Positions 1 through 64,000 of a stretch of DNA of 64,000 bases are shown piece after piece. The translations under genes and the position numbers were made by a program. The stretch's first letter is position 1. Each line of letters starts with the position of its first letter. The DNA lies in NCBI GenBank assembly GCA_005880915.1, contig VBIW01000038.1, forward strand, positions 62,001 to 126,000, in the 5' to 3' direction. The notes beneath the pieces are model-generated. The model had not been told where the DNA came from and made no database searches. It was given only the letters and a program-made list of their open reading frames with translations. This stretch comes from Chloroflexota bacterium (GTDB lineage Bacteria; Chloroflexota; Dormibacteria; Dormibacterales; Dormibacteraceae).

Positions 1-26
1 CCACGGCCCACCACAATTCGGCAGCG

Positions 27-51
27 TTTCCATAACGCGAACCGAAGGCGC
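27..51 (+). repeat. Direct repeat copy 1 (25 nt, partner at 1154-1178)
   Basis: A 25-nt segment with the core AACGCGAACCGAAG recurs at 1154-1178 with two mismatches and in the same orientation. The pair encloses the minus-strand TraB-like gene. It could mark the ends of an inserted segment or be a dispersed repeat. Positions 1-110 show no gene. Confidence 0.5.
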
Positions 52-110
52 TTAGGGACACAACATGAGTCTGGAGGTGCGTTCGCCAAGCCCTTCCCAT
101 GTCTGGGCCG

Positions 111-863
111 CTATTTCGTGTAGTCGAAGACGGTGACCCATTCCCCGGAACGAGCAATGTAGTTCCATGGGTCACTGAGGTAGTGGACAACCGCGCCGAT
201 GTGTTTGGCACCCCACGCCACTCCAACCACCTTGCCTAACTCGCCCCATCGCTCTTGGACTGCCAGGATCTGGTGAAACAGGTGCTCGTTTCGTTGGTGC
301 ATCACCAGTTCGAAGAACGCAGGCTCCTGGCCCTCAAGGAGAACCTCTTCGTTTGATGGCAAGTCGTCGGTCTGGAGCTTCGGCTGCCAATCGTCAGGGT
401 TGGCCACGTAGCGCAGCCAGAGGCCGTATAGCGGCGCCAAGAGCGGTATACCCAACCGCAGGCCGATGGGCATCTTGCGCCACGCAGCGTCGAATTCGGT
501 CCCGCTAATGTCCGACTGTTGGACAGTCATATGGTCGATCGCGCGAGGTTCCGAACGCTGCGCCACAACCCCTCGGGCAGAGTTCGCCGCCAGCCGATAG
601 GAAGATGTCAGCGCGCTAACAATTCGCGAGTCGACGCCTTCAGCTAGGACGAGGTCACATTCGGCCATCTTCTGCTCGACCTGCTCGTAGTACGCGCTCT
701 CGCCGAGGTGGATCATCGGGAAAATCAGCCATACAAGCTTGGCTGCCGGGCTCGTCATTCTTACAATCGCAGCCCGCACCCCGATGGCGCTTACCTCGAT
801 CAGCTGCACAGGTAGCCCACGAAACGATCGTGAGGTTAGACCCTGTCCTCGGTGCGCCACCAC
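111..863 (-). CDS. TraB/GumN-like hypothetical protein
   Basis: A 250-residue protein whose function is not established. Residues 44-80 contain a His followed by Gly-Glu (FPMIHLGES, H52, E55) and then LVLAEGVD (E75). The C-terminal part has VVGVAWGAKHIGAVVHYL. This order, an N-terminal H..GE, a following E-G, and a C-terminal V-G-x-x-H segment, resembles TraB/GumN (Tiki-like) proteins, some of which are metalloproteases. That assignment is by eye only. A hydrophobic stretch near residues 145-165 could be membrane-associated. The GTG start at 863 is uncertain; ATG at residue 36 is an alternative just before the recognisable fold. Base composition looks less GC-rich than in the core genes further on, which suggests accessory DNA. 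Confidence 0.6.
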   Translation of the reverse strand: MVAHRGQGLTSRSFRGLPVQLIEVSAIGVRAAIVRMTSPAAKLVWLIFPMIHLGESAYYEQVEQKMAECDLVLAEGVDSRIVSALTSSYRLAANSARGVVAQRSEPRAIDHMTVQQSDISGTEFDAAWRKMPIGLRLGIPLLAPLYGLWLRYVANPDDWQPKLQTDDLPSNEEVLLEGQEPAFFELVMHQRNEHLFHQILAVQERWGELGKVVGVAWGAKHIGAVVHYLSDPWNYIARSGEWVTVFDYTK

Positions 864-1255
864 CTGCTCACAAGATCAGACGTGGGCTGTCAGAACCGAT
901 TTGTTCCCATCACCGCCCACCATCCTTATGCCCGGGCGCACAGATGTTGATCGGCCGAGCGGTCACTGTTGGCTGGTTCGCGAGTAGACGGCCGACCGCT
1001 GAGCGACGACTGGATGGCGGTAAGCACACGTTTGTGTTTAGGGATACCGTCCGAAATTGTAAACGCGTTTTTTGAACTCGTTTGGGCGGGTTTTGCGGAA
1101 TTGGCCGCGACACCCACTGCGACCCCCTTGCGAAATATTTGTCGGGTCTCGCCTTTCCAGAACGCGAACCGAAGTCGCCTGCCATTGATCGTTAAGGGGG
1201 TCCCGGACCCGGCTCATCTCCGGCAGACTCTGGTCCGGACAGCGGCAATGGCGAA
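864..1255. other. Intergenic region without a convincing gene
   Basis: Short overlapping open frames occur on both strands, but none has a ribosome site, a recognisable motif or consistent codon use. The only structure seen is the direct-repeat copy at 1154-1178. The divergent neighbours imply that promoters lie here, but no clear -35/-10 pair stands out. Confidence 0.5.
1154..1178 (+). repeat. Direct repeat copy 2 (25 nt)
   Basis: Matches positions 27-51 at 23 of 25 bases, same orientation, 1127 bp apart. See the entry at 27-51. Confidence 0.5.
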
Positions 1256-2173
1256 GTGACCAAACCAAGGCTCGGACCCGCTCTCAATGACTTCGTGGCG
1301 GGGTATCCAGGACCGGCTGAAGCTCAATTCCGCGGTGGTTCTATCACCGTTGTCGCAGCCCTTATCTACGCTGACGGAATTCGTATCGAGTGGCGAATGC
1401 CATTGGCCCCCGATCTCGCGTGGATGGATGGCGTTGCTCTGACCGTGGAGCGGGACGTGCCCAAGGAAGTCAGCGGATCACCGGAAGTCATTGACGCGTC
1501 ATTGAGCGGTAAACGCCTGCGTGAGCTATGGGGTCGAGCCACCTTGTCTGACGACCGCGGTCGTGAGTTTGGGCTCTCGCTTGAGCGGTCCGGCCCCCTG
1601 GATCTGTTCGGCGGCTCCGAGGGCACGGCCACTTGTAGTTGCCAGCCACCGGCAGACTCCACCGAACTGACGCTCCTCATCGGTGGGGCCGATATCGTGA
1701 TTTCTCTTACATCAGACCGACGACCGGAGGACCGTCAATCGGCACTCTTCAGAACAGGTTATCCAGGGCCGATGCCGATCCCCTTCCATGACGGTGCAAT
1801 CAAGCTCATCTCGACGTTGGTCTACGAAGACCGGATCGGGATCGAATGGCTCGCCAATCCGGTCCCCGATCTCTCTTGGTTGTTTAAGGACACTGTGTCG
1901 GATCACCTCATGCCCCAGATTGCAGACGAGGAGCAAAGGCTCATCGCAGCCCAAGCGAGTATGAATTTCAGAAGAACGTTCGCTCTTTGGATGGGCGCTC
2001 GCCTGACTGACGATCTGCGCACGCCGTATCAAGGCGCACTGGGGAACTCAAGCGTCTCCAGTTCCGGCTTAAAGGGGGAGGTCTACTTCACTCCGAGCCC
2101 GCCGCCAGGCGCGCGTGAATTGAATCTGGTGCTGTACGACCTCTCTGTCTTCATCCCGCTCAGACGCCGCTAA
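1256..2173 (+). CDS. Hypothetical protein made of two tandem homologous domains
   Basis: A 305-residue protein that I do not recognise. It consists of two clear copies of one domain of about 150 residues. Each begins GYPGP (residues 16-20 and 168-172), continues with a [GD]G-[SA]-I segment, an I-x-IEW segment (about 42-46 and 194-198) and PDLxW, then an LWxGxxLxDD-like stretch, and ends in a hydrophobic beta-like strand (IVISL and VFIPL). The pattern suggests a duplicated all-beta fold. There is no signal peptide or membrane segment. The start is GTG at 1256; no strong Shine-Dalgarno is seen. It lies in the less conserved opening region beside other orphan genes. Confidence 0.6.
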   Translation: MTKPRLGPALNDFVAGYPGPAEAQFRGGSITVVAALIYADGIRIEWRMPLAPDLAWMDGVALTVERDVPKEVSGSPEVIDASLSGKRLRELWGRATLSDDRGREFGLSLERSGPLDLFGGSEGTATCSCQPPADSTELTLLIGGADIVISLTSDRRPEDRQSALFRTGYPGPMPIPFHDGAIKLISTLVYEDRIGIEWLANPVPDLSWLFKDTVSDHLMPQIADEEQRLIAAQASMNFRRTFALWMGARLTDDLRTPYQGALGNSSVSSSGLKGEVYFTPSPPPGARELNLVLYDLSVFIPLRRR

Positions 2174-2399
2174 GGGCACTCCGAGAAGGTGGCCAAAACG
2201 GCTACTGTCGGCGCGGCAAAGTCGAATGGCCAGAGGTCCACGGATTGCTCAGAACGGCCACCGTCCGCGGTCGCTCGGAAAAAAGTGCCTCGACGTGTTC
2301 GTCGAACTCAACTTCATTCGCGTTCGCTCAAGCGCGGGCTTACCTCCCGTAATCGGATAGCCCTGCGTCAGCCTATTCTTCCGCGAGAAGGTAGGGCGA
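2174..2399. other. Intergenic gap, nothing identified except a ribosome site
   Basis: No supported gene or repeat. A purine-rich AGAAGG lies about 10 nt upstream of the ATG at 2400 and supports that start. Confidence 0.5.
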
Positions 2400-3389
2400 A
2401 TGGACGTCGTCGAGTGGCTGTTGGAATCCGACGCGGCGATCCGCTGGCAGGTCATGCGTGACCTTACCAACACGTCCGAGGACGATATCGCAGCGGAGAA
2501 TGCCCGAGTCGCAACCGAGGGCTGGGGCGCGCGGCTGCTGGCCCTCCAGCGGCAGGATGGTCACTGGGACAAGAGCACTCCCGCCAGACTTACGTCGGCT
2601 GAGGCGATCAGTTGGTGGAAGTCACTGCCACCCGAGAGACAAGGCACGCTCTTTCCGGAATGGACCTCCACCGCCTGGAGCCTGATGCTGTTGCGGGCAT
2701 TTGGACTCGATCCCGCCGGAGACGAAGCGCGGCAGGCCATCCGTCGGGTCCGCGAGCGCGTCGCGTGGGAGCACGATGGCGAGCCCTTCTTTGCGGGCGA
2801 GGTGGAGCCTTGCATCAACGGCAAAGTCGTTGCGCTTGGAGCCTACTTCGGCGAGCAGGTCCACGGCATCGTCGATCGGCTCCTCGGTGAGCAAATGAGT
2901 GACGGCGGGTGGAACTGCGAACAGGAGAACGGGTCGACCCGTGGGTCGTTCCATTCGACGATCGACGTGCTTGATGGCCTGCTCGAATATGAGCGAGTCA
3001 CCGGCGGCTCACTCGCGGTGAGCGCCGCGCGCCTCCGCGGTCAGGAGTACCTCCTGGAACGGCGGATGCTCCGCAAGTTGTCGACGGGCGATGTGATCGA
3101 CGCGGCCTTCACGCAGTTCTCCTACCCGACCTATTGGCACTACGACGTGCTCCGAGGTCTGGACTATATGCGCGCTGCCGGCGCCGCTCAGGACGAGCGG
3201 ATGGCCGAGGCGATCGACCTGGTCGAGTCCAAGCGCGATGCGGAAGGCCGCTGGCCACTCGAGAATCCCCATCCCGGCCGGATCCACTTCACCATGGACG
3301 AGGGTGAGGGTAGACCGAGCCGGTGGAACACCCTTCGGGCCATGCGTGTGCTCAGGTGGTACCGGCAAACTCCACGATCGGCCTCATAA
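2400..3389 (+). CDS. Prenyltransferase/squalene-cyclase-fold protein (alpha-toroid repeats)
   Basis: A 329-residue protein with repeated QxxDGxW/DGGW motifs typical of the alpha/alpha-toroid fold: LQRQDGHWD near residue 52, SDGGWNCE near 165, and a weaker EGRWPLE near 283. This fold occurs in squalene-hopene cyclases and prenyltransferase beta subunits. The protein is about half the length of a real squalene-hopene cyclase (over 600 residues) and no DxDD acid motif is visible, so a cyclase role is unlikely. Stand-alone proteins of this kind are usually annotated as terpene-cyclase-like with unknown function. No signal peptide is visible. The ATG has a good upstream purine-rich site. Confidence 0.75.
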   Translation: MDVVEWLLESDAAIRWQVMRDLTNTSEDDIAAENARVATEGWGARLLALQRQDGHWDKSTPARLTSAEAISWWKSLPPERQGTLFPEWTSTAWSLMLLRAFGLDPAGDEARQAIRRVRERVAWEHDGEPFFAGEVEPCINGKVVALGAYFGEQVHGIVDRLLGEQMSDGGWNCEQENGSTRGSFHSTIDVLDGLLEYERVTGGSLAVSAARLRGQEYLLERRMLRKLSTGDVIDAAFTQFSYPTYWHYDVLRGLDYMRAAGAAQDERMAEAIDLVESKRDAEGRWPLENPHPGRIHFTMDEGEGRPSRWNTLRAMRVLRWYRQTPRSAS

Positions 3390-3529
3390 GGAGCTGGTCC
3401 GGAACCAGGTGGGTCAAGCTAGGTCGAAGCTGCTTCAACGGCCCGGGATCTGGATCGGCCTACCGACGAAGGAAGGCACCGCCAAACCTACCGACAAGCT
3501 GTTGCGAACGCGACACCAGCCGCTACCAC

Positions 3530-4414
3530 ATGATTGCCTTGTTGCCACGGGTTGTGTCCCTGCGATTCGGAGGATGGCGATCGCCCCAACGTTGGTTTGT
3601 GGGCTTCTTGGCTGCTGGCTTCCTCGTCCTCCTCGCTTTGATCGAGATCACCTTCCGACGGTTTCCAAGCAGCCTGGTCTCCTCCGGCACCGGGCCAAAG
3701 GCGAACGTGGCCATCTGGTTCGGATCGGACGGCGCGGGTCTGTTCTATATGGGTCTGGGAGCGGTTTACGCGGCACTGTACCTATGGGTCAGTGCGCAAG
3801 TCAGGCCGTCCGAGAACGCATGGCGCGTCGGGGCGATGTGGGGCGTGGTTTCGGGGGCGGTCTGGATGGTCGTGACCGCGATCACGGATTGGATTCCCGA
3901 TATAAGCGTGCTTCGGCCCTTGAGCCTGCTCGTCGTATTGGGTTCGCCCGTTATCGCCGGAGTGCTTGCCGCCAGGGCTGGTGAATCCGTGCGCGATCGC
4001 ACGCTCGCAGGCTTCTGGTGTGGGGTGGTCAGCGCGGTGCTTATCGCCGGGAGCATCGTGGGATTGGACAATGCTTTCGCAACGACCCTCGAGCACTCGA
4101 GGTGGATGCACGACCCAACTTGTCCCCAGGCTGCCGGGTCGGCCCTCGCCGGCTGCGAGATCGGAGACGACCTCGGATTCGTCGACGTCGAGCTCACGCT
4201 GATCCCGCTCGTGTGGGCCGGTCTGGGGGCGATCGGCGGGGCAGTCAGCCTGGCGTTCGCGGACAGGGCCGTTTCGCCTAGGACTCGAGAGCGCGCAGAC
4301 GTTTCCAGCGGTGGCGTCGGCGCCAGTCGCAAGACGGCGGTAAGAGCACCGATCATCTTTGGATTCATGTTGCTGACCTTGTTCGTGGTCGAGATGATCC
4401 TGAAGCTCGTGTAG
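3530..4414 (+). CDS. Multi-pass membrane protein, unknown function
   Basis: A 294-residue protein counted from the ATG at 3530. The open frame extends further upstream but would then overlap the previous gene. Six or seven hydrophobic segments are visible: about residues 21-40, 65-87, 96-115, 127-146, 160-180, 215-240 and a last one ending at the C-terminus. A Cys-containing loop (DPTCPQAAGSALAGCEIGDD) sits before the penultimate membrane pair. I recognise no family. It is 25 nt upstream of the VOC gene, so the two may be co-transcribed. Confidence 0.65.
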   Translation: MIALLPRVVSLRFGGWRSPQRWFVGFLAAGFLVLLALIEITFRRFPSSLVSSGTGPKANVAIWFGSDGAGLFYMGLGAVYAALYLWVSAQVRPSENAWRVGAMWGVVSGAVWMVVTAITDWIPDISVLRPLSLLVVLGSPVIAGVLAARAGESVRDRTLAGFWCGVVSAVLIAGSIVGLDNAFATTLEHSRWMHDPTCPQAAGSALAGCEIGDDLGFVDVELTLIPLVWAGLGAIGGAVSLAFADRAVSPRTRERADVSSGGVGASRKTAVRAPIIFGFMLLTLFVVEMILKLV

Positions 4415-4438
4415 GGAGTCGCGTTTTAGACTGGGCCT

Positions 4439-4810
4439 GTGGACATGAAGCTCGAGCTCGTCCCAGTTCCTGTCGCCGACGTCGACCGGGCCAAGGCTTT
4501 CTATGTCGACCAGGTCGGCTTCCACCTCGACCACGATCATCAGGTCACGGACCAGCTGCGTTTCGTGCAGCTCACTCCGCCTGGATCCGCGTGCTCGATC
4601 GTGATCGGAACCGGGATCACCGAGATGGCGCCTGGCTCTCAGAAGGGGCTGCAGGTCGTGGTCAGGGACGTCGAGGCGATCCGCCAGGAGCTTGCCGGCC
4701 GCGGAGTCGAGACCGGCGCAGTCGACAAGCAGCCGTGGGGATGGTTCATTTACTTCAGCGACCCTGACGGCAACACGTGGTCGGTGCAGCAGATCGTTTC
4801 ACGCGCATAG
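4439..4810 (+). CDS. VOC-superfamily (glyoxalase/bleomycin-resistance fold) protein
   Basis: A 123-residue single-domain protein. The N-terminal LVPVPVADVDRAKAFYVD, a central GLQVVVRDVEAIRQEL and the C-terminal YFSDPDGNTWSVQQ are hallmarks of the vicinal oxygen chelate fold. Such proteins are metal-dependent lyases, dioxygenases or binding proteins; the substrate cannot be inferred. GTG at 4439 and ATG at 4445 are both possible starts. It is convergent with the cupredoxin gene, with 32 bp between the stops. Confidence 0.85.
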   Translation: MDMKLELVPVPVADVDRAKAFYVDQVGFHLDHDHQVTDQLRFVQLTPPGSACSIVIGTGITEMAPGSQKGLQVVVRDVEAIRQELAGRGVETGAVDKQPWGWFIYFSDPDGNTWSVQQIVSRA

Positions 4811-4842
4811 TCACGCCGACGAGGCTGAACCGACCGCGTCTG

Positions 4843-5205
4843 TTATGTGACGGTCAGCGTCCCCTTCATGCCGGATCCTTCATGGCCAGGCTGGGTGCAG
4901 AAGATCACGTAGGTGCCGGCGGCGATGTCGTTGACGTCGAACTCCTTCGAGTCGCCTGCCGAGATCAGCTCGCTCGTGGCTATGCGATTGTTCGAGCTGT
5001 CGCGAATCGCGAGGTCGTGCTGAGTGGTCCCCGAGTTGACGAGCCAGAAGATGACCTTGCCGTGCGGGGCGGTGATCGTCCCGGGATCGAACTTGAATTC
5101 CGTCATCGTCACCTGGATCGAACCCGCCGGCTGGCCGCCACCGCTGCTCCCGCCGCACGCCGCGAGCAAAGCCACCGCGACCAGCCCGACTGCGAGCGCT
5201 CTCAC
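4843..5205 (-). CDS. Cupredoxin lipoprotein, probable electron carrier for the oxidase
   Basis: A 120-residue protein. A short signal peptide ends in the lipobox LAAC (Cys about 17), followed by a Gly/Ser-rich linker. The cupredoxin domain has the strand motif MTEFKFDPGTITAPHGKV, a His in TQHDLAI and the copper-site segment FCTQPGHEGSGMKG, giving the Cys, His and Met ligands of a type 1 copper site. It is probably anchored to the outer face of the membrane, where it could pass electrons to the CuA site of CoxB. The GTG start overlaps the coxC stop by 4 nt (GTGA), so it is translationally coupled and belongs to the cox minus-strand operon. Confidence 0.85.
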   Translation of the reverse strand: MRALAVGLVAVALLAACGGSSGGGQPAGSIQVTMTEFKFDPGTITAPHGKVIFWLVNSGTTQHDLAIRDSSNNRIATSELISAGDSKEFDVNDIAAGTYVIFCTQPGHEGSGMKGTLTVT

Positions 5206-5828
5206 TTTCCTGCCGTGATCCCCACATAAAGAATGATGAAAAGGAAGATCCACACCACGTCCACGAAGTGCCAGTACAGAGTCACCGCCGCGGGACCGAC
5301 GTGGTTGCGCGAATCGAACTGTCCGCGCGACGCTCGATAGAGGATGAGGGTCAGAAGGACGAGCCCGCCCAAAACGTGTGCGCCGTGGAAGCCGGTCATC
5401 GTAAAGAAAGCGCTGGCGAACGTGTTCGCGGTCAGGTTCAGGCCGCGGTGGAAGGCGTTGATGAACTCGTACAGCTGGCCGAACTCGAATGCGAGTCCAA
5501 GCACGATGGTGCTGATCTGGAGCAGGAAGAAGCGACGCCGGTTGTCGTGGGCGAGGCCATCCAGGGCGAAGTGGCAGGTCACGCCGCTCGAGAGAAGCAG
5601 CACCGTGTTGATGGCGGGAATGCCCAACCAGCTGACGTAGTACTCGGGCGACGCGCTCGGCGCCTTGGGCGGCCACTGGCCGGCAGACCCGAACAGGTAG
5701 AAGTACATCGCGAACAGGCTTCCGAAGAACATCACCTCGGAGGCCAGGAAGATGTACATGCCCATCATGCCGGGCTTGATCGCCGGGTACTGGGGGGTCG
5801 GCTCCCGCTGCATCGAGGCGACAGCCAT
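5202..5828 (-). CDS. coxC: Cytochrome c oxidase subunit III
   Basis: A 208-residue protein with about five transmembrane helices, which is the short form lacking the first two helices of the mitochondrial type. Family signatures are FLASEVMFFGSLFAMYF, with the conserved Glu, TGFHGAHVLGG and LYWHFVDVVWIFLF. Subunit III stabilises the haem-copper oxidase and the supply of protons to the active site. The start ATG overlaps the stop of the upstream subunit IV gene by 1 nt, and its own stop overlaps the cupredoxin start. Together they form a three-gene minus-strand operon divergent from coxB-coxA. Confidence 0.95.
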   Translation of the reverse strand: MAVASMQREPTPQYPAIKPGMMGMYIFLASEVMFFGSLFAMYFYLFGSAGQWPPKAPSASPEYYVSWLGIPAINTVLLLSSGVTCHFALDGLAHDNRRRFFLLQISTIVLGLAFEFGQLYEFINAFHRGLNLTANTFASAFFTMTGFHGAHVLGGLVLLTLILYRASRGQFDSRNHVGPAAVTLYWHFVDVVWIFLFIILYVGITAGK

Positions 5829-6322
5829 CAGCCGTGCCCCTCACCATGCGTCTGGGGTCCGTCGGCGGGAAACATCCGCACGTCCTCCACCAGCACCCAA
5901 CCTACGACGCCGTAGAGAAAGATCAAGCCGCCGATCACCGCAAGCACGATTCGCGCCGTGGCCGAGAACGGAATCGCGGCGAGGCCGAGGAACAGCGCGC
6001 CGACGCAGATGATGAACGGGTAGTTGCTGTTGGGAAACAGGTGGATGCCGAGCTCATGCGCGCGCGCCGCGTAGTCGATCGTGACGTCGACCGGTTCGGG
6101 CGGCAGCTCCACGTCGAATCGTGACGCCTTCGCCCGCGCGGGGTCTGCGCTGCGCCAGGCTTTGAAGGCCGCGGACGCCATCACGCTCGATGGCCAGAGC
6201 TTGTAGCCGCAGTTGCGGCAGTGGTCCACGAAGCGGGCCGTCCGCAGGCCGCAACGGGGGCAGTCCACGGACAAGCTCGGATTGGACACATCGACGTATC
6301 GAGGCTTATGGGCTGCGGCCAC
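5828..6322 (-). CDS. Cytochrome oxidase subunit IV-like protein with N-terminal zinc ribbon
   Basis: A 164-residue protein. Its first 45 residues contain CPRCG...CRNCG (C21, C24, C35, C38), a classical four-Cys zinc ribbon. A linker of about 50 residues follows, then two membrane helices (about 101-120 and 124-145) and a short acidic/His tail. The two-helix part and its place directly upstream of coxC match the small subunit IV (CtaF-like) of bacterial oxidases. A zinc ribbon fused to it is unusual and might be cytoplasmic. Subunit IV identity is inferred mainly from context and topology. Its start lies 76 bp from the divergent coxB start, so both promoters must lie in that gap. Confidence 0.7.
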   Translation of the reverse strand: MAAAHKPRYVDVSNPSLSVDCPRCGLRTARFVDHCRNCGYKLWPSSVMASAAFKAWRSADPARAKASRFDVELPPEPVDVTIDYAARAHELGIHLFPNSNYPFIICVGALFLGLAAIPFSATARIVLAVIGGLIFLYGVVGWVLVEDVRMFPADGPQTHGEGHG

Positions 6323-6398
6323 AGTCGCTTCTGGATTCTATCCGGTCGCCGCAGGCGGCACCCGGTCGCAATTCGGGCCGTCGATATACTTCACGCTC

Positions 6399-7172
6399 GT
6401 GATCGCACGCGCTCGCGCGTTCCTCATCGCCGCTGGACTCGTCGCGTCTGCAATCGTTCTCAGCTCATGCGGTACTGGTGGCCTCAGCCCCATCTTCCCC
6501 ACGCCGGTCTCGCCGAACGGGCAGGACATTTACACCACGTACCTCTGGATCTCGGTTCCCGCGCTCGCAATCTTCATCGGGGTCGAGGCGGCGCTGCTCT
6601 GGGTTGTCCTCCGCTACCGACGGTCACGCCAGCCTGCCGATTACATGCCGCCGCAGGTGCACGGCAACACGAGACTCGAGATCGTGTGGACCGCCATCCC
6701 GCTCGTCATCGTGCTCGGGATCGCCGGCTACAGCTTCAACACCTTGCTCAAGGATTTCCAGCCGATCGACAACGCGCAGATGGAGGTGACCATCAGCGGC
6801 CATCAGTTCGGTTGGGACTATGACTACCAAAACGGGGTCGTGGTCCACCAGGAGGGCACGCTGGCCGGCGAGGTGCCGCCCTTCGTGGTGCCGACAGGCA
6901 CTTTGATCAAGCTCAGGTTCCGGGGCACTGACGTCATCCACTCGTGGTGGGTGCCCGCGATCTCGGGCAAGACCGACGCGGTACCCGGCTATGACAACTT
7001 CTCGTGGCTGAAGATCGACCAGGTCGGAACCTGGCACGGCGAGTGCGCGGAGCTGTGTGGAGTCGGTCACGCCACGATGCAGATCAACGTACAGGCGATG
7101 AACCGGGCCGACTTCGACAGCTGGATGAACCAGCAGAAGGCGGCGTTGGCTTCGCCATCGCCCGCTAAGTAG
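6399..7172 (+). CDS. coxB: Cytochrome c oxidase subunit II (CuA subunit), lipoprotein
   Basis: A 257-residue protein from GTG 6399. This start gives a clean signal peptide ending in the lipobox LSSC (Cys 24) and avoids overlap with the divergent gene. Two membrane helices are visible: LWISVPALAIFIGVEAALL and a second ending near GIAGYSF. The periplasmic cupredoxin domain has DVIHSWWVPA and the binuclear CuA motif WHGECAELCGVGHATM. There is no fused cytochrome c domain, so an external donor is needed, perhaps the nearby cupredoxin. It is 12 bp upstream of coxA and is co-transcribed with it. Confidence 0.95.
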   Translation: MIARARAFLIAAGLVASAIVLSSCGTGGLSPIFPTPVSPNGQDIYTTYLWISVPALAIFIGVEAALLWVVLRYRRSRQPADYMPPQVHGNTRLEIVWTAIPLVIVLGIAGYSFNTLLKDFQPIDNAQMEVTISGHQFGWDYDYQNGVVVHQEGTLAGEVPPFVVPTGTLIKLRFRGTDVIHSWWVPAISGKTDAVPGYDNFSWLKIDQVGTWHGECAELCGVGHATMQINVQAMNRADFDSWMNQQKAALASPSPAK

Positions 7173-7184
7173 GATAGGGAGCGG

Positions 7185-8840
7185 ATGGCCACCACAGCCC
7201 TTCCGAGGCCGAAGGCCTACGACGACACATTTTTCAAGCCGATCAGCCTCTGGCTGACCACCACCGATCACAAATTGATCGGGATCATGTACATGGTCAC
7301 CGGGGTCTTGAGCTTCGTGATCGGCGGCATCTTCGCCCTGATCGTCCGGCTCCAGCTCTCGCAGCCCAACCTCAAGGTCGTCGACCCCGAGACCTACAAC
7401 CAGCTGATCTCAGCGCATGGAGTGACGATGATCTTCTTCTTCGTCACGATCTTCCTGACCGGCATCGCGAACTACATGGTGCCGATCATGGTCGGCGCGC
7501 GCGACATGGCGTTCCCGCGCGTGAACCTGCTGGGCTTCTGGCTGGTCCCGGTGTCGATCATTCTTTACTACAGCGGCTTTTTCACCGGCGGCGCGCTCAA
7601 CGCGGGCTGGACCGGCTACGCGCCGCTGACCGAGAAGGCCTACAACAGCCACTCCCTCGGCGTCGACTTCTGGGCGCTCAGCATCATCGTTTGGGCGATC
7701 AGCGGGATCATGGCGTCGACGAACTTCCTGACCACCATCGTCGCCCTGCGTGCGCCGGGCATGCGGTTCTCGCGGCTGCCCCTTTTCGTCTGGGCCCAGA
7801 TCTCGACCTCGATCCTGCTGCTGGTCGTGGGCGCGCCGCTGGCGGCGGCGATGATCCTGCTCGAGTTCGACCGCCAGCTCGGAACGCAGTTCTTCACGAC
7901 GGCGGGACGGCCGGTGCTGTACCAGCACCTGTTCTGGTTCTTCGGCCATCCCGAGGTCTACATCATGATTCTGCCCGGTTTCGGAATGATCTCCGAGATC
8001 ATTCCGGTGTTCGCGCGCAAGCCGATCTTCGGCTACATGTCGATGGTGGCCGCGCTCTTCGGCATCGTCTTCCTGTCCATGACCGTGTGGGCGCACCACA
8101 TGTTCACGGTCGGGATGAACGTGTACGTCGAAGGCTTCTTCATGTTGATGACCATGCTCATCGCGGTCCCGACCGGGATCAAGTTCTTCAACTGGATCGC
8201 GACCGCCTGGTGGGGTTCGATCGAGTTCACGGTGCCGATGAAGTTCGTCTTCGGCTTCCTGGCCACCTTCCTCATCGGCGGCCTCACCGGGATCTACCTC
8301 GCCTCAGTTCCAGTGGACACGCAGCTGCACCAGTCGTACTACGTGGTGGCCCACCTCCATTACGTGCTCTTCGGCGGCAGCGTGTTCACGATCATGGCGG
8401 GCATCTACTACTGGTTCCCCAAGATCACGGGGCGAATGCTTGGACACAAGCTCGGCGAGTGGAACTTCTGGACTCTCTTCATCGGCTTCAACGGAACGTT
8501 TCTCATCATGCACACGCTCGGCCTCGAAGGGATGCCGCGCCGCATCGCCACCTACGCCAACGAGGCGTGGGCGACGACGAACCTGATCATCACGTTCTCC
8601 TCCTTCCTCATCGCCTTCTCGGTCGCCTTGCTCCTGGTCAACATCGTGCGCAGCTGGGCCAGCGGTGTGATCGCGGGCGACGATCCCTGGAAGGGCAACA
8701 CGCTCGAGTGGGCGACGAGCTCTCCGCCTCCGCCGTACAACTTCGAGCGTGTGCCGCCGGTGCGCAGCTTCATGCCGGTGCGCGACCTGCGCGAGTCAGG
8801 CGAGCTGGCCGAGTCCGAGCCACTACCGGCCCCGGCCTAG
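7185..8840 (+). CDS. coxA: Cytochrome c oxidase subunit I
   Basis: A 551-residue haem-copper oxidase catalytic subunit with 12 predicted helices. Visible signatures are GHPEVYIMILPGFG (CuB His, cross-linked Tyr and the D-channel Glu of A1-type oxidases), the two CuB His in WAHHMFTVG, and HSYYVVAHLHYV-type haem ligands written here as QSYYVVAHLHYVLFGG. The segment NYMVPIMVGARDMAFPRVN carries the Asn/Asp entry of the D channel. It reduces O2 to water and pumps protons. The 3' end, including the stop codon, is part of a tandem duplication linked to the repeat cluster just downstream. Confidence 0.97.
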   Translation: MATTALPRPKAYDDTFFKPISLWLTTTDHKLIGIMYMVTGVLSFVIGGIFALIVRLQLSQPNLKVVDPETYNQLISAHGVTMIFFFVTIFLTGIANYMVPIMVGARDMAFPRVNLLGFWLVPVSIILYYSGFFTGGALNAGWTGYAPLTEKAYNSHSLGVDFWALSIIVWAISGIMASTNFLTTIVALRAPGMRFSRLPLFVWAQISTSILLLVVGAPLAAAMILLEFDRQLGTQFFTTAGRPVLYQHLFWFFGHPEVYIMILPGFGMISEIIPVFARKPIFGYMSMVAALFGIVFLSMTVWAHHMFTVGMNVYVEGFFMLMTMLIAVPTGIKFFNWIATAWWGSIEFTVPMKFVFGFLATFLIGGLTGIYLASVPVDTQLHQSYYVVAHLHYVLFGGSVFTIMAGIYYWFPKITGRMLGHKLGEWNFWTLFIGFNGTFLIMHTLGLEGMPRRIATYANEAWATTNLIITFSSFLIAFSVALLLVNIVRSWASGVIAGDDPWKGNTLEWATSSPPPPYNFERVPPVRSFMPVRDLRESGELAESEPLPAPA

Positions 8841-9067
8841 AGCCCTCCCAACTCAGGGGGAGCCGACTCTTCCCCACGCAGTCGGGAAGTACCGGCTCTT
8901 CCCCACGCAGTGGGGAAGTACCGCCGCTTGCGGCGGGGATGGGGCACCGCCGATTCCCGCCCCGGCCTAGAGTCCTTCCAACTCAGGGGGAGCCGGCTCT
9001 TCCCCACGCAGTGGGGAAGTACCGCCGCTTACGGCGGGGATGGGGCGCCGCCGATTCCCGCCCCGGC
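8841..9067 (+). repeat. Family I two-hairpin repeat cluster with duplicated coxA 3' end
   Basis: Three copies of an element read as CTTCCCCACGCAGTGGGGAAG (hairpin 1), then ACCGCCGCTTGCGGCGG (hairpin 2), then a GGATGGGG tail: one partial near 8868-8894 and two full near 8896-8944 and 8998-9045. The 12 nt at the coxA stop (8829-8840) recur exactly at 8959-8970, followed by a near-identical stretch with AACTCAGGGGGAGCC. An imperfect third copy is at 9060-9070, reaching the stop of the convergent gene. The repeated unit is therefore element plus gene end, about 130 bp. Confidence 0.85.
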
Positions 9068-9565
9068 TTAACCCTCTCCCGCAGCATCGGGGTGCCGCAG
9101 GACCTCGACGCCTCGCTCGACCGACCAGCGCAGCAGCTTCTTATCGTCGCCAAAGCTGATGAAGCCGGCACGCTCGACGTCCACAGAGAAGAGGTGGTAC
9201 GGCTCCTTCGGCCGCCAGCTGATCGCCGCATTCAGCACATCCGAGTAAGCCTGCCGCCGATCCGGCTCGGGCACGTCGGCGACCGAGCCGTAAAGCTTCA
9301 GGTCGCCGACCTTCGGCTCGCGGTCCACCTGCACGGTCGCGATCGTGATCCGCGGATCGCGCAGCAGGTCGAGCGCCTTCTTCGACTGCCACATCATGCC
9401 CAGCAGCAATTCGCCGTCCACCACATAGGTCTCGCACGGGCTGATCCGCGGCCACCCGTCGGCGCGGATGGTGCCGAGAAGCAGGATGCCATTCGCTGCC
9501 ATCCGCTCTTCCGCGAACTGGGCGAGCTCAGGCGCGGCGGCCGAGAACTCCCGCCAGTTGATCAG
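9068..9565 (-). CDS. Pyridoxamine 5'-phosphate oxidase-like flavin/F420-binding protein
   Basis: A 165-residue split-barrel protein. ILLLGTIRADGWPRISPCE and a later LYGSVADV are typical of the PPOX superfamily, which binds FMN, F420 or haem; the reaction cannot be told. The ATG at 9502 would remove the conserved N-terminal helix (INWREF...PELAQFAEERM), which clearly continues in frame upstream. The best start is CTG at 9563-9565, overlapping the stop of the small upstream gene as CTGA. This non-standard start is inferred from family alignment. It is convergent with coxA across the repeat cluster. Confidence 0.75.
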   Translation of the reverse strand: MINWREFSAAAPELAQFAEERMAANGILLLGTIRADGWPRISPCETYVVDGELLLGMMWQSKKALDLLRDPRITIATVQVDREPKVGDLKLYGSVADVPEPDRRQAYSDVLNAAISWRPKEPYHLFSVDVERAGFISFGDDKKLLRWSVERGVEVLRHPDAAGEG

Positions 9566-9732
9566 TGATGCTCGGCGGACTCGGTCTCCAGCGCCGCTTC
9601 TTCAGCGGCGCGATTCCGAGCGTCGCCTCGAAGCACCCACCAGCCGAGGCCAGCCACGCCCAAGGCAGCGACCAAGAAGGCCAGGCTCATCCACAGCCAC
9701 GCGGGCACCCATTCACCGGCGAGAAAGACCAC
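9562..9732 (-). CDS. Small single-pass membrane protein
   Basis: A 56-residue frame starting GTG GTC TTT. A Trp-containing N-terminus leads into one membrane helix (about residues 12-32), then WWVLRGDARNRAAEE and an acidic tail. Its stop overlaps the putative CTG start of the PPOX-like gene, which argues for translational coupling. No family is recognised. Codon use is GC-rich like the neighbours. Confidence 0.55.
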   Translation of the reverse strand: MVFLAGEWVPAWLWMSLAFLVAALGVAGLGWWVLRGDARNRAAEEAALETESAEHH

Positions 9733-9803
9733 GGGTCAACATTATCGCCAAGCGACGACCTTCGGCCACTGCGTGCCGGTAGGGTGTTACCAGATAAAGG
9801 CCG

Positions 9804-10985
9804 TTGATCAACCTCATCGACATCCTGATCCTGATCGCGACCGTCGTCGGGCTTGCAAACGGATACCGGCGCGGATTCTGGCTCTCGCTCGCCCAATACG
9901 TGGGTCTGCTGATCGGCGTCCTTCTCGGCGCCGCGTCGGCGCGGACGGTGCTCGACTACCTCGGAATCAACAACGCGAGCGCTCGGCCGCTTGGCGCCGT
10001 GCTCGTGCTGGTGATCGGCGGAAGCCTCGGCTCGAGCATCGGCTTCGCGGTCGGCGAACCGATCCGGCGCCGCATCCTGCGCACCGGCGTCCACACCTCG
10101 ACGGATTCCATAGCGGGCGCCGCGCTGTCGGCGTTCGCTGTGCTTCTCATGTGCTGGTTCCTCGGCCTCAGCTTTTCGCGCGGTCCAAGCCCCGAGATCG
10201 CGCAGCAGATCCAGAAGTCGGTCGTGCTGCACGGGCTGGATTCGATAGCGCCGCGCCCGCCCCCATTTCTCGCCAGCGTGGAGCAGGTCCTGGCCGGAGT
10301 CCAGTTCCCGCCCGTCTTCGCCGGCCTCGAGCCAACGCTGCCAGGCGCCCTACCGGTTCCTGCCTCGATAGACACCCCTGGCGTGAAACAGGCCGATCAG
10401 AACGTCGTCAAGGTCTCGAGTCTTGGATGCGGCGGCATCGTGACCGGTAGCGGATTCCCCCTCGGCAGCGGCTACGTGATCACCAACGCGCACGTGGTCT
10501 CGGGCACGACGTCGCACGGGATCCAGAAGGTGGACGGCACGACGCTTCGCGCCGAGGTCGTGTACTTCGACCCGGAGCGGGATGTGGCGGTGCTCTACGC
10601 ACCGGGCTTCACCGCACCTGGTATGGCGTTCGCCCCGGCGCAGCGCGGCACGCAAGGCGCAGTCATCGGTTATCCGGGAGGACAGTCGGAGAAGACGGTC
10701 CCTGCGGTGGTCGACGGCGCGGTGATGGCCGAGGGTCGCGACATCTACAACCAGAACCTGGTGACGCGCCAGATCTACGTCCTCCAGGCAAGCGTGCGGC
10801 CGGGCAACTCCGGCGGACCCCTGATCGACCTCCAGGGCCACGTGCTGGGCATGGTGTTCGCGACGTCGGCGAGCGACCCGAACCAGGCTTACGCGCTCAC
10901 CGATGACGAGATCGCACCCGACATCCGCGACGCCGAGGCCAACCCCTCAATCAAGGACACCAGCCACTACGAGTGCGCGGCCTAG
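9804..10985 (+). CDS. MarP-like membrane-anchored serine protease (CvpA + trypsin-like domains)
   Basis: A 393-residue protein. Residues 1-120 form about four membrane helices with the CvpA-type start LIDILILIATVVGLANGYRRG. Residues from about 195 form a chymotrypsin-like protease: His 230 (TNAHVV), Asp 260 (PERDVAVL) and Ser 336 (PGNSGGP). This matches MarP (Rv3671c), a periplasmic protease needed for acid and oxidative stress resistance in mycobacteria. Its substrate here is unknown. The TTG start at 9804 gives a sensible N-terminus. The stop overlaps the stop of the convergent Trm112-like gene by 4 nt. Confidence 0.88.
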   Translation: MINLIDILILIATVVGLANGYRRGFWLSLAQYVGLLIGVLLGAASARTVLDYLGINNASARPLGAVLVLVIGGSLGSSIGFAVGEPIRRRILRTGVHTSTDSIAGAALSAFAVLLMCWFLGLSFSRGPSPEIAQQIQKSVVLHGLDSIAPRPPPFLASVEQVLAGVQFPPVFAGLEPTLPGALPVPASIDTPGVKQADQNVVKVSSLGCGGIVTGSGFPLGSGYVITNAHVVSGTTSHGIQKVDGTTLRAEVVYFDPERDVAVLYAPGFTAPGMAFAPAQRGTQGAVIGYPGGQSEKTVPAVVDGAVMAEGRDIYNQNLVTRQIYVLQASVRPGNSGGPLIDLQGHVLGMVFATSASDPNQAYALTDDEIAPDIRDAEANPSIKDTSHYECAA

Positions 10986-11155
10986 CCCGATTCTGATTCG
11001 GGCTTAGCCTCTTCGATCAGCATCACCGGGATCCCGTCGACGATCGGATAGACCACTTTGCAGCTGGGACACCGCAGCTGATCAGGCGCCTTCAACTCCA
11101 CCTTGGTGTGGCACTTTGGACAGGCCAGGATTTCGAGAAGTTCTTGAGAGATCAC
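10982..11155 (-). CDS. Trm112 family zinc-binding protein
   Basis: A 57-residue protein. The start ELLEILACPKCHTKVEL, then CPSCKVVYPIVDGIPVML, is the Trm112/YcaR (UPF0434) signature with a four-Cys zinc site. Trm112 proteins act as activating partners of methyltransferases; the bacterial partner is generally not known. The GTG start is 26 bp from the divergent DUF5671 gene start. Confidence 0.88.
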   Translation of the reverse strand: MISQELLEILACPKCHTKVELKAPDQLRCPSCKVVYPIVDGIPVMLIEEAKPESESG

Positions 11156-11181
11156 GGGCGCATGGTAGTACGGTTGCGCCT

Positions 11182-12867
11182 GTGATTTTGAGGCGGCTCT
11201 ACCTGTACCTGGTGAGCGCCGCGGCGCTCGGCCTTTTGGCGGCCGGCCTCTCGCTTCTAGGCGCCACGGTACTGCTCTTCGTCTTCAACGATCCGACCGC
11301 CGATGCAAGCCGCGCCCAGCTCGCCATCTTCACCGCGATGACGGTGGTCGCCGCGCCGGTGTGGGCGGTCCATTTCTGGTTTGCCCGCCGCTTCGCGATG
11401 CGCGACCCGTTCGAGCGCGCATCGGCGCTGCGCCGCCTCTACCTGTACTTCGCCTGCCTGGTGACGGCCCTCGCGGCGACCCAAACACTCGCCTACGCGT
11501 TCGCCATGGTGCTGCAGCCAGTCCTCGACAACCAGCCGGGCAGCTGGCTGACCGCGGCTCAGCTGGGCTGGGCGACCTTCGTCCTGGTGGCGATATTCGC
11601 TTTCCATTTCCGGACCGCGGCGAGAGACCGTGCGGCGGTGCAGGAGGAAGGCGCGTCGGCAACGCTGCGCCGCTGGTACATGTACGTCGCGCTTCTTTCC
11701 GGTCTGCTGATGATGCTGACCAACACCGCGCTCTTGCTCCAGCAAAGCTGGACGCAGCTCGTCGGCGGCACCTCTACGACAGCCTTTCCCAAAGGCGGCG
11801 GCGGCGGCTTCGTGTCGGCCCTGGCGTTCGCGGCCGGCCCGGCCATCGCGGGCGCGGTCCTGTGGGGCTTCCACGCGCGGGCGATCGCCGTGGGTCACCT
11901 GTCGGACGACCGCCACTCGACGCTGCGCGCGCTCGCGGGATTCATCGCCGTGGCGAACGCGATGGTGTACGCCCTGTTCGGCGCGAGCCAGATCCTCTAT
12001 TACGGCCTGGCGCGACTTCTCGGCGTCAGCGACCCCGGCGGCGCCGGGACCAACGTGCTGGCAGCCGTCGGGGCGCCCGGCTCGCTTCTGCTCGTATGGG
12101 GAGTGGCCTGGTTCCTGATCAATCGCCGTCTTGCCCGAGACGCCGGCACGCAGGAAGCAGACCGGCAGGCAGGCGTGCGCAGGCTCTACACGAACCTGGC
12201 GGCGCTGGTCTCGCTCGCGGTCTGGGCGATCGGAGCCGGCGGCCTGCTCGGCACGCTCGCCAAGCAGCTCGAGGCGCCGATCATCGGCGTGCAGGCGACC
12301 GACTGGAAGGATCCGATCAGCCTGTGGATCACGCTCCTCGTCGTCGGGGCGGCGATCTGGGCGGCTTACTGGCGCCCGGCGCCATGGGCGGCCGACCGGC
12401 AGTCGCTCAGCCGCAAGCTATATGTATGGGCCGCCCTTCTTGGCAGCATCCTGGCGGTGCTCGGCGGAGGCGTCGGCATGCTGAACTCAGTCCTGCAGCA
12501 GGTCTTCAGCGCCCACCCTCGCTTGAACGACGCCGGCAACCTCGGCGTGGGTCACTACCTGGCCGTGATCGTGGTCGCCGCCGGCGTCGGCTTCTACCAC
12601 TGGCGCGTCCTGCGGGCTGACGCGGCGTCCCGACCTCCCAAGGTGGGCGTCGCCCCGGCACCCGCCACCGCGGTCGCCATCGTTGCGACATCGTCCGCGG
12701 CTAATGCGCCGGCGCCCGCGAAGGAGGCTCTCGGCGCGCACGCCCGCAGCTACACGCTCATCGTCACCGACGCGACCGACGACGATGTCCACCAGGCGCT
12801 GGCGGAGCTTCCGCCGCACGCCGGCTACAAGCTGACACCGACCGAACAGACCGTTGACGGACGCTGA
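11182..12867 (+). CDS. DUF5671 repeat membrane protein
   Basis: A 561-residue protein from GTG 11182, chosen because it begins exactly with the first repeat and clears the divergent gene. It contains repeated units beginning with R-R-L/W-Y-x-Y (RRLYLYLVSAAALGLL, RRLYLYFACLVTALAA, RRWYMYVALLSGLLMM, RRLYTNLAALVSLAVW, RKLYVWAALLGSILAV), each followed by helices. It thus appears to be five copies of the DUF5671 unit with many transmembrane segments. The C-terminal ~90 residues are Ala/Pro-rich and then a soluble tail. No function is known. It overlaps the next gene by 14 nt. Confidence 0.8.
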   Translation: MILRRLYLYLVSAAALGLLAAGLSLLGATVLLFVFNDPTADASRAQLAIFTAMTVVAAPVWAVHFWFARRFAMRDPFERASALRRLYLYFACLVTALAATQTLAYAFAMVLQPVLDNQPGSWLTAAQLGWATFVLVAIFAFHFRTAARDRAAVQEEGASATLRRWYMYVALLSGLLMMLTNTALLLQQSWTQLVGGTSTTAFPKGGGGGFVSALAFAAGPAIAGAVLWGFHARAIAVGHLSDDRHSTLRALAGFIAVANAMVYALFGASQILYYGLARLLGVSDPGGAGTNVLAAVGAPGSLLLVWGVAWFLINRRLARDAGTQEADRQAGVRRLYTNLAALVSLAVWAIGAGGLLGTLAKQLEAPIIGVQATDWKDPISLWITLLVVGAAIWAAYWRPAPWAADRQSLSRKLYVWAALLGSILAVLGGGVGMLNSVLQQVFSAHPRLNDAGNLGVGHYLAVIVVAAGVGFYHWRVLRADAASRPPKVGVAPAPATAVAIVATSSAANAPAPAKEALGAHARSYTLIVTDATDDDVHQALAELPPHAGYKLTPTEQTVDGR

Positions 12868-13483
12868 CGCCCAGGCGTATCTCGACCTGGTCGACTGGCG
12901 GCGACGCGTCGGCGACCTGTACCGGACGACGGGTCCGGATGCTTTGAGGCGATTCCGCCAGGGACGCGACCGGTTGTTTCGCGACCACCCCCAGTCCCCC
13001 ATCGAGCTCGACGAGCGCGATGCCTTCTCGGGCCTGCGCTACTTCGAAGCGGATCCCGCATATCGCGTCACCGCGCACTTCGAGGCGGGCGACGGGAGCG
13101 AGCTCGTGATCGACACCGGCGGCGAGGATGGCGCGGTGAGGTACCGCCGAGCCGGCAGGCTCGAGTTCACGCTGCTCGGCCAGTCCTGCGCGCTGACGGT
13201 GCTCAGCCTCGTCCAGTACGCGGGCGGGCTGTTCGTGCCGTTTCGCGACCTGACCTCAGGACATGAAACGTATGGCGGCGGCCGCTATCTGTTCGACACG
13301 GCCAAGGACACCGACGGACTCGTCCTCGAGCTGGAGCCGAGATCGCCTGACCTGTTCATCGACTTCAACTACGCCTACAACGCCTCATGCGCGTACAGCC
13401 CGCGTTGGGCATGTCCGCTCGCGCCGCCGGAGAACCACCTCCAGGTCGCGGTGCACGCCGGAGAGCTCAACTACAAGAGCTAG
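12854..13483 (+). CDS. DUF1684 domain protein
   Basis: A 209-residue soluble protein. Signatures are GHETYGGGRYLF and the strongly conserved C-terminal DFNYAYNASCAYSPRWACPLAP, both typical of DUF1684, a family of unknown function often found near membrane or metabolic genes. The Cys, Tyr and Trp in the last motif are all present. The start is TTG at 12854, inside the 3' end of the DUF5671 gene. Confidence 0.88.
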   Translation: MTDADAQAYLDLVDWRRRVGDLYRTTGPDALRRFRQGRDRLFRDHPQSPIELDERDAFSGLRYFEADPAYRVTAHFEAGDGSELVIDTGGEDGAVRYRRAGRLEFTLLGQSCALTVLSLVQYAGGLFVPFRDLTSGHETYGGGRYLFDTAKDTDGLVLELEPRSPDLFIDFNYAYNASCAYSPRWACPLAPPENHLQVAVHAGELNYKS

Positions 13484-13496
13484 GCTCGGCCGAGCC

Positions 13497-14453
13497 TCAT
13501 GCGGGTACTGCGCTCCCTCGGACAGCCTTGATCAGCTCGCCCGCAAGCGCGATCGACTCCCTCGTCGAAAAGATGTTGTTGTTGAGGGTGAATCCGCCAA
13601 AGCCGGCTTCCATGTACTGGCCGATCACCTCGGCACCCTGCGCCACCGACACGATCATCGCCATCGCGCGCCGCTCGGGGTGCAGACCTTCGACGATTGC
13701 CTTGGCCTCCTTCTCGTTCTCCGCCAGCACCAGCGGCAGGCCAACGGTCAGCAGGATCTCGGACGGGTCGCGGTTGACGGCGGCGCAGTGCTCTTCGAAG
13801 ACCTTCTTCTTCCGCTTCAGGTCTTCGAGGTTGCCGCCGAACCAGTGGCCGATATCGCCATGCTCGGCGAGGATGCGCAGCGTCCGCCGCTCGCCGCCAC
13901 CGCCGATCAGGATCTTCGGGCCTCCCGGCTGAATCGGCCTTGGCACGTTGAGCACGCGCTCGATCCTGTAGTGCTTGCCCGCGAATGACGGCCGCTCTTC
14001 GGTGAACATCAGCCTGGCGATGGTCACCGCCTCGTCGAGCCGGTCCATGCGCTCTTTGATCGGCGGGAACTCGATGCCATAGCCCTTGTGCTCGTCTTCG
14101 TTCCACGCGGCCCCGATGCCGAGGATGGCGCGGCCTCTGGAGATGACGTCGAGCGTGGTCACCTCTTTGGCCAGCAGCGCTGGATTCCGATAGGTGACGC
14201 CGGTAACAAGAGTGCCGAGCTTGACGCGCGACGTTTGCGTCGCCACCGCGGCGAGCGTCGTGTACGCCTCCATCATCGGCTCTGTTTCCGGACCGATCCC
14301 GCGAATCTGATAGAAGTGGTCCATCACTGTGACGAGGTCGAAGCCGGCTTTCTCGGCCGCCTTCGCGTTCTCTACGACGCGGTCGAAGAGCTTGTTGTGG
14401 GGAACCCCGGGAAACGTGAAGCTGGGCATGTGAAATCCGAAAAAAGCAGCCAT
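13497..14453 (-). CDS. LLM-class (probably F420-dependent) oxidoreductase
   Basis: A 318-residue luciferase-like monooxygenase fold. Motifs include AEKAGFDLVTVMDHFYQI, RVKLGTLVTGVTYRNPALLAKEVTTLDVISRGRAILGIGAAW (shown here only as a region, residues ~75-115) and GPKILIGGGGERRTLRI. The TIM-barrel family uses F420 or FMN, and the substrate is unknown. A perfect 18-bp palindrome (14463-14480) sits 10 nt upstream of the ATG, between it and the divergent small membrane gene, so expression is probably controlled there. Confidence 0.88.
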   Translation of the reverse strand: MAAFFGFHMPSFTFPGVPHNKLFDRVVENAKAAEKAGFDLVTVMDHFYQIRGIGPETEPMMEAYTTLAAVATQTSRVKLGTLVTGVTYRNPALLAKEVTTLDVISRGRAILGIGAAWNEDEHKGYGIEFPPIKERMDRLDEAVTIARLMFTEERPSFAGKHYRIERVLNVPRPIQPGGPKILIGGGGERRTLRILAEHGDIGHWFGGNLEDLKRKKKVFEEHCAAVNRDPSEILLTVGLPLVLAENEKEAKAIVEGLHPERRAMAMIVSVAQGAEVIGQYMEAGFGGFTLNNNIFSTRESIALAGELIKAVRGSAVPA

Positions 14454-14462
14454 GTTGATGAC

Positions 14463-14480
14463 AATACCGGCACCGGTATT
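14463..14480. promoter_or_regulatory. Perfect palindrome, putative operator between divergent genes
   Basis: AATACCGG-CA-CCGGTATT, 8-bp arms with a 2-bp centre. The 35-bp gap between the divergent starts (14453 and 14489) consists largely of this palindrome, so a bound repressor would block both genes. Length and symmetry suit a TetR- or MarR-type site; the regulator is not identified here. Confidence 0.6.
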
Positions 14481-14488
14481 ACCATTCC

Positions 14489-14689
14489 ATGATGGCCTGG
14501 AAGACGCTGGCCTGGGTCGCGGTGGCCTTCGTGCTACTGCTCACCGGCACGGTCATGGTCTTCGAGGCTTTCGACCGCAACTCGAACTCCGCCAGCGACA
14601 CGATCCGGCCGTTCGTGATCACGATGGCGCCGGTCTGGGCGGTGGCTATCGCCGCCGCGCGGGTGCTCCTGCGGAGCGACCGAAACTAA
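14489..14689 (+). CDS. Small two-helix membrane protein
   Basis: A 66-residue protein with hydrophobic segments at about 6-24 and 42-60, separated by a polar FDRNSNSASDT loop. I do not recognise it. It shares the palindromic control site with the divergent LLM oxidoreductase gene. The ATG follows the palindrome by 8 nt, so the transcript may be leaderless or very short-leadered. Confidence 0.6.
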   Translation: MMAWKTLAWVAVAFVLLLTGTVMVFEAFDRNSNSASDTIRPFVITMAPVWAVAIAAARVLLRSDRN

Positions 14690-14703
14690 GCCCAGAACCA
14701 GAG

Positions 14704-14726
14704 CCCTATAGATAGAATTTGTAGGG
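14704..14726. promoter_or_regulatory. Possible LysR-type binding site
   Basis: Interrupted dyad CCCTA-N13-TAGGG directly before the lysR gene, in an A/T-rich stretch. LysR regulators bind such imperfect dyads and often repress their own gene. The assignment rests only on position and symmetry. Confidence 0.35.
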
Positions 14727-14733
14727 TCCGGGT

Positions 14734-15654
14734 GTGGCTATAGAAGAATCCCGTAACGGGAAACCGAGCGGCATCCAGCTCGTCCAGGTCGAGGGTTTCC
14801 TCGAGGTGGCCCGCAGGGGCAGTGTCAGCCGGGCCGCTGAGGCGCTCTTCATCACCCAGCCGACCCTGACGGCGCGCCTCCAGGGCCTGGAGCGCGAGCT
14901 CGGCACCCCCCTTTTCCTCCGCACGCCGCACGGGATGCGCCTCACCGATGCCGGGCGCGCCTGGATCCCGTTCGCCGAGCGCGCGCTGCGCGCGCTGGTC
15001 GACGGGCGGGATGCCCTCGAGCAGGTGATGACCGCATCCGCCGGCCATCTGATGATCGCGGCGGCCCCTGCCGTGAGCACCTACGTGCTGCCCGAGCTGC
15101 TCGAGCAGTTCGTGGCAGCCCATCCGCGGGTCGAGGTCTCGGTGCGGACGGGGCATTCTGAAGACGTGGTCGAGCTCGTGCTGCGCGACGAGGTGCAGAT
15201 CGGGCTGGGCCGCGCCATCCGCCACCCCGACCTCGAGCTGCGACCGTTCCACACTGAGGATCTCGTGCTGGTGTGCGCGCCGGACCATCCCTTCACCGGA
15301 CGGCCATCGGTCGCGATGTCCGAGGTGGCCGGCCAGAAGCTGATCATGTTCGATCGCACGTCGAGCTACTACGAGATCACGCAGGGCGCGTTTCTCTCTG
15401 CGGGCGTCAGCCTTCGCGGGTTGATGGAGCTGGACTCGATCGAAGCCGCGAAGAAGATGGTTGAGCGGGGCCTGGGCGTCGCGCTGCTGCCGGGGACGGC
15501 GGTCGCGCGCGAGGTGGCCGGCAAGACCCTGTGCGTGGTCAAGATGAAGGACGCCCCGCCGATGCAGAACTCGATCGTCGCTTACAGGCGCCGCGACGCG
15601 GGCAAACCTGAGGGCATCGCGGCCGCATTCCTGGAGCTGATCGAAGCCAGATAG
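14734..15654 (+). CDS. LysR family transcriptional regulator
   Basis: A 306-residue protein. An N-terminal winged HTH (residues ~17-75; FLEVARRGSVSRAAEALF, then TQPTLTARLQGLERELG) is followed by a periplasmic-binding-protein-like effector domain (from ~100; GHLMIAAAPAVSTYVLPELL). The C-terminal GLGVALLPGTAVARE is typical. GTG start. It points toward the isocitrate-lyase-family gene downstream, and two palindromes lie between them, so control of that gene is plausible but not shown. The effector is unknown. Confidence 0.92.
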   Translation: MAIEESRNGKPSGIQLVQVEGFLEVARRGSVSRAAEALFITQPTLTARLQGLERELGTPLFLRTPHGMRLTDAGRAWIPFAERALRALVDGRDALEQVMTASAGHLMIAAAPAVSTYVLPELLEQFVAAHPRVEVSVRTGHSEDVVELVLRDEVQIGLGRAIRHPDLELRPFHTEDLVLVCAPDHPFTGRPSVAMSEVAGQKLIMFDRTSSYYEITQGAFLSAGVSLRGLMELDSIEAAKKMVERGLGVALLPGTAVAREVAGKTLCVVKMKDAPPMQNSIVAYRRRDAGKPEGIAAAFLELIEAR

Positions 15655-15706
15655 AACGCTCTTCCCCGCTTGCGGGGAAGTACCGCCGCAGGCGGGGATG
15701 GGGCCG
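15655..15706 (+). repeat. Single family I two-hairpin element
   Basis: CTTCCCCGCTTGCGGGGAAG hairpin, then ACCGCCGCAGGCGG and a GGATGGGG tail, beginning within 10 nt of the lysR stop. Hairpin 1 has a different loop but a conserved stem compared with the 8.9-kb copies. No duplicated gene end is visible here. Confidence 0.8.
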
Positions 15707-15781
15707 CGACAATACGGATGCCAGCCTTTGGTAAACGCACAGACCGCTCGCATTCAACATCGGTTTTTCCGATGGGTCTCA

Positions 15782-15817
15782 TCAAATCAATCAATTTGAC
15801 TTATATCGATTGCATCG
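15782..15817. promoter_or_regulatory. Two palindromes upstream of the Cys-rich peptide and isocitrate-lyase-family gene
   Basis: TCAAAT-N6-ATTTGA at 15782-15799 and CGAT-TGC-ATCG at 15807-15817, in a conspicuously A/T-rich pocket. A TTGACT (15796-15801) overlaps the first palindrome and could be a -35 element; no good -10 is seen. A regulator bound here, possibly the adjacent LysR protein, would affect the downstream genes. Confidence 0.45.
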
Positions 15818-15831
15818 TTAGCTTGAGTCTC

Positions 15832-15930
15832 ATGGACAGCGACAAGCGGACCGCAGAAGCAGAGCGCGAGCCCTCCACGCACGAGTGCGAGTGCCCCGAA
15901 CCCTGCAACTGCGATCACGACAACGAGTAG
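15832..15930 (+). CDS. Short Cys-rich peptide, possible metal-binding
   Basis: A 32-residue frame that begins ATG GAC AGC and ends HECECPEPCNCDHDNE. It has four Cys and two His within 13 residues, arranged HxCxC-x3-CxC-x-H. Such spacing would suit a bound metal ion, but no family is recognised. It lies between the palindromes and the isocitrate-lyase-family gene and ends 52 nt before it, so it may be a leader gene of that operon. Only the composition and placement support it; a longer in-frame start upstream is possible but would cross the palindromes. Confidence 0.4.
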   Translation: MDSDKRTAEAEREPSTHECECPEPCNCDHDNE

Positions 15931-15982
15931 TCCCGCGGACTCTCGGCGTTAGCCACACAAAGCTGATCTCAAGGAGGCCCTA

Positions 15983-17110
15983 ATGGATCTCGTCTCCACG
16001 CCCCTCCTCCCAGAGGGCTACAAAGTGCCGGCTTCGCGGAATGAGCCGCCGAGCAAGCGGCTGCGCCGCCTGCTGGCGGACAAGCCCTACGTGTTCGCGC
16101 CCGGGGTCTACGACCCGATGGGCGCACAGCTGACCATGTACCACGGCTTCGACGCCGTGTACTTCAGCGGTTACTCGTTCGCGATCGGCCACCTCGGCAC
16201 GACCGACATGGACCTCTACTCGTCGGTCGAGATCGCCGACGGCGCGCGCCGGACGGTCAGCGCCCTGCGCAAGTTCCAGCTCACCATGGCGATGGGCGAC
16301 CCCGAGAAGAAGGTCGCACCGATCCACCTCGAGATCCCGCCCGTCGTCGTCGATATGGACGCGGGCTACGGAAACCTGTTCAACGTCCAGCGCACGATCG
16401 AGCTGTACGTCAACGCAGGCGTGGCCGCGGCGCACCTCGAAGACCAGGTGATGCCGAAGCGCTGCGGGCACATCGCGGGCAAGGCACTGATCTCGGCGGA
16501 CGAGTTCGTCGGCAAGCTGAAGATGATGCGCAGCGCGGCCGACGATCTCGGCCACAAGGACTTCATCATCATCGCGCGCACAGACGGGGTCTCGGCGACC
16601 GAAGCACCCGAGTCGAAGCGCGGCCTCGAGCTCGCGGTGGACCGTGGGCTGCGCTACCTCGACAGCGGTGTGCCCGACCTGCTGTGGTGCGAGTTTCCAA
16701 CCGCGGAACGCGGGCCCACAGAAGAGTTCTGCACGCAGATCCGAAAGCGTTTCCCGGCGGCGCGCTTCGCCTTCAACTACTCATCGTCATTCAAGTGGTT
16801 CAACGAGAAGAACCCGATCACGTGGGATGAGCTCGGCATGCTGGGCGTGGGATTCATATTCATCACGCTCGCGCTGCAGCACGCGGCCGGGTATGGCATG
16901 TCGATCCTGCTCGACGACTTGAAGCAGTCGAAGGAGCGCGGCTACATGGACCTCCAGCGCAAGGAGTGGGCGGAGGGCGTCGACGTTCCGACCCGCTCTC
17001 ACCACAACTTCACCGGCGTGCCCTACCACCACCACGTGGGCCAGGAGTACGGCGCGTCGCGCCTCAACGGAGACATGGACGAGCATCTGGAGATCTCAAA
17101 GGTCGTCTAG
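15983..17110 (+). CDS. aceA: Isocitrate lyase/methylisocitrate lyase family protein
   Basis: A 375-residue TIM-barrel lyase. It has the metal-binding VVDMDAGYG, the catalytic-loop motif PKRCGH and IIARTDG. The KRCGH form is common in methylisocitrate lyase PrpB, while KKCGH is usual in isocitrate lyase. The C-terminal half (FNYSSSFKW, then GFIFITLALQHAAGYGM) looks like isocitrate lyase. The length lies between PrpB (~295) and typical isocitrate lyase (~430). It cleaves isocitrate or 2-methylisocitrate to glyoxylate or pyruvate plus succinate. No malate synthase or prp genes are in the window, so the choice is open. The ATG is preceded by a strong AAGGAGG site. Confidence 0.7.
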   Translation: MDLVSTPLLPEGYKVPASRNEPPSKRLRRLLADKPYVFAPGVYDPMGAQLTMYHGFDAVYFSGYSFAIGHLGTTDMDLYSSVEIADGARRTVSALRKFQLTMAMGDPEKKVAPIHLEIPPVVVDMDAGYGNLFNVQRTIELYVNAGVAAAHLEDQVMPKRCGHIAGKALISADEFVGKLKMMRSAADDLGHKDFIIIARTDGVSATEAPESKRGLELAVDRGLRYLDSGVPDLLWCEFPTAERGPTEEFCTQIRKRFPAARFAFNYSSSFKWFNEKNPITWDELGMLGVGFIFITLALQHAAGYGMSILLDDLKQSKERGYMDLQRKEWAEGVDVPTRSHHNFTGVPYHHHVGQEYGASRLNGDMDEHLEISKVV

Positions 17111-17115
17111 AGGCA

Positions 17116-17504
17116 AGTAAGTCCTCCCCATTCATGGGGAGGTGTGTCTTCCCCACGCAGTGGGGATGGGGCTGCCCACGAACGCACAGTAGACTTCGCC
17201 CGAAAGGGCGAGCGTGATTCTCTATCCGTTCCGCTATCTGTGGTGGCTGATCTCGAGCGTAAGGCTGCTCCTCCCCATTCATGGGGAGGTGGCTCTTCCC
17301 CACGCAGTGGGGAAGTACCGCCGCTTGCGGCGGGGATGGGGCAGCCGCCGGAGGGGCTGCCAGTAGACTTCGCCCGGAAGGGCGAGCGTGATTCTTTATC
17401 CGTTCCGCTATCTGTGGTGGCTGATCTCGAGCGTAAGGCTGCTCCTCCCCATTCATGGGGAGGTGGCGCGAAGCGCCGGAGGGGCTGCGCCGGAGGGGCT
17501 GCCT
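17116..17504 (+). repeat. Family I repeat array interleaved with duplicated sppA start regions
   Basis: Elements with CCTCCCCATTCATGGGGAGG and/or CTTCCCCACGCAGTGGGGAAG hairpins, second hairpins CCGCCGCTTGCGGCGG or GGCGCGAAGCGCC, and G-rich tails. Between them lie two extra copies of the region around the sppA start (17190-17260 and 17364-17434); the real one begins at 17505. In every copy a small hairpin CGCCC-GNAA-GGGCG sits just before the GTG. The loop is GAAA in copy 1 and GGAA in copies 2 and 3, so a GNRA tetraloop is kept. Confidence 0.85.
17214..17366 (+). pseudogene. Truncated sppA start copy 1 (50-residue frame)
   Basis: Begins with the same 17 residues as SppA (MILYPFRYLWWLISSVR), including its hydrophobic anchor, then runs into the repeat element and stops at the TAG that opens the next unit. 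The upstream hairpin and the GTG are intact, so it could be translated. It is either a by-product of tandem duplication or an upstream decoy frame. Confidence 0.6.
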
Positions 17505-17507
17505 TAG
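17388..17507 (+). pseudogene. Truncated sppA start copy 2 (39-residue frame)
   Basis: Same first 17 residues as SppA, then repeat-derived codons ending at the TAG of the third unit. At the DNA level it is closer to the real sppA start than copy 1: it shares CTT at codon 3 and the GGAA loop. This suggests that it arose by a later duplication. Confidence 0.6.
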
Positions 17508-17528
17508 ACTTCGCCCGGAAGGGCGAGC

Positions 17529-19199
17529 GTGATTCTTTATCCGTTCCGCTATCTGTGGTGGCTGATCTCCAGCGTCCGCCGATCGATAGGCAGGCCGCCT
17601 GAGTTCGTCATGTTCGTTCTTGAAGAAGACCTTCCAGCACTGCCAGATCCGCCGCGACCTCTCTGGCAGCGCTTCACCGGGCGGCCACGGTTGAGCGTGA
17701 AGGAGCTCGGCGAACGCTTCGACAGGATCGCCCGCGACAGGCGGATCAAGGGCGTCGTCCTTCACCTGCGCCCGGCCGGGATGCCGATGTCGACGCTGCA
17801 GGACCTGCGCGAGCTGATAGCTACGCTGCGGAAATCGGGTAAGCGTGTCGTGGCGTGGGCGCCCTCCTACAGCACAGGCACGTACTACCTCGCTTGCGCG
17901 TGCGACGAGATCCTGATGATGCCGACGGGCATGATCGGCGCGCTCGGGTTCGCGACCACGGGAATGTTTCTCGCCGACGGCCTCGCTCGATTCGGCCTGG
18001 GCGCGGACTTCATCCAGGTCTCGCCCTACAAGTCCGCGGCCGACCCTCTCACCAAATCGAAGATGTCGGGCGAGCTGCGCGAGCAGCTCACGTGGCTGCT
18101 CGACTCCCAGCACCACGAGCTCGCTACCGCCATCGCCGACTCGCGACATACCGACGAGGCCGGCGCAAAGAAGCTGATCGACAGCTCGCCCTACGGCGAC
18201 GACACCGCCCTCGAAGGCCACGCGGTGGACCGCATCATGTCGGAGGAGGACCTGTCCGCGCATCTAGGACCGATCGGGACCTGGGAGCGCGCGGAGCGCA
18301 AGATGCGCAGACCTGCGCCGGCCCTGGGCCGCGGCAGGTATGTGGCCTTGCTTCGAATCGAGGGCATGATCCTCGACGGGCGCTCCGGCCGCCTGCCCGT
18401 GAGGCCGCCCATCGACATTCCGCTGGTGGGCGAGGAGCGTGCGGGCGATCTGACCGTCGTCCAGCTCGCGCGACAGGTGGCCGCCGACAAGCGGGCCGCG
18501 GCCGCCGTCCTATATGTGAACTCGCGAGGTGGATCCACGACCGCATCCGAGGCCATGCGGCTGGCGCTCGAAACGGTCGCAAGGCGCAAGCCTCTGGTGG
18601 TCGTGATGGGACGGACAGCCGCATCAGGCGGCTATGACGTTGCCACGCCTGGCGCGTGGATCATCGCCCGGCCGAGCACGCTGACAGGGTCGATCGGCGT
18701 GCTGGGCGGCAAGATAGTCACCGGCGGCCTGTGGTCGAAGCTGCAGTTCAACCGCGAGACGATCGCCTTCGGCAACCACGCGGCGATCAACAGCGACGAG
18801 AGGCCGTACTCAGATGAGGAGCGCGAGATCGTCACAAGGGAGATCGACCACCTCTATCGAGGATTCCTGGATGTGGTCGCCAGGGCGCGCAAGATGACGC
18901 CCGACGAATTGCAGCCGATCGCCCAGGGCAAGGTTTGGACCGGGCGTCAGGCGCTGGAGCGCAAGCTGGTCGACGAGCTGGGCGGCCTGGACGCCGGCGT
19001 GATCAAGGCCCGCACCCTGGCGGGGCTGCCGGCGAGCGCACCACTCCGCGAAGTCCGCGGCCCGAGGCGAATGATCCCGCCCCTGGCCGAGCCGGCCCCC
19101 GCGGGCGGCTGGTTCGGCTACGTGCTGGACGGCCTGACGATGCTGAACCGAGCGCCAGCGCTGGCAGTGATGGAGTACCTACCCGGCGAACTGACTTAA
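17529..19199 (+). CDS. sppA: Signal peptide peptidase A, S49 family, double-domain form
   Basis: A 556-residue membrane-anchored serine protease. An N-terminal hydrophobic anchor (about 3-16) is followed by two S49 domains. The catalytic Lys is in SPYKSAADP (K168) and the Ser in TAASGGYD (S366). Their spacing, about 200 residues, matches the Lys209/Ser409 pair of E. coli SppA (67-kDa type). It degrades cleaved signal peptides at the membrane. The GTG at 17529 is preceded by a GGAA-loop hairpin only 3 nt away, which could limit ribosome access. The start region is repeated twice upstream. Confidence 0.9.
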   Translation: MILYPFRYLWWLISSVRRSIGRPPEFVMFVLEEDLPALPDPPRPLWQRFTGRPRLSVKELGERFDRIARDRRIKGVVLHLRPAGMPMSTLQDLRELIATLRKSGKRVVAWAPSYSTGTYYLACACDEILMMPTGMIGALGFATTGMFLADGLARFGLGADFIQVSPYKSAADPLTKSKMSGELREQLTWLLDSQHHELATAIADSRHTDEAGAKKLIDSSPYGDDTALEGHAVDRIMSEEDLSAHLGPIGTWERAERKMRRPAPALGRGRYVALLRIEGMILDGRSGRLPVRPPIDIPLVGEERAGDLTVVQLARQVAADKRAAAAVLYVNSRGGSTTASEAMRLALETVARRKPLVVVMGRTAASGGYDVATPGAWIIARPSTLTGSIGVLGGKIVTGGLWSKLQFNRETIAFGNHAAINSDERPYSDEEREIVTREIDHLYRGFLDVVARARKMTPDELQPIAQGKVWTGRQALERKLVDELGGLDAGVIKARTLAGLPASAPLREVRGPRRMIPPLAEPAPAGGWFGYVLDGLTMLNRAPALAVMEYLPGELT

Positions 19200-19500
19200 G
19201 TCCCGGCCTGCTTCTTAACAGGCCAGGTTGACGCCGAGTTTTCGCAAACCTAACTTGAGCTGAGGTACGGACGGCTCGGGGGAGGAAGCCAAGAAAGAAG
19301 GGAGGGCCCCGCCAGGGGTGCGCCGTCGCGATTCCGCACCGTTGGCGCCACCGGGTTCCTTCAACAACAAGAATTGCGCCTCGTTGGCGCCAACGGTCTG
19401 TCTCGCCACCGGAAATTCCACGGCTTTGGCGCCAAAAACCTCTATCACCGACGGGATTTGCCGTTTTTGGCGCCAAAACCGCCTTCCACGCCGACGGAGC
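19200..19500 (+). repeat. Family II palindromic repeat cluster (GGCGCC core)
   Basis: Four nearby palindromes: CGTTGGCGCCACCGG near 19343, TCGTTGGCGCCAACGG near 19382, TTTGGCGCCAAAAAC near 19425 and GTTTTTGGCGCCAAAAC near 19463. The last two can form long GC-centred hairpins and could terminate transcription between the convergent sppA and E1 genes. The same core appears near 36275 and 60998. Positions 19200-19335 hold no recognisable feature. Confidence 0.7.
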
Positions 19501-21894
19501 TCACGAATCGAGCGGCGGCAACCTCCACGGCTGGCGCTCGCGCACGACCGAATAAACCGCTTCGACGATCGTCTCCCGATTCGGCTTGGAGAAGTAGTCC
19601 CCGTCCGGCCCGTACGCCGGCCGGCTCGGCGACGCAGCGAGCGTCCGCGGCGCCGCATCAAGGTGCCACCAACCCTGCTGCACCTCCAGGATCTGCTGGA
19701 GCATGAACGCCGACGCCCCACCCGGCACATCCTCGTCAAGGCAGATGAGCGCGCGTGTCTTGGCCACCGACGAAACCAGCGTCTGGTTGATGTCGAACGG
19801 GTTCAGCGTCTGGACATCGATGACCTCACACGAAACCCCCAGCCCATCGAGCGTCGCAGCAGCATCCAGCGCGATTGCGCAGCACGCGCCGTAGGTCACG
19901 ACGGTCGCGTCAGTGCCCAGGCGCAGCACCTCCGGCACCCCGAGCGGAACCGTGAACGACCCGATGTTGTCCGGGACCCGTTCCTTCAACCGGTAGCCGT
20001 TCAACACCTCGATCACGATGCCCGGGTTGTCGCCCTGGAACAGCGTGTTGTAGAACCCCGCGGCCTGGGTCATGTTGCGCGGCACCGTGATGTAGATGCC
20101 CTGCAGCGCGTTGAGCAGGACCGACATCGGCGAACCCGAATGCCAGATGCCGACCAGGCGATGGCCCTTGGTCCGGATGACAACCGGGGCCTTCTGCCCG
20201 CCGACCGTGCGCCAGTGCAACGTCGCGAGGTCGTCGGCGGCCACCTCCAACGGATAGAGGAAGTAGTCGAGGTACTGGATGTCGCAGATCGGGCGAAGCC
20301 CGCGCATGGCCGCTCCGATCGCCTGCCCCAGGATCGTCGCCTCGCGGATGCCGGTGTCGGTCAGGCGCAGCTCCCCATACTTGGCCTGCAGCCCCTCGAA
20401 CACGAGGTTCACGTCGCCCAGCCGCCCCACGTCCTCCCCGATGACGAAGATCCGCGGATCGCGCGCGAAGTTGGCATCGAAGTTGCGGACGAGAATCTGC
20501 CGGCCGTCGACCAGAGGCGATTGCTCCGAGTAGACCGGCGCGACCACCGGCACGTTGAGCGGCGACTCTGGCGAGCGGCTGTATAGAAAAGAGTTGTAGC
20601 GCTCGTCGTTCTCGCGCCGGTATTCCTGGACGAACTTCGCCAGCTCGGTTCGCGCGGGCGACTCGATGCCGCGCAGCTGGTGCAGGGCTCGCGACGCGCT
20701 GGACATCACGAGCGACCGCGTCACCTTGCTGGCGTCCTCGAGCGAGCTGGTGATCTCCGCCACCTCCGGCATGTCGACACCCCGGAGAAGCGCCACCGCT
20801 CGATCCCGCTCAACCCGGATCGGGGCCTGGAACGCGTCCCACGCCAGGTCGCGCGCCGCCTCGACCGACTCCTTGTCCGCCGCCTCCCAACCCTCGAGCT
20901 GCGACTCGCTCGCGACCCCGAACTCGATGATCCAGTCGCGCATCCGGGCCACACAGTCGTACTCGTTCTCGAACCGCAGCCGCTCCTTCGACTTGTATCG
21001 CTCGTGGCTGCCGCTCGTCGAATGGCCCTGCGGCTGCGTCATCTCCGTGACATGGATCAAAGCGGGCTTGTGCTCACGGCGCACCTTGTCGATCGCTGTC
21101 GCGTACGTTTCGATCAGGCTCGCATAGTCCCAACCACGCACCACGTAGATGTCCATCCCCGGCCGGTCATCGGGCGTGAAGCCGCGGAGCGCATCGGAGA
21201 TCGACGCCTTGGTCGTTTCGGCGGTGATGGGAACGGAGATCCCGTAGCCGTCGTCCCAGACGGACATCGCCATCGGCACCTGGAGCACGCCGGCCGCGTT
21301 GATGGATTCCCAGAACAGACCCTCGCTCGTGGCCGCGTCGCCGATGGTTCCGAACGCGACCTCGTTGCCACTGACCGAGAAACCCTCTTGAGCACCCTTC
21401 AGCTGCGGGTTGTCGCGATAGAGCTTCGACGCGTAGGCGAGGCCGACGAGTCGCGGCATCCAGCCCGCCACGTTGGACACGTCAGCGCTCGAGTTCGGAG
21501 TGTCGATCGAGCGTGCATAGCCGCCGCCATCCTCGAGGAAGCGGGTGGCGAAGTGATTGCCCATCTGGCGGCCACCCGAAGCAGGCTCGGCCTCGAGGTT
21601 CGCGTTGCCGTAGAGCTGCGCGAAGAATTCGCGCACGTTCGACATCCGCGTCGCCCACATGAAGGTCTGGTCACGGTAATAGCCGGCGCGCCAGTCGCCC
21701 GGACGAAATGTCTTGGCCATCGCGATCTGGGCGACCTCTTTGCCGTCTCCGAAGATGCCGAAGGTCGCGTTGCCGCGCAGGACTTCCGCCCGACCGATGA
21801 CGCTTGCCCGACGGCTGCTGTACGCCAGGCGGTAGTCGGCGATTATGGCTTCGGCGGTCAGGGAGAACTTCGAGTTGCGGAGCGCGCGCGCCAT
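19501..21894 (-). CDS. Fused alpha/beta 2-oxoacid dehydrogenase E1 component
   Basis: A 797-residue TPP enzyme in which E1 alpha (about 1-370) and E1 beta (about 450-797) are joined. The alpha part has GDAATSEGLFWESINAAG, a variant of the GDG...N thiamine-diphosphate motif, and a nearby SVWDDGYGISVP. The beta part has FVIGEDVGRLGDVN and GQAIGAAMRGLRPICDIQYLD. It would decarboxylate pyruvate or branched-chain 2-oxo acids and pass the acyl group to an E2; no E2 or E3 is in the window. ATG 21894 was chosen because the fold starts there. It lies 50 bp downstream of the XRE-TPR regulator gene on the same strand. Confidence 0.88.
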   Translation of the reverse strand: MARALRNSKFSLTAEAIIADYRLAYSSRRASVIGRAEVLRGNATFGIFGDGKEVAQIAMAKTFRPGDWRAGYYRDQTFMWATRMSNVREFFAQLYGNANLEAEPASGGRQMGNHFATRFLEDGGGYARSIDTPNSSADVSNVAGWMPRLVGLAYASKLYRDNPQLKGAQEGFSVSGNEVAFGTIGDAATSEGLFWESINAAGVLQVPMAMSVWDDGYGISVPITAETTKASISDALRGFTPDDRPGMDIYVVRGWDYASLIETYATAIDKVRREHKPALIHVTEMTQPQGHSTSGSHERYKSKERLRFENEYDCVARMRDWIIEFGVASESQLEGWEAADKESVEAARDLAWDAFQAPIRVERDRAVALLRGVDMPEVAEITSSLEDASKVTRSLVMSSASRALHQLRGIESPARTELAKFVQEYRRENDERYNSFLYSRSPESPLNVPVVAPVYSEQSPLVDGRQILVRNFDANFARDPRIFVIGEDVGRLGDVNLVFEGLQAKYGELRLTDTGIREATILGQAIGAAMRGLRPICDIQYLDYFLYPLEVAADDLATLHWRTVGGQKAPVVIRTKGHRLVGIWHSGSPMSVLLNALQGIYITVPRNMTQAAGFYNTLFQGDNPGIVIEVLNGYRLKERVPDNIGSFTVPLGVPEVLRLGTDATVVTYGACCAIALDAAATLDGLGVSCEVIDVQTLNPFDINQTLVSSVAKTRALICLDEDVPGGASAFMLQQILEVQQGWWHLDAAPRTLAASPSRPAYGPDGDYFSKPNRETIVEAVYSVVRERQPWRLPPLDS

Positions 21895-21944
21895 AGCTTG
21901 CAGGTTAACGCTCGAACGCGCCAAAAGTCCTCGGCGATGCGTGG

Positions 21945-23327
21945 TTACGCCGAGCTGACGCGCTCCTCTTCTTGCTCCCGGCGGAGCAGCCCCGGCCGGC
22001 TCGCCTGAAGGGCTTCCTTCATGTGGACGTATGCCTTGGCCAGCTCGCCTCGGCGTTCCAGGATCTCGGCGTAGACCCCGTGGCACTGGAGCAACCGCTC
22101 ACGCATGCCGAGCGTCTCGAACCCTCGAATAGCCTGCTCGAACTCTCCGTCGACCGCCTCGTGCTCGCCGCGGCGGTCGGCGATGCGCCCGAGCCACACA
22201 TGCGCCTCGGCGACGCTCGCCCCCTCTTCCAGGCGCTCGGCCAGCTCGAGAGCTTGCCGCGCCATCTCATACGCCTCGCCGTCGTTGCCTTCCTCGATCG
22301 AGAGCTCGCACAGGCTCAGCAAAACGTGGCTGCGGCCGAACTCGAGGTCGGCTTCGTCACAGAGTGCAAGCGCGCGCTCGAGATGGTGGCGGGCTCCGGC
22401 GAAATCCCCACGCGACATAAGGACAAGGGCGAGATTGTTCTCCGACCTGGCCAGGGCGACCCGGTCGCGCAGCACTTCGAGGAGAGCAACCGAGCGCATC
22501 GCGTACCTGGCCGACGCTTCGACGTCTCCCATCTCGCGATAGGCCATGCCAAGGTCGCTGTACATGCGGGCGGCCCGGCGCAGGTCGAAGACGGCGCCGC
22601 CGGCGGCGATGGCTTCCTCGTACGCGGCGACCGCACGGTCCGATTCGCGGTTGGCGACATAGATGCTGGCCAGGATGCCGAGCAGCCGGGCTTCGATTGG
22701 AGCCGGCAGTGGCTTGAGGCCACGACAGACGGCCAGAGCCCTCAGGGCCAGGGGCAGCGCGTCCTTCGACTGCAGAACGTTGGCCAGGGCGGCCTGGGCG
22801 CCGATGCACTCGGCCAGCATCACTCCGTCGTTCACGGCCTCGAAATGGGCCCGCGCCTCGTCAAGCAGCGCCGAAGCCCGCTCCGGCTGCGCCGTGCCGA
22901 GGTGGGCCTGGGCCAGGAAGTAGCGGATGCGACCCAGACGAAAGGCGGACGTTCCGCGGTCGAGCAGCGAGGTGCCCAGCTTGATGGCCTCATGGTTGCG
23001 GCCGTCCGCGACGAGGGCCTCCAGCTCGATGAGGCTCGCCTGCGCGTCGTCAGCCGATCCCGCAGGCTCGGCCAGGAAGAACTCGACCGGCTTGCCGGTG
23101 CGGCGCGCGATGTGCTCGAGGGTCGGAAGCGACGGCCTGGTCCGGCCAGTCTCGATGAGGTAGATTGCCGGGGCGGTCACGTGACCTTTGCCCAGCTGGG
23201 CGAGGCTCAGCCCGGATTCCGCACGGGCCTGTTTGACAGAGCCCGGACGGAGGTTGATGCCGGGGAGCCGTCGCCGTTTGGGCTGCGCGTCAGCCGCAAC
23301 TGGTGCGTCAGTCCGCCCGCTAGCCAC
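21945..23327 (-). CDS. XRE-family HTH regulator with C-terminal TPR repeats
   Basis: A 460-residue protein. A basic N-terminus leads to an XRE helix-turn-helix (about 30-85; VKQARAESGLSLAQLGKG, then YLIETGRTRPSLPTLEHIA). The rest is tetratricopeptide-like helical repeats with many Ala/Leu pairs, as in quorum-peptide- or ligand-responsive regulators. The GTG start faces a run of palindromes upstream. It likely controls its own operon, which includes the E1 gene. An equally long open frame on the opposite strand is a GC-rich shadow. Confidence 0.85.
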   Translation of the reverse strand: MASGRTDAPVAADAQPKRRRLPGINLRPGSVKQARAESGLSLAQLGKGHVTAPAIYLIETGRTRPSLPTLEHIARRTGKPVEFFLAEPAGSADDAQASLIELEALVADGRNHEAIKLGTSLLDRGTSAFRLGRIRYFLAQAHLGTAQPERASALLDEARAHFEAVNDGVMLAECIGAQAALANVLQSKDALPLALRALAVCRGLKPLPAPIEARLLGILASIYVANRESDRAVAAYEEAIAAGGAVFDLRRAARMYSDLGMAYREMGDVEASARYAMRSVALLEVLRDRVALARSENNLALVLMSRGDFAGARHHLERALALCDEADLEFGRSHVLLSLCELSIEEGNDGEAYEMARQALELAERLEEGASVAEAHVWLGRIADRRGEHEAVDGEFEQAIRGFETLGMRERLLQCHGVYAEILERRGELAKAYVHMKEALQASRPGLLRREQEEERVSSA

Positions 23328-23373
23328 CGGGTGTCACTTTATACGAAATCCTGAAGACATGTGTCAAGCTCTT

Positions 23374-23393
23374 CCTGAAACGTTTGTTTCAGG
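23374..23393. promoter_or_regulatory. Perfect inverted repeat upstream of the XRE-TPR regulator
   Basis: CCTGAAAC-GTTT-GTTTCAGG, 8-bp arms, centred about 57 bp upstream of the regulator start. A further dyad CTTAAC-GCT-GTTAAG lies at 23437-23451. Both are in an A/T-rich promoter-like gap. The first is a good candidate autoregulatory operator. Confidence 0.5.
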
Positions 23394-23466
23394 TTCATTG
23401 GTCGTTCTTTCCTGGCAAATCTCCAAAACCTGAATACTTAACGCTGTTAAGTTAAACTGGCTTGTA

Positions 23467-23561
23467 GCAGGTCGCGGTAAGAGTGCTTCCCGCCGCGGCC
23501 TGCTCCCCTCATCGTTCAGCCCTCTCCCTGAGCCACACCCTCCAGGGAGAGGGTTTTTTTT
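23467..23561 (+). ncRNA. Candidate small RNA ending in a strong intrinsic terminator
   Basis: On the + strand, an 11-bp stem GCAGGTCGCGG/CCGCGGCCTGC (one U-G pair) spans 23467-23503. It is followed after 16 nt by a terminator hairpin and eight T. No coding gene precedes this terminator on the + strand: the neighbouring genes are all on the minus strand. A short independent transcript is the simplest reading. The promoter would lie in the A/T-rich gap 23394-23466; its boxes are not clear. No known RNA family is recognised. Confidence 0.45.
23520..23561 (+). terminator. Rho-independent terminator
   Basis: Stem CCCTCTCCCT (23520-23529) pairs with AGGGAGAGGG (23544-23553), a perfect 10-bp stem with a 14-nt loop, followed by TTTTTTTT at 23554-23561. 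The T tract is on the + strand only, so termination is directed toward increasing coordinates. Confidence 0.8.
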
Positions 23562-23826
23562 GTCCTCCCCATTTATGGAGGTGTGTGTCCTCCCCATTCA
23601 TGGGGAGGTGGCGCGAAGCGCCGGAGGGGCCGAACCGAGCCCGACGGGCCGGAGATGGCGGGCCTGTCCTCCCCATTCATGGGGAGGTGGCGCGAAGCGC
23701 CGGAGGGGCCGAATCGAGCCCGACTAGGCCGGAGATGTCGGGCCTGTCCTCCCCATTTATGAAGGTGTGTCCTCCCCATTCATGGGGAGGTGGCGCGAAG
23801 CGCCGGAGGGGCCGAATCGAGCCCGA
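23562..23826 (+). repeat. Family I tandem repeat array with duplicated pheA 3' flank
   Basis: Three full elements CCTCCCCATTCATGGGGAGG-TGGCGCGAAGCGCC-GGAGGGGC and two partial ones with CCCCATTTATG. Each full element is followed by GCCGAAYCGAGCCCGAC and then CTAAGCC, CTAGGCC or GGGCC. The last of these covers the pheA stop codon (23827-23829), so the pheA end is part of the repeated unit of about 80-100 bp. Confidence 0.85.
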
Positions 23827-24645
23827 CTAAGCCGAAGGAAACGTCCCGAACAGTTTGATCTCGGCGCTCGCCTCTTCCAGATCACTGAGGGCCGCCTCGG
23901 CCGCACCCGCCGCGCCCGCCTCGCCATTGATCGAGAAATCGAGGTAGAACCGGTACTCGAACGGCTGGCCCATCATCGGCCGGCTGTCCAGCCTCGTCAG
24001 GTTCACGCCTCGCCGGGCAAAGCAGTCGAGCGCGTGCGCGAGACTGCCCGGCCGGTGCGCGGTGACGAAGGCGATGGATCCCTTCCACCCGCTGCTCGCT
24101 TCGCGCGGCCGCGCCGGCGCCCCGGACTCGACGACCACGAAGCGCGTGCGATTTTCGGAATCGTCCTGGATCGATTCGGCCAGCACGTAAAGCCCGTACC
24201 TGGCTGCGGCCGCCTTGCTCGCGATGGCCGCGGTGCCCGGCTGCCTCTGCTCGGCGACGGCTCGCGCCGCCCCGGCCGTGTCGTGATAGGCGACGGAGCG
24301 AATCTGCCGCGAGTGCAGGTAGCGGTCGCACTGGGCCAGCGCCTGCGGGTGCGACAGAGCGCGCTCGACCGGACCGGGCCACCCGAGCAGGCAGTGCCTC
24401 ACCGGCAGCACGTGCTCGCGCACCACTCGCAACCCCGGCAGCTCCCAGAGCAGGTCGGATACCTCCTGCACGATGCCGGCGCTGCTGTTCTCCACAGGCA
24501 GCACTGCGGCCTCGACCGCCCCCATGGAAAGCGCATCGAAGGTCAGGCGGAAGGTTGCAAACCCCACCGCCTGGGCGTCCGGGAAGAGCGCGGAAGCCGC
24601 CTCGTCCGAATAGGCGCCCGGCTCCCCCTGGTAAGCAACCTTCAC
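23827..24645 (-). CDS. pheA: Prephenate dehydratase
   Basis: A 272-residue monofunctional enzyme of phenylalanine synthesis converting prephenate to phenylpyruvate. It begins VAYQGEPGAYSDEAA and has VLPVENSSAGIV and the catalytic NRTRFVVV (TRF motif). The C-terminal ACT domain (from ~190; HRPGSLAHALDCFARRGVN, then LDSRPM) is the usual Phe-binding site, so feedback inhibition is expected. The GTG start overlaps the leuA stop as GTGA, which makes pheA the last gene of the ilv-leu operon. That is an unusual partner for branched-chain genes. Confidence 0.93.
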   Translation of the reverse strand: MKVAYQGEPGAYSDEAASALFPDAQAVGFATFRLTFDALSMGAVEAAVLPVENSSAGIVQEVSDLLWELPGLRVVREHVLPVRHCLLGWPGPVERALSHPQALAQCDRYLHSRQIRSVAYHDTAGAARAVAEQRQPGTAAIASKAAAARYGLYVLAESIQDDSENRTRFVVVESGAPARPREASSGWKGSIAFVTAHRPGSLAHALDCFARRGVNLTRLDSRPMMGQPFEYRFYLDFSINGEAGAAGAAEAALSDLEEASAEIKLFGTFPSA

Positions 24646-25904
24646 CCGAAGATCAGGTGTCGAAGGGTATCCGCGACGTGGTTGTGGTCGTGGAGCTGGT
24701 CGGTCACCGGCGGATGCCCGTTGCCCTCGTGCCCGTTGGTGGTCTCCGACATCGCCGCGATCTTGCGCAGGTCCTCGTCGGTGACTTCCTTCTTGGTGTC
24801 CGCCAGCTGAAGGAAGCGCTGCCATGCCGCATCGGCGGGGGCGTCGACCAATGTGATGCCCAACCGATTCAGCCGGTGGTGAAACGCATGGCGGCCGGAC
24901 CGCGCCGTAAGCACGATTTTCGAGTCGGACAGCCCGACGTCCTCCGGTTTCATGATCTCGTAGTTCAACCGGTCCTTCAGCACACCGTCCTGGTGGATGC
25001 CCGACGCGTGGGCGAAGGCGTTGGCCCCGACCACCGCCTTGTTCGGCTGCACCGGCGTGCCAGTCAGCTCGGAGACGAGGCGCGACGTGCGGGTGATCTC
25101 GGTCGTGTTGACGCCGCACTCGAGCCCGAGCTTGGCCTGGCGCACGCGCAGCAGCATCACGACTTCCTCGAGCGACGTGTTGCCCGCGCGCTCGCCAATG
25201 CCGTTGATCGTGCACTCGACGCGCCGAGCCCCGGCCGACAGTGCGGCCAGCGTGTTGGCCACCGCGAGCCCGAGGTCGTTGTGGCAGTGCACCGAGAAGA
25301 GCGCCCTCTCGCTGCCGCGCGCTTCGTTGATGACGCGTCGCACCAGCTCGCCGAACTCATACGGCAGGCAGTAGCCGGTGGTGTCCGGGATGTTGATGAC
25401 GTTCGCGCCCGCGGCGATCATCGTCTCGACCGTCTCGACCAGGTAGTCGGGGTCCGCGCGTCCGGCGTCCTCCGGCGAGTACTGCACGTTCTCGCACAGC
25501 GACCGCGCGTACGCGACCGCCTCCGCACCACGCTTGAGCACTTCATCGCGAGTCATGCCGAGCTTGCGGTTGATGTGAACATCGGAAACCGAAAGCACAA
25601 TGTGAATCTGCGGGTCCTCCGCCTCCTTGATGGCGCCCCACACGGCGTCGATGTCCTCGCGCACCGCCCGCGCGAGCGCGGTCACCGTGGCGCCGCGAAT
25701 CTCGCGCGCGATCCTCCGGCACGCCTCAAAGTCGCCGGGTGAGGAGATCGGAAAGCCCGCCTCGATGACATCGACGCCGAGCTTCTCGAGCTGCCGAGCG
25801 ATGCGCAGCTTGGAGTTCGAGTCGAGGTGGAAGCCTGGCGACTGCTCGCCGTCGCGCAGCGTCGTGTCGAAGATGAATACTCGGTCCGGACTTGCGTCTT
25901 TCAT
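24642..25904 (-). CDS. leuA: 2-isopropylmalate synthase, short form without the regulatory domain
   Basis: A 420-residue protein. The catalytic barrel has [14 protein letters not shown] (metal Asp), the metal ligands in [12 protein letters not shown], and [14 protein letters not shown]. It condenses acetyl-CoA with 2-oxoisovalerate as the first step of leucine synthesis. Typical LeuA is over 500 residues and ends in a leucine-binding regulatory domain. Here the sequence stops soon after the linker and ends in a His/Asn-rich tail ([10 protein letters not shown] and [14 protein letters not shown]). Feedback control by leucine in the usual way is therefore unlikely. ATG overlaps the ilvC stop by 4 nt, and its stop overlaps the pheA start. 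Confidence 0.9.
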
Positions 25905-26893
25905 TTTTCTACAGGCTCCAACCAGGTCATCATCGAGCGCAGGTCTCGCCCGACCTTTTCGATTTGGTGATCCGCGTCTTTGCGCCGCATGGCTAGGAAT
26001 CCCTCTCGACCGTTTGAGTTTTCATCCAGCCAGCGCTCGGCGAAGGTGCCGTCCTGGATCTCGCGCAACACCTGCCGCATCTGCTGGCGCACGTGGTCGT
26101 CGATGACGCGAGGACCGGAGACGTAGTCGCCGAACTCAGCGGTGTCGGAGACCGAATAGCGCATGAATCCGAGGCCGCCGCGGTACATCAGGTCGACGAT
26201 CAGCTTCAGCTCGTGCAGCACCTCGAAGTACGCAAGCTCGGGCTGATAACCCGCTTCGACCAGCGTCTCGAAACCGGTCTTGACCAGCGACGCAACTCCT
26301 CCACAGAGGACCGCTTGCTCGCCGAACAGGTCAGTCTCGGTCTCTTCCTTGAATGTGGTCTCGAGCACGCCTGCGCGACCGGCGCCAAGCGCTCGCGCGT
26401 ACGCGAGGGCTCGCTTCCACGCGTGACCTGTCGCGTCCTGGTGCACGGCGATCAAAGCGGGCACGCCCTGCCCTGCGACGTAGGTGCTGCGCAGGAGGTG
26501 GCCCGGACCCTTGGGCGCGATCATCGCCACGTCGATGTCCTGGTTGGGCTTGATCTGGGCGAAGTTGATTGAGAAGCCGTGCGCGAACATCAGCATCGAA
26601 CGGGGCTGAAGGTGGGCCTCGATCGACTCGCGGAACAGCTTGCCCTGGCCGGCGTCGGGCGTGAGCACCATCACGACGGATGCCTCTGAGACCGCCTCGG
26701 GCACGGGGACCGCGCGGAGGCCGTCGGCCTCGACACGCTCGATCGACTTGCTGCCGGGATAAAGACCGACCCGGACGTCTTCGCCGCTGTCGTGCAGGTT
26801 CAACGCATGCGCGCGGCCCTGGCTTCCGTACCCGATGACCGCGACGGGTTCGCCCAGGCTCGGCGGACAGTCGTCGTCGTAATGGATCTTCAT
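25901..26893 (-). CDS. ilvC: Ketol-acid reductoisomerase
   Basis: A 330-residue class I enzyme. It has the Rossmann motif [19 protein letters not shown] with a following GLYPGSKS loop for NADP(H), then [13 protein letters not shown] and the metal-binding helical domain with [17 protein letters not shown]. It isomerises and reduces acetolactate and acetohydroxybutyrate. It is coupled to ilvN upstream and leuA downstream by ATGA overlaps. Confidence 0.97.
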
Positions 26894-27399
26894 GCGGTTC
26901 TCCTCATCACGACGGGGCCGGAACGAACCACGTCGACAATCCCGTGCCGGGCCAGCTCGTCGACGAAACCGGTGACCTCGTCCGAGCCGCCGGAGAACTC
27001 GACGGTCGTGCCGTCAGGGCCGGTCGAGAGCACCTTCGCGCCTCGCTCGATGAGCGCCTGGACTTCCGCGGCCGCGACAGTGGCCACAACAAGCTCGCGG
27101 TTGTGCAGGTCATCGCCGGTCATGTCCTCGACCTCGAGCACCTCGACCAGCCGCTCGAGCTGCTTGCGCACCTGGTCCGCCTCGGCGTGCCCGTGGTCGA
27201 TTTCCAGCGTGATGCGCGAACGCCCGGGCTGACGGCTCGGACCGATCGAGATGCCGCGGACGTGAAAGCCGCGGCGGCGAAGGACGCCGGCGACCTTGGT
27301 CAGCGTGTTCTGCCCATCCTCAACCAGCAGCGAGAGAACCCGAATCCGAGCCTGAGGAGTGGGTGCTGAAACAGGCGGTTTGGGCTTGATCTCAAGCAT
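26890..27399 (-). CDS. ilvN: Acetolactate synthase small (regulatory) subunit
   Basis: A 169-residue protein. The N-terminal ACT domain (about 20-95; [23 protein letters not shown] is its first strand and helix, residues ~18-40) binds valine in relatives. The C-terminal half is the usual ALS_ss_C region. It confers valine feedback on IlvB. The ATG has GGAGG 9 nt upstream; that same stretch once also encoded the end of ilvB, as the duplicated junctions show. It is separated from ilvB by a 336-bp repeat array. Confidence 0.93.
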
Positions 27400-27631
27400 A
27401 TTCGGGAGCCTCCAACATCAGGTCCTCCCCATTCATGGGGAGATGTCGGGCGGAGCCCGACGGAGGGCCTGGAACGAATTTGAAAAGCGGGTCCTCCCCA
27501 TTCATGGGGAGGTGTCGGGCGAAGCCCGACGGAGGGGCTGGTTCGAATTTGAAAAGCGGCTCCTCCCCATTCATGGGGAGGTGTCGGGCGAAGCCCGACG
27601 GAGGGGCTGGTTCCAATTTGATCTCACGCAT
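27392..27631 (-). pseudogene. Repeat-derived frame that starts like ilvN and ends like ilvB
   Basis: A 79-residue frame on the minus strand. It begins MREIKLEPAPPSG (compare ilv[14 protein letters not shown]) with the same GGAGG site, continues through three repeats as PPSGFARHLPMNGE-type units, and ends EAPEYA-stop, the same last six residues as IlvB. It is what one expects when an overlapping ilvB/ilvN junction is tandemly duplicated with the element. It may be translated between ilvB and ilvN, preserving coupling, but no function of its own is evident. Confidence 0.6.
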
Positions 27632-27735
27632 ATTCCGGAGCCTCCCGGAACTTCCCTTCCCCGCTTGCAGGGGAAGGTGACCCAGCCCGCGACGCGGGCT
27701 CGGTCGGATGGGGGCGCTCAATGGGGCACGAACCC
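27400..27735 (+). repeat. Family I tandem repeat array inside the ilvB-ilvN junction
   Basis: Three units of about 70-75 bp: CCTCCCCATTCATGGGGAGG, GTCGGGCGAAGCCCGAC, GGAGGGGC, then a spacer with GAATTTGAAAAGCGG. A CCCCGCTTGCAGGGG variant follows near 27658. Copies of the gene junction (GGAGCCTCC and GCATATTC on the + strand) lie at both edges (27397-27413 and 27737-27755) and in the middle (27629-27646). Hairpin 2 is GGGC-GAA-GCCC here versus GGCGC-GAA-GCGCC elsewhere. Confidence 0.85.
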
Positions 27736-29421
27736 TTACGCATATTCCGGAGCCTCCCGGAACTCATTCAGCCCCTTGCCAAGCGGAACGATCGGATACA
27801 CATTCGCCTCGGGGTCGATGCGAAAGTCGATCAGGAACGGGCCTTTCGTCCGCTCCGCCGCGTCGAAAGAGGGAGCAATGTCCTCGAACTTCTCGACCCG
27901 CAGCGCCGGCAGCCCATAAGCCTCGGCGAGCTTCACGAAGTCCGGCATGTGCGTCAGGTCGACCTGCGAGCGGACACCGCCATAGAAGTCATCCTGGAAC
28001 TGGCGGACCATGCCGAGCGAGAAGTTGTTGAGCAGCACGATCTTCACGTCGAGCTGGTGCTCGACGGCGACCGAGAGCTCCTGCGCGGTCATCACGAACC
28101 CACCCTCGCCCGCCACGCACCACACAGGCAGGTCCGGCCGGGCGAACTTGGCGCCCAGAGCTGCGGGCAGGGCGAAGCCCATCGTGCCCGAGCCACCGGA
28201 GTTTATGAAGAGGCCGGGCCGGTCGTAGTTCCACCACAGCGCGGCCCAGATCTGGTTCTGGCCTACGTCGGCGACGATGATCGCCTCGCTCTCTGCACGC
28301 TTGTACATGTCGATCAGCACGTCCTGCGGCTGGAGCTTGCCGTTCGAGTGCTTGTAGCGCAGGGGGTGCTCCTCCCGCCAGGCGTCGATCTGGGCGAGCC
28401 ACTTGCCCCGGTCCTCCTGGACCCGGTCGACATGGGGCAGCATCGCCTCGAGCGCGAGCCTGGCGTCCGCGACCAGCTCGATGTGCGGGCGCACGTTCTT
28501 TCCCATCTCGGACTCGTCGATGTCGACGTGGATGAAGGTCTTGACGTTGGGCGCGAACTCGGAGAGCTTGGCCGTGACGCGGTCGTCGACTCGCATGCCG
28601 ACCATCATCAGAACGTCCGCGTTCTGGACCGCCTTCAGGCACCAGCCCGTGCCCATGAACCCTGTCATGTGGAGCGAGAGCGGGTGCTTGACCGGGAACG
28701 CGCCGATCCCGAGCAGCGTCGTACCGACCGGCGTGGCGGCAGCCTCGGCCAGCTGCATCAGCTCGCGCTCGCCATGGCTGAGCAGCACCCCGTGGCCGGC
28801 GAGGATCACCGGGCGCTCGGCCCTCGCCAGCGCGTGCGCGGCCTGTCGCGCCCCGTCGAGGTTGACGTGTCCGTTCAACTTGTAGCCCGGCAGATCCAGG
28901 TATTCGGTGTTGATCCGGTCCGCGTCGGCCTGCTGGACGTCCTTGCAGATGTCGATCAGCACGGGGCCCGGACGCCCGGTGGTTGCGATGTGGAACGCCT
29001 CGTGGATGACGCGGGGCAGCTGGTCGATCTTCGTGACCAGGTAGCTGTGCTTGGTCACGGAGCTGGTCGCGCCGATGACGTCCGACTCCTGGAAGGCATC
29101 GCGTCCGACCTGCGTGCTGTTGACCTGCCCAGTGATCGCGATCATCGGCACCGAGTCCATGTATGCGGTGCAGAGCCCGGTGACCAGGTTCAGCGCGCCC
29201 GGGCCCGAGGTGGCGAACACGACGCCAGGCTTGCCGCACGCGCGGGCGTACCCGTCTGCCATGTGGGCCGCGCCCTGCTCGTGTCGGACCAGGATGTGCT
29301 TCAGCTTCGGGTGCTCGGGGAGGTGCTGGTAGATCGGCAGGTTGGCGCCGCCCGGGTAGCCGAAGATGTATTCGACACCTTCGCGCTCCAGCGCCTCCAG
29401 CACCATGTCTGCTCCGGTCAA
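27736..29421 (-). CDS. ilvB: Acetolactate synthase large (catalytic) subunit
   Basis: A 561-residue TPP enzyme. It has the N-terminal FGYPGGANLP and RHEQGAAHMADGYAR (the Glu that activates TPP), the central FAD-associated domain, and the C-terminal VAGEGGFVMTAQEL...LLNN, where the usual GDG reads GEG. It makes acetolactate and acetohydroxybutyrate. TTG start with AGGAG 9 nt upstream. It is preceded by an attenuator and a leucine-rich leader peptide. The last codons (EAPEYA) occur again twice in the downstream repeat array. Confidence 0.96.
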   Translation of the reverse strand: MTGADMVLEALEREGVEYIFGYPGGANLPIYQHLPEHPKLKHILVRHEQGAAHMADGYARACGKPGVVFATSGPGALNLVTGLCTAYMDSVPMIAITGQVNSTQVGRDAFQESDVIGATSSVTKHSYLVTKIDQLPRVIHEAFHIATTGRPGPVLIDICKDVQQADADRINTEYLDLPGYKLNGHVNLDGARQAAHALARAERPVILAGHGVLLSHGERELMQLAEAAATPVGTTLLGIGAFPVKHPLSLHMTGFMGTGWCLKAVQNADVLMMVGMRVDDRVTAKLSEFAPNVKTFIHVDIDESEMGKNVRPHIELVADARLALEAMLPHVDRVQEDRGKWLAQIDAWREEHPLRYKHSNGKLQPQDVLIDMYKRAESEAIIVADVGQNQIWAALWWNYDRPGLFINSGGSGTMGFALPAALGAKFARPDLPVWCVAGEGGFVMTAQELSVAVEHQLDVKIVLLNNFSLGMVRQFQDDFYGGVRSQVDLTHMPDFVKLAEAYGLPALRVEKFEDIAPSFDAAERTKGPFLIDFRIDPEANVYPIVPLGKGLNEFREAPEYA

Positions 29422-29457
29422 TTCAGCGGGCTCCTTTTTAGGCTTCAGAAAATGAGA

Positions 29458-29484
29458 AAGCCCCCACCTCTCGGTCGGGGGCTT
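29458..29484 (-). terminator. Attenuator terminator of the ilv operon leader
   Basis: AAGCCCCC and GGGGGCTT arms (8 bp) with an 11-nt loop, followed on the minus strand by TCTCATTTT. It lies between the leader peptide stop and the ilvB ribosome site. The terminator's first arm GCCCCC can alternatively pair with GGGGGC inside the leader peptide gene (29521-29526), giving the antiterminator expected for ribosome-mediated attenuation. Confidence 0.8.
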
Positions 29485-29507
29485 TTGCGATCTACCTGGT
29501 GGTCTGG

Positions 29508-29594
29508 CTAGGTCGCGCTTGCCCCCGTTTCAACGAGGCCAATAAGGCCCAGAAGGCCGAGGAGCGCTACGAGGCCGCGGGTCGACTTCGCCAT
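29508..29594 (-). CDS. ilvL: ilv operon leader peptide
   Basis: A 28-residue frame starting MAKSTR. Residues 7-21 read GLVALLGLLGLIGLV: seven Leu, two Val and one Ile in a row of fifteen. It ends ETGASAT and stops 23 nt before the terminator stem. Ribosome stalling at the Leu/Val/Ile codons, when charged tRNAs are scarce, would leave the GGGGGC within codons 23-25 free to block the terminator. A ribosome that reaches the stop would cover it and let termination occur. The peptide composition, position, and competing arms together give strong support. Confidence 0.85.
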   Translation of the reverse strand: MAKSTRGLVALLGLLGLIGLVETGASAT

Positions 29595-29632
29595 GAGGTT
29601 GTGAATGTTAACGACCCATCCCCGCCTTCGGG

Positions 29633-29649
29633 TTGTGTCCAGGACACAA
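29633..29649. promoter_or_regulatory. Perfect 17-bp palindrome between ilv leader and leuC
   Basis: TTGTGTCC-A-GGACACAA lies in the gap between the divergent leader peptide (start 29594) and leuC (start 29687). A dimeric regulator here could control both halves of the branched-chain pathway. No regulator gene is adjacent, and promoter boxes are not clear. Confidence 0.6.
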
Positions 29650-29686
29650 ATTTCCGCCCGATGCCGGACGTAGTGTTGTCACTCCA

Positions 29687-31063
29687 ATGGCAAATACCCT
29701 GGCCCAGAAGCTGTGGGACGCCCACGTGGTGCGTTCGGCCCAGGGCGAGCCCGACCTCCTCTTCGTCGACCTGCACCTCGTCCATGAGGTCACCTCGCCC
29801 CAGGCGTTCGAGGGGCTGCGCCTGGCCGGGCGCAAGGTGCGCCGGCCGGATCTGACCGTCGCGACCATGGACCACAACGTGCCGACGCGCGGCGGCGTCC
29901 GGGCCGCCGATGAGCTGTCCCGCAAGCAGATGGACGTGCTCGCCGAGAACTGCCGGCGGGAGGGGATCCCCCTCCACCAGATCGGCAGCAGGCGCCAGGG
30001 CATCGTCCACGTGATCGGGCCCGAGCTCGGCTTGACCCAGCCCGGCATGCTGATCGTCTGCGGCGACTCCCACACCTCGACTCACGGCGCCTTCGGGGCG
30101 CTGGCCTTCGGCATCGGTACCTCCGAGGTGGAGCTTGTGCTCGCCACCCAATGCCTGCCCCAGAAGCGCCAGGGCGACATCGCGGTCGAGGTCTCCGGTG
30201 ACCTGCCTCTCGGGGTCACCGCCAAGGACATCGTGCTCGGCCTGATCGGCACGACCGGCACGTCGCTGGGGCAGGGACACCTCGTCGAGTACCGCGGCCG
30301 CACCATCCGCGGCCTCTCGATGGAAGGCCGCATGACCGTCTGCAACATGTCCATCGAGTGGGGCGCCAAGGCCGGCATGATCGCGCCCGACGAGACGACG
30401 TTCTCCTACCTCGAGGGCCGGCCCCATGCCCCACGCGGCGCCGCCTGGGAGGCTGCGCTGGACAGCTGGCGGGCGCTGACCTCGGACGAAGACGCACCGT
30501 TCGACCGCGTGATCCAGGTCGACGCAACAGAGCTCGAGCCTCACGTCACGTGGGGCACCACCCCGGCCCAGGTCGTGCCTGTCACTGGCCGCGTCCCGTC
30601 GCCACGCTCCGAGACCGACGAGCGCGCGCTGCGCTACATGGACCTGCGGCCCGGCACGGCGCTGGCGGACATCGCGATCGACCGCGTGTTCATCGGCTCT
30701 TGCACCAACGCGCGGCTGGAAGACCTTCGCGCCGCCGCGAGCGTGATCCACGGCCGGCACGTGCACCCGAACGTGCGGGCCATGGTCGTGCCCGGCTCGA
30801 CGTCGGTCAAGCGCGCGGCCGAGGAGGAAGGCCTCGACGCCGTCTTCAAGGCGGCAGGGTTCGAGTGGCGCAACGCCGGCTGCTCGATGTGCCTGGGGAT
30901 GAACCCCGACATCCTGGCGCCGGGCGAACGGTGTGCGTCAACGTCGAACCGAAACTTCGAGGGCCGGCAGGGCTCCGGCGGCCGCACCCACCTGATGAGC
31001 CCGCCAATGGCGGCGGCCGCGGCGATCACGGGCCACCTCGTCGATGTGCGGGAGATCATGTAG
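29687..31063 (+). CDS. leuC: 3-isopropylmalate dehydratase large subunit
   Basis: A 458-residue aconitase-family protein. It has [29 protein letters not shown], the Fe-S ligands in GSCTNAR and [10 protein letters not shown], and the C-terminal [10 protein letters not shown]. With LeuD it interconverts 2- and 3-isopropylmalate using a [4Fe-4S] cluster. ATG 29687 matches the usual family start. It is followed directly by leuD, with no gap between stop and start. Confidence 0.96.
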
Positions 31064-31651
31064 ATGGACCCGGTCAAAGCCGTTTCCGGCCGGATGGCAC
31101 CGCTCGACCTAGCCGACGTGGACACCGACCAGATCATCCCGAAGCAGTTCTTGAAGCGCATCGAGCGGACGGGCTATGGCCCATTCCTCTTCTATGACTG
31201 GCGCGCGCGGGGCGACTTCGTCCTCGACCGGCCCGAGCACAAGGGCGCGTCCGTGCTTGTCGCGGGTGCGAACTTCGGTTGCGGGTCATCTCGCGAGCAC
31301 GCGCCGTGGGCGCTGCGCGACTTCGGCTTCAAGGCGATCATCGCGCCGAGCTTCGCCGACATCTTCCGCAACAACTGCTACAAGACCGGCCTGCTGGCCG
31401 TGACGCTGCCTGAATCCCAGGTCAGGCACCTGATGGATCTGGTCGCGGAGGACCCGACCGTCGAGGCGATCGTCGATCTGAAAGCGCAGCGAGTGCACGG
31501 CGATGGTTTCGACTACAGGTTCGAGATCGACCCCTTCGCGCGCGAGATGCTGCTCGGCGGCCTGGACGACATCTCGCTGGTCGAACGCCACGACTCAGAA
31601 ATCGCGGCCTACGAGAAAAATCGCCCGGAGTGGCTCCCCGCGGTCAAGTAG
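31064..31651 (+). CDS. leuD: 3-isopropylmalate dehydratase small subunit
   Basis: A 195-residue swivel-domain protein. It has DVDTDQIIPKQFLKRI near the N-terminus and GANFGCGSSREHAPWAL in the middle. It completes the LeuCD enzyme. The ATG immediately follows the leuC TAG, so the pair is translationally coupled. No leuB (isopropylmalate dehydrogenase) is in the window. Confidence 0.95.
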   Translation: MDPVKAVSGRMAPLDLADVDTDQIIPKQFLKRIERTGYGPFLFYDWRARGDFVLDRPEHKGASVLVAGANFGCGSSREHAPWALRDFGFKAIIAPSFADIFRNNCYKTGLLAVTLPESQVRHLMDLVAEDPTVEAIVDLKAQRVHGDGFDYRFEIDPFAREMLLGGLDDISLVERHDSEIAAYEKNRPEWLPAVK

Positions 31652-31732
31652 CTTCACCTCCCCGCTCGCCGGGGAGGTCGGCGGCCACAGGCCGCCGGGT
31701 GGGGGCTCGCGCGCCGATTCCGCCTCGCGAAA
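31652..31732 (+). repeat. Single family I element between leuD and ilvD
   Basis: TTCACCTCCCCGCTCGCCGGGGAGGT hairpin (given as arms CCTCCCC/GGGGAGG), GGCGGCCACAGGCCGCC as hairpin 2 and a GGGTGGGGG tail. It lies between convergent genes and may also act as a bidirectional terminator, although no T tract is present. Confidence 0.8.
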
Positions 31733-33400
31733 TCAGGGCTTGAGCATCGCCCCTTCCGAGGCTGACCCGACAAGCGCGGCGTAACGCGCCAGCACTCCAC
31801 GCCGGTAGTTGGCCTCCGGCGGCGACCAATCCTTCAGTCGCGCTTCGATGTCGACGTCGACCACCCCGAGCTTTCGGCTCTCCACGTCGATCTCGATGAT
31901 GTCGCCGTCCTGCAGCGCCGCCAGCGGCCCGCCCACGGCCGCCTCGGGCGCGACGTGGCCGACCATCAGCCCCTGGGTCGCCCCGGAGAAGCGCCCATCG
32001 GTGACCATCGCCACTGAGCCGCCCAGACCTTCGCCCACGATTGCCGCCGTCACCAAAAGCATCTCGCGCATCCCAGGTCCGCCGCGCGGGCCTTCATAGC
32101 GAATCACGACCGTATCGCCTGGCTTGATCCGGCCCGCATACACGGCAGCAAAGGCGTCCTCTTCCCTGTTGAACACCCTGGCCGGGCCGCGGTGCGTGGT
32201 CGTGGTGTGCTGCGTGATCTTCACCACCGACCCCTCAGGAGCAAGGTTGCCGCGCAGGATGACCAGGCCGCCCTCGGGGCGGAGTGGTTTGGAGAGCGGT
32301 GCGACGACGACCTGTCCAGCCGTCTCCTGCACCGACTCGCACTCTTCGCCCAGCGAGCGGCCGGTGACCGTCATCGCGTCGCCGTCGATGAAGCCGCCGT
32401 CGATCAGCCGCTTCGTCAGCACCGCGATGCCACCCGCCCGGTAAAGCTCGACCGCTGCGAACCGGCCACCAGGCTTGAGGTCGCACAGCAGCGGCGTGCG
32501 CCGGCTGATCCGGTCGATGTCGTCGATCGCAAGGTCGACGCCGGCCTCACGCGCCAGGGCAAGGAGGTGGAGCACCGCGTTGGTGGATCCTCCGCTCGCG
32601 GCCACCGCGGCGATCGCGTTGTCGAACGCGCGCCGGGTGAGGATCTGTGAGGGGCGCCGGTCGTTCTCGAGCACGTCCATCGCCAGCCGGCCGATCCGCT
32701 CCGCCGCCCGGTGCTTTTCCGGGTCGGTGGCCGGGATGGCGTTGAAACCCACGGGCGACAGGCCGATGACCTCGAACATCATCGACATCGTGTTCGCGGT
32801 GTACTGGCCGCCGCATGCACCCGCGCCCGGGCAGGCCACCAGCTCCAGCTCGTGCAGGTCCGCGTCGGTGATCTTGCCCGCGGCAGCGGCGCCGATCGCC
32901 TCGTATACGTCGCCGACCGCGACCTGGCGGCCGCGGAACGATCCCGCCATGATCGACCCGCCGTAAAGGACGATGCCCGGCCGGTCCACGCGTATCAGCG
33001 CCATCGCGGAACCGGGCGTCGTCTTGTCGCAAGCCGCGAGGCATACCAGGGCGTCGAACATGTGGCCGCGTGTGACGAGCTCGATCGAGTCCGCGACAAC
33101 CTCGCGACTGACGAGCGAGGTCTTCATTCCCTCGCTGCCCATCGTGATGCCGTCGGAGATGGCGATGGTGTTGAACTCCATCGGGTTCGCGCCGGCGGCG
33201 CGGATCCCGGCCTTCAACGGAACGGCGAGGTCGCGCAGCCCGAAGTTGCACGGCATGGTCTCGGTCCAGCAGTTCGACACGCCGATGAACGGCTTGTCGA
33301 TGTCCTCGGGGCTCAGGCCGATCGCGTAGAGGAACGAGCGCGCGGCCGCGCGATCGCGTCCTTGATATAGCGTTCTGCTCGGCAGCTCTCGGCGCGCCAT
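31733..33400 (-). CDS. ilvD: Dihydroxy-acid dehydratase
   Basis: A 555-residue Fe-S dehydratase giving 2-oxo acid precursors of valine, isoleucine and leucine. The three cluster Cys are in NCWTETMPCN, AACDKTTPGS and GAGACGGQYTANT. GRFSGATQG near the C-terminus is the usual substrate motif. ATG start. It ends beside the leuD-side repeat and lies 7 bp downstream of the cystathionine gene on the same strand, so the two may be co-transcribed. Confidence 0.96.
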   Translation of the reverse strand: MARRELPSRTLYQGRDRAAARSFLYAIGLSPEDIDKPFIGVSNCWTETMPCNFGLRDLAVPLKAGIRAAGANPMEFNTIAISDGITMGSEGMKTSLVSREVVADSIELVTRGHMFDALVCLAACDKTTPGSAMALIRVDRPGIVLYGGSIMAGSFRGRQVAVGDVYEAIGAAAAGKITDADLHELELVACPGAGACGGQYTANTMSMMFEVIGLSPVGFNAIPATDPEKHRAAERIGRLAMDVLENDRRPSQILTRRAFDNAIAAVAASGGSTNAVLHLLALAREAGVDLAIDDIDRISRRTPLLCDLKPGGRFAAVELYRAGGIAVLTKRLIDGGFIDGDAMTVTGRSLGEECESVQETAGQVVVAPLSKPLRPEGGLVILRGNLAPEGSVVKITQHTTTTHRGPARVFNREEDAFAAVYAGRIKPGDTVVIRYEGPRGGPGMREMLLVTAAIVGEGLGGSVAMVTDGRFSGATQGLMVGHVAPEAAVGGPLAALQDGDIIEIDVESRKLGVVDVDIEARLKDWSPPEANYRRGVLARYAALVGSASEGAMLKP

Positions 33401-33407
33401 GCGCGAA

Positions 33408-34550
33408 CTAGCTTAGGGCGGACTCGAGGTCGGCGATGAGGTCGGCGACGTCCTCGACGCCTACCGACAGCCGGATCAGCCCATCGCCAACGCCAGAGCG
33501 CTGCCGGTCCGCGGCGGGGATCGAAGCGTGGGTCATGCGCGCCGGGTGCTCGGCCAGCGATTCGACCGCGCCGAGCGACTCGGCGAGGGCGAAGATCCTG
33601 AGCCGCTCCAGCGTGCGAAACGCGGTGGGCTCGTCCTTGACCTCGAAGCTCACCATGCCGCCGAACATGCGCATCTGCCGCGCCGCGACGGCGCGATTCG
33701 GGTGCGTGTCGAGGCCGGGATAGAAGACACGCGTGACCGCCTTGTTGCTACGCAGCGCGGTCGCGAGCTCCATCGCGTTCTCGCTCTGGCGTTCGACACG
33801 CAGGGCAAGCGTCTTCACTCCGCGGAGCAGCAGCCAGCAGTCGAACGGCGAAGGCACCGCGCCGACCGCGTTCTGGTGGAACCGCAGCTTCTGTTCCAGC
33901 TCCTCATTGCTGGTCATGAGTGCGCCGCCGACCACGTCGCTGTGGCCGCTGATGTATTTGGTCGAGCTGTGAACCACGACGTCGGCGCCAAGGTGCAGCG
34001 GCTGCTGCAGATAGGGCGTCGCGAACGTGTTGTCGACGCAGACCATCGCACCGTGGCTGTGCGCGACCTCGCTGACGGCGTCGATGTCGACGATTCGCAG
34101 CAGCGGGTTGGTCGGCGACTCGAGCCACACCATTCGTGTCTTGTCCGTCATCGACCGTTCCACTGCGTCGAGGTCGGCGGCGTCCACCGCGGTGAAGGTG
34201 ATGCCGTACCGCTTGAGCACCTTGTCGAAGAGACGGAACGTGCCTCCGTAGACATCCTCCATGTAGACGACGTGGTCGCCGGGATCGAGCAGCAGCATCA
34301 GCGTGGTCTCCGCGCCCAATCCAGATGAAAATGCCAGGCAGTGTCTCGCGTCTTCGAGCGCGGCGAGGCATTCCTCGAGCGCCTGCCGCGTCGGATTGCC
34401 CGACCGCCCGTATTCGAAACCCTTGTGCTTGCCCACACCCTGCTGGGCGAACGTCGTCGCCATATGTATCGGCTGGACCACAGCGCCGGTGGCCGGATCA
34501 GGCCCCTGACCGACATGCAGCGCGAGCGTCGAAAAACCCCAACGCTTCAC
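33408..34550 (-). CDS. metB: Cystathionine gamma-synthase/gamma-lyase family PLP enzyme
   Basis: A 380-residue Cys/Met-metabolism PLP enzyme from GTG 34550. It has HVGQGPDPATGAVVQPI, YGRSGNPTR, and the PLP lysine in HSSTKYISGHSDVVGG. It could be cystathionine gamma-synthase (MetB) or gamma-lyase (MctB/Cth). Next to cystathionine beta-synthase, the lyase role of reverse trans-sulfuration is at least as likely. The start codon lies within the last nucleotides of a family I element, and the frame stays open through the upstream repeats as copies of VKPTSPASGE, so the true N-terminus is uncertain. Confidence 0.85.
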   Translation of the reverse strand: MKRWGFSTLALHVGQGPDPATGAVVQPIHMATTFAQQGVGKHKGFEYGRSGNPTRQALEECLAALEDARHCLAFSSGLGAETTLMLLLDPGDHVVYMEDVYGGTFRLFDKVLKRYGITFTAVDAADLDAVERSMTDKTRMVWLESPTNPLLRIVDIDAVSEVAHSHGAMVCVDNTFATPYLQQPLHLGADVVVHSSTKYISGHSDVVGGALMTSNEELEQKLRFHQNAVGAVPSPFDCWLLLRGVKTLALRVERQSENAMELATALRSNKAVTRVFYPGLDTHPNRAVAARQMRMFGGMVSFEVKDEPTAFRTLERLRIFALAESLGAVESLAEHPARMTHASIPAADRQRSGVGDGLIRLSVGVEDVADLIADLESALS

Positions 34551-34853
34551 CTCCCCGCTCGCCGGGGAGGTCGGCTTCACCTCCCCGCTCGCCGCGGAGA
34601 CCGGCTTCACCTCCCCGCTCGCCGGGGAGGTCGGCGGCGCAGCCGCCGGGTGGGGCCGTTCATCTTTGCTCAACCGCTTCACCTCCCCGCTGGCCGGGGA
34701 GGATGGTTTCACCTCCCCGCTCGCCGGGGAGGTCGGCGGCGCAGCCGCCGGGTGGGGACGCTCATCTTTGCTCAACCGCTCACCTCCCCGCTCGCCGGGG
34801 GCCGCGCCCTGCGGGCACGGAGGGCGTGGGGACGTTCATCCTTGCTCAACCGC
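34548..34853 (+). repeat. Family I tandem array between the cystathionine genes
   Basis: Three full elements (CCTCCCCGCTCGCCGGGGAGG, GGCGGCGCAGCCGCC, GGGTGGGG, the last one diverged) and three half-elements with only the first hairpin. The sequence TCATCTTTGCTCAACCGCT follows full elements at about 34660 and 34762, and again (one change) at 34836, where it runs into the cbs stop (34854-34856). The cbs 3' flank is thus part of the repeated unit of about 100 bp. Confidence 0.85.
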
Positions 34854-36218
34854 TCACCCCTGGCCGCGATGCGCGACGAATTCGAGCAGGTCGGCACGAG
34901 TGATGACCGCGATCGGCTTGTCGCCCTCGACCACGAGCACCGCCTGCTCGCCGCGGAGCAGAGGCTCGAACGCGTCGTCGAGCGAGGAGTCGACGGCGAC
35001 CTGGCTCATCGGCGCGTCCATGGCCGCGGACACGGCGGTGGTCACCACGGCGGGGTCGCGATAGACGCGGTCGAGCAGGGAGCGCTCCTGGAGCGTGCCG
35101 ACGACGCCGTGGCCGTTCGAGTCCTCGACCACGGGCAGCTGCGAGATCCCATAGCGCTGCATCAGGTCGATCGCCTCACCCACTGACTTTCCAGCCTCGA
35201 CGGTGACGAGCTGCGGCAGCCCCTTGGGATGGGACGCGAGGACCTCGCGGATGCGCACAGCCCCGAGCCGCGCGAGGTAGCCGTTCTGGCGCATCCACTC
35301 GTCGTTGAAAAACTTGCTCAGGTAGTTGCGCCCCGTGTCCGGGAACAGGACCACGATCACCTCATCCGGACCTCGGTCCTGCGCGACGATCAACGCCGCC
35401 TGAAGCGCGAGGCCGGATGAACCGCCGACGAGGATGCCCTCCTCGCGCGCCAACCGGCGCGCGGCCGTGAACGACTGCTTGTCGGTGACCTGGACGATCT
35501 GGTCCACGACGCTGATGTCCATCGTCCCCGGCATGAAGTCCTCGCCGACCCCTTCCACTTTGTACGGCGCGATGGGACCGGAATAGAGGGAGCCCTCAGG
35601 GTCGGCGCCGACGATGTGCACCGACGGCTTGCGCTCCTTCAGGTATCTGGCGACGCCGGTGATCGTCCCGCCCGTGCCCATACCGGCGACGAACACGTCG
35701 ATGCGTCCCTCGGTCTGCTCCCAGATCTCCGGGCCGGTCGTCTGGTAATGCGCCTCGGGGTTGCGCGGGTTGAAGTACTGGTTTGGCTGAAAGGCGCCGG
35801 GGATCTCACGCGCCAGGCGGTCGGCCACCGAGTAGTAGGACTGCGGCGATGAGCGTTCGACGTTGGTCGGGCAGATCACGACGTCGGCCCCATACGCCTT
35901 GAGCAGGCTGATCTTCTCCGCCGACATCTTGTCGGGCATGACGAAAACCATCTTGTAGCCCTTGATCGCAGCCACCATTGCCAGGCCGTGTCCGGTGTTC
36001 CCTGAGGTGGGCTCGATGATGGTGCCGCCTGGTCGCAGCTGCCCCGTCCGCTCGGCCTCCTCGACCATCGTCAGCCCGATGCGGTCCTTGACGCTGCCGC
36101 CGGGGTTGAGCTCCTCGAGCTTGGCCAGGATGGTGGGCCTGATTCCTGCTGTGACCTTGTGCAGGCGCACCAATGGGGTGTTCCCGACGAGGTCGAGAAT
36201 GCTCTCGGAATATTTCAG
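34854..36218 (-). CDS. cbs: Cystathionine beta-synthase with C-terminal CBS domain pair
   Basis: A 454-residue PLP enzyme. The catalytic part has LVGNTPLVRLHKV, NPGGSVKDRIG (PLP Lys) and EPTSGNTGHGLA. From about residue 335 two CBS domains follow (VREVLASHPKG-type start; GISQLPVVED), the regulatory module known to bind adenosyl ligands in relatives. It condenses serine or a derivative with homocysteine. The conserved N-terminus (KYSESILDLVGNTP) is encoded upstream of the first standard start; the codon in the Met position is CTG at 36216-36218, with AAGGGG about 10 nt before it. CTG initiation is inferred. Confidence 0.88.
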   Translation of the reverse strand: MKYSESILDLVGNTPLVRLHKVTAGIRPTILAKLEELNPGGSVKDRIGLTMVEEAERTGQLRPGGTIIEPTSGNTGHGLAMVAAIKGYKMVFVMPDKMSAEKISLLKAYGADVVICPTNVERSSPQSYYSVADRLAREIPGAFQPNQYFNPRNPEAHYQTTGPEIWEQTEGRIDVFVAGMGTGGTITGVARYLKERKPSVHIVGADPEGSLYSGPIAPYKVEGVGEDFMPGTMDISVVDQIVQVTDKQSFTAARRLAREEGILVGGSSGLALQAALIVAQDRGPDEVIVVLFPDTGRNYLSKFFNDEWMRQNGYLARLGAVRIREVLASHPKGLPQLVTVEAGKSVGEAIDLMQRYGISQLPVVEDSNGHGVVGTLQERSLLDRVYRDPAVVTTAVSAAMDAPMSQVAVDSSLDDAFEPLLRGEQAVLVVEGDKPIAVITRADLLEFVAHRGQG

Positions 36219-36261
36219 CTCACCGCACCCCTTCGGGCGATTCTAGCCCTGACATCACATC

Positions 36262-36345
36262 GATTCCGCCCCGTTGGCGCCACCGGACCTGAATCTGGGC
36301 GCTCGAAGGATGCCGCTGAATACAACGAGGCGAAATCGGGACGTT
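36262..36345 (-). repeat. Family II/III palindromic repeat
   Basis: On the minus strand this reads GATTTCGCCTCGTTGTATTCAGCGG, then a spacer, then CCGGTGGCGCCAACGGGG. It combines a TGTATTCAG-type (family III) module with a GGCGCC-type (family II) module, which links the two groups. It lies between the cbs start and the ctaG-like stop. Confidence 0.7.
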
Positions 36346-36349
36346 CGTC

Positions 36350-37138
36350 TCAGTGCGAAAGGACGTGGGCCCGGTCGGCCCGGTGCTCCGCGCCGAACCA
36401 GCGGAAGAAGATCACCATCGCGGCCACGGCCAGCGTGACCTTGCCGGCGACCATGAGCACGGCCCCAGCGATGGTCTGGTCGATGAGGGCGGTGAAGCCC
36501 GCGATCAGGCGCGGCGCATGCGTGTAGTACTCATAGAAGGGGACGCGCGAGAAGATCAGCGCGAGGGCTACGCCGTCCTGCGGCAGAGTCGCGAGAAGCA
36601 TGTAGACGAGCTTGGCGCCTGCTGACATCTCCCATCGAGCATGGCCCGAGGTCGCGTCGACGATCGGCCAGTAGAGAACCACCCCGGCGGCGATGAACGT
36701 CAGGTGCTCGATCACGTGCAGCCCCTCGTTGTGGAGCGTGGCGTCGTAAAGCGGCGGCAGGTGCCAGACCACCATGACGACGCCCGCTATCACCTGCGCG
36801 GGTATCGGCTCTGTGCTCGCGCGGACGCCCGGGACGCGAACCAGCCGCGAGACCATGCCGGGTGAAAGACCGAGCAGGAGGAGCGGCGGCGCGACAAAGG
36901 CGAGCAGGACGTGCTGGAGCATGTGGACGCTGTCCAGGTAAGAGTCGCTTAGCGGGTCAATGGGCGTCTCGAGCGCGACCCAGAGAGTGAACAGCCCCGC
37001 GAGAAAGTAGAGGGTGTGCTTGCGCTCGGCGTCGGCGGCCCCACTCGCCAGCCAGGCGTGACCGAAGTACAGCAGGACCAGGCCCGCGTACACGGTCAGG
37101 TCGAATGGCCACATCGTCAGGGGCCACCACGAAATCAC
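36350..37138 (-). CDS. CtaG-family (caa3 type) cytochrome oxidase assembly membrane protein
   Basis: A 262-residue protein with about seven helices and the family features DSVHMLQHVLLAFVAPPLLLLG, GVVMVVWHLPPLYD and HVIEHLTFIAAGVVLYWPI. Conserved His residues in the helices fit a copper or haem role. Family members assist Cu insertion into aa3/caa3 oxidases such as the one at 5-9 kb. GTG start. It is the last gene of a minus-strand operon with VKOR, DUF929 and cupredoxin genes. Confidence 0.88.
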   Translation of the reverse strand: MISWWPLTMWPFDLTVYAGLVLLYFGHAWLASGAADAERKHTLYFLAGLFTLWVALETPIDPLSDSYLDSVHMLQHVLLAFVAPPLLLLGLSPGMVSRLVRVPGVRASTEPIPAQVIAGVVMVVWHLPPLYDATLHNEGLHVIEHLTFIAAGVVLYWPIVDATSGHARWEMSAGAKLVYMLLATLPQDGVALALIFSRVPFYEYYTHAPRLIAGFTALIDQTIAGAVLMVAGKVTLAVAAMVIFFRWFGAEHRADRAHVLSH

Positions 37139-37169
37139 GGCGTAGCCTCGGATTTCGTGGAGATTCTGA

Positions 37170-37586
37170 TCACGCCCTGACCGTATCCCTCGCCGGCCAC
37201 AACGTCACGGTGATCAATACGATCGCGACCACCAGGACATGCGCCGCCGTGCACCACAGGCACAGCGCACCCACGCGCACGATCTCGATGAAGACCAGGT
37301 AGACGACAGTCACGAGTCCAATCCCCGCCCAAACGAGATGCACCCAGTGCAAGGGGCGCGTCCACAACACCGCGCTGACGCCGAACCACGCGACGCCCGC
37401 GGCCGACGTCGGCACCGGGAGCCCCGCGATGAGCGCGTAGGGGCTGGCGAGCACCGCCTCGCAGTTGATAGGTCCAGTTACCGGACATCCGGGCACGAAG
37501 CCCGCGTAGTGGAGAACGGTGAGGTAGATCGAAACCCCGACTCCCGCCAGGCCGGCGAGAATCGCAAACAGCTGCACCCGCGACAT
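37170..37586 (-). CDS. Vitamin K epoxide reductase (VKOR) family disulfide-bond oxidase
   Basis: A 138-residue membrane protein with four helices. It has the loop Cys pair C34 and C42 (VPGCPVTGPINCE), a Ser-Pro-Tyr soon after, and the quinone-side CLWC (C109, C112). VKOR reoxidises periplasmic thioredoxin-like proteins and passes electrons to quinone, replacing DsbB in many Actinobacteria. Its ATG overlaps the DUF929 stop by 1 nt, so its partner is probably that protein. Confidence 0.92.
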   Translation of the reverse strand: MSRVQLFAILAGLAGVGVSIYLTVLHYAGFVPGCPVTGPINCEAVLASPYALIAGLPVPTSAAGVAWFGVSAVLWTRPLHWVHLVWAGIGLVTVVYLVFIEIVRVGALCLWCTAAHVLVVAIVLITVTLWPARDTVRA

Positions 37587-38434
37587 TACTTCAGGTTCTT
37601 TTCAAGGCTCTGGATCGTGGCGCTCGAGCACACCTCGGCCGGCTTGTCGCCGGTGACCTTGCACACGGCGGCGGTGATCAGGTTGGCCGAGCCGAGGATC
37701 GCTTTGGCCTGCGTCGAGTCGGCCTGCTTGAGCACGTCAGCGACAGCGAGCCAGCTCATGCCGCCGATTGCGTCGGGCGAGTACATCGCGCCGGTGGCCA
37801 CGTACTTGTTGGCGAAGTCGATGAATGGGATCGTGCCCCCCGAGTCGTAGCTGCTGACGAGCTGCTGTTCCGCGGCCGTCGGCGATTGGAGCGGTTTCTG
37901 GTCGCGGTCCGTGGTCTCGACCGCGCGGAAGTCGACGTACTGGCTGGTGTAGCTCGCGCTGCGGAATGTGAAGGTCTTCGTGTCTGGAAATGCATCGGTT
38001 GAGGACGAGGTCGTGGTTTGCAGGCCGGAAAAGCTGCCGAAACGCGACAGGGCGATGATCAGCGGCCACCGCTGCGCCGCGCAGTAGGGGCAGAACTCTG
38101 CGCCGTAGTAGAAGACCTCGGGCTTTCCCGTCGAGCCGGCGAGGGTTGTGCCCGAGATGGGCTTGACCAGGTTGGTGGCCGTGCCCTGGCCGACGGCGTC
38201 CAACTCCGAGGCCGGCAGGCTCGTGATCGTGGAGACGATCTGCGCCGTCGCGCTCGGGTTTGGCGGCGGCGTGGGAAGCGGCGTGATGTACCAGCGATAG
38301 AGCAGGAAGGCGGCAACGAGCACGGCGAGCCCCGCGACGACCGCCGCCGGCATGACCCACGACGGGGTCCCCGCCACCGGCTTGCGGACGGGGGTGCGCG
38401 AGGCCACTTTGCGCACCGGGCGCTTCGCGCTCAT
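37586..38434 (-). CDS. DUF929 family membrane-anchored thioredoxin-like protein
   Basis: A 282-residue protein. A basic N-terminus, one membrane helix (about 27-47) and a Pro-rich linker are followed by a thioredoxin-like domain with [16 protein letters not shown] (C115, C118). The CPYC site next to VKOR suggests a DsbA-like thiol oxidase acting outside the membrane. Two further Cys near the C-terminus (about 258 and 268) may form a structural disulfide. Start ATG overlaps the stop of the upstream gene by 1 nt. Confidence 0.85.
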
Positions 38435-39828
38435 CAGCCGCCCTTGGTAATGGGCTGAGCCAGGATCCAAAGGCTCGTCATCGTGTACATGACCATCAGT
38501 AAAAGCATGGGGTACTGGCTCAGCAGCGCGCGCTGGGCTGTCCGGAACCGCTCTCCCGCGCGCAGGTGGGAAAGGAACACGGCGACGATGTGACCGAGCA
38601 CTATCAGCACGATCTGCGCGTACCAGACCGTCGCGGCCTGGGCCAGCGCAAAGCTGGGTTTGAAGCTCGCGACCGCCGGCCACAGGTGCCACCCCTTCTG
38701 CAGCGGATCGTTGAGCAGCGGGACGATGAACTGCGACTGCACGACCACGTAGCTGTAGTTGTGCGCGGCGTTGTAGACGAGCGCGATCGGCACGAGGGTC
38801 AGCGCGAAAAGAGAGATCGTGGTTTTCGCATCGACCTTGCGGCGGCCGAAGTAGATGACGGCTTCCATGACTGCCATGAAGATGAGAAGGAACGCGACGG
38901 TGAGGAGGACGAGCCCGGTGGTGCGGATGAAGAACAGGCCAAATGGTCCGAGGGGCGCCCAGATCGGCGCCAACGTAGCCGTGAAGTCCTGCCACGTCGG
39001 CGTCGCTGAGATCCCATCGAAGGCAAGCGTGCTCAACATCAAGATCACGAAGAGCACCCGGTCCCATCCCGTGCCAATGGGTTCGAGCAGCCCCACGCCC
39101 CACGGCCTTACGTAGACGGCGCGGAACTTTCCGCTCTGGTCACGTTCGCCTTCGATCGGGCCGAACCTGCCCACGATGCTGAATAGCACGGTGAAGGCCT
39201 CGCAGTGCTCGAGCCATTCGTCTCGCCCGAAGAAAAACATGCCCGCCAGAGTGATGACCGTGTAAGCGATGGCGGCGAGCGCAACGATCGTCGGCCGGCT
39301 CGCCATGCCGCTGGTCAGCTCCAGACACGCGAAGACGAAGTAGGCCACGGCGGCCGGCCACAGGCCCACGTCCCGAAGCTTCCGGCGCGGCGTGACGACG
39401 ATTACCCGAGTGACCGCGTCGAAGATCGCAGTCCAGGGGTTCAGGAGATACCAGAGATTGCCGACGAGCCCGGACAGGATCACGGTGACCGCCCAGAAGA
39501 AGATCCAGACCACGTATTCGGCGGGGTTGTAGAAGGCCGTGGTCGAGCCGAAGAAGCCACTGATGACGACGATCAGCAGGGCGAGGATGCCGATCGATCC
39601 TCCGATGCGCCGAGGCCATGGCGAGCGCGCGATGGGCAAGAGCCACGGCACCGCGCGCCGCGGATAGGCCGTTGCCTGTTCCCCGACCCTGTCGCCGGCG
39701 AACAGGACCACCAAGATAAAGGACAGAAACACGACTCCCCCTGCTGCGTACAGGTAGAGCGCCAGCGAGATGGGCAGGTCGAAGCGCTGCCCGAAGCCGT
39801 GGAGAAGGATGTGGGCGGCCGCGATCAC
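38434..39828 (-). CDS. Large multi-pass membrane protein of a copper/cupredoxin-linked operon
   Basis: A 464-residue protein from GTG 39828 (GTGA overlap with the cupredoxin-like gene). About eleven or twelve helices are visible, with the start [22 protein letters not shown], seen in an actinobacterial family sometimes labelled fenitrothion hydrolase. No hydrolase motif is visible, so I do not use that name. Conserved-looking points are [30 protein letters not shown] and YNAAHNYSY. The setting with a cupredoxin, VKOR, a thioredoxin-like protein and CtaG suggests a part in copper handling or respiratory-protein maturation. Confidence 0.65.
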
Positions 39829-40211
39829 GGACTGACCTCGAGCGAGCCCAGGCCGGTGCTGGTCAACTCCCACTCGATGTCGCAGCTGCAGGTCTTGTCG
39901 GCCTTGAAAGTGTGGCTCACGGTCTGGCCCGCCTTGACCTCGAAGTGGATGTCGTAGTTGTGCAGATGCACCTCGCCGTCCTGGTCACTCGTGACGTTGA
40001 TCGTGATGGTGTCGTTCTGGTGGGCCTTCAGGGTGTTGGGCGACATCTTGCTCGCCGCCGTCACGGTGACGTTGAAGGTCAGGTTCTGGCCGCCCTTGTG
40101 CGTGTTCGAATAGATCAGGATTCCCCCGGCGACGAAGAACGCGACGACGAGCGCGAGGAAGACAAGCGCGCGGGTCCGATTCACGTCGATTGAAACGAGC
40201 GTTTCGCGCAA
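39825..40211 (-). CDS. Membrane-anchored cupredoxin-like protein
   Basis: A 128-residue protein. One N-terminal helix (about 15-35) anchors a small beta domain with TVTAASKMSPNTLKAHQNDTI, EVHLHNYDIHFEVKAGQ and a closing TCSCDIEWELTSTGLGSLEV. The His cluster and the CSC pair are possible copper ligands, but the arrangement differs from a plain type 1 site. TTG 40211 is an uncertain start; a GTG some 9 codons later is possible. First gene of the operon ending in the ctaG-like gene. Confidence 0.7.
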   Translation of the reverse strand: MRETLVSIDVNRTRALVFLALVVAFFVAGGILIYSNTHKGGQNLTFNVTVTAASKMSPNTLKAHQNDTITINVTSDQDGEVHLHNYDIHFEVKAGQTVSHTFKADKTCSCDIEWELTSTGLGSLEVSP

Positions 40212-40296
40212 AGCGCGCGTCTGAAAGCGAGCTCAGTGGCTCGTTTTGCGCAGAATGCGCGAAATTGAAGTCCCATTCGTGCCGGGAACTTCGATC

Positions 40297-41403
40297 CTAG
40301 CCGGACTGCGCGGCCCGCCAGTCTTTCCAGTCCGCGCGCAGGCGGCGCGCCATCCGCGTCGCCGCGTCACGCAGCCAGCCCTGCTTGCGCCTGGCGAGGT
40401 CGATCCCGATCGTCCTGGCCGCGCCACGGGTCCCCAGGTGGATGTTGGCCGCCTCCCACCCCATGGCCTTGAGCAACCGCCCCTCGTCGCGCCTTTTCGG
40501 CAGCTCGGCGAGCAGGACGCCGCTGCAGTCCGGCGACAGCCGGCGCATAAGCCATCCCTCGCGCACGTCCAACAGAGGGTCGGGACACCGGACCGCCTGG
40601 CCTATCAGGTCGAGGTAGTTGATCCGCTCGCTCCCATGGGCCGGATGCGCCCACTCCCATGCCGAAGGAACGAGCGCCTTCGCCTCGTGGGCGATCAGGC
40701 CGCTGTTCCAGGTCGCCATCGCGACCAGCCGCTCCAGCCCCAGGCTGCCCAGGCCCGCGCGTCGCCGGGCGAATCGGACGGCGTTTGCCCCATCGGGCAA
40801 GCGCTGCAAGAGCAGCTCCTGTGTCTTGGAGGGAAGGGGGCCTCGGGCCGTGGGAAGGCCGGACATGCGCGACCAGAAGCTGACGGGGTCGCGCAACCGC
40901 CCGCCGGCCAGCCTGCGCAGCCACCGGTCGTTCTCGGCGAGGACCATCGGCCGCCCGCCTACCTTTAAGGACGACGAGTATCCATTGAGGATGGCCGCGC
41001 ACGCCTCCTTCAGGTTGATCGCCAGGTGGCCCTCGGCCGCGGCCAGCCCGGCGCTCGTGGCGAGGCGGACCAGGTCGACCGTGTAAGGAAGGTTGGTGGC
41101 CTCGTCGAAGTCGTTGACGCCCCAGATCAGGCGACCCTCCACGTCTCGCCACGTGCCGTAGTTCTCCACGTGCAGGTCGCCGACGGCGAGGACCCTCGGC
41201 GCCTCTGCGACCTCGGGAAGCTCTTCCGACCAGAGCTCGGCCCATCTATAGAAGGTCGCGCGAAGGAAGCTGAAGGTGTCGGCCGCCATCTGCTCGTGCT
41301 TGTAGGCGAGGTCGTCGCGGCGCAGACGGAGCCGCTGGCCGAGCCAGCGCTCGAAGCTACGGGTCGCGTCTGCTATGTCAGTGGCCACAACACGCGCGCT
41401 CAT
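40297..41403 (-). CDS. DUF2252 family protein
   Basis: A 368-residue protein with a kinase-like fold. Family motifs are RATFYRWAEL, VLAVGDLHVENYGTW and WGVNDFDEATNLPY, where the DxHxxN and DFDE segments resemble the catalytic and metal loops of aminoglycoside-phosphotransferase-like kinases. No substrate is known. ATG start. It lies 35 bp downstream of the channel-like gene on the same strand. Confidence 0.88.
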   Translation of the reverse strand: MSARVVATDIADATRSFERWLGQRLRLRRDDLAYKHEQMAADTFSFLRATFYRWAELWSEELPEVAEAPRVLAVGDLHVENYGTWRDVEGRLIWGVNDFDEATNLPYTVDLVRLATSAGLAAAEGHLAINLKEACAAILNGYSSSLKVGGRPMVLAENDRWLRRLAGGRLRDPVSFWSRMSGLPTARGPLPSKTQELLLQRLPDGANAVRFARRRAGLGSLGLERLVAMATWNSGLIAHEAKALVPSAWEWAHPAHGSERINYLDLIGQAVRCPDPLLDVREGWLMRRLSPDCSGVLLAELPKRRDEGRLLKAMGWEAANIHLGTRGAARTIGIDLARRKQGWLRDAATRMARRLRADWKDWRAAQSG

Positions 41404-41438
41404 TGTCGGGCGCGCGACGCGAAGTTAGCGGTCGCGCA

Positions 41439-42533
41439 TCAACGGAGCGACTCGCCGGGTGCCGAACCCTCCCACGCGGTCGTCTCCCAGTTGTCCTTGC
41501 GGCCGTCCAGCGGCAGCCACGGTGGAAGTTCCATCAGCAGCTCCTGGGCGAGGGCGTAGGAGTAAGGCTCATACCCTTTACGAAGCTGCGTGAGCCGCTC
41601 GCGAAAGGTGGCGAAGTCGACCACGCCGGCGTCGGCGCGAACCAGGTCGTCGTACACGGCCTGCACCTCGGCGTCGGAGAGTCGCTCGGGCGCATCGAAA
41701 CGAGGCGCGGCCTGCAAGACCTGGCTCAAGTCGCCCAGCGCGTGACGCCCGATGGCGTAGAGGCGCCGCGCCGACCACGTCCGGCCCTCGGCCTTGGCGG
41801 CGAGCCAGGCGGAAGCCAGGTCCAGCATGCATGTCAGGGCGGCCAGCCAGGACTGGTTTTCGTGCTGGGAACGGAAGTAGCACAGCACCTGGTAGGAAAG
41901 ATGGCTTTCGAGGAGCTCGGCCGTCCATTGCTCCCACTGGTTGATGAGCGGGCGAAGCTCATCCGTCGCGCCGGCCTGGACTGCGCGGCGAAACAGGTCG
42001 CCCGCGCTCGGCGGAGAGCCCGCCCACTCGTCCAGCATCGAGATCGCGGTCTCGCGCCGGGAGAAGCCCTGGTACAGGATCGGCAGATAGGAGATGACGA
42101 CCGCGAGGAAACCGAAGCCGGTGCCGGCCTCGACCACCGTGACGAAACGCGCGAGGTCTGTCCTGGGCACGAAGTCGCCGATGCCGAGCGTCGTGAAGCT
42201 CGTGCCGCTGACGTACAGGTTGCCGAACGCCGAGAGGTCCGGGTCGAAGTTGGCCGCCCAGAGCATGAGCCCAAACCCGGCTATCAGGACGATGCCCCAC
42301 AGGACGATCAAGATCAAAAGCGAGAGCGGCCCATAGACGCTGAGGTAGCTCTCGCGGCGGTCGCCGAGCGGCATGCGCCGGGCGATCGCGGCCCAGGGTT
42401 TCCAGCTCAGCCGGTAGAAGACCTTGGAAAACCGGACTCCTGTGACGCGACGTGGGAGGATGATCGTCTCGAAGGCGTCGCGCCACACAACCGCGACCAG
42501 AACCACGCCAACCAGGGCCGCAGCGATCTGCAT
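41439..42533 (-). CDS. Two-helix potassium-channel-like protein
   Basis: A 364-residue protein. An N-terminal helix (about 2-20) is followed by an Ion_trans_2-type pore: a helix near 68-90, the pore loop SFTTLGIGDFVPR and a second helix (GFGFLAVVISYLPILYQGF). The filter reads TLGIGD instead of the usual TVGYGD; the Tyr to Ile change may alter selectivity. The C-terminal ~200 residues are soluble and helical with no clear RCK domain. Confidence 0.8.
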   Translation of the reverse strand: MQIAAALVGVVLVAVVWRDAFETIILPRRVTGVRFSKVFYRLSWKPWAAIARRMPLGDRRESYLSVYGPLSLLILIVLWGIVLIAGFGLMLWAANFDPDLSAFGNLYVSGTSFTTLGIGDFVPRTDLARFVTVVEAGTGFGFLAVVISYLPILYQGFSRRETAISMLDEWAGSPPSAGDLFRRAVQAGATDELRPLINQWEQWTAELLESHLSYQVLCYFRSQHENQSWLAALTCMLDLASAWLAAKAEGRTWSARRLYAIGRHALGDLSQVLQAAPRFDAPERLSDAEVQAVYDDLVRADAGVVDFATFRERLTQLRKGYEPYSYALAQELLMELPPWLPLDGRKDNWETTAWEGSAPGESLR

Positions 42534-42594
42534 CGGGTGATCAAACCACTCCGTTGGGCTCGAAATTCATCCGATCCGGCCGTTTCGAGGCGAC

Positions 42595-42624
42595 TTGACA
42601 TGTAAACGGGCTGGGCAACACAAT
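42595..42624 (+). promoter_or_regulatory. Promoter upstream of the sugar ABC operon
   Basis: TTGACA at 42595-42600, an 18-nt spacer and CACAAT at 42619-42624 form a good -35/-10 pair in the correct strand, about 100 nt before the solute-binding protein start. The sequence right after the -35 (TGTAAACG) resembles a half-site of LacI-type sugar regulators. Confidence 0.6.
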
Positions 42625-42730
42625 GCAGCCAGCCAGAAGGGCTGCTGGAGTAAATCCTGCTGTCGGCGCACTCTCGCCCCGGGGGAGGAACGGGAAGAAG
42701 GCGGCGGGAAGTCATCTAAGAGGTATGCGC

Positions 42731-43954
42731 ATGAAGTTAGCCCGGTTCTTACCCGCCGTTGCCGTTGTGGGCATGATCGCGTCCGCCTGTGGCGGAAACA
42801 ACACCACGACGACGACCACAGCCACAGTTCCGTCGGACCTGAGCATCAGCGTGTTCGACGCGAACTTCACCTACATGCCCAAGCTCAACGACCTCGTGAA
42901 GGCCGGCAAGGGCAATATTGGAGTGCTCCTTCCTGATGCGACTTCGTCGGCACGGTACGTGACATTCGACCAGCCTGCCCTGACCAAGGCGCTCACGGGG
43001 GCTGGATACACCTCGTCGCAGTTCACAATCGACAACGCCGGCGGTGTCGAGGCGCAGCAGCTCTCGCAGGCTCAGGCGCTGATCACGGCCGGGGCGACCG
43101 TGTTGATCATGGACCCGCTCAACAGCAGCGTTGGTTCCCAGATCCAGGCCTACGCCCAGTCTCATGGCGTCAAGGTCATCAGCTACGACCGCGCCACCTT
43201 CACTGGCACGAACACCTACTACGTGAGCTTTGACAACGTGCAGGTGGGCGAGCTCATCGGCAAGGGCTTCGTCAAGTGCGTCTCCGCCTGGAACATCTCG
43301 AGCCCGCAGGTCTTCGAGCTCGATGGCGGACAGAACTCCGACCCGAACGCAATCGACTTCGCCAAGGGATACAACGATGCGATCTGGGGCGACAAGGTTC
43401 AGACCGAGACCACCGGCAAGACCAATAGCCAGGGTATGAAGCTCGTCGGCGAGCAGGTTGCCACGGACTGGAAGAACGACGTCGGCGGGACGATCTTCCA
43501 GCAGCAGTTCACCGCACACCCGACCATCAACGCCACCGTTGAGGCCAACGACGGCCTCGCCAACGCGGTGGTCCAGGTGCTCAAGAGCAAGAACGTCCCG
43601 GCCAAGAAGATCCCGACAACCGGCCAGGACGCGTCGCCTGACGGTCTGGTCAATGTTTTGACCGGCTACCAGTGCGGCACCGTCTACAAGGCGATCTACC
43701 TCGAGGCGCAGGACGCTGTCGCCCTCGCCACCGTTCTCCGCGCTGGGCAGACTCCGCCGAGCGCTCTCCTCAACGGCACGACCGCACCTCCGTCAGGCGT
43801 TTCCGGCAACCAGCAGCCGGCGTCACTCCTCGTCCCGATCTGGGTCGACGTCACCAACATGAACGCGACCGTGATCAAGGACAACTTCGTCGACAAGGCA
43901 ACTCTGTGCAGCAAGGCGGGCGCAGCCGCCTGCACCGCAGCCGGCATTTCGTAA
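42731..43954 (+). CDS. Sugar ABC transporter solute-binding lipoprotein
   Basis: A 407-residue protein from ATG 42731; this ATG has AAGAGG at a suitable distance, while an ATG 6 nt earlier lies too near. A signal peptide ends in the lipobox SAC (MIASAC), then a Thr-rich linker. The mature part is a type I periplasmic-binding fold with IGVLLPDATSSARYVTFDQP, GATVLIMDPLNSSVG and VISYDRATFTGTNTYYVSFDN, similar to XylF-type xylose/ribose-class proteins. It delivers a sugar to the permease downstream. The ligand is inferred only by family likeness. Confidence 0.88.
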   Translation: MKLARFLPAVAVVGMIASACGGNNTTTTTTATVPSDLSISVFDANFTYMPKLNDLVKAGKGNIGVLLPDATSSARYVTFDQPALTKALTGAGYTSSQFTIDNAGGVEAQQLSQAQALITAGATVLIMDPLNSSVGSQIQAYAQSHGVKVISYDRATFTGTNTYYVSFDNVQVGELIGKGFVKCVSAWNISSPQVFELDGGQNSDPNAIDFAKGYNDAIWGDKVQTETTGKTNSQGMKLVGEQVATDWKNDVGGTIFQQQFTAHPTINATVEANDGLANAVVQVLKSKNVPAKKIPTTGQDASPDGLVNVLTGYQCGTVYKAIYLEAQDAVALATVLRAGQTPPSALLNGTTAPPSGVSGNQQPASLLVPIWVDVTNMNATVIKDNFVDKATLCSKAGAAACTAAGIS

Positions 43955-43965
43955 CGGTAGTCATC

Positions 43966-43992
43966 GACGCCGCCGCACCTCGCGGCGGCGTC
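43966..43992 (+). other. Stable stem-loop after the binding-protein gene
   Basis: GACGCCGCCGC pairs with GCGGCGGCGTC (11 bp, 5-nt loop) starting 12 nt after the stop. There is no T tract. Such hairpins between a binding-protein gene and its ATPase/permease genes typically protect the upstream mRNA and raise the binding-protein level. Confidence 0.6.
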
Positions 43993-44010
43993 ACCTATGC
44001 CGAAGGGGCC

Positions 44011-44199
44011 GTCCCCAGACTCAACAGCTAGGACTCCAGGTAATCCTCTATGTCAAATGGGGGTCCCGCCGGGGAATCCCGATCCCCGTGCCAAGTGGAG
44101 CTGAAGCCCGGATTCATTCCGGGCGTCCCCAGATTGAACAGTCAGGACTCCAGATAATCCTCTATGTCAAAGGGGGGTCCAGCGGGGGGATCCCGATCC
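44011..44199 (+). repeat. Direct repeat of 75 nt (two copies) between ABC genes
   Basis: Copies at 44011-44085 and 44125-44199, offset 114 nt, share GTCCCCAGA, GGACTCCAG, TAATCCTCTATGTCAAA and GGGGTCC, with about ten differences. A hairpin GCCCGGA-TTCAT-TCCGGGC (44106-44124) sits just before the second copy. The element is unlike repeat families I to III. Confidence 0.75.
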
Positions 44200-44233
44200 T
44201 CCCGCGCCTTTGTCGCCGATAATGCAAGGTGAG

Positions 44234-45028
44234 ATGGCGGCTGTCGCTCCAACCACGGCGACCGGCGAGCCGCTGCTCAAGATTCGCGAGCTCGACAAGC
44301 ATTTCGGGCCGGTCCAGGCCCTGTATCACGTCGATCTTGACCTGCCGTCAGGCCAGGTCACTGCGCTGGTCGGCGACAACGGCGCCGGCAAGACCGTCCT
44401 CACCAAGTGTGTGGCGGGCATCTATCAGCCCGACCACGGTCAGGTCTCCTGGGAGGGACACCCCGTCCACATCCGCAATGCAAGGGACGCTGCCCGCCTC
44501 GGCATCGAGACCGTCTACCAGGACCTCGCCCTTGCCGACAACCTCGACATCGTGCAGAACATGTTCCTGGGCCGCGAGCGGGTGAGCGTCGGGCTGCTCG
44601 ACGAGGACAGCATGGAGCGCTCCGCGGCCGAGACCCTGGCCAGCCTGCGTGTGACGACCGTCCGGTCGATCCGCCAACCCGTGGCGTCGCTGTCCGGCGG
44701 CCAGCGTCAGTCGGTCGCCGTGGCGAAGGCGGTCATGTGGAACTCGAAGCTCGTGATCATGGACGAGCCCACTGCCGCTCTGGGAGTCGTCCAGACCAAG
44801 CAGGTGCTCGACCTCATCAAACGCCTGCGCGACCGAGGTCTCGCGGTAATGGTCATCTCGCACAACCTCAACGACGTCTTCGAGGTCGCGGACCGGATCG
44901 CGGTCCTCTATCTGGGCCGCCTGGTCGTCCAGGACAAGGCTTCGGCTTTCGACCGGCAAAGCGTCGTCGAGTACATGACAACAGGAGGCGCAACCCGCTC
45001 GGGTGGCACGCGTACCACAAACGGCTGA
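44234..45028 (+). CDS. Sugar ABC transporter ATP-binding protein, single-domain
   Basis: A 264-residue ATPase from ATG 44234 (AAGGTGAG just upstream; ATG 44222 is an alternative). It has Walker A GDNGAGKT, Q-loop VYQDLALADNLD, signature LSGGQRQSVAVAKAV, Walker B LVIMDEPTAAL and switch ISHNL. Most XylG/RbsA-type ATPases carry two such domains (~500 residues); this has one, as in FrcA-type systems, so a homodimer would power transport. It overlaps the permease gene by 26 nt. Confidence 0.9.
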   Translation: MAAVAPTTATGEPLLKIRELDKHFGPVQALYHVDLDLPSGQVTALVGDNGAGKTVLTKCVAGIYQPDHGQVSWEGHPVHIRNARDAARLGIETVYQDLALADNLDIVQNMFLGRERVSVGLLDEDSMERSAAETLASLRVTTVRSIRQPVASLSGGQRQSVAVAKAVMWNSKLVIMDEPTAALGVVQTKQVLDLIKRLRDRGLAVMVISHNLNDVFEVADRIAVLYLGRLVVQDKASAFDRQSVVEYMTTGGATRSGGTRTTNG

Positions 45029-46358
45029 ACCTTCCGACCTCCCTCCGGAGCAGGCGCCTGACCTGACCGCCGCGCCCGAGGCTGCTCAGGCCGAGGTTCC
45101 GCCGGAGCTTGTTGCACAGTCTCTCGGCGAGTACTCCCGAGCGTGGATGGCTCGAATCGCCGCCGGCGAAAGCGGCGTCCTGCCCGTCATCGTCGCCATG
45201 ACCGCGATCGTGATCGTGTTCGGGGCGATCAGCCCGAACCATGTGTTCCTCTTGCCTGTCAACCTGGTCAACCTCTTCCAGCAGAGCGCGGTGTTCATGG
45301 TCCTGGCGATGGCCGAGGGATTCGCCCTCGTTCTCGGCGAGATCGACCTGTCGGTCGGATTCGTCGGGGCGTGCGGAGCGGCGATCACAGTCCAGCTGGT
45401 GCAGCCACTGACCACCAACTGGCACTGGACGCTGGGCATCCTGACGGGCCTGCTCTTTTGTGCGGCGTTCGGTGTCATCCAGGGCACGCTGATCACCCGG
45501 CTTCGCTTGCCGTCCTTCATCGTCACGCTGGGCGGTTACCTGATTGCCAACGGCCTGTTTTTGTGGATCCTCAACTTCGGGCCGTTCTCGGGCTACCCCA
45601 ACCTCGCAGGCTTCAGCAACAACCTTCAGATCATCTACAACCTGATGTGGGGAACGCTTGACCCGACCGTCTCCTGGATCCTCGCCGCGGTCGTCGTCGC
45701 AGGCCTCGGTTTCTGGATGTGGTTCAGCGACCACCGCCGCCGGACCAGTGGCCTGGTCGCCCCTCCTGCAAGCCTCACCCTGATCAAGATCGGTCTGATC
45801 GCCGTCGTTGCGGTCGTGGTGGTCGGCATCTGCAATACCAACCGGGCCAGCATCGGCGTGCTCGAGGGTGTGCCCTGGGTGATCCCGATTGTGCTCGGCG
45901 TCCTCGTGGCCTGGACCATCCTGCTTCAGCGCACGAGGTACGGACGGTACGTCTACGCGATCGGTGGCAACCCAGAAGCCGCGCGCCGCGCCGGCATCAA
46001 CCTCGCCTTGATCCGCACCGCGGCGTTTGCGCTCTGCTCCCTCACGGCAGGGATCGGGATGCTGCTGTACGCGTCGCTCCTCGGTGGCATGTCGAACAAT
46101 GTCCAGGGCGGGCAATACGTCCTCTACGCGGTCGCCGCGGCGGTCATCGGCGGCACGAGCCTCTTCGGCGGCCGGGGCAAGGCCCTCCACGGGGTGCTGG
46201 GCGGCCTGGTGATCGGCGGCATCTACAACGGCATGTTCCTGATGAGCCTTTCCGTGCAGTGGGAATACGTCGTCACGGGCCTGGTCCTCCTGGCCGCGGT
46301 CACGATCGACTCGCTCTCCCGCCGCGGAGCGGCCACCGGGAGCGTCGCCAGGGTCTAG
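45003..46358 (+). CDS. Sugar ABC transporter permease
   Basis: A 451-residue protein with about ten to twelve helices, of the RbsC/XylH permease type. After a soluble Pro/Ala-rich N-terminus (about 45 residues) come AEGFALVLGEIDLSVGFVG, SFIVTLGGYLIANGLFLW and GGNPEAARRAGIN (cytoplasmic coupling loop), then AVIGGTSLFGGRG. GTG start inside the 3' end of the ATPase gene. Together with the binding protein and ATPase it makes a complete importer. Confidence 0.9.
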   Translation: MARVPQTAEPSDLPPEQAPDLTAAPEAAQAEVPPELVAQSLGEYSRAWMARIAAGESGVLPVIVAMTAIVIVFGAISPNHVFLLPVNLVNLFQQSAVFMVLAMAEGFALVLGEIDLSVGFVGACGAAITVQLVQPLTTNWHWTLGILTGLLFCAAFGVIQGTLITRLRLPSFIVTLGGYLIANGLFLWILNFGPFSGYPNLAGFSNNLQIIYNLMWGTLDPTVSWILAAVVVAGLGFWMWFSDHRRRTSGLVAPPASLTLIKIGLIAVVAVVVVGICNTNRASIGVLEGVPWVIPIVLGVLVAWTILLQRTRYGRYVYAIGGNPEAARRAGINLALIRTAAFALCSLTAGIGMLLYASLLGGMSNNVQGGQYVLYAVAAAVIGGTSLFGGRGKALHGVLGGLVIGGIYNGMFLMSLSVQWEYVVTGLVLLAAVTIDSLSRRGAATGSVARV

Positions 46359-46365
46359 TTCCTCG

Positions 46366-46450
46366 GGCCCGATTCGGCCTCGCTGTATCCAGCGGAGCGT
46401 ATCGGGACGAGGAATTGCGCCTCGTTGTATCCAGCGAGGCGTGTCGGGGC
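46366..46450 (+). repeat. Family III palindromic repeat, + orientation
   Basis: Two modules: GATTCGGCCTCGCTGTATCCAG (then CGGAGCG) and GCGCCTCGTTGTATCCAGCG (then AGGCG). In each, CGCTG/CAGCG or CGCCTCG/CGAGGCG arms flank a TATCC loop. The same double module occurs inverted at 50863-50940. Confidence 0.75.
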
Positions 46451-46512
46451 GGCGCCCTCCGCGAGGCAAGGATTGGGAATTCGCCGACGTGGGTAAACGT
46501 TCTTTCGTACAA

Positions 46513-48867
46513 ATGGCAAAGCCCAAATCGGAACTCCTACCAGTCCTCCCTATGGACGATGTCGTCGTCCTCCCCCACATGTCCGTCACCCTCGCCGTCG
46601 AGGGCGACGACCAGAAGGCCGCGATCGAGGCTGCCCGCCAGGGCAACCGCCTGATCCTGCTGGTCCCCCGCATCGAGGGCAAGTTCGGTGCCATCGGCAC
46701 CGCGGCCCGCCTGGGCGAGTCGGCGGAGCTGCCGACCGGCGCCGAGGCCTTCATGATCCGGGGCGAGTACCGTGCCCGCCTGGGCAGCGGACAGGCCGAC
46801 ATCGGCGGAGCCCTCTGGGTCAAAGCCGACCCGATCGAAGACCCCGAACCCCCGACCGAGAAGTCGGTCGAGCTGGCACGCGAATACCGCGCTTTGCTCG
46901 AGAACCTGGTCGAGTCCCGAGGCGTGCCGCAGGTCGTCCAGTTCCTGCGCGCAGCAAGGACCCCCGGCCACCTGGCCGACCTCGCCGGCTACTCGCCGGA
47001 CCTCTCGACCGAGCAGAAGCTGCAGATCCTCGAAACCGTCGACCTCGAGGAGCGCCTGACCACGCTCATCAAGTGGACCCAGGGCATCCTGGCCGACGCT
47101 TCGCTGAAGGAGAAGATCCGCAGCGATGTGGCCGAGGGCATGGAGAAGACGCAACGCGAGTTCCTCCTTCGCCAGCAGCTCGAAGCGATCAAGAAGCAGC
47201 TGAACGAGGGGCAGACCGACGTCGTGTCCACCTACCGCGAGAGAATCGCGAAGGCCGAGATGCCGGAGTCGGTGCTGACCGAGGTGAACCGCGAGCTCGA
47301 CCGCCTGGAGCGGACCAGCGAGCAGAACCCGGAGTACGGCTGGATCCGCACGTACCTCGACTGGATGCTCGACATCCCCTGGAACGTGCGCTCCGAGGAC
47401 AACTACGACCTCAAGAAGGCGCGGCAGATCCTCGACGAGGACCACACAGGCCTCGGCGACGTGAAGGACCGCATCATCGAGTTCCTCGCCGTGCGCAAGC
47501 TGCGCACCGAGCGCGGGTTGGAAGTCCTGAGCGGCCGCGGTTCGGGCGCCATCATCACGCTGGTCGGACCTCCGGGCGTGGGCAAGACCTCGCTTGGCGA
47601 GTCGGTCGCGCGCGCGCTTGGCCGCAAGTTCACCCGCGTGTCACTCGGTGGGATCCGCGACGAGGCCGACATCCGAGGCCACCGCCGGACCTACGTGGGC
47701 GCCCTGCCGGGCCGCATCGTGCGGGCCTTGAAGGACGCGGGCACTAAGAACCCGGTCATCATGCTGGACGAGATCGACAAGGTCGGCAGCGACTGGCGAG
47801 GAGACCCCTCATCAGCATTGCTCGAAGTGCTCGATCCCGCGCAGAACCACACGTTCCGCGACCACTACCTGGAGGTCGACCTCGACCTTTCCGAGGTGCT
47901 GTTCATCCCGACCGCCAACGTGTTCGAGACGATCCCCGCGCCGCTGCTGGACCGCATGGAGCTGATCCGCCTCGACGGCTACACCGAAGAGGAGAAGGTC
48001 GCGATCGCTCGCGACCACCTGCTGCGGCGCCAGATCACGCAGGCCGGGTTGAAGACCGAAGAGGTGACAATCGACGACGCCGCGATCATGAAGGTGATCA
48101 CTGATCACACCCGCGAGGCCGGGGTGCGCAACCTCGAGCGCGAGCTGGGCAAGATCACGCGCAAGGTCGCGACCAAGGTCGCCACGGGCCAGCTCACGCC
48201 GCCTGTTGCGATCACACCCGATCGCGTCCGCGAATTCCTCGGCAAGCCGAAGTTCGACAACGAGGTCGCGGCCCGCACCGCGGTGCCGGGCGTGGCGACC
48301 GGACTCGCCGTCACCGGGACAGGTGGCGACGTGCTCTTCGTCGAGGCCACCGCGACCGAGGCGAATGGAAACGGGGGTGGCGGGCTGCTGCTCACCGGCC
48401 AGCTGGGCGACGTGATGAAGGAGTCGGCGCAGATCGCGCTCTCCTACGTGCGCTCGCACGCCGAGGAGCTGAACATCTCGCGCGACGACATCAACAAGTC
48501 GTTCCACATTCACGTGCCCGAGGGCGCTGTGCCCAAGGACGGCCCGTCAGCCGGCGTGACGATGACGACCGCGATCGTGAGCCTTCTGACCGGGCGCCCG
48601 GTGCGCAACACCGTCGGCATGACCGGCGAGGTGACGCTCCAGGGACTGGTCCTGCCGATCGGCGGCGTCAAGCAAAAGGTGCTGGCGGCTCACCGCATGG
48701 GCTTGAAGGAAGTCATCCTCCCGCAGCGCAATGAGAAGGACCTCGACGATGTCCCACAGAGTGTGCGCGAGGCGATGACCTTCCACCTGGCGAGTCGCGT
48801 GGACGACGTGCTGAAGCACGCGCTGGAGCCCGCCTCCACCGCGAAGTCCAAGATCGAAGCCGCCTAA
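46513..48867 (+). CDS. lon: ATP-dependent protease Lon
   Basis: A 784-residue AAA+ protease from ATG 46513. N-terminal substrate-binding domain (LPVLPMDDVVVLPHM), AAA domain with Walker A GPPGVGKTS and Walker B PVIMLDEIDKVG, and C-terminal protease domain with Ser 679 in PKDGPSAG and Lys 722 in GGVKQKVL. These numbers equal those of E. coli Lon, which supports this start. It degrades damaged and regulatory proteins. A Gly/Asn-rich insertion of about ten residues lies before the protease domain (TEANGNGGGG). Confidence 0.97.
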   Translation: MAKPKSELLPVLPMDDVVVLPHMSVTLAVEGDDQKAAIEAARQGNRLILLVPRIEGKFGAIGTAARLGESAELPTGAEAFMIRGEYRARLGSGQADIGGALWVKADPIEDPEPPTEKSVELAREYRALLENLVESRGVPQVVQFLRAARTPGHLADLAGYSPDLSTEQKLQILETVDLEERLTTLIKWTQGILADASLKEKIRSDVAEGMEKTQREFLLRQQLEAIKKQLNEGQTDVVSTYRERIAKAEMPESVLTEVNRELDRLERTSEQNPEYGWIRTYLDWMLDIPWNVRSEDNYDLKKARQILDEDHTGLGDVKDRIIEFLAVRKLRTERGLEVLSGRGSGAIITLVGPPGVGKTSLGESVARALGRKFTRVSLGGIRDEADIRGHRRTYVGALPGRIVRALKDAGTKNPVIMLDEIDKVGSDWRGDPSSALLEVLDPAQNHTFRDHYLEVDLDLSEVLFIPTANVFETIPAPLLDRMELIRLDGYTEEEKVAIARDHLLRRQITQAGLKTEEVTIDDAAIMKVITDHTREAGVRNLERELGKITRKVATKVATGQLTPPVAITPDRVREFLGKPKFDNEVAARTAVPGVATGLAVTGTGGDVLFVEATATEANGNGGGGLLLTGQLGDVMKESAQIALSYVRSHAEELNISRDDINKSFHIHVPEGAVPKDGPSAGVTMTTAIVSLLTGRPVRNTVGMTGEVTLQGLVLPIGGVKQKVLAAHRMGLKEVILPQRNEKDLDDVPQSVREAMTFHLASRVDDVLKHALEPASTAKSKIEAA

Positions 48868-48873
48868 GCGCAG

Positions 48874-49767
48874 CTGAAAGTCCTCGTCCGGGACGGCGAA
48901 CTGCAGCGCGAGCTGGATCCGCTGCCGGCAGGCGTCGGGGTCGTGACCGACCCGGCGCCTGACGTCGAGTTCGCGGTGATCAACTTCGAGCTCTCCGGCC
49001 GCCTGCCGGAGATGTTCGCCGAGATGCCGAACCTGCGGGTCGTCCAGTCGCTGAGCGCCGGCGTCGACTGGCTTGTGCCGCGCACGCCAAAGGGCGTGAT
49101 CGTCTGCAAGGCCGTCGGCGTGCACGACCGCCCGGTTTCGGAGTGGGTCATCGCAGTGATTCTTGCGATGCAGCGCCGGCTGCCGGAGTTCCTCGAATCG
49201 CAGCGGCTCGGCAAGTGGGACCGAAGCCCTGTTGACGGGACCCCGGACGACGATCTCGAGGGTCAGACGGTGCTCGTCGTCGGTCACGGTTCGATTGGCA
49301 GGACGCTTGCGATGCGGCTCACCTCGTTTGGCGTCCACGTCGTCGGAGTGGCCCAGCACGCGCGCGAAGACGCGCGTCCGGTCTCATCGCTGTCCGAGCT
49401 GCTGCCGCAAGCCGACGTGGTCGTGAACCTGCTGCCGCTGACATCCGCCACCGAGCGTTTTGTCGACGCTGCGTTTCTCGGCCAGATGAAGGCCGGTGCG
49501 CTTTTCGTCAACGCCGGCCGGGGCAAGACGGTCGACACCGCGGCTCTGCTCGAGGCGCTGCAGTCCGGGCGCATTCGAGCAGCGCTCGATGTGACCGACC
49601 CCGAGCCGCTGCCGGACGGCCATCCTCTGTGGCACGCGCCGAACGTTCTCATCACTCCACACATCGCCGGCTCGACGGCGCGCTGGCTCACGCGCGGCTA
49701 TCGCTTCGCCGGCGAACAGATCCGTCGCTACGCCGCGGGCGAGCCGCTTCTGGGCGTTGAGACCTAG
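48874..49767 (+). CDS. D-isomer-specific 2-hydroxyacid dehydrogenase
   Basis: A 297-residue protein. The NAD-binding domain has VLVVGHGSIGRTLAMRL, the Arg/Glu/His catalytic set appears in FVNAGRGKTVD, DVTDPEPLPDGHPLW and ITPHIAGST. Substrate is unknown. The usual start at GTG 48943 would lose a normal first strand; in frame upstream the sequence reads KVLVRDGEL after a CTG at 48874, so CTG is the likely start, 6 nt after the lon stop. It is therefore probably co-transcribed with lon. Confidence 0.8.
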   Translation: MKVLVRDGELQRELDPLPAGVGVVTDPAPDVEFAVINFELSGRLPEMFAEMPNLRVVQSLSAGVDWLVPRTPKGVIVCKAVGVHDRPVSEWVIAVILAMQRRLPEFLESQRLGKWDRSPVDGTPDDDLEGQTVLVVGHGSIGRTLAMRLTSFGVHVVGVAQHAREDARPVSSLSELLPQADVVVNLLPLTSATERFVDAAFLGQMKAGALFVNAGRGKTVDTAALLEALQSGRIRAALDVTDPEPLPDGHPLWHAPNVLITPHIAGSTARWLTRGYRFAGEQIRRYAAGEPLLGVET

Positions 49768-49805
49768 CCTGGAATATCGCGCCGCGCTCTAGGCTTGCTG
49801 ATTAC

Positions 49806-50219
49806 GTGAACCGCTCTTCGCATGAGATCCTTGGAAGCGCGCGCACCATCGCGGTGGTCGGCGCGTCGCGTGATCCCAGCAAGGCCGGGGGCTCGGTCCC
49901 CGAAGGCCTGCAGAAGCGCGGATTCCGCATCATCCCTATCAATCCCTACGCCGACACTCTTTTCGGCGAGCGCGTGTACCGCTCACTGCTCGAGGTGCCG
50001 GAGCAGATCGACCTGGTCGACGTTTTCCGACCCGCGGCCGACGCCCCCGAGATCGCGCGCCAGGCTGTAGCTGTGGGCGCCAGGGCGCTGTGGCTACAGG
50101 AGGACATCCGGTCCGCCGAAGCACGCCGCATCGCCGAGTCGGCGGGGATGGAATTCGTCGAAGACGAGTGCACCGCCGTGGTCGCATCGCTCTATCGACT
50201 GCGAACGTCAGCCGCCTAA
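49806..50219 (+). CDS. CoA-binding domain protein (YccU type)
   Basis: A 137-residue Rossmann-like protein: RTIAVVGASRDPSKAGGSVPEGL, then GFRIIPINPYADTLFGERVYRSL and ALWLQEDIRSAEA. Members bind CoA and their role is unknown. GTG start, 38 nt after the previous gene, followed 16 nt later by the CYTH gene. Confidence 0.9.
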   Translation: MNRSSHEILGSARTIAVVGASRDPSKAGGSVPEGLQKRGFRIIPINPYADTLFGERVYRSLLEVPEQIDLVDVFRPAADAPEIARQAVAVGARALWLQEDIRSAEARRIAESAGMEFVEDECTAVVASLYRLRTSAA

Positions 50220-50235
50220 CGGTTAGAGTCGTCGC

Positions 50236-50853
50236 GTGGCGCCTCGCCGACCACGCCATCTTCGGGACCGCAGCATCGAGTCCGAGCTCAAGTTTCGGGT
50301 TGCCGGTCCGCGCGACCACGCGACCCTTCGCGCGGTGCTGCGCAAGCGTGGCGCCAAGCTTGTCGGCCGATACAGGGAAGAGAACTTCCGCTTCAACGGC
50401 CCGGGCAAATCGACGCGCAACACGACCCTGCGCCTGCGCGTGCTCAACGGCGGACCTCGGGGAGTGCTGACGGTGAAAGGCCCGGCGACGTTCGAAGCCG
50501 GGGTCAAGATCCGAGAGGAGACGGAGGTCGAGCTCTCAGACGTACACGCAACGCTCGACCTCCTCCAGCAGCTGAGCTTTCGCGTCGGCTGGACCTACCC
50601 GAAGAATCGCACGATGTACACGCTCGATGGGATCGTGGTCACCCTCGACGTTCTCGAGTTCGGGTGGTTCGTCGAGGTCGAGGGCGCGGCCACCGCGCTG
50701 CCTGAGATGGCGCGCAGCCTGGGCCTCGACCCGGCCAACGCCCTACGCGACAGCTACTCGGTGATGGCGCGCAAGCACATGAAAGCGAAACGCCCGACCA
50801 AATCGCCCCCCACGCCGGTCACCCTGCCCGAGGAGGCCGCAGCGCAGGCGTAA
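50236..50853 (+). CDS. CYTH domain protein (class IV adenylate cyclase/ThTPase-like)
   Basis: A 205-residue protein. ESELKFRV (E15, E17, K19) is the ExExK motif of the CYTH triphosphate tunnel fold. Further charged strands follow (TTLRLRVLNGG, VLTVKGP, KIREETEVEL). The length and the YPKNRTMYTL segment resemble CyaB-type class IV proteins. It may hydrolyse or cyclise a triphosphate substrate. The last ~30 residues are a basic/Pro tail. Confidence 0.85.
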   Translation: MAPRRPRHLRDRSIESELKFRVAGPRDHATLRAVLRKRGAKLVGRYREENFRFNGPGKSTRNTTLRLRVLNGGPRGVLTVKGPATFEAGVKIREETEVELSDVHATLDLLQQLSFRVGWTYPKNRTMYTLDGIVVTLDVLEFGWFVEVEGAATALPEMARSLGLDPANALRDSYSVMARKHMKAKRPTKSPPTPVTLPEEAAAQA

Positions 50854-50862
50854 AGCTCGACA

Positions 50863-50940
50863 CGCACCGTTGGATACAACGAGGCGGAATTCGAGCGCTC
50901 GATACGCCCCGCTGGATGCACCGAGGCGAAATCCAGTCCT
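50863..50940 (-). repeat. Family III palindromic repeat, - orientation
   Basis: Read on the minus strand: GATTTCGCCTCGGTGCATCC and AGCGGGGCGTATCG, then ATTCCGCCTCGTTGTATCCA ending ACGG. It aligns over its whole length with the + strand copy at 46366. Stem changes are paired: CGTTG/CAACG here against CGCTG/CAGCG there. Confidence 0.75.
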
Positions 50941-50945
50941 GGCGT

Positions 50946-52352
50946 CTACTCGCTCCGCGCCGGTGCTGTACTTGCTCCGTCGGTCCGCGCCGGGCCCACC
51001 CACACGGTCTGAATGTTCGTGAACTCCTTGATCCCGTACTCCGACAGCTCGCGTCCGTAGCCCGACCGCTTCGCACCGCCGAAAGGCAGCCTTGCGTCCG
51101 ACGCCACCATGCCGTTGATGAAGACCAGGCCCGCCTCGACGCGCTCCGCGAGCTGCTTCGCGCGCTCGACATCGGACGTCCAGATGTTGGAGCCGAGCCC
51201 GAAGTCGGTGTCGTTGGCGACGCGCAGCGCGTCCTCCGCATCCTTCACACGGATCACAGCGGCCACCGGTCCGAACGTCTCCTCGTGGTAGGCCGGCATG
51301 CCGGGTCTCACGTTGGCCAGCACCGTCGGCTCGAAGTAGTAGCCGTCACCGGGCATCCTTTTGCCGCCGGTCAGCGCCCGCGCGCCAAGCCGGAGCGATT
51401 CGTTGACCTGCCGCTCGAGCTCGTCGACCAGGTCTTGGCGAGCCAGCGGGCCGACCTGGTTCGCCCGGTCCATCGGGTTGCCCACCTTGAGAGCCGCCAC
51501 GGCGTTGGTGAACCGCTGCTCGAACTCGTCGGCCACCGGCTCCTCGACGATGAAACGCTTGGCGGCAATGCAGCTCTGGCCGTTGTTCTGGTTGCGGGCG
51601 CGGCAGGCGACCGTGGCCGCCTGGTTCAGGTCGGCGTCGGCCAGGACGATGAACGGGTCAGAGCCGCCGAGCTCGAGCACGGTCTTCTTCAACGCCCGGC
51701 CCGCCGCCTCCGCGACGAGCGACCCGGCCTTCTCCGAGCCGGTCAGCGTCACACCGGCGACTCGATGGTCGGAGATGATCCGCTCCACCGCCGCCGAGCC
51801 GACCATCAGCGTCTGGAACACGCCCTCGGGCACGCCGGCCTCGCGGAAGACCTCCTCGATCGCCAGCGCCGACTGGGGCACGTTCGAGGAGTGCTTGAGC
51901 AGCATCACGTTGCCGGCCGTCAGCGCAGGCAGGCCTGCGCGAAAGGCTTGCCAGAACGGGAAATTCCAGGGCATCACAGCGAGGATCACGCCCAGCGGCT
52001 GGAACCGGACATAGCTCTCGGAGGCGGTGCTCTCGATGGACTCTTCGGCCAGCAGCCGCGCACCGTTCTCGGCAAACCAGTTGGCCGTCCACGCGCACTT
52101 TTCGATCTCGGCCTCGGCCTCGACGATGGGCTTGCCCATCTCCGAGGTGAGCAGCGCGGCGTAGCGCGACCTGTCAGCCCGAAGGACGCCGGCGACCGTG
52201 CGCATGAGTGTGGTGCGCATGCCCGGCCCGGCGTCGCGCCAGGGGTGCCGCGCGGTCCAGGCGCGGCTCAGGGCTGCGTCCAGCGCCGCCTCCTCCGCCT
52301 CTGGGAACGACGCCAGCTCCCGGCCCGTGGCCGGGTCGATGGATCTCAGCAC
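50946..52352 (-). CDS. Aldehyde dehydrogenase, succinate-semialdehyde dehydrogenase-like
   Basis: A 468-residue ALDH-fold enzyme. It has VMPWNFPFWQAFR, VTLTGSEKAG, the general-base Glu in LELGGSDPF, and the catalytic Cys in NNGQSCIAAKRF. The C-terminal FGGAKRSGYGRELSEYGI is typical. Length and the GQSCIAAKR motif fit the GabD/Sad NAD(P)-dependent subgroup; the substrate is not fixed. Its start is 27 bp from the divergent glgE start. Confidence 0.9.
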   Translation of the reverse strand: MLRSIDPATGRELASFPEAEEAALDAALSRAWTARHPWRDAGPGMRTTLMRTVAGVLRADRSRYAALLTSEMGKPIVEAEAEIEKCAWTANWFAENGARLLAEESIESTASESYVRFQPLGVILAVMPWNFPFWQAFRAGLPALTAGNVMLLKHSSNVPQSALAIEEVFREAGVPEGVFQTLMVGSAAVERIISDHRVAGVTLTGSEKAGSLVAEAAGRALKKTVLELGGSDPFIVLADADLNQAATVACRARNQNNGQSCIAAKRFIVEEPVADEFEQRFTNAVAALKVGNPMDRANQVGPLARQDLVDELERQVNESLRLGARALTGGKRMPGDGYYFEPTVLANVRPGMPAYHEETFGPVAAVIRVKDAEDALRVANDTDFGLGSNIWTSDVERAKQLAERVEAGLVFINGMVASDARLPFGGAKRSGYGRELSEYGIKEFTNIQTVWVGPARTDGASTAPARSE

Positions 52353-52379
52353 CCTTTCGAATCATGGCACGATTGCAAT

Positions 52380-57813
<5,434 letters not shown>

Positions 57814-57817
<4 letters not shown>

Positions 57818-59715
57818 GCATGGTCGCCCGCTCGCTGATCAGCCCGTTCGACCTGCACCTCTTCAACGAGGGCACGCACGGCCACCTCTTCGAAAAGCTG
57901 GGCGCGCATCCGTCACATGACCCCGAGGGAACGTATTTCGCGGTCTGGGCTCCCAACGCCGACGCAGTCAGCGTCATCGGTGACTTCAACGGTTGGGACA
58001 AGAACGCGAACGGCCTCTATGCGCGCGAACAGTCGGGGATCTGGGAAGGATTCATTCCCACGGTCACGCATGGCGCGCTGTACAAGTACTACGTCCACTC
58101 CAAGGTGACCCGGAGCGGGGTCGACAAGGCCGACCCGTTCGCCTCTTACTCGGAGGCTCCCCCGCGCCAGGCTTCGGTCGTCTGGGACATGTCGTCCTAC
58201 CAGTGGGGCGACCAGAGCTGGATGGAGAGCCGGCGCAACGCGAACAACCGCAACGCGCCATGGTCGGTCTACGAGATGCACCTCGGATCGTGGATGCGCG
58301 TGCCCGAGGAAGGCAACCGGTGGCTGACCTACCGCGAGATGGCGCCGCGCCTCGCGGATTATGTGAGCCGCACGGGCTTCACCCACATCGAGTTCATGCC
58401 GGTCATGGAGCACCCGCTCTACGAGTCGTGGGGCTATCAGGTCACGGGTTACTTTGCGCCGACTTCGCGCTACGGAACGCCGGATGACTTCATGTTCCTG
58501 GTCGACTACCTGCATCAGAACGGCATCGGCGTGGTGCTGGACTGGGTGCCGTCGCATTTTCCCGCCGACGAGTTTGGCCTGCAGAACTTCGACGGGACGC
58601 ACCTGTTCGAGCACGCCGACCCGCGCCTGGGGGTGCACCCGGACTGGGGTTCATCGATCTTCAACTACGGGCGCAACGAGGTCCGTGGCTTCCTGCTGAG
58701 CAGCGCATTGTGCTGGCTCGACCGCTACCACGCCGACGGGCTGCGGGTCGACGCGGTGGCTTCGATGCTCTACCTCGACTACTCACGCAAGCAGGGTGAG
58801 TGGATCCCGAACAAGTTCGGCGGCCGGGAAAACCTGGAGGCGGTGGACTTCCTACGCCGCTTCAACATAGAGGTCTACAAGGAGCAGCCGGACGTGCAGA
58901 CCATCGCCGAGGAGTCGACCGCATGGCCGCTGGTCTCACGACCAACCTACGTGGGCGGGCTTGGCTTCGGCATGAAGTGGGACATGGGCTGGATGCACGA
59001 CACGCTCTACTACTTCGAGCGCGAGCCGGTGCACCGCAAGTTCCACCATTCCAACCTCACCTTCCGGATGCTGTACGCGTTCGGAGAGAACTTCATGCTC
59101 CCGCTGTCCCACGACGAGGTGGTGCACGGCAAAGGATCGCTCCTCTCGAAGATGCCCGGCGACGACTGGCAGAAGTTCGCCAACCTGCGGCTCCTGTACG
59201 GCTGGATGTATGCGCAGCCGGGCAAGAAGCTGCTGTTCATGGGCGGCGAGTTCGGCCAGTGGCACGAATGGGACGTCGAAAAGAGCCTGGACTGGCACCT
59301 GCTCGACCAACCGCAGCACGGAGGCCTGCGTCTGTGGGTCGGCGACCTGAACCGCATCCTGCGCGATTACAAGGCGCTCTATGAGCTGGACTTCGACCCG
59401 GCGGGATTCTCGTGGATCGACGTCAACGACTCGGACAACAGCGTCGTGAGCCTGATCCGCCGCGGCCGCTCCCCCGAGGACGTGTTGGTGGCAGCGTTCA
59501 ACTTCACACCGGTGCCGCGCCAGAACTACCAGATCGGGATGCCTTCGCCGGGTCGATGGCTCGAGATCCTGAACAGCGACGCGCCGATGTACGGCGGAAG
59601 CGGCCAGGGCAACCTGGGGGGAGTCGAGGCGGTGCCGGTGGCGATGCACGGCCACAACCACAGCGTGACGCTGACCCTGCCGCCGCTAGGAGCGATCTTC
59701 TTCAAACCGGAGTAG
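57814..59715 (+). CDS. glgB: 1,4-alpha-glucan branching enzyme
   Basis: A 633-residue GH13_9 enzyme. N-terminal CBM48 (YFAVWAPNADAVSVIGDFNGWD) is followed by the barrel with FMPVMEHPLYESWGYQVTGY, nucleophile Asp in DGLRVDAVASM, Glu in TIAEESTAWP and LSHDEVVHGKGS. It introduces alpha-1,6 branches in the glucan made by GlgE. The short N-terminus lacks the extra first module of E. coli GlgB. ATG start overlaps the treS-pep2 stop by 4 nt. End of the glgE operon. Confidence 0.96.
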
Positions 59716-59727
59716 CCGGCGAAGCCC

Positions 59728-60057
59728 CTAGGCAGACCGGTGCGTCATCACGTAGAGGATCCCCGCGACGATGAACAGGACGACGTAGCAGACCGCGCCC
59801 ACGCCGAGCATCAGAACCACCTTGGCGGCGGCCGGCAATCTGGTGCGGGCGATCCGAACGTTGCCGAGAGCGCCCAGGGCTCCAATAACGCCGCCGATCA
59901 GCCCGCCGATGAACAGTGCGGACAAGGGGATGAGGACGAGAAGGATTTGCCACCAGGCAAGACCCTTGACGTCATCGAAGAAACCCCGCCTCGCCGGCGG
60001 CGGGGGCGGTGGTGGTTGCATCGCGTATCCAGGCGGCGGTGGCGGCGGCTCGTTCAT
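59728..60057 (-). CDS. Small membrane protein with proline-rich N-terminus
   Basis: A 109-residue protein. A Pro-rich start (two runs of 6-7 Pro) is followed by FFDDVKGLAWWQILLVLIPL and two strongly hydrophobic helix regions with many Gly (about 37-60 and 80-104). No family recognised; Pro-rich plus two-helix proteins of this type are common in Terrabacteria. Its ATG overlaps the stop of the DUF559 gene by 4 nt, so they are co-translated. Confidence 0.65.
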   Translation of the reverse strand: MNEPPPPPPGYAMQPPPPPPPARRGFFDDVKGLAWWQILLVLIPLSALFIGGLIGGVIGALGALGNVRIARTRLPAAAKVVLMLGVGAVCYVVLFIVAGILYVMTHRSA

Positions 60058-60908
60058 CTGCTGTCGGGTGACACTCTAACAAGGGCGCTCCGGACCTGAG
60101 CAACAACAACCTCGGACCGCTGATGTACGTCAGTCGCGGTGAAACGAAGAATCCGGAACCCCGCGTTGATAAGGAGGTTCTGACGGCGATTGTCTTCGAC
60201 CAATCGCTCTCGATGACTGGTTCCGTCGTACTCGACGACAAGACGCGCGGCCGGGTAGAAGAGGTCAGCTCGACCCAGGAACCGACCGGCGGTATCGCGA
60301 AGTTCGGCCTGCACCTCTGGCTGAGGCAGGCCGGCCTGCAGTAGGAGCCAGCGCAGTCGGGTCTCCATCGGCGATTCGGCCGGTGCCGCGAGGGCCCCAA
60401 GTGAATGCTGTCGGGTCAGAGTCACCTTGTCGATGAGCCGCAAGCGAAGAGCACCGTCAATTGCGATCAAAGCTTCCACCGGCGCAACCCGACGACAGAG
60501 ATCTCGAAGCGTGCGGGCAATGGTCGTCGCCCGCATACCGCGAACTGTGGTCACGTGCGACATCGCCAGGCCACAGCGACGAACGTTGAGACCTGGGCGA
60601 GACCGCACGCCCGATCTAAATGGGACGACGACCTCGATTGGGTGCACAGGATCTACGTCGAGGCGATACAGCCAAGCTGCGGTCAGGCCTGTGAAGACGG
60701 CCTCTGGTGGCAGATAGGCCCGCCAGGCGAGCAGCAGTTGCCAGGGGTCCTCGCGTAGACCACTCCAGCAATAGAGTTCGCTACCCAGACGGAGCCACGA
60801 CCGGCCGCTGAGCATGTCGAGGGTGAGACCCGCCGCTCGCGCCTCGTCAAGCGAGAAGGGACGTCCTTTGAGCTGCGGAGGAATCCGGGGACGGCGGCCC
60901 ACCGTCAC
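60054..60908 (-). CDS. DUF559-type nuclease-fold protein with AbiEi-like N-terminus
   Basis: A 284-residue protein from GTG 60908; the open frame runs further upstream through a repeat and is not considered coding. The first ~150 residues (FSLDEARAAGLTLDMLSGRSW, then LTAAWLYRLD) look like the AbiEi antitoxin family's HTH and body. The C-terminal part (FYPAARLVVEYDGTSHRERLVEDNRRQNLLINAGFRILRF, residues ~230-270) matches DUF559, a Vsr-like endonuclease fold with E-x-D-G and later D/R residues. Actinobacteria have many such orphan genes; role unknown, perhaps defence-related. Confidence 0.75.
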   Translation of the reverse strand: MTVGRRPRIPPQLKGRPFSLDEARAAGLTLDMLSGRSWLRLGSELYCWSGLREDPWQLLLAWRAYLPPEAVFTGLTAAWLYRLDVDPVHPIEVVVPFRSGVRSRPGLNVRRCGLAMSHVTTVRGMRATTIARTLRDLCRRVAPVEALIAIDGALRLRLIDKVTLTRQHSLGALAAPAESPMETRLRWLLLQAGLPQPEVQAELRDTAGRFLGRADLFYPAARLVVEYDGTSHRERLVEDNRRQNLLINAGFRILRFTATDVHQRSEVVVAQVRSALVRVSPDSR

Positions 60909-60963
60909 AGCGTGAGTCCGCCTTGGGCGGGCGCCAACCCAGCACGTAAAGGCGGTATTGGAT

Positions 60964-61002
60964 CCAAAAACGTCTCTCGGTATTCGGATTAGCCGTTTTT
61001 GG
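60964..61002. repeat. Family II inverted repeat upstream of the pspA cluster
   Basis: CCAAAAACG at 60964-60972 and CGTTTTTGG at 60994-61002 form a perfect 9-bp dyad; the outer ends read GGATCC and GGCGCC, the two loop types of repeat families III and II. It lies between divergent genes, near the pspA promoter region. Confidence 0.6.
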
Positions 61003-61120
61003 CGCCAAAGACGTCGGATTGCCAACTCGGTGAGACCAAAAATGAGAGCTTTTCGAGACTGCCTCTGAGACCGCCTTGAGTCGAGGCTGCCCCCAGCGGA
61101 TTTCTCGACAGGAGGCACAC

Positions 61121-61819
61121 ATGGGCATTTGGAGTCGGGTGAGGCTGCTGCTCAACACCGAGGTGAGCAGCGCCCTCGATCAGGCGGAGGACCCGCGTCA
61201 GGTCCTCGACTACGCGTACAGCCAGCAGCAGCAGCTGCTGATCACCCTGCGCCGGGGGCTGGTGGACGTCGCCACCTCCAAGCAGCAGCTCGAGCAGCAG
61301 GCGCGGCGGCTCGAAACTCGCATCCCCCAGCTCGACGACCAGGCCCGCCGTGCGGTCGACGCAGGCCGCGACGACCTCGCGCGCGTCGCGCTCGAGCGCA
61401 AGCGCCTCGCGCTGAGCGAGATGGAAGGGTTGACCAAACAGATCGCCGAGGTGGAGTCGGACAAGCAGCGCCTGGCCAACCAGGAGCGGACTCTCCAGGT
61501 TCGCGTGGAGCAGTTCCGAACCCACCGCGAAGTCGTCTCGGCCCGCTACAGCGCGGCCGAGGCCGAGGTCAGGTTGAAGGAATCCCTGGCCGGCGTCTCG
61601 GGCGAGCTCGCCGAGCTCAGCATGGCCGTGGGCCGGGCCGAGGAGAAGGCGGACCGCCTGCAGGCCCGGGCCAGGGCGATCGACTCCCTGGTCGACCTCG
61701 GTTCCTTCCCGCCAATCGGTGGCGGGGACTTCGTGGAAGCCGAGCTCCTGCGAGTAACGGTGTCCAGGGAGATCGACGACGAGCTCGCGAAGATCAAGTC
61801 GGAGGTGGCGAAATCATGA
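61121..61819 (+). CDS. PspA/IM30 family membrane-stress protein (copy 1)
   Basis: A 232-residue protein, mostly long coiled coil: it starts MGIWSRVRLLLNTEVSSALDQ with EDPRQVLDYAYSQQQQ, as in PspA/Vipp1, then Gln/Glu/Arg-rich helices to about 205. These ESCRT-III-like proteins polymerise on damaged membranes. The usual helix alpha-0 is short here. ATG with AGGAGG 6-8 nt upstream. First of four genes joined by short overlaps; the stop overlaps the next start (ATGA). Confidence 0.88.
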   Translation: MGIWSRVRLLLNTEVSSALDQAEDPRQVLDYAYSQQQQLLITLRRGLVDVATSKQQLEQQARRLETRIPQLDDQARRAVDAGRDDLARVALERKRLALSEMEGLTKQIAEVESDKQRLANQERTLQVRVEQFRTHREVVSARYSAAEAEVRLKESLAGVSGELAELSMAVGRAEEKADRLQARARAIDSLVDLGSFPPIGGGDFVEAELLRVTVSREIDDELAKIKSEVAKS

Positions 61820-62598
61820 GCACTGCCCACTGGAACCCCCAGGCGGGACACCTGGTCTCGCCGGACGGCAAGTGGTACTGGGACGGAGTCGCGCAGCAGT
61901 GGAAGCCGGAGCCGGGCAAGGCCGCGCCCGAAAAACCCGCGCCCGCAAGACCCGCGGCCGCTCCACCGCCCGCCGCGCAGGAACCCCCGCGCGGCCTCAG
62001 CTCCTTCGCCGGGACGGTCCGCTCCGAGGACCTCGCGTACGGCCAGACAGTGCTCGTGTGGGCACGGTGGATCCTGATCGGCACGGGCCTGCTGCTTTCG
62101 TTCTGGAGTCCCACGGACCTGACGACTCTTCAGGTCCAGCTCGCGGCGATCGTCGCCCTCGCGTTCGGCAACTTCTACCTGCACGTACAGCTGCTGCGCG
62201 GCCATCCCGCGCTGGACAGCGTCGTGTATGGCGCCAGCCTCGCCGACATCGGCGTGGTCACCGCCCTTGTTTTGGTGCAGGGCGGCTACCCCTCCCCGGT
62301 GTTCATCTTCTACTTCGCCGCCGTCGTCGGCATCTCCGTCGCATTCCCGACCTGGCTGACCGCCGGCTACACCTCGATCGTGGTCGGGATTTACGGCATC
62401 GTCAGCCTCGTCACCGCGCCGCCAGGCGACTACCCCGCGGTTTTCACGCGACTCTTGATGATCGCCGCAATAGCGGTGTGCGGAAACCTGTTCGCCCGCA
62501 GCGAGGCCAAAAGGCGCGCTGACGCGATCCGCATCCACAACGAGATGCTCGACGAGATCGAGCAGAAGGGAGGCAACGAAAATGTCCAGCCCGCGTGA
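61816..62598 (+). CDS. Membrane protein A of the PspA cluster
   Basis: A 260-residue protein. The cytoplasmic N-terminus has HWNPQAGHLVSPDGKWYWDG and QQWKP, resembling the Trp-rich DUF2510-like motif, followed by a Pro/Ala linker. From about 75 come six helices with GQTVLVWARWILIG, NFYLHVQLL and FIFYFAAVVGISVAF. It is homologous to the next gene and resembles membrane sensor domains found in front of histidine kinases, but has no kinase. C-terminal NEMLDEIEQKGG helix. Overlaps pspA copy 1 by 4 nt. Confidence 0.75.
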   Translation: MSTAHWNPQAGHLVSPDGKWYWDGVAQQWKPEPGKAAPEKPAPARPAAAPPPAAQEPPRGLSSFAGTVRSEDLAYGQTVLVWARWILIGTGLLLSFWSPTDLTTLQVQLAAIVALAFGNFYLHVQLLRGHPALDSVVYGASLADIGVVTALVLVQGGYPSPVFIFYFAAVVGISVAFPTWLTAGYTSIVVGIYGIVSLVTAPPGDYPAVFTRLLMIAAIAVCGNLFARSEAKRRADAIRIHNEMLDEIEQKGGNENVQPA

Positions 62599-63169
62599 AG
62601 TTCGTTCCGCAAAACAGGCTGAGCAGGAGGACCTGTTCTTCGGCCAAACGGTGATCCTCTGGGCGCGCTGGAGCGTCATCGTCGCGGGCATCGTGCTCGT
62701 GCTGTGGACGTCGACCAACGTCAGCCTGCTTACGCAGACCATGCCTTTCTTCCTGGTCCTGATGGCGGTCAACTTCTTCCTGCACGGTCGCTACGTGATG
62801 GGAAGCCCGCTCAACCGTACGGCGGTGACGGTGGCGAGCGTGGTCGACCTCATCTTGATCACCGCCATCGTCGTGTTGTGGCCGGGAGAGCACGGCTTGA
62901 ACAATCAGTTCTTCGTCCTGTACTTCCCAGTCGTCTTCGCATTTGCCCTCGTGTTCACGCGCCGGATCGAGGTCGCCTACACCGGCCTCGCCATGCTGGC
63001 GTACACCGCGGGCTGCTTTCTCACCGATACGATCCACGTTTCAAACGACTTCAAGGTCCTGGTCATGCGGCTGATCGTCATCGCGGCCATGGGATTCCTC
63101 GGCAATTACTACTTCCGCATCCAGCGCGCGCGGCTGGCCGGCACGTCAACGGGCGAGACCGCGGCGTGA
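62582..63169 (+). CDS. Membrane protein B of the PspA cluster
   Basis: A 195-residue protein with six helices, a paralogue of protein A without the Trp-rich N-terminus. Shared points: GQTVILWARW, NFFLHGRYV, a helix with Asp (SVVDLILITAIVV) and FFVLYFPVVFAFALVF. Overlaps protein A by 17 nt and is followed by the second PspA with a TGATG junction. It may form a hetero-complex with A that recruits the PspA proteins. Confidence 0.75.
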   Translation: MSSPREVRSAKQAEQEDLFFGQTVILWARWSVIVAGIVLVLWTSTNVSLLTQTMPFFLVLMAVNFFLHGRYVMGSPLNRTAVTVASVVDLILITAIVVLWPGEHGLNNQFFVLYFPVVFAFALVFTRRIEVAYTGLAMLAYTAGCFLTDTIHVSNDFKVLVMRLIVIAAMGFLGNYYFRIQRARLAGTSTGETAA

Positions 63170-63870
63170 TGGGACTCCTAGGGCACATCGCCATCCTGCT
63201 GAGGAAGAGCACCGCGGTTGTGCTCGCCCCGGCGCCCGATCCGCGGGTGACTCATCTCACGTCCCACCAGAAGCAGCGCGCCCTGCTGAACCAGGTGGTG
63301 AAAGCGGGCGCGGAGGTCGGCGCCGCCAAGGAGCGCCTCCGCGCCGCGTCCGACGCGGTACGCCAGAAGCTGCCCGCGATGGAGGAGCAGGCCCGTCGCG
63401 AGCTGAAGGCAGGGCACGAGGCCGCCGCCCGCCTCGCCCTGCAGCGCCGCCAGGTCGTGGTCCGAGAGCTCGAGACGCTGGAGCGCCAGCTGGCCGAGGT
63501 CGAGAAGGAAGAGGCGGCGCTGGCCGTGATCGAGCAGCGGTTGTCGGGACAGATCGAAGCTTTCGCTGCGCGCCAGGAGGTGATCAAGGCGCGTTTCAGC
63601 GCGGCCGAGGCGCAGGTGCGGATCAACGAGGCGATGACCGGCGTATCGCAGGATTTCGCCGATCTCACCGCAGCGCTGCATCGCGCCGAGCAGACCACCG
63701 AGGACATGCAGGCGCGCGCATCGGCGATCGACCGCCTGGTCGCTGAGGGCGACCTTGACGCGATCACGTTCGCCGCGGGCTCTGACGCCATCGATGCGCG
63801 TTACGAGACGCTCGGCGCGGACGCTGACGTCGAACGCCAGCTCGACGCGCTCAGAGAGCTGGATCGTTGA
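63169..63870 (+). CDS. PspA/IM30-like coiled-coil protein (copy 2)
   Basis: A 233-residue protein from ATG 63169 (GTG one codon earlier is possible). It begins with a hydrophobic/amphipathic segment (MGLLGHIAILLRKSTAVVLAP) and continues as coiled coil (KLPAMEEQARRELKAGHEAAARL, then ETLERQLAEVEKEEAAL), with a C-terminal AIDRLVAEGDLD helix as in copy 1. Divergent PspA-like; its stop end overlaps the convergent next gene by 20 nt. Confidence 0.8.
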   Translation: MGLLGHIAILLRKSTAVVLAPAPDPRVTHLTSHQKQRALLNQVVKAGAEVGAAKERLRAASDAVRQKLPAMEEQARRELKAGHEAAARLALQRRQVVVRELETLERQLAEVEKEEAALAVIEQRLSGQIEAFAARQEVIKARFSAAEAQVRINEAMTGVSQDFADLTAALHRAEQTTEDMQARASAIDRLVAEGDLDAITFAAGSDAIDARYETLGADADVERQLDALRELDR

Positions 63871-64000
63871 GGGTCATCCTGCTCACGCTCCACTCGTCGA
63901 GGCGATTCGCCACCAGCTCAAAACCGTGATGGAGGCGGCGATAGTAGGTCGGCCGCGAGAGGTGGAGGCGCTCCATGATCACGTCGTGGCTGCCGACCTT
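63851..64000 (-). CDS. C-terminal end of an HTH-containing protein (cut by window end)
   Basis: The last 49 residues of a minus-strand gene: KVGSHDVIMERLHLSRPTYYRR, then LHHGFELVANRLDEW and a short tail. The R-L-x-L-S-R-x-T-Y-x-R-R-L pattern is a helix-turn-helix of the kind found at the ends of several regulatory or ATPase proteins. The rest lies outside the window, so no family can be given. It overlaps the end of pspA copy 2. Confidence 0.6.
   Translation of the reverse strand, partial: KVGSHDVIMERLHLSRPTYYRRLHHGFELVANRLDEWSVSRMTLNDPAL

Follow-up and report, generated by a model that had tools for sequence, protein, structure and literature searches.

How can a repeat array come to lie between two genes whose ends overlap without either gene being broken? 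This question is raised by the acetolactate synthase genes ilvB and ilvN of a Chloroflexota bacterium (GCA_005880915.1), found in the stretch of 64,000 nt that we call the window (contig VBIW01000038.1, positions 62,001 to 126,000 of the forward strand). A preliminary description of this DNA had proposed that an element arrived at the ilvB/ilvN junction and that about 30 bp of its target were duplicated with it. The window belongs to a draft genome of 228 contigs (G000; 96% complete, with 8.6% estimated contamination), and its closest relative is a sister genome from a separate assembly (G012), whose ilvN is 91% identical. All nine named records that match ilvN are MAGs, seven labeled Chloroflexi bacterium and two Candidatus Dormiibacterota bacterium, and from the labels of these records the habitat of the bacterium is probably soil. 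Among 61 genomes, 43 had an ilvN match and loci were obtained from 30. Our junction counts cover 22 of these loci, namely G000, G012 and 20 relatives, with eight loci from more distant genera (L022 and L024-L030) left out.

On the minus strand, ilvB (27736..29421; large subunit, with the Pfam TPP_enzyme N, M and C domains) and ilvN (26890..27399; small subunit, with ACT_AHAS_ss and ALS_ss_C) are both open reading frames that remain intact at the junction, as had been claimed. The 336 nt between them consist of copies of their own junction and of two different hairpin elements. A 20-nt core, GGAGGCTCC[G/C]GAATATGC[G/T]T, is present on this strand at 27757-27738, 27645-27626 and 27413-27394 and at no other place in the window, even at up to three mismatches (mean of 0.00 in 100 shuffles), which agrees to within a few nucleotides with the three positions given previously. 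Copy A (27735..27764, minus) holds the end of ilvB, a ribosome-site-like GGAGG and the ATG of a first small ORF, sORF1. Its frame EAPEYA-stop is the end of ilvB, and the stop is now TAA, versus TGA in G012 and the 20 relatives. Copy B (27618..27652, minus) is a complete junction of the ancestral type, with both an ilvB-like stop and an ilvN-like start, just as the preliminary description had read the middle copy: one frame ends KFREAPEYA-TGA, and the other opens ATG CGT GAG ATC AAA, or MREIK, which can be compared with MLEIK in ilvN. Copy C (27386..27413, minus) carries a ribosome-site-like GGAGG and the ilvN start. A 28-nt form of the core, running on to GAGATCAA, is found in B and C only. 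The spacer between A and B is element E1 (27653..27734, minus), with hairpins GAGCCCGCGTCGCGGGCT and CCTTCCCC..GGGGAAGG, and it differs from the array E2 between B and C (27414..27620, minus), which is built of three 69-bp units that each contain two hairpins (GTCGGGC..GCCCGAC and CCTCCCC..GGGGAGG). The predicted RNA fold of the junction region surpasses those of all 100 shuffles (z -4.4). The Rfam search returned three matches, all of them implausible and under the gathering scores.

None of the 20 relatives has junction copies, and in every one of them the stop of ilvB and the start of ilvN overlap (8 nt in 14 cases, 4 nt in five and 1 nt in one). This count is pattern-based and takes the start codon nearest to the ilvB stop. 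For G001 (L004) the rule gave an inner ATG, and the 8-nt overlap and 63-nt linker were taken from the locus alignment; for G012 it gave a wrong upstream ATG, and the values of the ORF analysis were used instead. The ancestral-type overlap reads ATGCTTGA in G010, G001, G002, G006 and G008 and ATGCCTGA in several other relatives. These empty sites bear out the proposal that ilvB and ilvN once overlapped by a few nucleotides, and a wide, unrelated gap between the two genes is absent from the 20 relatives compared.

The order in the sister genome is ilvB, junction, one element block, junction, ilvN, and the window genome has the same arrangement plus an extra element block between A and B. On this comparison there are two insertions, the first common to both genomes and the second, E1, present in the window genome only. 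A single event is ruled out, because A-B and B-C differ both in their element and in their divergence, and because G012 has only one of them. In the alignment, the ilvB-side letters AGTTCCGGGAGG are kept in A, B and the first G012 junction (G012_J1), and C and the second (G012_J2) are unlike them just before GGAGG. Hence, the first duplication, of which C is the right-hand copy, spans at least GGAGG..ATCAA, or 28 bp, with two mismatches between B and C, and may include about 10 bp more. In the second, which extends from AGTTCC to GTGAG, A and B are identical at 29 of 30 bp. The proposed target duplication of about 30 bp therefore stands in its length (at least 28 bp and 30 bp), but it belongs to two insertions and not to one. 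The observation is real and well supported, since relatives display both the empty site and an intermediate state; that site, the copies, the two nested events, the open frames and the kept overlaps are all read directly from the sequences. The separateness of the A-B and B-C events, the open frames that overlap end to end between the genes, and the elements inside ilvN of relatives are additions to the preliminary description.

The best explanation, which we consider probable, is that an element inserted twice, each time with a junction duplication of about 30 bp. A dispersed hairpin element, for which no protein of its own was seen, would have entered the 8-nt stop/start overlap, and each insertion would have been accompanied by a target copy of about 30 bp (at least 28 bp in the first event and 30 bp in the second). 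The copied stretch takes in the ribosome site, the ATG of ilvN and the stop of ilvB, which is all that the two genes require at this place, so ilvB on the left would not lose its end, nor ilvN on the right its start. Between two copies, the DNA would open with an ilvN-like ATG and close with an ilvB-like stop, and would thus become a small ORF that inherits the overlap with each neighbor. We infer that the copying occurred during insertion, for example through fill-in of a staggered-nick break with capture of an element copy, that coupling would be held by selection, and that insertions breaking a gene would be lost. That the duplication arose at insertion, whatever the enzyme, we hold to be likely to about the same degree as the explanation as a whole.

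The resulting frames form an unbroken chain in the window genome, from ilvB through ORFs of 39 and 79 codons to ilvN, in which every overlap is 8 nt and GGAGG precedes each ATG. The shorter, sORF1 (27624..27743, minus), runs from the ATG of A to the TGA of B and overlaps ilvB and sORF2, and sORF2 (27392..27631, minus) runs from the ATG of B to the TGA of C and overlaps ilvN; neither gave a Pfam match. A single 44-codon frame bridges the two junction copies of G012. The ORFs are open, and the distance from ATG to ATG is 1 mod 3 in three of three cases (two in G000 and one in G012). When insertion was simulated with 256 pieces of real elements, frame and overlap were kept in 20% per event, and a chance relay in both events would accordingly occur in about 4% on this simulation, which is suggestive only: a hint of selection and no proof. 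The small ORFs may pass ribosomes from ilvB on to ilvN.

Elements of this kind are also found within ilvN itself. In eight of the 20 relatives, the linker that leads from the start codon to the ACT core contains a clear in-frame hairpin element, as identified by pattern, and further cases are G035, with an imperfect hairpin recognized by eye, and G001, with a degenerate pattern match. The linker measures 9-54 nt in ten element-free relatives versus 57-102 nt in the nine with an element (including G035), and 63 nt in G001. The ilvB tree places G010 and G002 as close sisters, yet they differ in this element, which implies a recent gain or loss. We regard the ilvB/ilvN junction as an insertion hot spot, and the data fit either a linker that is among the few places tolerant of insertion or a site that attracts it. 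Elsewhere in the window (34540-34855, minus) an array lies between two genes that we take from their proteins to be cysteine-synthase-like and cystathionine-gamma-synthase-like. The downstream ORF is open through this array (..LSKDERPHPAAAPPTSPASGEVK.. twice), whose elements may form an in-frame N-terminal extension of that ORF, and G001 has a short gap at the same site. At L104:15600-15880, array repeats resemble an in-frame expansion within a longer coding region.

The hairpins belong to an abundant family. Perfect CCTCCCC-loop-GGGGAGG hairpins number 150 in the window genome, against one for a control pattern, and the oriented hairpin form with at most one mismatch occurs 92 times in G000, 64 times in G012 and 54 times in G008, with controls at zero. 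Duplication of flanking sequence is found at a minority of their loci. In 384 kb of G000, a low-copy duplication spans the element at 3 of 50 dispersed-element loci versus 4 of 500 random places, and stricter masking left two hairpin clusters out of 65 with a duplication. Across eight genomes, seven of which have clusters, 14 of 154 hairpin clusters carry a local low-copy duplication, two of the 14 being the ilvB/ilvN site itself (in the window and in G012). Comparison of left with right flanks at 144 loci gave seven at a score of 11 or more and three above 11 (0.24 expected from 1182 mismatched pairs), the other four scoring exactly 11, and 137 of the 144 fell below 11, such that most element loci are without a flanking duplication. 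The seven include the G012 copy of the ilvB/ilvN site and not the window's own, probably because the search flank ended inside A, and also L154, where the duplication does not abut its element. Target duplication as a constant feature of the element was therefore rejected, since it concerns a minority of loci in every run. Flanking duplications vary from 11 to 41 bp, with no fixed target duplication length. The expectation of the preliminary description that the element could be sought at other junctions was thus rewarded in part: copies of gene ends do recur, but flanking duplication is seen at only 7 of 144 loci and its length is not constant.

Several individual loci illustrate these copies. 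At L098:3383-3519, where a gene has its stop codon, a single element is bordered on both sides by identical copies of a 41-bp sequence, and this insertion looks recent. L126 has a perfect 20-bp duplication that includes a stop codon, with the flank present three times and the element twice, and L146 has an 11-bp flanking duplication. In the window, an array at 8.85 kb copies the end of a gene that, judged by its protein, is presumably cytochrome-oxidase-like, and another at 23.6 kb copies the stop region of a gene that is presumably pheA-like. At 17.1 kb, the start of an S49 peptidase gene is copied three times in an array. The same locus in G012 has one element and one start, indicating that in the window a tandem duplication affected the element and the gene start as one unit. 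Tandem duplication of element and flank fits this locus and probably L150, but was rejected as the only mechanism because it does not fit the order junction, element, junction at ilvB/ilvN. Hence, two processes seem to be at work, namely copying of the target at insertion and tandem copying of an element with a gene end, and ilvB/ilvN is the clearest of several junction-copying cases.

Another case lies between two genes that we take from their proteins to be recO and glyS (L115:16370-16720 in G000). This interval contains elements, a decayed second glyS start and the overlapping frames recO-TGATG-sORF-TTGA-sORF-ATGA-glyS, although 4-nt overlaps in such a chain easily arise by chance from TGA stops. 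Both genes were matched near each other in five relatives (G008, G001, G011, G005 and G014). They abut in G001 (TGATG) and G008 (TAATG), whereas the contrary cases are G011, with an element and a longer gap, G005, with a wide gap of other sequence between the genes, and G014, with a gap of about 900 bases. As separate observations, an eight-hairpin array with a period of about 116 bp at L118:535-1232 in G000 is a candidate variable-number locus. Moreover, repeat-like or low-homology insertions of differing sequence types occur in the window at 43992-44213, 36250-36372 and 50845-50971, each absent from at least one relative, and the one at 36250 has a GTTGGCGCC-like palindrome inside. L073 (G012) and L079 (G001) share a related insertion of about 180-195 bp, opposite window position 50218, that the window genome lacks.

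The double junction can also be imagined to have arisen in another order. In G008 and G012 the same element stands at the same offset of 24 nt from the ATG, but in G008 it lies within ilvN and a second junction is absent. The first event could therefore have had two steps. An element would first have settled in frame within the ilvN start, as in G008 and in line with the in-frame elements in the linkers of at least 8 of the 20 relatives. Allele recombination or partial duplication would afterwards have added a start of ilvN without an element on the downstream side, the old start being left as a small ORF. We consider this route unlikely: the ilvB tree groups G008 with G007 and gives this pair no firm placement relative to G000 and G012, our reading of the alignment reveals no clear homology at the join between element end and junction, and the second event (A-E1-B) is left unexplained, with no such intermediate seen for it. 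Somewhat less likely again is that slippage came before the elements, giving a harmless tandem duplication of the junction between whose copies elements inserted later. The S49 peptidase locus, with its tandem duplication of element and gene start, lends this idea some plausibility, but an element-free tandem copy of the junction occurs in 0 of 20 relatives, and slippage would be needed two times, with an element entering precisely between the copies on both occasions.

Since the array is repetitive and the G000 draft comprises 228 contigs, with contamination estimated at 8.6%, an artefact of assembly might also be considered. This is hardly credible, because the separate G012 assembly has the first event, no two of the copies A, B and C are identical and the frames are open. 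A classical MITE, moved by a transposase and producing a fixed target duplication, concerns the enzyme involved and is partly compatible with the best explanation. Its arms would be the roughly inverted repeats CCCTCC..GGGGAGG, and the copy number is high (150 perfect hairpins against one for the control). However, target duplications are not fixed in length and none is detected at most loci, and we judge this reading very improbable, its parent-transposase search having covered Y1_Tnp and RVT_1. Neither Y1_Tnp (PF01797, RAYT) nor RVT_1 (PF00078) has a match at E 0.001 in the 96% complete G000 draft, with positive controls in 5 of 14 and 3 of 14 genomes, respectively, and mobilization by RAYT or by a reverse transcriptase was set aside for this reason. 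G000 has three Ku-domain matches, which, alongside the absence of Y1_Tnp and RVT_1 matches, suits a break-repair route. The variable duplication lengths likewise appear to suit staggered-break fill-in with capture of an element better than a transposase that makes a fixed cut. Within the preferred explanation of two insertions with junction duplication, such a break-repair route is a tentative proposal that may well be wrong.

Similar behavior is known from other short repeats, which we compare by description. Mycobacterial interspersed repetitive units (MIRUs), reportedly the subject of Supply et al. in 1997, resemble the elements here in being dispersed short repeats that often occur in tandem between genes (here 150 hairpins and a 69-bp array of three units). 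They resemble them also in inserting at a start codon or a stop/start overlap with an internal ORF that overlaps its neighbors, as do sORF1, sORF2 and the recO-glyS chain. In the relevant passage of one review, MIRUs insert at start codons with an internal ORF coupled to the gene at -4 nt and with little harm to expression (PMC12548453). This passage carries the same idea, and the earlier statement that no described element splits overlapping genes in such a way consequently fails. The coupling differs, since the overlaps at ilvB/ilvN are 8 nt and 4-nt overlaps are found here only in the recO-glyS chain. The phylum is also another one, and here a double hairpin is involved and about 30 bp of junction is copied. 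What goes beyond the MIRU descriptions is the copying of a whole 8-nt overlap with its ribosome site in two ordered steps. The rnc-fpg1 gap of the M. tuberculosis complex consists of repeats and measures 279-358 bp, against 1-54 bp in the other mycobacteria tabulated (PMC2734929).

The elements within ilvN recall Rickettsia palindromic elements (RPEs), which are about 150 bp long, lie in frame in protein genes and are translated, according to the part of PMC10969869 that treats them; that part contains no junction-duplicating case. The likeness is that at least 8 of the 20 relatives have an open in-frame palindrome at the N-terminus of IlvN, as read from the sequence, and the difference is that RPEs are about 150 bp and come from Rickettsia. 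REP elements with tyrosine transposases are palindromes near or overlapping gene ends, some of which give stop codons and some of which are inside ORFs, as described in a section of PMC3733652. Short palindromes near or over gene ends, and sometimes inside ORFs, are likewise seen here, but without a Y1_Tnp match in G000 and with a larger unit of two hairpins.

Among close relatives, the ilvB/ilvN locus exists without an insertion, with one and with two, and it offers a clean natural record of the way in which a repeat can enter an overlapping gene pair and leave neither gene broken. The sparing of operons in the manner of MIRUs is apparently not limited to mycobacteria, as this case suggests. 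A bolder and doubtful proposal, which we rate slightly below the break-repair route at this site, is that small hairpin elements spread through Dormibacterota-like bacteria by transposase-free break repair, copying a variable 11-41 bp of target, and that those landing on coupled overlaps make translated relay ORFs. If this were true, an element would spread through operons without uncoupling them, and would seed small proteins or in-frame extensions as it did so. The ilvB/ilvN case could also serve to test how N-terminal extensions and small ORFs come about, and whether translational coupling is under active maintenance.
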